Part shown: one piece after another, positions 1 through 32,407 of the stretch
Layout: each line of letters begins with the position of its first letter
Position numbering within the stretch: the first letter of the stretch is position 1
Assembly: GCA_002781785.1 (NCBI GenBank)
Contig: PFGC01000044.1
Location: 1-32,407 of the forward strand
Direction of reading: 5' to 3'
Length of the DNA stretch: 32,407 nucleotides
Source of the DNA: Candidatus Kerfeldbacteria bacterium CG15_BIG_FIL_POST_REV_8_21_14_020_45_12
Lineage (GTDB): Bacteria; Patescibacteriota; Patescibacteriia; UBA9570; XYC2-FULL-38-9
The notes under the pieces: model-generated
What the model was told of the DNA's origin: nothing
The model's input: the letters and a program-made list of their open reading frames with translations, nothing else
The model's database searches: none
Translations under genes and position numbers: made by a program

Positions 1-560
1 GCTTTTTTAGCTAACAACATTTTAGCCTGGAGGAATTGAACTCCACCGGCCAGCAGCGCTAGAACTATATTCTTGGTGGCTGCTAGATCAACAAACCCAA
101 ATAAGGTGTGGTTAATTACGGCGTGCTCCATGGTGGCGCGCAGCGGTCCGTAAAAGTGCTCAAGCTGACCTGCTATTAAAATGCCTGTCTGCGGGTCAGT
201 ATCCAAGCCGCCATAAAAAACTTTAAACAGAGCGTAGAGTACTGGCAATTGGATCAGCATGGGCAAACAGGAAGATAGTGGATTTACCTTATTTTGCTTG
301 TAAAACTGCATTATTTGCCTACCAAGCTCCTCTTTGTCTCCAGCATATTTCTTTTTAAGCTCTTCGATGTGGGGTTGAGCATCCTGAAGCGATTTTTGAG
401 ATCGTAGAGCTTTGAGAGATGGATAAAACAGGGCCAACTTGATGATTAGAGTCAACAAAATTATGGCAATACCTAGATCGTTGCCTGGAACAATTGTATA
501 AATGTAAAAAAGCAGGTTAAGCAGCGGCTCGTAGAGAAAGGTGTTAAACAGTTCGGACAT
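1..560 (-). CDS. yidC: Membrane protein insertase YidC/Oxa1 family (3' end cut by window)
   Basis: Reading the minus strand from the ATG at 558-560 gives an open frame of about 186 residues running off the window edge; the ORF track omits it because no stop is present. It starts MSELFNTFLYEPLLNLLFYI, followed by hydrophobic segments, the cytosolic stretch with QDAQPHIEELKKKYAGDKEE and QIMQFYKQNKVNPLSSCLPM, then LIQLPVLYALFKVF. This is the Oxa1/YidC/Alb3 core, which inserts and folds inner-membrane proteins alone or with SecYEG. The N terminus is short, as in Gram-positive type YidC, without the large periplasmic domain of proteobacteria. It follows yidD by 15 nt in the rpmH-rnpA-yidD-yidC operon. 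There is no SD before the start (attactatcatttcct). Confidence 0.93.
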   Translation of the reverse strand, partial: MSELFNTFLYEPLLNLLFYIYTIVPGNDLGIAIILLTLIIKLALFYPSLKALRSQKSLQDAQPHIEELKKKYAGDKEELGRQIMQFYKQNKVNPLSSCLPMLIQLPVLYALFKVFYGGLDTDPQTGILIAGQLEHFYGPLRATMEHAVINHTLFGFVDLAATKNIVLALLAGGVQFLQAKMLLAKK

Positions 561-575
561 AGGAAATGATAGTAA

Positions 576-854
576 TTAATATGACTCATCAACTCCACCT
601 GGAGTAAATGGGTTGCAGCGCAGAATTCGCCAAAATCCCTTTAAAAGACCCATTATGACACCACGCTTCTTTATCGAGCGTATCGTGTACTCAGAGCAAC
701 TTGGGTAATACCTGCAACCAACATAAGGATGTCTATTATACACCCTGTGATCCGGGGATAGTGTCTTTTGGTATAACCGAATTACTCCAATCAAAAATCG
801 CCCCGGCAATGACTTGATGGTGGTGATTTTTACACCCACAGCCTGATCACTCAT
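576..854 (-). CDS. yidD: Membrane protein insertion efficiency factor YidD
   Basis: A 92-residue protein with the DUF37/YidD signature: LIRLYQKTLSP-like start (VIRLYQKTLSPDHRVY), the cysteine-containing GCRYYPSCSEYTIRSI block, and the C-terminal LLKGFWRILRCNPFTPGGVD. YidD is a small membrane-associated protein that helps YidC-dependent insertion. The start codon overlaps the end of rnpA (ATGAGTGA), which suggests translational coupling, and yidC follows 15 nt after its stop. The length is at the upper end of normal for the family. Nothing is unusual apart from the lack of an SD. Confidence 0.95.
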   Translation of the reverse strand: MSDQAVGVKITTIKSLPGRFLIGVIRLYQKTLSPDHRVYNRHPYVGCRYYPSCSEYTIRSIKKRGVIMGLLKGFWRILRCNPFTPGGVDESY

Positions 855-1200
855 GTGTTTTTTGAAGTAGGCGAATTTTAGAAAGAGCGGAAACTAAGTC
901 TTGCTTGATGGCGGCATGACTAGCCTCAGAGATGCCTGGTTGCGCTAAGGCGACAATATCATACCCCGATTGGAGTGAAAGGATCAACTCTTCAAAAACG
1001 TTCCTGATCTGCCTTTTTGTACGATTTCTTGCCACAGCTGACTTGATTATCTTGTTTGGCACAACTATACCAACTCTAGTCTGCAATAGTCCATTTGGCC
1101 TGGTTTTTAACCTAAAAAGAGCGGTCCTAAGAGTTTTTCCCTCTTTGTAGATCCGCTCAAAGTCGCGTGGGTGTCGTAATCGGTAATCTGCCGGCAACAT
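847..1200 (-). CDS. rnpA: Ribonuclease P protein component
   Basis: A 117-residue basic protein. It has the usual N terminus (LPADYRLRHPRDFERIYKEG) and the family signature around VVPNKIIKSAVARNRTKRQIR, where RNRTKRQIR corresponds to the conserved RNxxKR motif that contacts RNase P RNA. RnpA is the protein subunit that helps the catalytic RNA process the 5' leader of pre-tRNAs. It lies 15 nt downstream of rpmH and overlaps yidD by 8 nt, the near-universal bacterial arrangement. Upstream of the ATG is taccggcgt, which is not an SD. Confidence 0.96.
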   Translation of the reverse strand: MLPADYRLRHPRDFERIYKEGKTLRTALFRLKTRPNGLLQTRVGIVVPNKIIKSAVARNRTKRQIRNVFEELILSLQSGYDIVALAQPGISEASHAAIKQDLVSALSKIRLLQKTHE

Positions 1201-1215
1201 ACGCCGGTAAACTAG

Positions 1216-1344
1216 TTAGGCCGATAACTTCTTTCGCCCTCTAGCGCGACGGCTTCTTAACACATGCTTGCCAATACGCTGACGTGCACGAAAACCATGC
1301 TTTTTCTGGCGTCGACGGCTATTTGGTTGGTAGGTTCTTTTCAT
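1216..1344 (-). CDS. rpmH: 50S ribosomal protein L34
   Basis: Not in the ORF track because it is too short. The minus strand from the ATG at 1342-1344 encodes 42 residues, [20 protein letters not shown] continuing to [18 protein letters not shown] and a TAA at 1216-1218. This is the classic very basic L34 sequence with the KRTYQP start and the HGFRAR core. It is the first gene of the operon and is driven by the promoter at 1371-1398. The 5' leader of about 20 nt ends in gaaaatctcct, with no SD and in fact a CTCCT motif. Confidence 0.97.
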
Positions 1345-1370
1345 AGGAGATTTTCAGTCAAGCGGGGTAC

Positions 1371-1398
1371 AGCATATCAGACCGTCTTATATTGTCAA
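1371..1398 (-). promoter_or_regulatory. Promoter of the rpmH-rnpA-yidD-yidC operon
   Basis: On the minus strand there is a perfect -35 TTGACA (complement of 1393-1398), a 16-nt spacer and TATGCT (complement of 1371-1376) preceded by TGA, an extended -10. The predicted start is near 1364, about 20 nt before the rpmH ATG. It diverges from dnaA. Confidence 0.7.
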
Positions 1399-1448
1399 TG
1401 ATTAGACGAGAAATGGATATCTTTTGCAAGAATGGACTCATCAACACT

Positions 1449-1580
1449 TCATACACAGCGTATACACACCTTGTTGACATCTTGTTCCATATCCACAGGA
1501 TTTCATCAGGTGTGGATTGTGTTATTATTAGCCACACATTTGTTGAGGGTGGCGCTGCTTCACTCAACAGTCTGTATAAT
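1449..1580 (+). promoter_or_regulatory. DnaA-box cluster and dnaA promoter (upstream part of oriC)
   Basis: Between rpmH and dnaA are several near-matches to the DnaA box TTATCCACA: TCATACACA (1449), GTATACACA (1460), ATATCCACA (1489, 8 of 9) and TGTGGATTG (1511, reverse). A perfect TATAAT at 1575-1580 serves as the dnaA -10, with no good -35. The boxes lie immediately upstream of it, consistent with DnaA autoregulation and with one half of a bipartite origin. The box assignments are by eye. Confidence 0.6.
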
Positions 1581-1593
1581 GCTTGTCTTCCGT

Positions 1594-3000
1594 ATGACTC
1601 CAGAACAATTGTGGGATGCTACTCTCGGTGAACTCGAGTTAGAGCTGTCGAAGGCTAATTTTACGACCTGGTTTGAAGATACTTTTATCTTACGTCAGGC
1701 TGGTGAACAGCTAACCGTTGGCGTACCGAATGCTTTTACTAAAACGTGGCTGGAAAATAAGTACCACGACTCTATTATTAGAGCGCTTAGACGAATTAGC
1801 GATGACGGAGTTCGCCTGGTTGCCTACGAGGTATCAACCCGTAAAGAAGTAGTCTCTCCTGTAGTAGCTGAAGAGGCGCCTGTACAAGAGGTTGTCGCTC
1901 GTCCAACTCAGCAACCTATAGAACCGCAACAGCGCCAAACCGCAGCACAAAATGCAACCGATAAGCAGCTGGCTAACCAAATTGGATTTAACCCAGACGC
2001 GACCTTTGTTAACTTTATTGTTGGTAAAAAGAACGAGCTGGCGCACGCTGCCTGTGTAGCGGTCGCCGAACGACCAGGTGAGGTCTATAATCCTCTATTT
2101 ATTTATGGAGGGGTTGGCCTTGGAAAAACTCATTTAATGCAGGCTGTTGGTCACTCTGTTTTAAAGCGTGACCCCAAAAAGAAAATTTTATATGTTACTT
2201 GCGAAACTTTTACCAACGAGTTTATTAAGTTGGTTGGAGAGGGCCGAGCTGATGAGTTTAAAGACAAGTATAGATCTGTAGATATTTTAATGGTTGATGA
2301 TATTCAATTCCTAGCTGGAAAAGAAGGTACCCAAGAGGCCTTCTTTCACACTTTTAATCATCTCCACCAAAGAAACAAACAGATTATTTTAACTTCCGAT
2401 CGGCCACCTAGAGCCATTCCAACGCTGGAAAATCGCTTAGTGTCTAGATTTGAGGGTGGTATGATTGTTGATGTCAGCCTACCTGACCTAGAAACCAGAA
2501 TAGCTATTGTGGAGTTAAAAAGTAGACAAAAGCAGTTTCCAATTTCATCTGAGATCGCTCAGTTCATTGCCTCTAATGTCCAAAATTCTGTACGGGAACT
2601 TGAAGGAGCTTTAAATCGGGTTATTGGTTTTCATCAACTAAATAATGAGCAACCAAACCTTGAGTCTGTAAAAACACTACTGTCCTCTTTCACACAAGCA
2701 CCAAAGCGAGGTGCTGTTACTACCAAGAAAATTTTAGCGACCGTGGCTCAATTCTATGAACTTGATCAAAAAGATCTAACTGGAAGCAGTCGCAAAAAAG
2801 AGTTGGTTGTTCCAAGGCAAATATCAATGTACTTAATGCGCGAAGAGGTTCATGCTTCCTATCCAAATATTGGACAGGAGCTTGGTGGTCGCGATCACAC
2901 CACCGCCATGCATGCATGCCAGAAGATTAAGGGCTTGGTTGATGATGATGAAAGAATCCAGAACGAGATTAATATGATAAAACAACGACTATACAATTAG
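1594..3000 (+). CDS. dnaA: Chromosomal replication initiator protein DnaA
   Basis: 468 residues from the ATG at 1594. Domain I (about 1-80) begins MTPEQLWDATLGELELELSK. A Gln-rich linker follows (about 90-125). The AAA+ core has Walker A GGVGLGKTH near 172-180 and Walker B ILMVDDIQ near 231-238. Domain IV carries the DNA-binding signature GGRDHTTAMH near 431-440. DnaA-ATP binds DnaA boxes and melts oriC. The ORF track start at 1432 is rejected: the extra 54 residues are unlike any DnaA, and the TATAAT at 1575-1580 lies inside them. The leader would be only about 7 nt, with no SD. Box clusters lie on both sides and dnaN follows. Confidence 0.98.
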   Translation: MTPEQLWDATLGELELELSKANFTTWFEDTFILRQAGEQLTVGVPNAFTKTWLENKYHDSIIRALRRISDDGVRLVAYEVSTRKEVVSPVVAEEAPVQEVVARPTQQPIEPQQRQTAAQNATDKQLANQIGFNPDATFVNFIVGKKNELAHAACVAVAERPGEVYNPLFIYGGVGLGKTHLMQAVGHSVLKRDPKKKILYVTCETFTNEFIKLVGEGRADEFKDKYRSVDILMVDDIQFLAGKEGTQEAFFHTFNHLHQRNKQIILTSDRPPRAIPTLENRLVSRFEGGMIVDVSLPDLETRIAIVELKSRQKQFPISSEIAQFIASNVQNSVRELEGALNRVIGFHQLNNEQPNLESVKTLLSSFTQAPKRGAVTTKKILATVAQFYELDQKDLTGSSRKKELVVPRQISMYLMREEVHASYPNIGQELGGRDHTTAMHACQKIKGLVDDDERIQNEINMIKQRLYN

Positions 3001-3349
3001 TTGTTGTCCACTGCTCTTTATAACTTGTGGATTAAGTCTCGAATGAGATTAATTATACACAGCACCTCTTCATTTCTTGTGGAAAGACCCGTGTACGGCG
3101 TGGAAAACTCCGTGGAAGAGTCTTTGCACAAGATGTGAATATCTAAAGTCGTCTTGTTGGGGCACTCATCATCCCCAGTCCATCCGGTGCCTATGCACAT
3201 AGGTTGCCAGGATGTTGTCCCAGTTGAGAGGTGGTGAAAGTATGCTAAATCCGGGGGTGATATGTGTTATCCCCTCTGTCCACACCCCTTATTATTATTG
3301 TTATTAGTTATATATCTAAATATTTGTTAAGAACTAACACGCAGCGGAT
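3001..3349 (+). other. Probable replication origin (oriC), dnaA-dnaN intergenic region
   Basis: This 349-nt gap has no convincing gene. It holds DnaA-box-like 9-mers: TGTGGATTA at 3026 (reverse, 8 of 9), TTATACACA at 3053 (8 of 9), TGTGGAAAG at 3079 (reverse, 7 of 9), and further cgtggaa / gtccaca fragments. There is a perfect 12-bp palindrome CTATGCACATAG near 3191 and a GGGG-GATA/TATC-CCC inverted repeat near 3254-3276. It ends in an A/T-only-like tract (about 3290-3330, ttattattattgttattag and onward) fitting a DNA-unwinding element. The order of boxes then DUE before dnaN matches many bacterial origins. The small ORF at 3018-3200 is rejected. Confidence 0.7.
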
Positions 3350-4462
3350 ATGAAATTCTCATGCACACAAGAAAATCTGAACCGGGGGCTAGCACTGGTA
3401 ACGCACATCACAGGTAAAAATGTGAATCTTCCGATTTTACACAACGTATTAGTTGAGGCTAAAGATAACGCTATTACTTTGTCAGCTACTAACCTTGAAA
3501 TAGGAATTAGAGTTCGGCTACGTGGTAAGGTTGATGAGGCTGGTTCATTTACTGTGCCGGCTCAAGTCTTTGCTAGCTATGTTGGATTGGTGTCAGCCGA
3601 GAAGGTTGACGTGGAGAGAGCTGATGATGGTTTAAATATCCAGGCGGGTAATCAGAATACAAAAATTAAAGGTGAAGAAGCGACTGAGTTTCCGATGATT
3701 CCAGAGGTAGTTTTAGAGAATCCAATTTCAGTACCAGCTTCCGAGCTTAAAATGGCCTTAGCGCAAACTATTGTCGCAGTTTCGCATGATGACTCAAGAC
3801 CAGAGCTAACTGGTGTGTACACGCAAATTGAGGACCATAGAGTAGTGTTTGCAGCTACAGACAGCTATCGACTAGCTGAGCGAGCTTTGCCAATAGCGGG
3901 AACGCATACCGAAAGACAGATTATTGTTCCGGGTATGGCTATGCAAGAATTGGTTCGGGTTTTACCTGACGACGCTGGAGTTGATGTGAGAATGTACTTT
4001 TCTGACAGTCAGGCACTGTTCATGACGGACGAGGTTGAAATTACAACTCGTTTAATCGAGGGGAATTACCCGGATTACCGCCAAATAATACCAATGGAAG
4101 AAAAGACGAAGGCGGTGGTGGATAGGTATGATTTAGTAAAAGCGGTAAAAGCAGCAAGTTTATTTTCTAAGTCTGGAATTCACGATGTAAATCTTCAGTT
4201 CTCGCCTGATAAGCAGGGGGTTACTTTGACAACTGTTAATAATCAAGTTGGTGAGAATGTTTCAAAAGTGAATGCTGAGATAGTTGGTGATAGTAATTCG
4301 ATTATTTTTAATCATCGTTATTTACTGGATGGTGTACAACAAGTTTCAACCCCTCAAGTTGTTTTCTATGTGGTTGATGGTGTGAGTCCTGGTATTATTC
4401 GTCCACACGGTGGCGATACAGCCTCGCAGTACACGTATATCATCATGCCGATTAAACAATAG
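3350..4462 (+). CDS. dnaN: DNA polymerase III beta subunit (sliding clamp)
   Basis: 370 residues with the three repeated clamp folds. The N terminus MKFSCTQENLNRGLALVTHI and core LPILHNVLVEAKDNAITLSATNLE are typical. The middle has DDSRPELTGVY and FAATDSYRLAER, and the C terminus has the clamp ending YTYIIMPIKQ (family consensus YLVMPMR). The homodimeric ring tethers replicative polymerase to DNA. It lies downstream of the origin region, and a DUF721 gene follows 4 nt after its stop, so the two are probably co-transcribed. There is only a poor SD-like gcgga before the ATG. Confidence 0.97.
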   Translation: MKFSCTQENLNRGLALVTHITGKNVNLPILHNVLVEAKDNAITLSATNLEIGIRVRLRGKVDEAGSFTVPAQVFASYVGLVSAEKVDVERADDGLNIQAGNQNTKIKGEEATEFPMIPEVVLENPISVPASELKMALAQTIVAVSHDDSRPELTGVYTQIEDHRVVFAATDSYRLAERALPIAGTHTERQIIVPGMAMQELVRVLPDDAGVDVRMYFSDSQALFMTDEVEITTRLIEGNYPDYRQIIPMEEKTKAVVDRYDLVKAVKAASLFSKSGIHDVNLQFSPDKQGVTLTTVNNQVGENVSKVNAEIVGDSNSIIFNHRYLLDGVQQVSTPQVVFYVVDGVSPGIIRPHGGDTASQYTYIIMPIKQ

Positions 4463-4466
4463 ACTT

Positions 4467-4808
4467 ATGGCTGGAGGGGCGTTTCAAAAGGTTGGTAACA
4501 ACTTGTTTCATGACCGACTAAGTAAAATTGGAATAGGTAAACAAGTTCAAGCTGCGCAGTATGTTGAACTTGCTGTGACGGTGCTTAAAAGCTCTTTTGG
4601 TGAGGGAGCGTTGAAGCATGCGCGACCTCGAGCTATTAAGAATAGAGTTTTGCAAATTGAAATCGCTCACCCAGCTGTTGGTGAAGAGATTAGACGATTA
4701 GAAGAGACTATAATTTCGGAACTAAATAACAAGATTGGTCGACCAGAGATTGTTAGAATACAACTAGTGTTACCACAGGTTGGGCAAAACTTAAGAGAGG
4801 ATGGATAG
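4467..4808 (+). CDS. DUF721 (DciA-like) protein
   Basis: 113 residues from the ATG at 4467. The ORF track begins upstream at 4410, inside dnaN, which is unlikely. The sequence (MAGGAFQKVGNNLFHDRLSK, then a VLKSSFGEGALKHARPRAIKN block and LQIEIAHPAVGEEIRRLEET) resembles the DUF721/DciA family: a short basic domain ending in a KH-like fold with the pattern L.I.v..pa...ELr..e..il..lN. Characterised DciA proteins interact with the replicative helicase DnaB and stand in for DnaC. A position directly after dnaN fits a replication role. Family assignment is by motif memory, and function in this organism is inferred. Confidence 0.7.
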   Translation: MAGGAFQKVGNNLFHDRLSKIGIGKQVQAAQYVELAVTVLKSSFGEGALKHARPRAIKNRVLQIEIAHPAVGEEIRRLEETIISELNNKIGRPEIVRIQLVLPQVGQNLREDG

Positions 4809-4821
4809 ACTAATCCGTCTT

Positions 4822-7503
4822 TTATTTTTTACCTGTATAAGTGATACCCACTGAGTCTTGAGCGGTGTTTCCCTTGTCGTCTGCTATACGAACCGAGACT
4901 GTGTGACGTCCGGTGGTTAATGTGGTTGGGGAATAGTTCGAGACAGCACTGGTTTTTTCCGTAATACCAACAGCTTGAGAGTCTACAACCAACGTGTCTA
5001 TCAAGTACTCAATTTTTGTTACTGAGCGGCCGGGCCCGGGGGTGATGGTGGCGTGAATTGAGAAATCTTTTTTAGAATACTCTTGACCATCTTTTAAGGT
5101 AGATATGGCTATCGTTGGTTGTTGTGATTTATCGCGCAAACTGCACTCTACCTTTGGGGTATCGTCGCTGAGATATTCATTTTTTCTTTCTTCTGCCCTT
5201 GTCCAATTAACCACCGCAGTTTCCCATGGTTCATACATTGGATCATTGCGGGGATTTTCTGGCGCTCCACCAGTTGGATTTTCTTTGCTCAAATAATGCA
5301 GTATGGTATGAGCTTCCTTGTATTCACGTTTACCAACGTAGTCTGCCGGGTAAGAGTCGCGACACTCTTCGGGGATTAGCTCATTGGTTAAGGTGTCGAC
5401 TGGCAATTCTTTAGTTTCTTCTAGAGTGCCACCCAGTGCTGCGTTGGCCGCCGAGTATGACGGTGCGTTAAATGATTCGTCAGTTGTTCCATCTAGAATA
5501 CTAGACATGTAGGCGTTCCAAATTGGGGCAGCAATAACTAGCCCAGCAGCGCCACGGCTCATTTCAGAATTATCATTGTTACCAGCCCAGACCCCCGTGG
5601 CAAAGGAAGGGGTGTAACCTAAGGTCCAAGCGTCTCGATAGTCGTTGGTTGTGCCTGTTTTAGCCGCGGTTTGTCGACCAGAAATATTTAAGGCCCCGAA
5701 GCCACCACGAGCACCTTGATCAGAGAGTACTGAGTTAAGAGTTCTAACGGCGCTTTGGTCAACAACTTGCACTGCGCTGTCTTCCCACTCGTATAGTGTT
5801 TTACCAGCATGGTCTTCTACCTTCAGGATGCTGGCCGGGCGTCTGTATTCACCTTCGCGAGCAAAGGTGGCAAAGGTGTTGGTGTGTTCCAGTAGACTAA
5901 CTTCACCACCACCAAGCACAACGGCTAAGCCAAAGCGAGAGCGGTCGCCAAAGGAGCTGTAACCTAAGGATTGCGCAAGATCTAAAGCGTTTTCTACTCC
6001 AACTAAGTAGAGTAGTTTAACGGCTGGAATATTTAGTGATTGACCGAGTGAGGTTCTAAGGCTGACCGGACCACGTTGACCCAAGTCATAGTTTCTTGGG
6101 TGGTAGTTACCAGTCTCTGTGGGGAAGTCTGTTTCAACGTCGAAAAGTTTGGTATCTGGTGTGTAGCCTTTTACAAAAGCCGCCAGGTAGACTATAGGTT
6201 TAAATGATGAACCGGGTTGTCGTAGGCTGGTAGCAACATTGACATTACCATCGTAGGCCTCGTTAAAATAATCTCGTGAACCGACCATGGCGAGAATCTG
6301 ACCGGTGTGGGCGTCAAACGAAACTAGTGCCGCATTTGAACCACCGTATTGTTCAATCTTTGAGATACCATCAGTGACGGCTGTTTCTGCTTTTTGTTGT
6401 TTATCCCAGTCGAGAGTGGTGATGACTTTTAAGCCGCCTTGACGAATGGTTGCCTGGCCAAAGTCATTTTCAAGCTGCTGTCGAACGTAAAATACAAAGT
6501 GAGGAGCTTCGATTTCAGTAATGTTTTCTTGAATAGCTACCTCTTCTTGCTTAGCTGCATCAGCCTCATCTTGAGTTATGTATCCTTGCTCGGCCATCTG
6601 ATTAAGGGCGTAGTCACGCCTAGCTTTCAATCTTTCTGGATCATTTGGTAATGTCACTGGGCTCTGTGGAAGCGATGCGAGCGTTGCGGCTTCGGCCAAG
6701 GTAACATCGCTGGCATTTTTACCGAAATACTCTCGTGCGGCCACCTGGACACCTTCAATCACACCTCCGTAGTAGACCTCGTTCAAGTACATGTTCAATA
6801 TTTCCCCCTTAGAATATTTTCTTTCGATCCTAACGGCTAGAATAACCTCTTTAATTTTTCGATCATATGTGCGCTCAGGAGTTAAAATAGCGTTTTTAAC
6901 AAATTGCTGAGTTAGGGTTGAGGTGCCGCGGGCGCCGCCACCACCAAACACTCCTTTCACTGCAGCGCGGGCAAAGGATTGCCAGCGAAAGCCCTTGTGA
7001 TTATAAAATTCACGGTCTTCAAGAGCAATGGTTGCCCACTCGATTTTGTCATCAATTTGATCAAGATTGACGTCTTCTCGCTTATTGTCACCAAGTTCAT
7101 ACAAGAGAGTTTCACCATCTCTAGCATATATCCTAGTGCTTTGATCAACGGTGCGATTTTCTAAGTCTGTGATGTCAGCTAAATCTTTTGAAACCCAAAT
7201 GTATGCAGCGATGATAGTGATACATAAAAGAATTGCCCCAATGCTAGCTAGAATGAGTAGCCATTTCATCAACCTTTTCCACCTCGGCTTCAGTTTTTTC
7301 TGAGGCCTTTTATCAGTTTGAGGTGTTTTTTGATGCGAGTTGGTTGAGTGAGGAATGGAGGATTTTGAATGACTTTTGACTACCGAGTGAGTTGAGCTAT
7401 TTCCGCCCTGACGTTCTCTTGCTCTTTCTTTTCTAATGGTAGACGCATTGCGAGCGTGACCCTCGTTAGTAGCTCTCTTTTTTTCAAGTTGGGGAATTGG
7501 CAT
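4822..7503 (-). CDS. Class A penicillin-binding protein (bifunctional transglycosylase/transpeptidase)
   Basis: 893 residues. A basic, Ser-rich cytosolic head (about 1-75) precedes one membrane helix (about 78-107, MKWLLILASIGAILLCITII). The GT51 glycosyltransferase follows, with EDREFYNHKGFRW, RGTSTLTQQFVKNA, RKIKEVILAVRIERKYSK and the NMYLNEVYYGG block. The transpeptidase has SxxK in PGSSFKP, SxN in GQSLNIP and KTG in AAKTGTTNDYRDAW, all intact. The last ~95 residues form an Ig-like domain that may bind wall polymers. It polymerises and cross-links peptidoglycan outside the membrane. Its start lies 3 nt after the ROK gene stop, with no SD, so the two form an operon. A PBP1a/1c-type symbol cannot be fixed from sequence alone. 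Confidence 0.95.
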   Translation of the reverse strand: MPIPQLEKKRATNEGHARNASTIRKERARERQGGNSSTHSVVKSHSKSSIPHSTNSHQKTPQTDKRPQKKLKPRWKRLMKWLLILASIGAILLCITIIAAYIWVSKDLADITDLENRTVDQSTRIYARDGETLLYELGDNKREDVNLDQIDDKIEWATIALEDREFYNHKGFRWQSFARAAVKGVFGGGGARGTSTLTQQFVKNAILTPERTYDRKIKEVILAVRIERKYSKGEILNMYLNEVYYGGVIEGVQVAAREYFGKNASDVTLAEAATLASLPQSPVTLPNDPERLKARRDYALNQMAEQGYITQDEADAAKQEEVAIQENITEIEAPHFVFYVRQQLENDFGQATIRQGGLKVITTLDWDKQQKAETAVTDGISKIEQYGGSNAALVSFDAHTGQILAMVGSRDYFNEAYDGNVNVATSLRQPGSSFKPIVYLAAFVKGYTPDTKLFDVETDFPTETGNYHPRNYDLGQRGPVSLRTSLGQSLNIPAVKLLYLVGVENALDLAQSLGYSSFGDRSRFGLAVVLGGGEVSLLEHTNTFATFAREGEYRRPASILKVEDHAGKTLYEWEDSAVQVVDQSAVRTLNSVLSDQGARGGFGALNISGRQTAAKTGTTNDYRDAWTLGYTPSFATGVWAGNNDNSEMSRGAAGLVIAAPIWNAYMSSILDGTTDESFNAPSYSAANAALGGTLEETKELPVDTLTNELIPEECRDSYPADYVGKREYKEAHTILHYLSKENPTGGAPENPRNDPMYEPWETAVVNWTRAEERKNEYLSDDTPKVECSLRDKSQQPTIAISTLKDGQEYSKKDFSIHATITPGPGRSVTKIEYLIDTLVVDSQAVGITEKTSAVSNYSPTTLTTGRHTVSVRIADDKGNTAQDSVGITYTGKK

Positions 7504-7506
7504 AAG

Positions 7507-8343
7507 TTATTTGGTTCCGCGAACAACCAGCATAGCACCAAGAATTGGCGAGGTGCGAAGCAACTGGCTTTTCACAATGGGTGTCTTTTTTAGATCAGGA
7601 TAGTAAAGTAATTCATGGGTTTTCTTTTTGGCTAAGGCAACCAACCCTGGCTCACGAGAAAGTCCCCCACCAATAACTAAAACATCAGGGTCGAGTGAGT
7701 AGAGAATGTTTGCAAAGCCCTCGGCAAGCAGTTCTGCGCCAACCTCAAAATCTTGTCGACGGTTAAAGGCTCCGCCGGCTGCCAGCTTTTCCCAAGATTT
7801 TTTCTGGCCGCGTGTGAGCATTTGACCAAACTCTCCGGCCAAATTATTTTTTCCGTGTTGGATAGTTTTATCTTGCACAATAGCGCCTCCAATGCCAGTG
7901 CCGAGAGTCACAGCAACGACACGACGATATCCTTTTCCAGCTCCGAAGATAGCTTCGCCAAGTCCGTAAACATTGGCGTCGTTTTCTAGAACAATTGGTA
8001 CAGAAAATTCCTTAAATAACTTTGGAACCAGATTCAGCCCTTTAAAGTCAGTGATAAAATTTGGCCCAGCAAAGGCTATGCGATTGTTGACGTGGTCAAC
8101 CTGTCCCGCCAGTCCAATGCCAACTCCGGCAATTTTGGTGTCAGATTTAAGGTCGTGTATCAGTCCCGCCACACTCTCCATAATGGCTTTATTTCCCTCT
8201 TTGGCACGACTAGGAATCTCTTTAGTTCGAATAATATCGCCTTTTTCAGTGATTAATCCGCCATAGGTTTTGGTGCCTCCAATATCGAGTCCGATATATG
8301 TTTTCATCTGATTTTGCTTGATGGCTTTAGTTTTTTCTGTCAT
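7507..8343 (-). CDS. ROK-family sugar kinase-like protein
   Basis: 278 residues with the ASKHA fold. The phosphate-binding loop is YIGLDIGGTKTYGGLI near 16-31. The ROK core shows IVLENDANVYGLGEA (catalytic Asp within ENDAN) and VAVTLGTGIGGAIV, and the C-terminal VLVIGGGLSR is the adenosine motif. Most ROK glucokinases/NagK carry a CxCGxxGC zinc site after GE.G; here that stretch reads GEFGQMLTRGQKKSWEKLAA, with no cysteines, so the zinc site is missing. The substrate is unknown. The ATG at 8343 is 12 nt after a CATAAT box, and MKTYIG at 8307 is an alternative start. It is operonic with the penicillin-binding protein and divergent from tyrS with only 15 bp between. Confidence 0.85.
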   Translation of the reverse strand: MTEKTKAIKQNQMKTYIGLDIGGTKTYGGLITEKGDIIRTKEIPSRAKEGNKAIMESVAGLIHDLKSDTKIAGVGIGLAGQVDHVNNRIAFAGPNFITDFKGLNLVPKLFKEFSVPIVLENDANVYGLGEAIFGAGKGYRRVVAVTLGTGIGGAIVQDKTIQHGKNNLAGEFGQMLTRGQKKSWEKLAAGGAFNRRQDFEVGAELLAEGFANILYSLDPDVLVIGGGLSREPGLVALAKKKTHELLYYPDLKKTPIVKSQLLRTSPILGAMLVVRGTK

Positions 8344-8361
8344 GATGATACTCGAATTATG
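8344..8361. promoter_or_regulatory. Overlapping divergent promoters of tyrS and the ROK-PBP operon
   Basis: Only 15 bp separate the two start codons. A plus-strand GATACT (8347-8352) lies 6 nt before the tyrS ATG and nearly abuts the ROK ATG. A minus-strand CATAAT (complement of 8356-8361) lies 12 nt before the ROK ATG and covers the tyrS ATG. Neither start has an SD. The assignment is by pattern. Confidence 0.45.
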
Positions 8362-9597
8362 CCAAAAATAGCCAAAAAAGCAACCGCTACACCTGCGCAG
8401 TTTAAAGACCTCTCCGAATTACTAGTCGGGGTCGTTGATATTGTGCCCCAGGCTTTGTTTGAAAAAAAATTGCGAGCGGGAGAGCGTATGCGACTTTATT
8501 TGGGAGTTGACCCTACCGGGCCAGACATTCACATTGGGCACGCGGTGATTTTGAGAGCTATGCGTGTGCTACAAGATTTGGGCCACGAGGTGATTTTGCT
8601 GTTTGGCGATTTTACGGCACGTATTGGAGATCCGACCGGGAAAGATACGACCAGGCCTATTTTAACGCACGCCGAAATTCTGGAAAATGCGAAGGGTTAT
8701 AAGCAACAAGCGGGAAAGATTTTAGATTTTTCCAAAAAAGCTAAAATTCCAGCTCGGATTGATTTTAATGCTAAGTGGCTAGACAAGTTAAAATTTCAAG
8801 ACGTCATGGAGCTGTCTGCTCACTTTACGGTTCAGCAGATGTTGGAGAGAGACATGTTTGATCGTCGCTTGAAGGAAGGTCGTCCAATTTTTGTGCATGA
8901 ATTTTTTTACCCGATCATGCAGGGTTACGATTCTGTGGCGATGGATGTTGACCTGGAGGTCGGTGGAACTGATCAGTTATTTAACATGCTGGCTGGTCGC
9001 ACATTATTAAAGGCCATGAGCGATAAGGAAAAAGTTGTTATGACCTTTGACTTACTTGAAGGGACGGATGGTCGTAAAATGAGCAAGAGCTATGGCAATA
9101 TAATTGGGGTAATGGATTCGCCAGCGGAAATGTACGGAAAGGTGATGTCATTGAGTGATAACCTGATCGCGCGTTATTTTCATTTGTGTACAGACAAGGA
9201 CGTCGCTATGACACGAGCAATGGAAAAAAGACTGGCAACAGGGGAGCTTCATCCGCGTGATGCAAAAATGAAACTAGCAAAAGAAATTGTTACTTTGTAT
9301 CACTCGGAAAAAGATGCCACAGAGGCTGAGCTTGAATTCACGAAGATATTTCAACAAAAGGAACAACCTACTGAGATAGCTGAATACGCCACAACTGCAC
9401 GTAAGTTGTCATTGGTAGAAATTGTCGTTGAGGTTGGATTTGCAGCATCGAAATCAGATGCTCGTCGTAAAATTGAGCAAGGAGGCGTGCGTTTGAATGA
9501 TAACAGGGAGACAGATGCCGGCGCGATCATCACTATTGAAGACGGTATGGTTCTTCAGGTTGGAAAACGGAATTTCGTTACACTTCGATTTAAGTAA
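8359..9597 (+). CDS. tyrS: Tyrosyl-tRNA synthetase
   Basis: 412 residues from the ATG at 8359. Class Ic features: LYLGVDPTGPDIHIGHAVIL (HIGH at about 58-61), DFTARIGDPTGKD, and the KMSKS loop in GTDGRKMSKSYGN near 240. A C-terminal S4 RNA-binding domain (about 345-412: AASKSDARRKIEQGGVRLND) contacts tRNA(Tyr). The HIGH-side insertion and 'GGTDQLFNML' resemble the TyrZ-type group more than E. coli TyrS. It charges tRNA(Tyr) in the cytosol. The track start at 8314 would place the coding region inside the divergent ROK gene and ahead of its likely -10, so it is rejected. Confidence 0.95.
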   Translation: MPKIAKKATATPAQFKDLSELLVGVVDIVPQALFEKKLRAGERMRLYLGVDPTGPDIHIGHAVILRAMRVLQDLGHEVILLFGDFTARIGDPTGKDTTRPILTHAEILENAKGYKQQAGKILDFSKKAKIPARIDFNAKWLDKLKFQDVMELSAHFTVQQMLERDMFDRRLKEGRPIFVHEFFYPIMQGYDSVAMDVDLEVGGTDQLFNMLAGRTLLKAMSDKEKVVMTFDLLEGTDGRKMSKSYGNIIGVMDSPAEMYGKVMSLSDNLIARYFHLCTDKDVAMTRAMEKRLATGELHPRDAKMKLAKEIVTLYHSEKDATEAELEFTKIFQQKEQPTEIAEYATTARKLSLVEIVVEVGFAASKSDARRKIEQGGVRLNDNRETDAGAIITIEDGMVLQVGKRNFVTLRFK

Positions 9598-9627
9598 CAA
9601 CCCGTCAAACAATCAGGTTGGAAAATA

Positions 9628-10620
9628 TTAACGAGGCATTACGCTCTGCTCTTTGATTAAAGCGACATAGCGACCGTCGCTGGTTTGCACTGGAGCAGGG
9701 TCACACACCGCGGTATTTTCAGGAACAGAAATAATTCTTTCCTGTTGAGCCCACGTCACTGTATCTTTGGTGGAGCTGATGACAATTCCTCCGTCACCAC
9801 ATCCATAGATTTGAAGTTCATTTTCTAGTATTAGTGTTCCTGGAATGCCCGAGACTGGGATTGTGGTAGTCTCACCAAAGAAGTGATCAGAATCGCTTGT
9901 GATCATTTGTATGCTTGGCATTAATTCTTTAGGCTCCGCAAAAAACAAATGCCATTTATTATTGAAGTATATAATATCTGGATCTGTAGCGATGCCATTG
10001 TGTTCATAAATTGGTCCGTCAACAGTAAATTTTAAACCATCTGTTGATGTTGCAGAATAGAATGTGGATTTTTTATCTATTGAGCTTAGGTCATTAGAAA
10101 AATCAAAGTAATACAATCTAAGAGAGCCGTCGTTAAGTTGAATTATAGAAGGGTCTACCGGTGTTGTATTGCCTGCTCCAGTAAATTCAACATCAACCAC
10201 TTGTGACCAAGTCGCGCCGTTGTTTGTGGAATAAATCATACCTATGCGCTCGTCGCCTGCTTGATGAAATGATTTTGCGTCTACAAAATATCCGACAAGG
10301 GTACCTATTGGAAGGTCGTTAACCGGCTGAGTTAAAACTGTAAGGTCTGGAACAGAGGCATGTTCAATTAGTGGTCGTCCCTCAAGTGTCCAGGTGACGC
10401 CGTTGTCACTTGTGGCTAGATGAATATTATGAGCCGCTGGGCCAAGAAGCGCTTCATTTGGCAGTACTTTGTTATCAGCTGCTGTCGGTGTTGTGGGTTG
10501 CGGAGGGCTTGCCAGTATAGCGTCAGCTTGCACCGCTGTTTGGTTGGGTGGTAGTGTTGTATTCTGACAACTGGTGCCAGCTAAGAAAAATATAATAGAA
10601 AGTAAGGCAATTTTTTTCAT
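9628..10620 (-). CDS. Putative secreted lipoprotein with BNR/sialidase-like beta-propeller repeats
   Basis: 330 residues from the ATG at 10620; the track start is an upstream TTG. The N terminus MKKIALLSIIFFLAGTSC is a signal peptide ending in a cysteine that could be lipidated, though the residue three before it is Gly rather than Leu, so this is not a textbook lipobox. The mature part has repeated Asp-box-like strands: TSDNGVTWTLEG, STNNGATWSQV, SATSTDGLKFTV and SSTKDTVTWAQQ, with acidic/proline turns such as VDPSIIQLNDGSLRLYY. This matches the exo-sialidase/glycoside-hydrolase propeller superfamily. No catalytic residues can be assigned. It diverges from uvrB. Confidence 0.75.
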   Translation of the reverse strand: MKKIALLSIIFFLAGTSCQNTTLPPNQTAVQADAILASPPQPTTPTAADNKVLPNEALLGPAAHNIHLATSDNGVTWTLEGRPLIEHASVPDLTVLTQPVNDLPIGTLVGYFVDAKSFHQAGDERIGMIYSTNNGATWSQVVDVEFTGAGNTTPVDPSIIQLNDGSLRLYYFDFSNDLSSIDKKSTFYSATSTDGLKFTVDGPIYEHNGIATDPDIIYFNNKWHLFFAEPKELMPSIQMITSDSDHFFGETTTIPVSGIPGTLILENELQIYGCGDGGIVISSTKDTVTWAQQERIISVPENTAVCDPAPVQTSDGRYVALIKEQSVMPR

Positions 10621-10637
10621 AAACTTATTTAAAGCTC

Positions 10638-10666
10638 TTGTCTTCAAGATAAAGCAATTCTATAGA
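10638..10666 (+). promoter_or_regulatory. uvrB promoter
   Basis: TTGTCT (10638-10643), a 17-nt spacer and TATAGA (10661-10666). The predicted transcript would begin about 9 nt before the ATG at 10683, and no SD is present. Confidence 0.5.
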
Positions 10667-10682
10667 TTCATCCACTTTTAAT

Positions 10683-12716
10683 ATGCCTTTTGAACTAGAA
10701 GCCCCATTTTCTCCAAGTGGCGATCAGCCTAGCGCTATCGCTGGTTTGGTGAAGGCTATTAAAAAAGGTCAGGAAGATATGACGCTGCTTGGGGTAACTG
10801 GAAGTGGCAAAACCTTTACGATTGCTAATGTCATACAGGAGTTGCAACGTCCAACCTTAGTAATATCCCACAATAAAACCTTAGCAGCTCAGCTAGCTTC
10901 TGAGTTTAGAGAGTTTTTCCCCAAGGCTGCTGTGCAATACTTTGTATCTTATTACGATTACTATCAGCCAGAGGCCTATATGGCTAGGTCCGATACCTAT
11001 ATTGAAAAAGAGACAGACATTAATGAAGAAATTGAACGCCTCAGGCATGCAGCAACGCAATCTTTGTTGTCTAGACGTGATGTCATCATTGTCGCCTCCG
11101 TGTCTTGTATTTATGGCTTAGGATCACCAAAGGAGTATAAAGCTGCCGCCATTAATGTGCGCTTAGGAGGCGAGATGTCTCGGAAGCAACTGTTGATCAA
11201 ACTAGTTGAAATGAACTTTAGTAGAAATGATCTAGATTTCCACCGGGGTACTTTTCGAGTCAGGGGTGATGTGGTGGAGGTTTTTCCAACAGCCCTAGAG
11301 CACACTGCCTATCGGTTTGATTTTTTTGGAGACGATCTTGAATCAATTAAAGAGGTGGACACGTTGACCGGTGAGATTATTAATGTCCCAGAGTCAGTTG
11401 ATATTTATCCGGCTACTTTGTATTTGGCTCAGACAGATTTTTATGAGCAGGCCTTACAGAAAATCAGATCGGATTTAGAATCCAGATTGAGTCAATTTAG
11501 AAAAGCTGGAAAGGTAGTTGAGGCTCAGCGTCTTGAGCAGAGGACAAAGTTTGATTTAGAAATGATTGAAAACGCCGGATATGTAAATGGGATTGAAAAT
11601 TATTCACGCTACTTTGATGGGCGTACTGAAGGCGAGCCGCCATTCACATTGATTGACTATTTTCCAGAAGATTTTTTGGTGGTAGTAGATGAGTCACATC
11701 AAACCATTCCCCAAATTGGTGCCATGTACGCTGGAGATCGAGCACGTAAGGAGTCGCTTGTAGAACACGGTTTTAGATTGCCAGCATCTTTTGATAACAG
11801 GCCGCTACAGTTTGCTGAATTTGAAAACAAGGTGAAACAAGTAGTTTATGTTTCAGCCACACCAGGTCCGTATGAGAAGAAAAATTCAACGGTAACAGTG
11901 GAGCAGTTGATACGACCAACTGGACTAACTGAGCCAAGCATCACCATTAGGCCAACTCAAGGTCAAATACCAGACTTGTTAAAAGAAGTTGAAAAATGTA
12001 CGACTCGAGGTGAGCGGGTATTGGTAACAACTTTAACTAAAAGAATGGCGGAGGAGCTGGCTGACTATTTAAACGAAAACGGCGTAAAAGTTCAATATTT
12101 GCACTCGGATGTCGATACAATGGAGCGCCTGGAAATCTTGCGCGATCTTCGTCTAGGGGTTTTTGATGTATTGGTTGGAATAAACTTATTACGTGAAGGT
12201 TTGGATTTGCCGGAGGTGTCGTTAGTTGCCATCTTGGATGCTGACAAAGAAGGGTTTTTGAGATCAGAGACAGCGCTGGTTCAAACTATGGGCAGGGCGG
12301 CACGTCATTTGCATGGTCGAGTCATTTTATATGCTGATTCTATTACGGGCTCAATGCAGCGAGCGATGGATGAGGTTAATCGACGCAGAAAAGCACAGGA
12401 GGAATATAATCTGAAAAATAATATTACGCCCCAGCAGATTTTAAAACGGATTCGTGATGACAGATTGTCCGGTCAAAAACAAGAAGAATCGGAAACTTCT
12501 TTGTTGGACATAAAGATGATTAAGGAGCTGGATGAGCTTGAGTTTGAACACCTGCTGGCTAGCACCCGTGGTCAAATGGACTTGGCTTCACAAAATTTAG
12601 AGTTTGAGTTAGCTGCAAAATTGCGTGATCAGCTGGTTGCACTGGAAGCGGCCAGGCCGAAGTCGGTCTTAGGTAAACAGCGTGCGCAAACCAAAACCAA
12701 GCGCGGACGGCGCTAA
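10683..12716 (+). CDS. uvrB: Excinuclease ABC subunit B
   Basis: 677 residues, close to the family norm. Walker A GVTGSGKTFTIANV lies near 37-50. The damage-probing beta-hairpin is present as YYDYYQPEAYMARSDTYIEK. The DEAD-like box is VVVDESHQ, and helicase motif VI is QTMGRAARH. A C-terminal UVR domain (about 625-660, SQNLEFELAAKLRDQLVALE) binds UvrC. UvrB is loaded on damaged DNA by UvrA, verifies the lesion and recruits UvrC for nucleotide excision repair. A strong terminator follows directly after the stop. Confidence 0.98.
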   Translation: MPFELEAPFSPSGDQPSAIAGLVKAIKKGQEDMTLLGVTGSGKTFTIANVIQELQRPTLVISHNKTLAAQLASEFREFFPKAAVQYFVSYYDYYQPEAYMARSDTYIEKETDINEEIERLRHAATQSLLSRRDVIIVASVSCIYGLGSPKEYKAAAINVRLGGEMSRKQLLIKLVEMNFSRNDLDFHRGTFRVRGDVVEVFPTALEHTAYRFDFFGDDLESIKEVDTLTGEIINVPESVDIYPATLYLAQTDFYEQALQKIRSDLESRLSQFRKAGKVVEAQRLEQRTKFDLEMIENAGYVNGIENYSRYFDGRTEGEPPFTLIDYFPEDFLVVVDESHQTIPQIGAMYAGDRARKESLVEHGFRLPASFDNRPLQFAEFENKVKQVVYVSATPGPYEKKNSTVTVEQLIRPTGLTEPSITIRPTQGQIPDLLKEVEKCTTRGERVLVTTLTKRMAEELADYLNENGVKVQYLHSDVDTMERLEILRDLRLGVFDVLVGINLLREGLDLPEVSLVAILDADKEGFLRSETALVQTMGRAARHLHGRVILYADSITGSMQRAMDEVNRRRKAQEEYNLKNNITPQQILKRIRDDRLSGQKQEESETSLLDIKMIKELDELEFEHLLASTRGQMDLASQNLEFELAAKLRDQLVALEAARPKSVLGKQRAQTKTKRGRR

Positions 12717-12740
12717 AAAACCCCGCCGAGCGGGGTTTTT
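12717..12740. terminator. Bidirectional terminator between uvrB and the 449-aa gene
   Basis: A CCCCGC/GCGGGG stem with a CGA loop is flanked by A-rich sequence on the left and T5 on the right, so it can serve both converging genes. Confidence 0.9.
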
Positions 12741-12748
12741 ATGATCTG

Positions 12749-14098
12749 TTATCGACTGCCGTTGCGGCGACCTTTGGATTGTCCTCCAGAGCGTTTTGGG
12801 TTTTGAATATTTCTGCCAGTGGAGTGCTGATAGCCACCGCTGGTATGGTGAGCTCGTGGAATCGAATGTCCAGTGCTAGTACCAGTAGTGCGGATTGGCA
12901 TGCTAGGAAAGATGTCGCGTGTGACTTGTGGCATGATATTCTTTGGCGCCCTGACTGATGGTTTTGGGTAGGTGTATGGTGGCGGAGGTGGCGGTGGATC
13001 GGTGTCATCGGGTGGCAGGTCAGTGATTTGTGGAGGATCAACTGGTTCTTTGGCGGGATCATTCAGTGGAGCGTAGTGTTCAAGGGCATGAATAATTTCT
13101 TGGCCCCCCTTGGGAACTTTGTAGAGCACATCCGCCCGCTGGGTGGTGATAGTAATGGAGGCTCGTCGGTGACTTGTGATAGTCTCATGAAAAGCTTTCA
13201 GAACATCTGGCCGAGTCTCTGTACCATTGTTACAGGCTCGTATTACCGGGAGCATCTTGGCAATTTTGTCATTTAGAGTTCGGCCTGGAAAGCTAATGCC
13301 AATCGCGTCGAGCGCGTCGAGAAAGTCAAACAAACTTCCTTCTTCGCCTAAACCTTCTGTGTGCAAGGAAATTTTTCCAGCATCAATGCCGGCTCCTGTA
13401 AGAGTGGTGAGGGTCACCTCGCCAGTGTGGTCGGCACGTTTTTCTGAGGCTGTGAGATTATTTTTTGAGTCTCCCTCAGGGCTGGCATAACCTTCAACCT
13501 CAACGCTCATGCTAACGATTAGGTCATTGGGAGATAGTCCTAGAGCGGTAAAATCTTTCAAGGTTAGATCGACACCGGCTTGGATAGCAGTTTCGGTGGG
13601 AGTTGAGCCTCCAACGGCAGTTGGGTTTTCTTGGTAGTACCTACCGATCCATTCCATTGGCACCTCTAATCTATCTTTAGTGACGAGGCCAGGCACCATA
13701 ATTTCTTCAAATTCTACATCGCCACCCCGGATGCCAACTGCTTCAGGTTTTACTACAACCCTCACCTGTCCTGGATGGGCGGCGATGATATAGTCGGCCA
13801 TATTTCCGGATTTTACTAAATCACGCACTTCGCCAACGGATAGGCGATGAGCAGCAACAGCTTCGTCGACTCCATTCTCACGTTCGAAACCACGCGGAAC
13901 ATATAAAGACAATTGTCCGGCCAGCATCATGGCTAGAGCAGTCGGTGCTGCTAGGGGGTGATTGCGGATTTCTTGAAGTATACCAGGTCCTTCCGGTGTT
14001 TCCTGAGCGAGGTTTTCGCTTGGTTCCGTTGGTTGCTCTGGTGATAGAGGTGACTTTAAATCAGGTCTAGGCAGTGGTCGTCTTTCACGCATGTTCAT
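12749..14098 (-). CDS. Unrecognised protein with OmpA-like motif and proline-rich/basic C terminus
   Basis: 449 residues (MNMRERRPLP; an alternative start is at the third residue). The first ~40 residues are Pro/Glu-rich and cytosolic in character, followed by a weakly hydrophobic stretch near 45-66 (HPLAAPTALAMMLAGQLSLY) that may be an anchor. The middle contains VEVEGYASPEGDSKNNLTAS and EKRAD, reminiscent of the OmpA C-terminal peptidoglycan-binding motif (GYASPEG...N..LS..RA). The last ~90 residues include a run of seven prolines and end in Ser/Gly/Arg-rich low-complexity sequence. A wall-associated role is possible but unproven. It is convergent with uvrB, from which a terminator separates it. 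Confidence 0.6.
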   Translation of the reverse strand: MNMRERRPLPRPDLKSPLSPEQPTEPSENLAQETPEGPGILQEIRNHPLAAPTALAMMLAGQLSLYVPRGFERENGVDEAVAAHRLSVGEVRDLVKSGNMADYIIAAHPGQVRVVVKPEAVGIRGGDVEFEEIMVPGLVTKDRLEVPMEWIGRYYQENPTAVGGSTPTETAIQAGVDLTLKDFTALGLSPNDLIVSMSVEVEGYASPEGDSKNNLTASEKRADHTGEVTLTTLTGAGIDAGKISLHTEGLGEEGSLFDFLDALDAIGISFPGRTLNDKIAKMLPVIRACNNGTETRPDVLKAFHETITSHRRASITITTQRADVLYKVPKGGQEIIHALEHYAPLNDPAKEPVDPPQITDLPPDDTDPPPPPPPYTYPKPSVRAPKNIMPQVTRDIFPSMPIRTTGTSTGHSIPRAHHTSGGYQHSTGRNIQNPKRSGGQSKGRRNGSR

Positions 14099-14166
14099 AT
14101 GCTATCTAGAATAGTGATAAATAATAACGTCAGAGAATACTCTGTTTTTTGCAAAAAGTCAAGCCC

Positions 14167-14195
14167 TCGACGAATCATGAAAGGTCAGATAAACT
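14167..14195 (+). promoter_or_regulatory. Promoter of the nucleotidyltransferase gene (leaderless type)
   Basis: TCGACG (14167-14172), a 17-nt spacer and TAAACT (14190-14195), with the ATG only 7 nt downstream. The predicted transcription start coincides with the start codon. Confidence 0.5.
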
Positions 14196-14202
14196 GGTGT
14201 CG

Positions 14203-14628
14203 ATGTCTAAAAACTACTCAACTGTACTGGCTTTTGGAACCTACGACTTACTTCATCCCGGTCATGAGTTTTTTTTGAAAGCCGCAAGTTCGTATGGCGA
14301 TAGACTGGTGGTGATTATAGCACGCGACGAAAATGTTGAAAAAATTAAAGGTAGACAACCACGCCAACTAGAGGAAGAGCGAAGGGTGGTCATAGCGGCG
14401 TTGCCCTATGTGGCTGAGGCGAGATTGGGGTATAAAGAGTGGGGTAAGCATTTGGAGGTTTTGGCAGATATTAAACCACAGGTGGTTTGCCTTGGGTATG
14501 ATCAGCGGGCGACCATTCCTGATGGCCCTTGGCAGATTGTTAGAATTGATTCGTTTCAACCTGATCGGTATAAAAGTTCGATTATTCGTTCACAGCAGGC
14601 AGGCCTTGCTAATTTAGAGGGCTCATGA
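14203..14628 (+). CDS. Cytidylyltransferase-family nucleotidyltransferase (RibL/TagD-like)
   Basis: 141 residues from the ATG at 14203. The track start at 14149 adds 18 unrelated residues upstream of the likely promoter. It has the HxGH-type nucleotidyltransferase motif in FGTYDLLHPGHEFFLKAA, then VVIIARDENVEKIKGRQP, and the second motif near the end, RYKSSIIR, in the place of ISSTxIR. The central block PQVVCLGYDQR closely resembles archaeal FAD synthetase RibL. Glycerol-3-phosphate cytidylyltransferase (TagD) and the RfaE/HldE C-terminal domain are the other options. It transfers NMP from NTP to a small phosphorylated or flavin substrate. The exact substrate cannot be set. Confidence 0.75.
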   Translation: MSKNYSTVLAFGTYDLLHPGHEFFLKAASSYGDRLVVIIARDENVEKIKGRQPRQLEEERRVVIAALPYVAEARLGYKEWGKHLEVLADIKPQVVCLGYDQRATIPDGPWQIVRIDSFQPDRYKSSIIRSQQAGLANLEGS

Positions 14629-14697
14629 TATCGTCTACCGGCTCTCACAAAAAGCCTGCTTCAATCTCAGAATATAAGTAGGTAAATTGAATAGACT

Positions 14698-14703
14698 GAT
14701 AAT
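14698..14703 (+). promoter_or_regulatory. -10 element of rpsT
   Basis: GATAAT preceded by CT lies 7 nt before the rpsT ATG, so the expected transcript starts at or next to the AUG. No SD is present and no clear -35 was found. Confidence 0.45.
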
Positions 14704-14710
14704 TTGAAAT

Positions 14711-14971
14711 ATGCCAAATACTTCTGCTGCTAGAAAAGATCTGCGCCAGACCGCTAAGCGTACCGTTCGAAACCTAGCTAAAAAAAGCAAAATTAGAGAA
14801 CTTACCAAAGATGCTCAGAAGGCCATTGCTGAAGGCAGCAATGACGTAAAGGAGTTGGTTATCAAAGCCCAAAAGGCTCTCGATAAAGCAGGTAAGGCGA
14901 ATGCTGTTCACCCAAACAAAGTAAGTCGACTAAAGAGTCGTTTACAGAAAGCAGCTGCTGCCAAAAAATAA
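14711..14971 (+). CDS. rpsT: 30S ribosomal protein S20
   Basis: 86 residues, very Lys/Arg/Ala-rich and helical: MPNTSAARKDLRQTAKRTVR, then KAQKALDKAGKANAVHPNKV and SRLKSRLQKA. The HPNKxSRxKSRL block near the C terminus is the S20 hallmark. S20 binds 16S rRNA early in 30S assembly. It stands alone between two unrelated genes, with its own terminator overlapping the end of the convergent holA gene. Confidence 0.96.
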   Translation: MPNTSAARKDLRQTAKRTVRNLAKKSKIRELTKDAQKAIAEGSNDVKELVIKAQKALDKAGKANAVHPNKVSRLKSRLQKAAAAKK

Positions 14972-14977
14972 AACACT

Positions 14978-14997
14978 ACGCCCCTCGGGGCGTTTTT
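14978..14997 (+). terminator. rpsT terminator
   Basis: CGCCCC/GGGGCG hairpin followed by T5, seven nt after the rpsT stop. Confidence 0.9.
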
Positions 14998-14998
14998 G

Positions 14999-15913
14999 TT
15001 ATTTCGTGCAAGCTTCGATGACGAATGAATTAAGTAGCGCGCGCGCGTCAACAGACTGCGTTTTTAATGTTTCGTCTAGCTCAAGCAGTCTCCAGTAAAG
15101 TTGTAAGAGCTGTCTCTCATCAAAGTGCTCTGATTGCTTAAGAGCTTTTTCGATAACGTAAGGGTGAAGCTTAAGGTCTTTGCCGCCGGTCTTTTTAACC
15201 TTTGCTAAAATTCCTAACTGACGAGCAATCATGGTTATTAAATACTGCTCATTAGCACCAATTTCGAATTGTTGTTCTAGTAGGGAGGTAGCGCGAGCAG
15301 CATCACGAGCAGCTAAGGCGTCTGTAAAGTGGAAGATGTTTTCGTCTAGGGCGGCGTCAACCATTTCTATTGTAAGGACTTCAGTGATGGCAGGTGCTTG
15401 ATGAGCAAGAATTTTTATTTCAGAAGCCAGTCGCCACAGGTCGTTACCAATGCAGGTAGCTAGGTATTTAGCAGCGGTTGGTTCAATAGTGGCTTGGTAT
15501 TTCTTTGCCTGCTCACCAATAAATTGAAGCAACTGAGAATCCGAGAGCTCGTTGTATTCTTCAACGGTATCACTTTTTAGTAGATGTTTAAAAAGAGCGT
15601 TGTCTTTGCGTGGTGGTTTATTACCTTCGATTACGAGGATGGTGTCGACGTCGATTCCAGGCAGCTCTGTTAACACAGCTTGCTGGTCATCAGCTTTTAG
15701 GTCCCATAGGTCACGAAGCACGATAAACCGTTTCGTGGAAAAGAGACCAAAGGATTTACTGTGACGACGAAACTCGTCAATGGAAAAATCAGCTGCCGTT
15801 ATCTTAGCAACGCTAAGACCAGCCGAGTCAAATTTTTTTTGAAAGGCTTGTTCAAGAGTATTTAATCTTTCGTGTTTGCGAAAGCTATCTGATCCGTGGA
15901 GAAAAATAACCAT
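14999..15913 (-). CDS. holA: DNA polymerase III delta subunit
   Basis: 304 residues with HolA architecture. The N-terminal domain has FLHGSDSFRKHERLNTLEQA, corresponding to the degenerate LYGxExFL start, then RFIVLRDLWDL and ILVIEGNKPPRKDNALFKHL. A helical C terminus (about 205-300) carries FHFTDALAARDAARATSLLE and YLITMIARQLGILAKVK. Delta opens the beta clamp for loading. The start follows a GATACT box by only 5 nt, and TTGCAA lies farther upstream. Its stop overlaps the tail of the rpsT terminator. The length is slightly below that of the E. coli protein. Confidence 0.88.
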   Translation of the reverse strand: MVIFLHGSDSFRKHERLNTLEQAFQKKFDSAGLSVAKITAADFSIDEFRRHSKSFGLFSTKRFIVLRDLWDLKADDQQAVLTELPGIDVDTILVIEGNKPPRKDNALFKHLLKSDTVEEYNELSDSQLLQFIGEQAKKYQATIEPTAAKYLATCIGNDLWRLASEIKILAHQAPAITEVLTIEMVDAALDENIFHFTDALAARDAARATSLLEQQFEIGANEQYLITMIARQLGILAKVKKTGGKDLKLHPYVIEKALKQSEHFDERQLLQLYWRLLELDETLKTQSVDARALLNSFVIEACTK

Positions 15914-15977
15914 AGGTCAGTATCTTTACATAGTCCGACGTGGGTTGCAACTATGGCGTATGCAGCACTACTATTTA

Positions 15978-17198
15978 CTAGTTTTTGGAGGCCTGCCAGG
16001 TTGCATCAAAGGAAGTGTTCATGGCGTCTCTGATTTCAGGGCGCTTGATTTCAATGGCGATAGTGCCACTTCCCTTTGCCCAATGGAAAAAGATAATTGA
16101 ATCTGGATAAATGTTAATCTGCATGGGTGACTCAACAGCGTTATCAAGGAACCGCACAGAGGTCATTGACAGGTCAGTGTCGCCGGCAGCTTTCATCTCA
16201 TGGAGTATTGAATCACGATCTGGTTCGTAACCGATGAGCTTCAAATGAACTCCGCGTTGCACGCGTTCAGTATTATATTTTTCAAACCAAGGAATCGTGT
16301 CATTGCGAACGTCTATTCCATATGCACCCCAAAGCACTCTGTATTCATCTCCTGCCTTCAACTCACGCATCTTTCTATAGAATAAATCTTGAGCATTTTT
16401 CAATCCCCGGGTGATGCGGGTGTCCTGATTCCAGAGATAGTCAAAGTACTTTTTGTAGTCGTTGAATATCTGTTTATTTTCTATAACGAAGGCGACTGGT
16501 TCTGGGTCAGCTTCCCAAGTAATGCTGGCAACAGTTTCGCCAAACATGAAGATTACAGTGGGAGAGCACACTTCTTCAGGTAGCCACTTAAATTCAAAAT
16601 ATTTGTCTTCATGTCTTTCTCCTTCTCTAACGTAATCTAAGCCAGTCAGTCTTGATTTTGCCTTGATGTCTACCAGGTCGTGCCACCACACTTTTCGTTC
16701 GAGTCTTAGCTTGTTGTACTCAAGCCACTGTACCGGCATCGCTCGTTCCATGCCAGCATTGCCACCAATGAACCAGTTTTCCTTATAGTCTAATGACTTA
16801 AGCATAAACTCGTAGACACTATCCACGCCTCGGTAGGTTCTGGCATCTTGTTGCCATAGCATATTAAAATACTCCTTAAACCCATCCGCGAAGGACTGCT
16901 TCTTGATTATCATGGTGGTGGCTGGGTCTACAAAGTCGGTTAGAGCGACTTTGTCACCGAAGACATTCAGAGTTAGCGGAGTAAAAAATTGCTTTGGAAG
17001 GTATTTTATTTCAGCTTGAGGATTTGGATTTTGTGATTTGTGCCCATCTTGAAAGAGGATTCGTTCTTCAATCGGAGAGTTTTTTACCTTTTTAAAATAC
17101 TCTTGCAGGGTGTCAGGAACAGTTTTTTTGAAACATATCTGTATTGGGGTAGATTCCGTAGACAGTTTCTCCACCAATTCCAGCTGCGAGCATTTCAC
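15978..17198 (-). CDS. C-terminal part of a frameshifted TrmB-like regulator (tandem sensor domains)
   Basis: The track gives 406 residues from a GTG, but the first ~22 are an out-of-frame reading of the upstream TrmB gene. The real sequence begins around KTVPDTLQEYFKKVKNSPIE. The region holds three recognisable copies of one module. Each ends with a hydrophobic strand pair (LNVFGDKVALTDF / IFMFGETVASITW / INIYPDSIIFFHW) and then an aromatic helix (FKEYFNMLWQQD / YKKYFDYLWNQD / MNTSFDATWQ). This is the ligand-binding region of TrmB-type proteins, which follows the HTH in intact relatives. It is most likely the continuation of the 17113-17565 gene after a one-base slip in an A7 run. Confidence 0.7.
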   Translation of the reverse strand: MKCSQLELVEKLSTESTPIQICFKKTVPDTLQEYFKKVKNSPIEERILFQDGHKSQNPNPQAEIKYLPKQFFTPLTLNVFGDKVALTDFVDPATTMIIKKQSFADGFKEYFNMLWQQDARTYRGVDSVYEFMLKSLDYKENWFIGGNAGMERAMPVQWLEYNKLRLERKVWWHDLVDIKAKSRLTGLDYVREGERHEDKYFEFKWLPEEVCSPTVIFMFGETVASITWEADPEPVAFVIENKQIFNDYKKYFDYLWNQDTRITRGLKNAQDLFYRKMRELKAGDEYRVLWGAYGIDVRNDTIPWFEKYNTERVQRGVHLKLIGYEPDRDSILHEMKAAGDTDLSMTSVRFLDNAVESPMQINIYPDSIIFFHWAKGSGTIAIEIKRPEIRDAMNTSFDATWQASKN

Positions 17199-17565
17199 TT
17201 AGTACGGCCTTGGGGCCGGCAGCACCTTCGTAGGTCACAACCTCTGGCTTTGCTGCTGTGTGTTTTGTTTGTAGAGTTTTAACAGCCTCTTCAAGAAGAG
17301 TGCGGCGCGAGTCAAACTGTTCAATGAGCCGTTTGGGGTCAGTTGCTTGAAAAACTGAAACATTATTTTTTTTCGAGGAGGAGGCGAGGTGCTTTCCTTC
17401 CAGGCTTTTTAGTGATTCGTACACAATGTGGCGATGAAGGCCCGTGGCCTTAATGAGTTTACCGGCTGTGTTTTGACCTGATTCAACTAGAGCTAGATAG
17501 ACTATTGATTCATTCTGTCCGAACCCAAGGTCATGGAGTAGTTCGGTTAGTTGAGAGTTTTTCAT
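17113..17565 (-). CDS. TrmB-family transcriptional regulator, N-terminal part (frameshifted)
   Basis: 150 residues. The winged-helix domain (about 1-75) reads LTELLHDLGFGQNESIVYLA then TAGKLIKATGLHRHIVYESL, the TrmB pattern. A coiled linker (about 80-105) and the start of the sensor domain (EVVTYEGAAGPKAVLSEMLA, then ETVYGIYPNT) follow. The frame stops abruptly after MFQKNCS, immediately past a c-A7-c run. With six A's it would read QKTVPDTLQEYF and join the downstream ORF, giving a protein of roughly 528 residues. TrmB proteins regulate sugar-related genes in archaea and some bacteria. The target is unknown. Its ATG is 14 nt after a TATCAT box, and no SD is present. Confidence 0.8.
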   Translation of the reverse strand: MKNSQLTELLHDLGFGQNESIVYLALVESGQNTAGKLIKATGLHRHIVYESLKSLEGKHLASSSKKNNVSVFQATDPKRLIEQFDSRRTLLEEAVKTLQTKHTAAKPEVVTYEGAAGPKAVLSEMLAAGIGGETVYGIYPNTDMFQKNCS

Positions 17566-17688
17566 GAGTCAGTAAGGAAATGATAGTTTTTTTTGGCTTA
17601 TATTAGCGGATGATTGATACGATGAGAGGAAGAATAGTGAGTTTTCTAGGTGAAAAGGAGTCACTTTTCTTGTGTCATCATGATGTTG

Positions 17689-17716
17689 TTGACACGCCTT
17701 GTCAAGGTGTTACGAT
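17689..17716 (+). promoter_or_regulatory. Promoter of the GC-rich 216-aa gene
   Basis: Perfect -35 TTGACA (17689-17694), a 16-nt spacer and TACGAT (17711-17716). The predicted start falls at about 17723, exactly at the foot of a CCCCTC/GAGGGG hairpin (17723-17740). That would give the mRNA a structured 5' end just before the SD. Confidence 0.7.
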
Positions 17717-17757
17717 CGCTTGCCCCTCGCTGATGAGGGGTAAAACTGGAGGTAGTG

Positions 17758-18405
17758 ATGAAGAAGGTTCTGTTGCTGACGCTCGGTCTCGGATTGGGCT
17801 GGCCGGTCGTCGCTAGGGCTCAGGACAGCAGTGCGGACGACGGACTGATGTTGGAGAACATCCAGCTGCGCCTCGGGTTACACGGGGCCTACCAGCTGGG
17901 TGACGGCCAGCGCCGTCCGGTGCAGCTGACGACGCACTTGATCGTGCCGAATGCTGCTAGCTGGTCTTCGCCGTGGCTCTACGGTGGAGTGCGGTTCACG
18001 CTTACGGAGCGGTGGTCACAGGACTCGGAGCCGGCACTCTTGCAGCGCTGGTCCATGGAGGTTCTTGGTGGCGTTGGAACCGAGCCGGACTCCAACACCC
18101 CGGCCGTGTCGGTTCGGGTGCAGGGCAGCTCGTCGCGCTTCTACCTGTGGGGCGATCTGGAGTACTGGCCGCTTCTGGACAACACCGTGTACGGCTTCCT
18201 GGTGGCTCAGGCCAAGGTTGGGTCGGTGCAGCTTGGGGTGGAGAGCGAGAACAGGATGCCGCTGTCTGCGCTTGAAGATCGCTACGTGTCGGTTGGTCCG
18301 AGCGTGTGGGTTCCGGTCGGGGACCACGTGCTGCTGGCTACGACTACCTACTTCACGTGGGAAGGAGGCGTGTTTCAACGCTTCTATTTTCACCTGATGT
18401 TCTAA
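17758..18405 (+). CDS. GC-rich gene: secreted protein with outer-membrane beta-barrel character
   Basis: 215 residues from the ATG at 17758 (a GTG one codon earlier is possible). The SD GGAGGT lies 5 nt upstream. A Sec signal peptide MKKVLLLTLGLGLGWPVVARAQ has an ARAQ cleavage site. The rest alternates polar and hydrophobic residues in amphipathic strands with aromatic edges (SWSSPWLYGGVRFTLTERWS, RFYLWGDLEYWPLLDNTVYG, HVLLATTTYFTWEG) and ends in an aromatic strand FQRFYFHLMF with C-terminal Phe, as in BAM-assembled outer-membrane proteins. No family is recognised. Codons are strongly GC3-biased, unlike the neighbours. An outer-membrane protein would be out of place in a single-membrane bacterium, which points to transfer from a diderm. 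Confidence 0.8.
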   Translation: MKKVLLLTLGLGLGWPVVARAQDSSADDGLMLENIQLRLGLHGAYQLGDGQRRPVQLTTHLIVPNAASWSSPWLYGGVRFTLTERWSQDSEPALLQRWSMEVLGGVGTEPDSNTPAVSVRVQGSSSRFYLWGDLEYWPLLDNTVYGFLVAQAKVGSVQLGVESENRMPLSALEDRYVSVGPSVWVPVGDHVLLATTTYFTWEGGVFQRFYFHLMF

Positions 18406-18409
18406 CTAT

Positions 18410-18449
18410 GAGTCGAACTGCCTTCCTGGCGGTCCGGCTCATCTTTTTT
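18410..18449 (+). terminator. Terminator of the 216-aa gene
   Basis: GAGTC..ACTGCC/GGCGGT..GGCTC imperfect hairpin followed by ATCTTTTTT, starting 5 nt after the stop. Confidence 0.7.
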
Positions 18450-18479
18450 AAAAAAAGAGACCGCTTCCTCCATGCGGTC
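18450..18479 (-). terminator. Terminator of the 166-aa gene
   Basis: On the minus strand GACCGC/GCGGTC with a 9-nt loop is followed by TCT and T7 (complement of 18450-18456). It lies back to back with the terminator of the convergent 216-aa gene. Confidence 0.85.
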
Positions 18480-18491
18480 AAAATACTATCT

Positions 18492-18992
18492 TCAGGTGGG
18501 TGGTCGAGAAGTCTGACCGAGCACCAGACTGAGACCTTGGTTGCGGGCCAGGCTTGTCATGAAGACGCCAGCTTGCAGGTACCGCCAGAAGTCACCTGAG
18601 GCTGGATCGTTCCTGGGCTGGTGCGGAGTGTTGATGCCAGAGGGTGTGCCGATGGCTCCGGGTGTCATGATCCCAGGTCTCGCGTGAGCTGGTTGGACGG
18701 CGCTGCGCATCCCGCGAAGGTCTACTTCTGAGATGAGCTCAGCTTCGAGACAAAGCCGGCAGAGCTGCGCCATCATCTTGTACCAGATCTCTTCTTGGGG
18801 AGCGCCGCGTCCCATGTCGCCCCTCGTGAGGTCGTGGTAGCAGCGCTGTAGGAACAGCTCGAGGGCGCGCCTGCTGGGCAGCTCCCGGTAGTCTGATTCC
18901 ATGCGTGCGGAGATGGCTCCAGTGCGCACGGCGTCTCTGTACTCTTGCGACTGCAAGAGTCTTGGCATGATGCTCGAGATCGGGTCCCGCAT
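18492..18992 (-). CDS. GC-rich gene: 166-aa protein of unknown function
   Basis: Begins MRDPISSIMPRLLQSQEYRD. The SD is an excellent AAGGAGGTG 5 nt before the ATG, and the promoter is consensus-like. The first ~100 residues look helical, with SRRALELFLQRCYHDLTRGD and IWYKMMAQLCRLCLEAELIS. A Gly/Pro/Thr linker (GIMTPGAIGTPSGINTPHQ) follows, then a short hydrophobic end (FWRYLQAGVFMTSLARNQG). There is no signal peptide and I recognise no family. GC3-rich codon use confirms this frame over the overlapping 18739-18999 ORF. It is convergent with the 216-aa gene, in the same GC-rich segment, and lies directly downstream of polA. Confidence 0.8.
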   Translation of the reverse strand: MRDPISSIMPRLLQSQEYRDAVRTGAISARMESDYRELPSRRALELFLQRCYHDLTRGDMGRGAPQEEIWYKMMAQLCRLCLEAELISEVDLRGMRSAVQPAHARPGIMTPGAIGTPSGINTPHQPRNDPASGDFWRYLQAGVFMTSLARNQGLSLVLGQTSRPPT

Positions 18993-19026
18993 GGTTCACC
19001 TCCTTCTAGTGACAGGTGGTGTTGCC

Positions 19027-19055
19027 ACCGTAGCAGCCGTTTAATTTTTTGTAAA
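19027..19055 (-). promoter_or_regulatory. Promoter and SD-hairpin leader of the 166-aa gene
   Basis: Minus-strand TTTACA (complement of 19050-19055), a 17-nt spacer and TACGGT (complement of 19027-19032). In the ~28-nt leader, CACCT can pair with the AGGTG of the SD, which would partly hide it. The promoter begins 6 nt past the polA stop codon. Confidence 0.65.
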
Positions 19056-19060
19056 CTAAA

Positions 19061-21793
19061 TTATTCAAGAGGCTTCATTTCTCCCCAGTTGGTTCCGGCA
19101 GCTAGATTAACTACCAAGGGAACGTCCAGCTTGTAAATTGATTCCATAATTTTTTTAATTTTTGCAGCCTCTTTTTCTATTGAGCTTTTGTTGACCTCTA
19201 AAACCAATTCATCGTGGACCTGGAGAAGGATAAGGGCGTCTATTTTTTTATCGTCGATAGCGTTTTGGACGTGGATCATGGCAAGCTTCATTAAGTCGGC
19301 GGCAGTGCCTTGGACAGGCATGTTGACAGCAGCGCGTTCGGCGGCGGCAGAGAGCATTCGGTTTGAAGAGGCCAAGTCTGGTATTTGCCGTTTACGGCCA
19401 AATAATGTTTCAGCGTAGAGATGTTTGTGCGCAAAGACCTTAACTTCCTCGATGTAGGCGGCAATGCCACTGTGGACTGAAAAATATTTATCTAAAAAGG
19501 CGCGGGCTTCATCTCTAGAAACACCACTGTCTCGCATAATTCCTTGGACCCCCATGCCGTAGAGGATGCCAAAGTTAATGGCTTTAGACTGGCTGCGCAT
19601 GGCTTTGGTGACTTGTTCTGGGGTGATGTCATTGAGTTCTGCTGCTGTCCGAATATGAATATCTTCACCTTCTTGAAAGGCTTTCATCATTAACTTATCT
19701 TTGGCTAGGTGAGCCACTACGCGAAGTTCAATTTGAGAATAGTCTAGAGACAGTAGTAGTTTTCCTTTTGGTGCCACAAAGGCGCGGCGAATTTTCCGGC
19801 CCAACTCTGTCCGGATAGGAATGTTTTGCAGGTTAGGATCAGAGGAAGCCAGGCGACCAGTAGCGGCCACGGTTTGACTATAGGTGGTGTGAACGCGTCC
19901 GGTTTTTGGATTTACTAGCAAAGGCAAGGTGTCAACATAGGTTGAGGTCAGTTTTGAAAGCTCACGATGCTCCTCGATTATTTCAATTAATGGATGGGTG
20001 CCGCGCAGTTTTTGTAATTCTGGCGCAGCAGTAGAGTAGCCAGTTTTAGTTTTTTTGATTTTATCAGTTGGTAGTTGCAGTTTTTCAAACAAAATTTCTT
20101 TGAGCTGAACACTGGAGGCTAGATTAAAATCAGTTCCAGCAGCTGTCCGCGCTTCGCTCTCTAGAGTTTTAATTCGGAGGTGTAATTCTTTCGACATGCT
20201 TGCTAAGAAATTTACATCAAGTTCGACGCCGGCTATTTCCATTTGCACCAAAATTTGAATGAGGGGGATTTCCATGTCTTGCAGAAGGTCGGTGAGCCCT
20301 TTTTCTTCTAAACGTTGTTTCATGGTTTGATAGAGCCGCCAGGAAAAATCAGCATCCTCACAGGCGTACCAGGAGGCCTTTTCGACGGGGACATCGGCCA
20401 TGGTTATTTGGTCTTTACCTTTACCGATTAGGTCTTCAATGGGCTGCATCTCATGGCCGTACTCAACAAAGGCCAGATTATCTAAGCCGTGCCCTCGTCC
20501 ACCCGCGTTGATTAAAAATGAGGCGATCATGGTGTCAAAAGCTACGCCCCGCACCTGAACCCCAGCTGTACTAAGAACCTTAATGTCGAACTTTAGATTG
20601 TGACCAGTTTTTTTTATTGAAGCGTCTTCTAGAATTATCTTGATAGACTCAGGCACGGATTTACCACAGGCTAAGTAGTAGCCCTCGGATTCTTTCCAGG
20701 AAAAAGAAATTCCGACTAAGTCATCTTGTAGTGGATTCAATCCCGTTGTCTCAGTGTCAAAAGCAAAGACCTTTTGTTTTTTTAGCTCTGCGGCAAGAGA
20801 TTTAATCTCAGCATCAGTTTGAATACAGGTGTAGGAAAAGCGCTTGTCATTGAGACGAGCTGCCTCCGCCTGTTCAGCCTGCTCAGCTGGAGCAAAGAGG
20901 CCTTCATTGATTTCAAAGCCAGGTAAAGAATTTAATTGAGGAAGCAGTGATTTGAATTCGTATTGTTGAAAAAGCTTGGTGATACGTGACCGATTGTAGG
21001 ATCCAATTTCCGCGTCTTCTAGAGTAAACTGAATAGGAGCATCTTTGGCTATGGTAGCGAGCTCTTTTGAAAGAACTGCCTCAGCTTGGTGTCCAGCTAA
21101 GGCTTTGTGATTTCGTCCAGTGATTTCATCGAGATGAGCATATACTCCATCGATATCACCGTATTTTTGTAGGAGATCGGTGGCGCCTTTTTCTCCAATG
21201 CCCTTAACTCCAGGAATGTTGTCTGAGCTATCGCCGCGCAAGCCTTTATAGTCGATGATTTGTTCAGGAGTTAAGCCATGTTTTGTTTTTACCATAACCG
21301 GGTCGTAGATCAGGGTTTCTTTCATTCCCTTAATGAGCTTCATGACTCTGGTGTCTTCATCGACAAGTTGTAGGATGTCATGATCTCCAGTCAGAATAAT
21401 TGTTTCGATATCTTTATTATCGAACTGAGCGCAAATTGTTCCAATAAGATCATCTGCTTCGTATTCTGGAACAGCATAAGTTGGAAAATCAAAGGCCTCC
21501 GTCATTTTTTTGACAATTGGAAATTGGCTGATCAACTCCTCTGGAGTAGGTGCCCGATTGGCCTTGTAAGCTGGGAAAATTTTATGACGGAAAGTTTTTC
21601 CTTTGCTGTCGTAGGCGATGGCAACGTGGGTTGGCTTGATATCTTTAAGAGCCTTGATCAGGATGAGTAAAAAGCCGTAGACGGCATTAAGAGGCTCACC
21701 CTTAGCATTGTTAAGTGGAGGGAGGGCGTGAAAAGCTCGGTGAATAAGAGCGTGCGCGTCGATGATTAGGAGTTTTTGCTTATATTTCTTCAT
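19061..21793 (-). CDS. polA: DNA polymerase I
   Basis: 910 residues with all three domains. The 5' nuclease (about 1-290) shows LLIIDAHALIHRAFHALPPL, GDHDILQLVDE and DNIPGVKGIGEKGA. The 3'-5' exonuclease (about 320-500) keeps its first acidic motif, FAFDTETTGLNPL, so proofreading may be active. In the polymerase domain, motif A is LLSLDYSQIELRVVAHLA, motif B is RSQSKAINFGILYGMG and motif C is LLQVHDELVLEV. It serves in repair and Okazaki fragment maturation. The ATG is just 6 nt after an extended -10 (TGCTACAAT), so the mRNA is predicted leaderless. GC-rich segments abut the gene on both sides. Confidence 0.98.
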   Translation of the reverse strand: MKKYKQKLLIIDAHALIHRAFHALPPLNNAKGEPLNAVYGFLLILIKALKDIKPTHVAIAYDSKGKTFRHKIFPAYKANRAPTPEELISQFPIVKKMTEAFDFPTYAVPEYEADDLIGTICAQFDNKDIETIILTGDHDILQLVDEDTRVMKLIKGMKETLIYDPVMVKTKHGLTPEQIIDYKGLRGDSSDNIPGVKGIGEKGATDLLQKYGDIDGVYAHLDEITGRNHKALAGHQAEAVLSKELATIAKDAPIQFTLEDAEIGSYNRSRITKLFQQYEFKSLLPQLNSLPGFEINEGLFAPAEQAEQAEAARLNDKRFSYTCIQTDAEIKSLAAELKKQKVFAFDTETTGLNPLQDDLVGISFSWKESEGYYLACGKSVPESIKIILEDASIKKTGHNLKFDIKVLSTAGVQVRGVAFDTMIASFLINAGGRGHGLDNLAFVEYGHEMQPIEDLIGKGKDQITMADVPVEKASWYACEDADFSWRLYQTMKQRLEEKGLTDLLQDMEIPLIQILVQMEIAGVELDVNFLASMSKELHLRIKTLESEARTAAGTDFNLASSVQLKEILFEKLQLPTDKIKKTKTGYSTAAPELQKLRGTHPLIEIIEEHRELSKLTSTYVDTLPLLVNPKTGRVHTTYSQTVAATGRLASSDPNLQNIPIRTELGRKIRRAFVAPKGKLLLSLDYSQIELRVVAHLAKDKLMMKAFQEGEDIHIRTAAELNDITPEQVTKAMRSQSKAINFGILYGMGVQGIMRDSGVSRDEARAFLDKYFSVHSGIAAYIEEVKVFAHKHLYAETLFGRKRQIPDLASSNRMLSAAAERAAVNMPVQGTAADLMKLAMIHVQNAIDDKKIDALILLQVHDELVLEVNKSSIEKEAAKIKKIMESIYKLDVPLVVNLAAGTNWGEMKPLE

Positions 21794-21799
21794 GTCGCT

Positions 21800-21808
21800 A
21801 TTGTAGCA
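21800..21808 (-). promoter_or_regulatory. polA extended -10 (leaderless promoter)
   Basis: Minus-strand TGC-TACAAT (complement of 21800-21808) with 6 nt between the hexamer and the ATG, placing the expected +1 on or beside the A of AUG. The -35 (TATCGT-like) is weak. Confidence 0.6.
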
Positions 21809-21840
21809 AAGCTGTGGGTGAGACGATAGCGTAGGCTACA

Positions 21841-21849
21841 TGATATAAT
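21841..21849 (+). promoter_or_regulatory. Extended -10 promoter of the 174-aa GC-rich gene
   Basis: TGATATAAT: a perfect TATAAT (21844-21849) with the TGN extension and a weak -35 (agacga). The ~40-nt leader folds AGGC/GCCT and CTC/GAG immediately against the SD (GAGGAG). Confidence 0.65.
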
Positions 21850-21895
21850 TCTATAGGCTGCTCAGAACCAAGGCGTCCTGCCTGAGGAGTTGACA

Positions 21896-22414
21896 GTGCT
21901 TCGCATCGAGCAAATTGCCAAACCAAATCAGCCTCACAACCGTCATCACATCGGAGCCAGATCTCGGTGGAAGGCCAAGGCACAGAGTCCCAAGGTGACT
22001 CTGCCTGAGTGCTACCATGAGGGGTGGCACGCGCTGTTCGGGAACATGACGCCCTACGAAGCTACCCTGTTCGTGGAGGTCGTCATGAACGAACGCACTC
22101 GCCTGGGTTGGGATAAGGAGCGCCTCCTGTCCGTGCGGTGTTCGATCATCCGCTGCACCGAGGACTTGCGTCAGCGCAGACGGATCGATCCGTTGGAGCA
22201 ACGGCCGGTCAAGCGCGACGCTCCGATTCGATTCGACCACGTTCCCGGTTGGTGGAGGGAGCTGCATGAATTTCTGTTCGGCGACCTGAGATCTGTCGCA
22301 GAAATTCAAGCCTTCATCACTGAGCTGATGTTGCCGAACGCCAAGTTCGACGTGGCGCGCATCGTGGCGTTGCAGGAGGAGGTCAAGAGGAGGCACGGCC
22401 TGAGGGTCGTCTAG
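21896..22414 (+). CDS. GC-rich gene: 172-aa protein with HNH-like NRHH motif, unknown function
   Basis: The track begins at TTG 21890. I prefer GTG 21896 because the SD (GGAG at 21886-21889) is then 6 nt away. The N-terminal half has PHNRHHIGARSRWKAK, then VTLPECYHEGWHALFGNMTP and YEATLFVEVVMNE. The spacing of NRHH, the basic loop and the later YHEGWH recalls the beta-beta-alpha-metal (HNH) nucleases (RHHIxPRSxGG...N...L...H..WH). However, the GG is replaced and the fold is not certain, so nuclease activity is only a possibility. The C-terminal half is Arg-rich and helical. Codons are GC3-rich, and it is divergent from polA. Confidence 0.75.
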   Translation: MLRIEQIAKPNQPHNRHHIGARSRWKAKAQSPKVTLPECYHEGWHALFGNMTPYEATLFVEVVMNERTRLGWDKERLLSVRCSIIRCTEDLRQRRRIDPLEQRPVKRDAPIRFDHVPGWWRELHEFLFGDLRSVAEIQAFITELMLPNAKFDVARIVALQEEVKRRHGLRVV

Positions 22415-22443
22415 GCTGTACCATATGGGCAGCTTCTTTTTTT
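22415..22443 (+). terminator. Terminator of the 174-aa gene
   Basis: GCTG(T)/(G)CAGC short hairpin starting directly after the stop, followed by TTC and T7. The stem is weaker than at the other GC-rich genes. Confidence 0.65.
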
Positions 22444-22476
22444 AGGGAGCGTGGCTATATTGACGGAGATTTTTTT

Positions 22477-22830
22477 ATGTGTGAAGATGGCTCCGCCTTC
22501 TTGGAGGATGGTATGAGTGAGAGTGTCGCGGCCGCAGCTGCCGCGCCTGCTCTTTGCAGGGAGCAGAGCTGTGTCCTGGAGACTTGCCACGAACAGAGCG
22601 CCTACTGCGCTGCGCACAACGAGTGGATCTCGGCGCAGGAACGGCTGAGCAAAGCAGCGTTTCTGTGGTGGATCGGTTGCGGGATCGTGGGCGTACTGAT
22701 CTCGCTGGTCAGCGGCTCTCTGGTCTGGGCGCTGATCCTGCCGTTTGTCGTGGCAGTTGCTGTGTTGGTGGTTGTGTACATTCGCCTGGAGCGGATGTTC
22801 CGTCGCCTCCCCGGCTCGCGGCGGGCGTGA
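22477..22830 (+). CDS. GC-rich gene: small zinc-finger-like, two-helix membrane protein
   Basis: 117 residues from 22477, or 105 from the ATG at 22513, which has a better-spaced SD (GGAGG, 5 nt). The N-terminal region has a Cys/His cluster, CREQSCVLETCHEQSAYCAAH, spaced C-x4-C-x4-C-x6-C-x2-H, resembling a B-box-type zinc site. Two hydrophobic helices follow, AAFLWWIGCGIVGVLISLVS and LVWALILPFVVAVAVLVVVY, then a short basic tail (RLERMFRRLPGSRRA). The order of cytosolic zinc module, two-helix hairpin and basic tail is seen in small membrane proteins of unknown role. No specific family is recognised. CTCC in the leader can pair with the GGAG of the downstream SD. Confidence 0.75.
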   Translation: MCEDGSAFLEDGMSESVAAAAAAPALCREQSCVLETCHEQSAYCAAHNEWISAQERLSKAAFLWWIGCGIVGVLISLVSGSLVWALILPFVVAVAVLVVVYIRLERMFRRLPGSRRA

Positions 22831-24541
22831 ACAATTGAGTTCCCCCGCTGTCTTTTTTTAAATTAGAATTGGTGCGGTGCTGTTTGATAAATTGACCAAG
22901 GGTGATGGCGAATAGTCCAAGGATCACTAAAATCATCAGTCCGTACTGAGGGGGTTCTTTGGTGGTTTGTAGTCCGGTGCTGACAGTGGATCCACCACTG
23001 GCTTGAGCTGGGCTGATCCAGTTCTCTTCATTAACAGTTTGTATCAGGTCGCCATTTCCGCGTGGTAGAACACGATACTCGCCATTACTTTCAGAAACAA
23101 TACCCTGCACGCTCAGTCCGGTGCCTTCAGTGAGTATGGTGCTATCAATCTGAGCGCCCTCTTTAAACTGTAGTGCTGTAGAGTCGTTAATCATTCCACC
23201 TGTGCTATTTACAGTAGTAAGTGCACCTTCAAGGTGTATTAACATGCCTTCTAGGTCCTCAGTTATTTCGAAGACGTCTCGGCTAACCAGTTTTTCGTCG
23301 CTGGCAACCACTTGAATATCTTGTGCTGACTCAGTTTTAATTCTGGTTTCGCCTCGAGAGGTAGATTTGATTCCCGAGACGGTTAGGCGGTCTCCAGTTT
23401 TTAGTTCCGGAAAATCTTTTTTATAGGAATAAACCTGTATGCCGGCAGTATCATCCTGAATGTAAAAGTACTGAGAACCAAAAACGCTTGGCAAGACAGT
23501 TACAACCCCCTCAACAGTGGCTGTTGTATTGTCATCGAGCGCTCGAAAAAGATCGATGGATAAAAGATCGGTGTCTGCCTGCTGATCTGTGTTGGGGTCA
23601 GCTTGAGCGGTCTCGTTTTCAGTTGCGGTGAATATATTGACCTGTCCGGGGGTTGGCTCGAACGTCCATTGCCAGTCTGAGTTGGAGCGAGCCCAGGCCC
23701 AGCCACTCTCGGCCGATTCATAAGTGGTGCCGTGAACAATTGAGCCATATGGATCAATCAGATAAACGGTGTCCCCGGTATTGTTTAGGTTAATTTTACT
23801 GTCACCAATTTCAACTGTGAGTATTTCGTTGGCGACAAGAGTTGTATTTTCGAAGGTGTAGTAGGTGTTGGTATCTGTTAGCTGCCACCCGGCTAGGTTA
23901 AGTGACCCGCTACCCTCGTTAACAAGCTCGATCCATTCGTCGGTCGTATCTAGTCCTTCTGGGTCCGGTAGTAGCTCGTTGATGAAAATCTGGTCGCTAG
24001 TTTGGTAGGGTGTTTCGGTATCAGGTAATGTAGTGCTCGCATTTGTGGTGTCATCACTGATGCTGTTATTTTGGGAAATGTTTTTTTCTCGTGGTGTGAT
24101 TCGATCGGTCCACTGCCACTCATTTTCAATAAGAGCCCAAGAGCTTGCGCTGGAGGCTTCTTCGTAGGTCGTGTCGTCAACTAGTGTGCCGTTTGGCTGA
24201 GATAGAGTTACGCTATCGCCAGAATTGTTTAGGTATATCCGTGACGAGGTATGTGTGACTATAGTGTAAGCGCCTGGGCTAATGCTTGTTTCACCAATTG
24301 ATGATTCGATGGCGTACTGTTTGCCGGAAGAGTCACCAAGTATCCAGCCAGTTAGGTCAATGGTGTCATTGCCGGTATTGTGCAGTTCAATAAATTCTTC
24401 TTCTCCAGTAGGTGGAGCTGGGTATACCTCAGAGAGGACAATATCCGTTGAATAGATGGTGGTGTTAGTTTCGGTTTCGCAAGCGATGGTTGGTGAGGCA
24501 AGGAGGGCGATTAGGGCAACGATAGTTAGATAGTAACGCAT
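22709..24541 (-). CDS. Surface protein with two lamin-tail domains and an OB-fold domain; aberrant C terminus
   Basis: 610 residues as read. A signal peptide (MRYYLTIVALIALLASPTIA) leads. Two lamin-tail domains share IVLSEVYPAP / IFINELLPDP starts, a (W/F)IELxN motif, LTGWILGD / LAGWQLTD, and matching ends WQWTDRITPREKN / WQWTFEPTPGQVN. Next comes an OB-fold nucleic-acid-binding-like module (about 350-425: VEGVVTVLPSVFGSQYFYIQ). A final membrane helix (GLMILVILGLFAITLGQFI) is followed by a basic tail. Lamin-tail domains occur in secreted nucleases and cell-surface proteins. The last ~40 residues, after NSNLKK, are antisense to the terminator and 3' end of the GC-rich 117-aa gene, so the natural stop was probably lost. 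Confidence 0.8.
   Translation of the reverse strand: MRYYLTIVALIALLASPTIACETETNTTIYSTDIVLSEVYPAPPTGEEEFIELHNTGNDTIDLTGWILGDSSGKQYAIESSIGETSISPGAYTIVTHTSSRIYLNNSGDSVTLSQPNGTLVDDTTYEEASSASSWALIENEWQWTDRITPREKNISQNNSISDDTTNASTTLPDTETPYQTSDQIFINELLPDPEGLDTTDEWIELVNEGSGSLNLAGWQLTDTNTYYTFENTTLVANEILTVEIGDSKINLNNTGDTVYLIDPYGSIVHGTTYESAESGWAWARSNSDWQWTFEPTPGQVNIFTATENETAQADPNTDQQADTDLLSIDLFRALDDNTTATVEGVVTVLPSVFGSQYFYIQDDTAGIQVYSYKKDFPELKTGDRLTVSGIKSTSRGETRIKTESAQDIQVVASDEKLVSRDVFEITEDLEGMLIHLEGALTTVNSTGGMINDSTALQFKEGAQIDSTILTEGTGLSVQGIVSESNGEYRVLPRGNGDLIQTVNEENWISPAQASGGSTVSTGLQTTKEPPQYGLMILVILGLFAITLGQFIKQHRTNSNLKKDSGGTQLFTPAASRGGDGTSAPGECTQPPTQQLPRQTAGSAPRPESR
22821..22859 (+). terminator. Terminator of the 117-aa gene
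   Basis: GCGGG..GAAC/GTTC..CCCGC stem overlapping the stop codon, followed by TGTC and T7, then A. It runs straight into the 3' end of the convergent lamin-tail protein gene. Confidence 0.85.
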
Positions 24542-24565
24542 GAATTTACTTGATTAGGCCCGCGC

Positions 24566-24596
24566 AAATAAAAACTCTCCGCCGAAAGGCGGAGAG
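24566..24596 (-). terminator. Terminator of the 504-aa gene
   Basis: Minus-strand CTCTCCGCC/GGCGGAGAG perfect 9-bp stem with a TTTC loop, then TTTTTATTT. It lies between the stop of the zinc-ribbon gene and the start of the lamin-tail gene. Confidence 0.9.
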
Positions 24597-24642
24597 AAGT
24601 GTCCATTGATTTGATTATATCAGGAGCGTAAAGTGTGTCAAA

Positions 24643-26139
24643 CTACGCAGCTTTTCCGACGGGCGTGCCGGCTTTGGCTAGTTCATCGCGGAAGTGGAGT
24701 AGGCGTTCTTTGGCTTGATCAATGGCCATTTGGTTAGTCATCATGGCAGCTTGCCACTCGGCCTTGCTCATTTCGGATTCAGATGAGCGACTGAACCAGC
24801 CAGGTTTTTCCGCTTTTAACTTTGAACGTTTGGCTAGGTGCCTGGTGTGCTGACTTACCCAGTAGTGGTATTTTCCTTCGTCAGTAAATTCAGATATATC
24901 AACTTCAGTTTCTTGGTCTGCTGCTGCAAGACGGTCTGCGATTTTATTAAATTCCGCGGCCTGCATTTCTTGAGCGACGTCGGCTTTATGAGTAGCAACC
25001 ACTCGGCCCAAAAGTTCTGGTCTGTTAGCTCGAGCTGGCTGCTGCTTAATTGCAGTCTCTAAGCGACCGCGCTCCTCTTGTCGTCCGGCTGGTGTTTCAA
25101 GATTTCCTGGAACTAAGCTGACGGGGGCCTGTACAACTAAAGCGTGGTCTTTTTCGCGACGTTTTATTACTCCGCTCAAAATATCTATTTTTCTTTTAAG
25201 GTTAGATCGCTTAAAAAAGTTCCATGAGCTGGTGGCGTCATAGGAGTCCTGCAAGCCTCTGAGTTCCTGGAGTTGACGATGATGAGTCTCAGATAGTTTT
25301 AACTGGTCATTGGTTATAGCACCTGGATTGGCATCAGGTGTAGGGGGCAGTGGAGGTTCGGTTGGCCTGACCGCGGTCGCCGGAATAGTATTTGGCAGGG
25401 GTACTGGTGCAGGATCGGCCCGATTTACTTCAGTTTCAGGATCACCAAGAACAGGAGGTAGCGGTTCTAATTCAGCTCGAGAGTCCCCGGTGACTGGTTT
25501 AGCGCGCATGGTCTCAGTGCCAATGATTGGGACTGACGGAGCTTTAACGGTAAGTGATACGGTGTCAGGTGATTTTTTGCCAGCATATTCTGGTTCTACA
25601 ATTGTGTTGCCATTTTTGTCTACAGTGGTTAGAGGATTTCCTTCCGCAAAACAGAAATCAACGCCTAAGCCAAAGGTGTTTCCGCATTTACTACAAAGCT
25701 TATGATCAGGTTGGGGAGGCCCTTCATCAATATCTGTATCTGGAGCAAATGTCGGCTTAATTGACTCAACCACTCCTAGCTTGGGACCAGGTAGGGGTGT
25801 GGGTGTTCGCTCGGGCAGACTAGATGGAGCCGTTGGGTCGGCTGCTTCTGGAATCAGAATTACAGGGGGCCAATTTACAGTGGAGTCGCCGGATCCAGGT
25901 ACTAATTCGAAGGTGCCAAGATCTGGCTTAGAAAGCCGATAGTCAGCTACCCAAATTTCGTTAGAATTGTCAGTCTGCTCTATTTCTACGGAAATTAAAC
26001 CGTCCTTCATATGACTGAGGTGGTCTCTAATATCGTTAGCCACTTGCCAACTTTCGACTGATTGCTCAAGTTCTAGCGGCTGTGGCCGGGGTGGGTTTTC
26101 GTGCGGCGCTCGTCGCGCGGCAGCTGAGCGTGGTTCCAT
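24643..26139 (-). CDS. Unrecognised protein with zinc ribbon and Pro-rich linkers
   Basis: 498 residues from the ATG at 26139. The track start (GTG, 26157) lies upstream of the -10 box and cannot be on the mRNA. After a basic Pro-rich head comes a compact region (about 25-90, SVESWQVANDIRDHLSHMKD and on). Pro-rich linkers then flank a zinc-ribbon-like stretch LCSKCGNTFGLGVDFCFAEG near 145-170, with CxxC clear and a third Cys but no obvious fourth. The C-terminal half is charged and helical (LQELRGLQDSYDAT, FNKIADRLAAADQETEVDIS, KERLLHFRDELAKAG), probably coiled coil. No signal peptide is present and I recognise no family. A role as a cytosolic scaffold is possible, but nothing supports it directly. 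Confidence 0.7.
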   Translation of the reverse strand: MEPRSAAARRAPHENPPRPQPLELEQSVESWQVANDIRDHLSHMKDGLISVEIEQTDNSNEIWVADYRLSKPDLGTFELVPGSGDSTVNWPPVILIPEAADPTAPSSLPERTPTPLPGPKLGVVESIKPTFAPDTDIDEGPPQPDHKLCSKCGNTFGLGVDFCFAEGNPLTTVDKNGNTIVEPEYAGKKSPDTVSLTVKAPSVPIIGTETMRAKPVTGDSRAELEPLPPVLGDPETEVNRADPAPVPLPNTIPATAVRPTEPPLPPTPDANPGAITNDQLKLSETHHRQLQELRGLQDSYDATSSWNFFKRSNLKRKIDILSGVIKRREKDHALVVQAPVSLVPGNLETPAGRQEERGRLETAIKQQPARANRPELLGRVVATHKADVAQEMQAAEFNKIADRLAAADQETEVDISEFTDEGKYHYWVSQHTRHLAKRSKLKAEKPGWFSRSSESEMSKAEWQAAMMTNQMAIDQAKERLLHFRDELAKAGTPVGKAA

Positions 26140-26148
26140 AATGTTGTA

Positions 26149-26177
26149 ATTGTACACTAAAAAGTGTTTTTTGTCAA
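26149..26177 (-). promoter_or_regulatory. Consensus promoter giving a leaderless mRNA (504-aa gene)
   Basis: Minus-strand TTGACA (complement of 26172-26177), a 17-nt spacer and TACAAT (complement of 26149-26154), preceded by TG. Only 9 nt separate the -10 from the ATG, so the leader would be about 3 nt. Confidence 0.8.
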
Positions 26178-26184
26178 CCCTGTT

Positions 26185-26226
26185 TAGGTAAAATAAACAA
26201 CGCCATGTGTTAGGCGTTGTTTATTT
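26185..26226 (-). terminator. Terminator of the archaeal-type proS
   Basis: AAACAACGCC/GGCGTTGTTT perfect 10-bp stem with an 8-nt loop, with T-rich tails on either strand. It follows the proS stop. Confidence 0.85.
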
Positions 26227-26231
26227 TTTAT

Positions 26232-27725
26232 TTAGTACGCTCTGGCAAAAATAGCTCTTTGCTTGGCTGGTTGGTCACAAAGTATGCAATTTGTGGCCGG
26301 AGTGTTTTGTTCGAAAGGAATACAACGAATCGTGGCCTTGGTCTCATCTTTTATTTGGTCCTCACACTTAGCTTCCCCACACCAAGACAATGAGAAGAAT
26401 CCGCCCGCTTCAATTTTTTCTTTGAACTCGTTGTAATTTTCTAGTACGAATGTACGGGAGGTTAATCGCTCTTGGGCGTTGTTATAAAGCGTAGCTTGAA
26501 TGTCAACTAGAGCTTGGCTGATGCTATCAGCAATACTATCAATACTGACTTGTTGTTTGTCGTCGGCTGTGCGACTAACCAGAGTGACAGAATGGTTTTC
26601 TAAATCACGTGGGCCAATTTCAATTCGAACTGGCACGCCCTTCTTTTCCCATTCGTAACTTTTTTCTCCGAATGTAAAATGATCTCTGTCATCAATGTGG
26701 ACGCGAATACCATTCTGCGCACACTCAGATTTGATCAGGTCAACATGCGTGAAGACTTCGCTATTATCTTTACCTTCTTTGATAATCGGAATGATGACAA
26801 CTTGAGTTGGCGCTAGGGCTGGTGGAACAATCAAGCCACGATCATCTGAGTGGGACATGATTAGAGCTCCCATTAACCTGGTGCTAACTCCCCAGCTCGT
26901 GAGCCAGGCGTATTGTTCCTTACTCTCTTGATCAAGAAAAGTGATGTTAAAAGCCTTTGAAAACCCCTGGCCTAGTTCGTGAGAGGTTCCAGATTGTAGA
27001 GCTTTACCATCCTGCATCATGGCTTCAATCGTGAAGGTTTTGTTGGCCCCAGCAAATCTTTCTGAAGGTGATTTTTCGCCAGCGATGACTGGCATGGCCA
27101 TAACTTCTTCGGCAAAGACCCGGTATACTTCTAACATCTTAGCAGTTTCTTCGGCAGCCTCATCTTGAGTGGCGTGAGCTGTGTGACCTTCTTGCCAGAG
27201 GAACTCTGAAGTACGTAGAAAAATACGGGTACGCATTTCCCAACGCATAACATTAGCCCATTGGTTAATCAGCATCGGTAAGTCACGGTATGAACTAATC
27301 CAACGAGAGAAGGAGTCGTGAATAATTGTTTCAGAGGTTGGCCTGATGACATACTCTTCTTCAAGTTTGGCGTCTGGGTCGACAATGACACCACCTTCTG
27401 GACTAGCCTTTAGTCGATGATGGGTGACTACGGCACATTCTTTGGCAAAGCCTTCTACATGATCGGCTTCACGACTAAGAAAAGACTTGGGAATCAAGAG
27501 TGGAAAATAGGCATTTTGGTGTCCGGTCTCTTTAATTTTATCGTCAAGAATTCTTTGGATTCGCTCCCAGATTGAAAAACCGTATGGTTTAATTATCATA
27601 GCTCCGCGAACAGGGGAGTTTTCGGCCATGTCGGCGGCGCGGATAACATCTAGGTACCATTGCGAATAGTCTTCATCTCGCGTGGTGATCGCTTTGTCTT
27701 TGTGGGGGTTTTTGTTGTTGCTCAT
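26232..27725 (-). CDS. proS: Prolyl-tRNA synthetase, archaeal/eukaryotic type
   Basis: 497 residues from the ATG at 27725 (the track start at 27761 is an upstream TTG). Class II core: RAADMAENSPVRGAMIIKPY, RPTSETIIHDSFSRWI, RWEMRTRIFLRTSEFLWQEG (motif 2) and HTAHATQDEA. Binding domain: VPVRIEIGPRDLENHSV. The C-terminal zinc-binding extension is typical of the archaeal/eukaryotic group: CGEAKCEDQ with TNCILCDQ, ending AIFARAY. No YbaK-like insertion is present, so it lacks cis-editing of Ala-tRNA(Pro). It charges tRNA(Pro). It lies 38 nt after proA in the proline operon. No SD is seen. A second, bacterial-type ProRS lies upstream at 29682-31268. Confidence 0.96.
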   Translation of the reverse strand: MSNNKNPHKDKAITTRDEDYSQWYLDVIRAADMAENSPVRGAMIIKPYGFSIWERIQRILDDKIKETGHQNAYFPLLIPKSFLSREADHVEGFAKECAVVTHHRLKASPEGGVIVDPDAKLEEEYVIRPTSETIIHDSFSRWISSYRDLPMLINQWANVMRWEMRTRIFLRTSEFLWQEGHTAHATQDEAAEETAKMLEVYRVFAEEVMAMPVIAGEKSPSERFAGANKTFTIEAMMQDGKALQSGTSHELGQGFSKAFNITFLDQESKEQYAWLTSWGVSTRLMGALIMSHSDDRGLIVPPALAPTQVVIIPIIKEGKDNSEVFTHVDLIKSECAQNGIRVHIDDRDHFTFGEKSYEWEKKGVPVRIEIGPRDLENHSVTLVSRTADDKQQVSIDSIADSISQALVDIQATLYNNAQERLTSRTFVLENYNEFKEKIEAGGFFSLSWCGEAKCEDQIKDETKATIRCIPFEQNTPATNCILCDQPAKQRAIFARAY

Positions 27726-27762
27726 GGTAGATAGACTACTGTGTTGTTTAGGAATGTGCAAA

Positions 27763-29016
27763 CTAAGGGCGGGGGGTATATTTTCCGGCGACGATCCACT
27801 TATACGTAGTCATCTCGGCTGGCCCCATTGGTCCCCTGGCATGTATTTTTTGTGTTGAGTTACCTATCTCAGAACCAAGGCCGAACATAGAGCCGTCAGA
27901 AAAACGTGTGGAGGCGTTGGTGTAGACTACCGCAGCATCTACGAGAGTCTGAAAAAGGTTGGTATTAGTTTTTGATTCTGTAAGGATAGCCTCAGAGTGT
28001 TTTGAGGAGTAGGTGTTGATGTGTTCGATCGCTTGTTCTATGTTGCCAACTATTTTTACAGACATGCTTTGACTTAAGAATTCGCGACCAAAGTCAGTTG
28101 TCTTGGCTTTTTTGAGCAACTTGCTTGGGTAGCATGTTTTTAGAATAGCGTAGCTGCCTGAGTCGGCATATATCTCCACATGTTTTGTTTGCAGTAGCTC
28201 AGCCACTTGAGGGAGGAATTTTTTAGCGATCTTTTTATGTATAAGGAGTGTGTCTAGCGCATTGCAAACACTTGGTCGCTGGGTTTTGGCGTTGAACACA
28301 ACGACGGCAGATTTTTTTAGATTGGCTGTGGCGTCTACGAAGGTATGGCAAACTCCGGCGCCGGTTTCAATCACAGGAACCGTTGCGGTTGTCCGAACGA
28401 AGTTAATGAGCCTCTGGCTGCCGCGTGGAATGACAAGGTCGAGATAGCCGTCTGCAGTAATGAGATCAGTAACGAGCGCGCGATTGGTTGGATCAACCAT
28501 CTGGACGGCGTCTTTGGTGATGCCGGCTTTTGTGAGCGCAGCGTGAATCACTTTCATTAGTGCGGTATAGCTATACTTGGCCTCTTTCCCTCCTTTTAAG
28601 ATGACAGCGTTGCCTGATTTCAAGCAAATGCCAGTCACATCTGTCGTGACATTTGGTCGTGATTCATAAACAATACCAATAACTCCAAGTGGCACACGTT
28701 GTCGATAGAGCTTTAATCCATGACGTGTGCGGTGGTTGTAGGTTTTTCCAATTGGATCTGGAAGATCTACAAGTCCTTCAATCTCTTGTGCCATGCCTTC
28801 AATACGCTCTACTGAGAGCAGCAGGCGGTCACGCATAGGATCATTGAGGTCGAGGGCAGCAGCATCTTTTGAATTTGCTCTTAAAATAGACGTTGCTTGT
28901 TCGCGAAGTTCAGTGGCAAGATACTTCAAGGCTCGCTGACGCGTGGCATGTGATAATACATTTACCGACTTGGCAGCGATCTTGGCACGTTTGAGTTGTG
29001 GAAGAAGTTTGTTCAT
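27763..29016 (-). CDS. proA: Gamma-glutamyl phosphate reductase
   Basis: 417 residues in the aldehyde dehydrogenase fold. VPLGVIGIVYESRPNVTTDV and GNAVILKGGKEAKYS form the NADPH-binding part. The catalytic Cys lies in TQRPSVCNALDTLL near 250-255. The C terminus has the family end RGPMGPAEMTTYKWIV. It reduces gamma-glutamyl phosphate to glutamate semialdehyde, the second step of proline synthesis, after ProB and before ProC. A TATAGT box with TGA extension lies 17 nt before the ATG, giving a leader of ~10 nt without SD. The GC-rich segment lies between proC and this gene, which has its own promoter. Confidence 0.97.
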   Translation of the reverse strand: MNKLLPQLKRAKIAAKSVNVLSHATRQRALKYLATELREQATSILRANSKDAAALDLNDPMRDRLLLSVERIEGMAQEIEGLVDLPDPIGKTYNHRTRHGLKLYRQRVPLGVIGIVYESRPNVTTDVTGICLKSGNAVILKGGKEAKYSYTALMKVIHAALTKAGITKDAVQMVDPTNRALVTDLITADGYLDLVIPRGSQRLINFVRTTATVPVIETGAGVCHTFVDATANLKKSAVVVFNAKTQRPSVCNALDTLLIHKKIAKKFLPQVAELLQTKHVEIYADSGSYAILKTCYPSKLLKKAKTTDFGREFLSQSMSVKIVGNIEQAIEHINTYSSKHSEAILTESKTNTNLFQTLVDAAVVYTNASTRFSDGSMFGLGSEIGNSTQKIHARGPMGPAEMTTYKWIVAGKYTPRP

Positions 29017-29055
29017 AGGGAAATATGCTGATCACTATATCATGCGATTTTTTAT

Positions 29056-29113
29056 AAAAAAAGGGGCAGCGCAGATCTTCAACCGATGCGGATGTCGGCG
29101 AGCTCTACGCTGC
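29056..29113 (-). terminator. Terminator of the 129-aa gene
   Basis: GCAGCG/CGCTGC stem that includes the last codons and stop, enclosing an inner CCGA/TCGG hairpin and ending in CCCC plus T7 (complement of 29056-29062), then A. Confidence 0.7.
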
Positions 29114-29494
29114 GTCTGCGGTGATGAAGCTCACCTGCCGCAGATTATCCGCTCTCATTCTGCCAAGGCGCAGACGATGCAGACCTTCGCGCCAGTCATA
29201 GAGCACGTTGTCGCAGATGTGTCGCGGAGTCAGGGGCACGTAGAGGAGTGCCTCAGTCGTACGCACCTGGAGATTGATGCTGTCCACCCGCTCCGTCCAG
29301 GTGATCTCACACGGAATGAGCTTGGACAGCTCTCCGAGGGTGATGAGTCCAGCCTGGTCCTCGAAGAGAACGCAGCGGTCATCGCCTACCAGGAGCCGCT
29401 CGATGAGCGCCAGTGCCTGGTCGGGATCACGGGAAGGCGGGAATGTGATCTGAAGGGTCACGCGGTGCAGCGTGCCACCAGCCGGCGTTTTCAT
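29105..29494 (-). CDS. GC-rich gene: 129-aa protein of unknown function
   Basis: Begins MKTPAGGTLHRVTLQITFPP. The SD CGGAG is 5 nt before the ATG, and the GC3 bias fits this frame. The sequence suggests an alpha/beta fold with a core of short strands (CVLFEDQAGLITLGELSKLI, SINLQVRTTEALLYVPLTP) and an Arg-rich helical end (WREGLHRLRLGRMRADNLRQ). There is no signal peptide, membrane helix or recognised motif. It lies between the GC-rich proS and native proA on the same strand, but with its own promoter and terminator. The opposite-strand 237-aa ORF is a shadow. Confidence 0.7.
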   Translation of the reverse strand: MKTPAGGTLHRVTLQITFPPSRDPDQALALIERLLVGDDRCVLFEDQAGLITLGELSKLIPCEITWTERVDSINLQVRTTEALLYVPLTPRHICDNVLYDWREGLHRLRLGRMRADNLRQVSFITADAA

Positions 29495-29553
29495 GTTCGC
29501 TCCGATTCAGGTTGCTACTTTGAGGGGGATGAGACCCTAAAAATAGTGGCCTT

Positions 29554-29582
29554 GTTTTACCGCAGTCTTTATCATTCGTCAA
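29554..29582 (-). promoter_or_regulatory. Promoter of the 129-aa gene
   Basis: Minus-strand TTGACG (complement of 29577-29582), a 17-nt spacer and TAAAAC (complement of 29554-29559). The leader would be about 53 nt, ending in an SD. It lies just after the T7 of the proS terminator. Confidence 0.55.
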
Positions 29583-29598
29583 TTCGTTTATACTTGAT

Positions 29599-29646
29599 AA
29601 AAAAAGACCCGCGCGGCTGCCTCTGGGGGAGAGGCAGTGTTGCGGG
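29599..29646 (-). terminator. Terminator of the GC-rich proS
   Basis: CCCGC-AAC-ACTGCCTC / GAGGCAGC-CGC-GCGGG long stem with a 7-nt loop, followed by TC and T7 (complement of 29599-29605), then A. Confidence 0.9.
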
Positions 29647-29681
29647 GTTGCGGTGAGCGTTGGTCCTAGAGGACCGCGTGC

Positions 29682-31268
29682 TCACCGTCGGTGAAGCTCC
29701 GGTCCGGGGCGAACCGGTCCAGGAAGACGAAGGCGCCTTCGCAGGGTTCCGGAAGCCGCACCGCAGGCCTGGTTGCTGTCCCCAGTGTTGATCGGGACGA
29801 TGTGCACGTGGAAGGGTGCGACGGAGGCGGGCCAGCAGATGCCGGCGTCGTCGCGGTTCTGATCCACGACGGCCTGCAGCAGCCGGGTGACCCCGATGCC
29901 GTAGCAGCCCATCCAGATGACCTGGTCTTTACCATTGGCGTCGGTGTAGGTCGCACCCATCGGCTCGGAGTAGATGGTTCCGAGCTGGAAGATGTGACCG
30001 ACCTCGACTCCATGGCTCTCGTGCAGGTGGCCCTTGTTGCAGTTCGGGCAGCCGTGTCCCTCGACCGCCGTGTGGAGATCTCGGAACTCGCTGGGCAGGG
30101 GCAGGTCCTCGGTGCCGAAGTTGACGTCGAGCGCGTGGTAGTCCGTGCGGTTGAGGCCGCAGAGGAAGTTGACCATGTCCTCGACAGACTTGTCGAACAG
30201 GATGCGACGGACATTCTCGAGCCCCAAGGGACCCGCGAAGCCGACCTCCGCACCCGTCGCGGCGATGACGACCGAAGCCGCCGCCGCTACGACGCTGTCG
30301 ACGTTCAGGGCGTTGCGCACCTTGACCAGGTTGATCTCCAGGTCTCCTCGGATGCAGACCGCCACCTCGAAGGGGTCGGTCTCGGCGTTGCAGGTGAGGA
30401 TGATGGTCTTGACCATGTGTCGTGCCGTGACGCCATCTTCACCGAACAGCGCTTCGAGCTCCTCCACGGTCTTGGTGCCGGGGGTGTGCTCGTTGCGCCG
30501 CGTGCGTCGATCCGCGTCGTACCCCTGCCGCGGCCACCGGCTGGTGGCGCGCTCGACGTTGGCGCCGTAGTCGCAGGAGTCGCAGGTGAGGAGGACATCC
30601 TCGCCTACGTCCGAGAGCGCCATGAACTCGGCGCTGCCGGAGCCGCCGATTGCGCCGCTGTCGGCCTGGACAGAGATGAGTCGGTGGAGGCCGACCTTGG
30701 CGAAGATCCGCCAGTACATCGCGCGGTACATGTCGAAGCTGCGACGCATGCCTTCTTCATCCACATCGAAGGAGTAGGCGTCGCTCATGTTGAACTCGCG
30801 GCCGCGCAGGAGCCCGCCGTGTGGGCGGGTCTCGTCGCGGTACTTCCAGCCGATCTGGTGGAAGTGCAGGCCGTCTTCGTCCAAGTCGCGCCAGGAGGAA
30901 GCCTCCGAAGCGGCGAGCCAGGTAACGACCTCCTCCGCCGTGGGGGCCAGCCCGTAGCGCTGACCGCTGCTGCTGGTGGTCTGGAACATCGTGCCGGAAC
31001 GCACGTACTTGTCCCAGCGACCCGTCTGCTCCCAGAGCTCAGCGGGCTGGATGATCGGCATCTGGATGTTGAGAACGTCGTCGTGCTCCATCTCGGCGAA
31101 GATGATCGCCTCGATCTTGCGGAGCACGCGCCAGCCCAGGTGGGTCAGCACGAAGACGCCGGCAGTCACCTGCCGGATGTAGCCAGCGCGCACCAGAAGG
31201 GCATGCGCGCCGGAGAGACCTTCTGCTACTTCACGCCGGGTCCTGGGGATGATCTTCTTCATCCGCAT
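29682..31268 (-). CDS. proS: GC-rich gene: bacterial-type prolyl-tRNA synthetase lacking most of the anticodon domain
   Basis: 528 residues from the ATG at 31268, set by a strong SD (AAAGGAGGTG, 6 nt); the track start adds 71 spurious residues. Motif 1 region LNIQMPIIQPAELWEQTGRW, TxE loop YGLAPTAEEVV, motif 2 YRDETRPHGGLLRGREFNMS and motif 3 MGCYGIGVTRLLQAV are intact. A YbaK-like editing domain (about 265-410, MVKTIILTCNAETDPFEVAV, AGPLGL loop) is inserted as in bacterial ProRS. After HIVPINTGDSNQ, where ~100 residues of anticodon-binding domain should follow, this frame turns to Arg/Pro nonsense. The +1 frame continues with GC3-biased codons (EGAFVFLDRFAPDRSFTDGE) to a stop at 29666. It is either a degenerate copy or a truncated paralogue. 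It lies between proC and proA. Confidence 0.85.
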   Translation of the reverse strand: MRMKKIIPRTRREVAEGLSGAHALLVRAGYIRQVTAGVFVLTHLGWRVLRKIEAIIFAEMEHDDVLNIQMPIIQPAELWEQTGRWDKYVRSGTMFQTTSSSGQRYGLAPTAEEVVTWLAASEASSWRDLDEDGLHFHQIGWKYRDETRPHGGLLRGREFNMSDAYSFDVDEEGMRRSFDMYRAMYWRIFAKVGLHRLISVQADSGAIGGSGSAEFMALSDVGEDVLLTCDSCDYGANVERATSRWPRQGYDADRRTRRNEHTPGTKTVEELEALFGEDGVTARHMVKTIILTCNAETDPFEVAVCIRGDLEINLVKVRNALNVDSVVAAAASVVIAATGAEVGFAGPLGLENVRRILFDKSVEDMVNFLCGLNRTDYHALDVNFGTEDLPLPSEFRDLHTAVEGHGCPNCNKGHLHESHGVEVGHIFQLGTIYSEPMGATYTDANGKDQVIWMGCYGIGVTRLLQAVVDQNRDDAGICWPASVAPFHVHIVPINTGDSNQACGAASGTLRRRLRLPGPVRPGPELHRR

Positions 31269-31366
31269 GGGACACCTCCTTTCATTGAATCGGCGGGTTA
31301 CGCCATGGGTTGTTGGGAACACACTTCTTGCAGATCCTGAAGGATACGAAAAAAGCGAGTAGCAGC

Positions 31367-31395
31367 ACCTTATCTGATACTTTGAGTAATGTCTA
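31367..31395 (-). promoter_or_regulatory. Promoter of the GC-rich proS
   Basis: Minus-strand TAGACA (complement of 31390-31395), a 17-nt spacer and TAAGGT (complement of 31367-31372), just after the proC stop. The ~90-nt leader contains an ATCCT/AGGAT mini-hairpin but no T-box consensus. Confidence 0.55.
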
Positions 31396-31410
31396 CCCCA
31401 GCTGTTTAGA

Positions 31411-32220
31411 CTAAAAAATTTGCGAAAGCTCTTTAGCCCGGAGGTAAGCAGCTTTAATCCCTTTGTACACTCGTAAGCCAATCCTTTCCGAGCGGAATAC
31501 TTTTAGCGCTGCGTCAGTGGTGCCTTTTTTTGAGGTGACTTTTTTACGAAGGGTGACGGCATCATCCTCGCTTTGGTCTAAAAGAAGAGCAGATCCACGA
31601 AGGGTTTGTTTTACCAGTAGGGTGGATTGTTCTTTGGTAAGGCCAAGCTTTTGGCCCGCGTCTATGAGGTATTCAGAGAAAGCAAAAACATAGGCCGGTC
31701 CAGATCCAGAAATGGCTGTGGCGACATTTATTAAATCTTCCTTTTTTACCTCAAGTTGTTTTCCAAAAGAGGCGAAGATTTTTCTGACGTCATTTTTTTG
31801 TTTTACTGATACTTGATTTGTGGCTATCCAGACAGTCATGCCCTCCTGTAGCTGGGCCGGTGTATTTGGCATGGACCTAACAGTGCGCGAATGTTTTGTG
31901 TGTTTCTTTAGAGTAGATAGAGATACCCCTGCCATTATTGAAATTAGGAGTGATTGTTTTGTGATTGATTTTCCCAGTAGCTCAAGAACGACTTGAGAGT
32001 CTTGTGGCTTAACAGCTACGATAATTGTATTAGCCTCGGCAACAATACTAATGTCGCTACTAACATTGATCTTTAAACGTCGGTGCAGGTCTTTTAGTCG
32101 AGGGAGGTGCAGGTCTACTATGGTTATTTCACTCGGCTTATAGGTTTGTGCGGAGATAAGTGACGACGTCATGGTTTCTCCCATAACTCCACCTCCAATA
32201 ATTACAATGTTATTGCTCAT
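31411..32220 (-). CDS. proC: Pyrroline-5-carboxylate reductase
   Basis: 269 residues. The Rossmann start is NIVIIGGGVMGETMTSSLIS, followed by IIVAVKPQDSQVVLELL, and the family signature region VRSMPNTPAQLQEGMTVWIA. The C-terminal dimerisation and substrate part is AISGSGPAYVFAFSEYLIDA and ending RKKVTSKKGTTDAAL. It reduces pyrroline-5-carboxylate to proline with NAD(P)H. The start overlaps the proB stop (ATGA), so the two are translationally coupled. No SD is present. Confidence 0.96.
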   Translation of the reverse strand: MSNNIVIIGGGVMGETMTSSLISAQTYKPSEITIVDLHLPRLKDLHRRLKINVSSDISIVAEANTIIVAVKPQDSQVVLELLGKSITKQSLLISIMAGVSLSTLKKHTKHSRTVRSMPNTPAQLQEGMTVWIATNQVSVKQKNDVRKIFASFGKQLEVKKEDLINVATAISGSGPAYVFAFSEYLIDAGQKLGLTKEQSTLLVKQTLRGSALLLDQSEDDAVTLRKKVTSKKGTTDAALKVFRSERIGLRVYKGIKAAYLRAKELSQIF

Positions 32221-32407
32221 ATAAGGATAATATCATCAGCGTGGACGATTTCCACGCCATAAGGTTTTTCTATTGTGGTGGTTAATTCAAGCAACTGTTG
32301 ACTGTTTTGCTTGACGAGGCCAATGGCAATTGTTTCATTGGCGTGATCAATTATTTCGACAGAGTCACCTTCATCAAATGACCCATAGACTTTTTTTACT
32401 CCTACAG
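32217..32407 (-). CDS. proB: Glutamate 5-kinase, C-terminal PUA domain (5' part outside window)
   Basis: Not in the ORF track. The minus strand is open from the window edge to a TGA at 32217-32219. It reads GVKKVYGSFDEGDSVEIIDH, then ANETIAIGLVKQNSQQLLEL and GVEIVHADDIILI. This matches the PUA domain that closes ProB (G.f..GD.V.i.., ...ia.Gl..., ..eviHrDdlvl). ProB phosphorylates glutamate, the first and feedback-regulated step of proline synthesis. Its stop overlaps the proC start by 4 nt. Only about 63 residues are visible, but the linkage to proC and proA makes the call strong. Confidence 0.85.
   Translation of the reverse strand, partial: VGVKKVYGSFDEGDSVEIIDHANETIAIGLVKQNSQQLLELTTTIEKPYGVEIVHADDIILI

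Follow-up and report, generated by a model that had tools for sequence, protein, structure and literature searches.

An exported, outer-membrane-barrel-like protein and its divergent family, recurrently encoded beside TrmB-type regulators, in presumed monoderm Patescibacteria

Why would a bacterium presumed to have a single membrane carry a gene for a protein built like an outer-membrane beta-barrel? The question is raised by the window analysed here, that is, the whole stretch of 32,407 nucleotides (contig PFGC01000044.1, positions 1 to 32,407) from Candidatus Kerfeldbacteria bacterium CG15_BIG_FIL_POST_REV_8_21_14_020_45_12, in which one gene, P0001, encodes such a product. Outer-membrane barrels are an accepted hallmark of diderms and are clients of Omp85. 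Patescibacteria were described as probably having no outer membrane (PMC12102498), and a study on envelope evolution noted that reliable envelope data for them are scarce (PMC8871954). They are also described as living on host bacteria, and surface enzymes were proposed to compromise the envelope of these hosts (PMC11665869).

P0001 is located on the forward strand at 17758..18405, stop codon included, and encodes 215 amino acid residues. The open reading frame, with an ATG at 17758 and the stop codon at 18403-18405, is genuine; an in-frame GTG at 17755 offers an alternative start. Its assignment as a barrel-type protein gene is based on the open reading frame, on family membership and on the fold of a relative. 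The N-terminus, MKKVLLLTLGLGLGWPVVARAQ before DSS, resembles by eye a signal peptide, with a hydrophobic core and no lipobox cysteine, and is a putative Sec signal of 22 residues (17758..17823, forward strand), cleaved after ARAQ. Similar signal-peptide-like N-termini are present in all the relatives, in agreement with the secreted protein proposed in the initial annotation. The C-terminal strand ending in phenylalanine, noticed there as well, is also found: the last strand, FQRFYFHLMF, conforms to the beta-signal pattern with a terminal Phe, which occurs in 19/32 family members and in 6% of shuffled sequences. A GGAGG ribosome-binding site is present 5 bases ahead of the ATG (17748..17752, forward strand), preceded by a sigma70-like promoter, TTGACA-16-TACGAT (17689..17716, forward strand; a consensus match only), and a second promoter-like consensus match points in the opposite direction, toward a TrmB gene (17705-17677, reverse strand). 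Three nucleotides past the stop codon begins a strong predicted intrinsic terminator, a 14-pair hairpin followed by the U tract CTTTTTT (18408..18449, forward strand; -24 kcal/mol, z -4.7). With a predicted promoter, a ribosome-binding site and a terminator of its own, P0001 looks like a self-contained transcription unit.

When compared alone with Pfam and NCBIfam, P0001 did not match any family, nor did it match the profiles PF13505 (OMP_b-brl) and PF13557, and PF13505 was not found elsewhere in its genome. A search of 57 relatives retrieved one weak homologue (pairwise BLAST E 2e-10), and profile iteration extended the family to six and later to 30 of the 381 genomes of the class (~8%) at E<=0.01, distributed over 23 of 291 genera, and to a few genomes elsewhere in the phylum, making up ~41 distinct loci. 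The named matches of one subfamily belong to Falkowbacteria, Buchananbacteria and other Parcubacteria/Patescibacteria MAGs, while the nine other genomes searched in P0001's own family and order gave no match. Identity between P0001 and the aligned members is 13-27%, and when P0001 was left out of the profile and the signal peptides were removed, the profile still recovered it at E 4e-27, against 0.036 for the best among 2000 shuffled sequences. The tree has long branches, deep internal ones included, and many weak forks. Judged by these comparisons, the family is divergent, patchily distributed and patescibacterial, with no named family matching it.

Searches beyond the family profile in Patescibacteria were negative: P0001 or a relative against plasmids and phages (tblastn) and peptide-pattern scans of all genomes and viral contigs, with patterns taken from a single sequence or a broad alignment, returned nothing, PHROGs gave chance matches only, and the family profile found one chance match among PDB sequences and then none that was credible. 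Around P0001, boundary repeats of the kind left by mobile elements were sought, and those present were short and chance-like. A binning error or contamination was considered and rejected, as the composition of the neighbouring genes fits the genome and relatives elsewhere are similarly placed beside a TrmB gene. The C-terminal phenylalanine is not kept by every member and some members bear tails (Pro-rich in L020, whose sequence is given in part as N, and basic in L026 and L027).

Structure models were built on small alignments (8 sequences). AlphaFold2 predicted an all-beta P0001, in a poor model (pLDDT 51.5) whose best structural matches were mostly porins, none of them significant. The same alignment centred on the relative L045, ~24% identical to P0001, gave a model with pLDDT 82.8 and pTM 0.72, composed of a signal helix and 11 strands, and its 50 best PDB matches were all membrane barrels (VDAC, Tom40, porins and KdgM). 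In a viral library, several matches of this model carried porin or outer-membrane annotations, but none of them reached E<=0.001. A barrel-type fold, as supposed initially, is probable from the L045 model, but the 8-10 strands supposed there are slightly too few, since the models give 11. An odd number of strands is unusual in bacterial barrels and, like the poor model of P0001 itself, weighs against a closed barrel. The best reading of these several lines, partly by homology to L045, is that P0001 is an exported outer-membrane-barrel-like protein.

How does this protein compare with known barrels? A Pfam scan of 27 members detected PF13505 (OMP_b-brl) in four (best 7e-8) and PF13557 (Phenol_MetA_deg) in two (7e-5), besides weaker matches to further barrel families. 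Both are beta-barrel families of diderm outer membranes, and the P0001 family is likewise exported, all-beta and ~200 residues long; it differs in that its carriers have neither Omp85 nor LpxC and in that its members were found here, in a profile search within the phylum, only in Patescibacteria. The best size-matched match of the L045 model is KdgM, a small monomeric 12-strand porin (TM 0.53-0.60; rmsd 3.7 over 145 columns), from which it is set apart by its 11 strands, by the absence of sequence similarity and by a context unrelated to oligogalacturonate. The lowest Foldseek E-values (3e-4 and above) were those of the mitochondrial barrels VDAC and Tom40, which also have an odd strand number, as in the L045 model; however, these are larger, eukaryotic, devoid of a signal peptide and superpose with TM-scores of 0.2-0.3, and the likeness is likely a generic barrel similarity. 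The fold is of a known kind, whereas the family, its presumed monoderm setting without Omp85 and the regulatory module described below are apparently undescribed; a limited search of open-access papers retrieved no description of such a barrel family or of a TrmB-operator module.

In the window, a gene for a TrmB-family regulator (15978..17565, reverse strand; PF01978, E 9e-13) diverges from P0001, and both share a 192-bp control region (17566..17757). The regulator gene is split into two frames, 17565-17113 and then 17198-15978, the change from one to the other falling at a run of seven A; the break may be due to a sequencing error, slippage or gene decay. A TrmB-family regulator is present within ~1.5 kb of the barrel gene in 15 of the 41 loci, the window locus included, and is divergent in 14. 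The 16 genomes checked contain 2-10 TrmB genes each, from which we calculate that chance alone would account for less than one neighbour of this kind. These neighbouring regulators bear the DNA-binding domain of the TrmB family (PF01978), but they depart from known TrmB systems in their divergent orientation relative to a barrel gene and in the tandem operator that accompanies 8 of the 15 pairs. The Falkowbacteria-type subfamily (L039-L045) has a different conserved neighbour instead, a membrane protein of ~440 residues, upstream of the barrel gene, co-directional with it and matching nothing in Pfam.

We identified this operator in five TrmB-barrel loci as a common tandem element of 41 bp close to the regulator gene, with half-sites 20 bp apart; its pattern, GGTG-N9-ACC-N9-TMTTKRCCACTC, spans 37 bp. 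An oriented matrix derived from the five loci retrieved the other three in held-out pairs, with scores of 37-41, against 10.8 or less in all other sequences compared (the loci collected, the window and a sample of its own genome). Allowing one mismatch at most, the pattern occurs at 22 sites in 20 of 334 genomes of the class, and a reversed control pattern had no match in the genomes listed. A palindromic reading, GGTG-N7-CCAC, was discarded, as the motif is not palindromic and showed no enrichment. All 22 sites (L077-L098) are beside a TrmB gene and eight have a family barrel on the opposite side, the other opposite genes being transporters, barrel-like exported proteins and unknown genes; an operator specific for barrels was consequently rejected, and the element is best described as a predicted TrmB switch located beside surface and transport genes, of which barrels are the commonest partner found. 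As the element lies closest to the regulator gene, the regulator may act through it on its own expression and not solely on that of the divergent gene. Neither the control region of the window nor the rest of its genome matched the tandem pattern and, given also the broken regulator frame, control at this locus may differ or be decaying. The module would provide a handle on when the barrel genes are switched on.

Among the other partners of the operator we noticed SSF-type symporters (L092 and L098) and a DMT-like permease (L083). L093 (1548-2373) and L097 (1680-2442), also beside a TrmB gene and an operator, encode exported, Phe-terminated proteins with alternating strand-like segments; they matched neither the barrel family nor Pfam and possibly represent other barrel families.

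Which lipid layer could then receive the barrel? Neither Omp85/BamA nor LpxC was detected in P0001's own genome; across the family, Omp85 was above the cut-off in none of 32 carriers (the single match below it has an internal stop) and LpxC was found in none of 31, in searches whose controls were positive in known diderms. For this reason, we class P0001 as built like an outer-membrane protein and not as a resident one, and the initial claim of an outer-membrane-type protein in a probable monoderm is borne out. Homologues in many monoderm relatives, which the initial annotation took as evidence against that claim, do exist in the literal sense; nevertheless, they are themselves barrel-like and their carriers equally have no Omp85, and this makes the puzzle greater, not smaller.

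We propose, with a probability of about one half, that P0001 is an exported barrel of an undescribed patescibacterial family that folds in a lipid layer external to the cell, the likeliest being the outer membrane of a diderm host. The host membrane is favoured because the carriers have no genes for BAM or LPS, because the patchy distribution is like that of host-specific genes and because the BAM-type signal has been kept. In the mechanism we envisage, the barrel gene would be under TrmB-type control, and the chain would be exported by Sec across the only membrane of the cell and fold into the lipid layer outside it, most probably the outer membrane of the putative diderm host, whose BAM machinery could read the last strand ending in phenylalanine. 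Once in the host, the barrel may act as a small charged channel or as a surface protein, easing nutrient uptake or attachment. Put as a general strategy, in which a dedicated TrmB-type switch governs the export of barrels by epibionts with one membrane, and these barrels enter the outer membrane of hosts with two, borrow their BAM and make them leaky, the idea is tentative, and we would sooner expect it to fail than to hold.

The alternatives are open, and we rank them in the order own outer layer, soluble fold and inert foreign DNA. According to the first, which we consider unlikely, the patescibacterium itself would have an outer lipid layer, either an atypical outer membrane or vesicles that it sheds, and the barrel would enter this layer with no help from BamA and act there as a porin for the cell's own uptake. 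A recurrent and regulated family with its own predicted promoter is consistent with this, and so are the resemblance to VDAC and KdgM and the presence of the TrmB-operator module also beside the SSF-type symporter genes, which would suit own uptake. Against it stand the searches for Omp85 and LpxC, the description of the phylum as one without an outer membrane (PMC12102498) and a presence in ~8% of the class genomes, odd for a basic envelope pore. Recurrent, regulated barrels in presumed monoderms devoid of Omp85 and LpxC would mean either that Patescibacteria act on the envelopes of their hosts, as in the reading we prefer, or that the current picture of their cell surface is challenged.

Could the protein instead be soluble, or bound to the surface as, for example, an adhesin, and be barrel-like in sequence only? 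Strands were mapped on 32 members, with faces assigned from mean hydrophobicity; polar residues make up 9% of the greasy face and 39% of the opposite one, and conservation is higher on the polar face (1.75 bits) than on the greasy face (1.33 bits; p 0.005). Strongly conserved charges lie on this polar, inward face (L045 positions 139, 141, 187 and 113). In a soluble beta protein, conservation should be found in the greasy core instead; a polar face better conserved than the greasy one is the pattern of a membrane barrel and the opposite of what a soluble core would show. The amphipathic strands described initially are clear in the family average (beta-type hydrophobic alternation, z 4.0-4.5 against shuffles) and faint in P0001 alone, whose 170-degree alternation is weakly above shuffles (z 1.7, p 0.05). 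The soluble alternative draws on the presumed monoderm nature of the organism, which has no insertion machinery, on the uncertain model of P0001 itself and the odd strand count, and on the charged or Pro-rich tails of some members and the Phe end that is not universal; the listed structural matches are, however, exclusively membrane barrels, and the Pfam matches above noise are outer-membrane barrels, and we regard a soluble fold as improbable, slightly more so than an own outer layer.

The base composition of P0001 bears on where the gene came from. The window has mostly ~44% GC and the P0001 gene 62%, and its GC3 of 0.79, against 0.34-0.47 in most neighbouring genes, makes a recent or recurrent acquisition likely. 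The same holds across the family: the GC3 of the barrel gene exceeds that of the flanking open reading frames, chosen mechanically, in 40 of 41 loci (median +0.15, p 1e-11), that of its own TrmB neighbour in 15/19 and that of the membrane-protein neighbour in 6/6, and the barrel genes were likely acquired from GC-rich sources. Nevertheless, the elevation is also seen in the subfamily whose neighbouring gene is conserved, and for this reason a transfer can be neither dated nor proven from composition alone. Of the foreign cargo suggested initially, the acquisition is supported by GC3, but stray DNA is not: a family present in 30/381 genomes, deeply diverged, equipped with expression signals and recurrently accompanied by a divergent TrmB gene points to a resident, and foreign cargo by itself is too simple an account. 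The least probable alternative, a recent transfer from a GC-rich diderm that has no function in P0001's cell, would accommodate the GC3 values, the further GC-rich genes scattered through the genome, the frame-broken adjacent regulator and the nine searched genomes of the same family and order without a match, but not the intact open reading frame with its promoter, ribosome-binding site and terminator, nor the deep internal branches of a family spread over many genera, the recurring TrmB neighbour and the GC3 elevation kept beside a conserved gene.

In 271 kb of P0001's own genome, GC3 is bimodal, and 21 of 260 mechanically called open reading frames exceed 0.60, some of them probably in the wrong frame. 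GC-rich islets are present in the window at 18492-18992, 21850-22850 and 29105-29494; their small open reading frames, of 166, 174, 117 and 129 residues, match no known family, have GC3 values of 0.71-0.75 and lie between ordinary genes of GC3 0.34-0.47. The window also contains two prolyl-tRNA synthetase-like genes, at 29682-31481 and 26232-27761 (both on the reverse strand), the latter GC-rich, with a GC3 of 0.81; it belongs to the type that has an editing domain (PF04073) and is apparently out of frame at its C-terminal end. A protein of 449 residues (12749-14098, reverse strand) has a weak OmpA-like match (PF00691, E 0.006), under the cut-off. On contig C18 of the same genome, a GC-rich gene (L074:16894-17730, forward strand) encodes a putative lipoprotein that contains four metal-binding motifs of the MopE type (PF11617, E 2e-34) and is likely another acquired surface protein.
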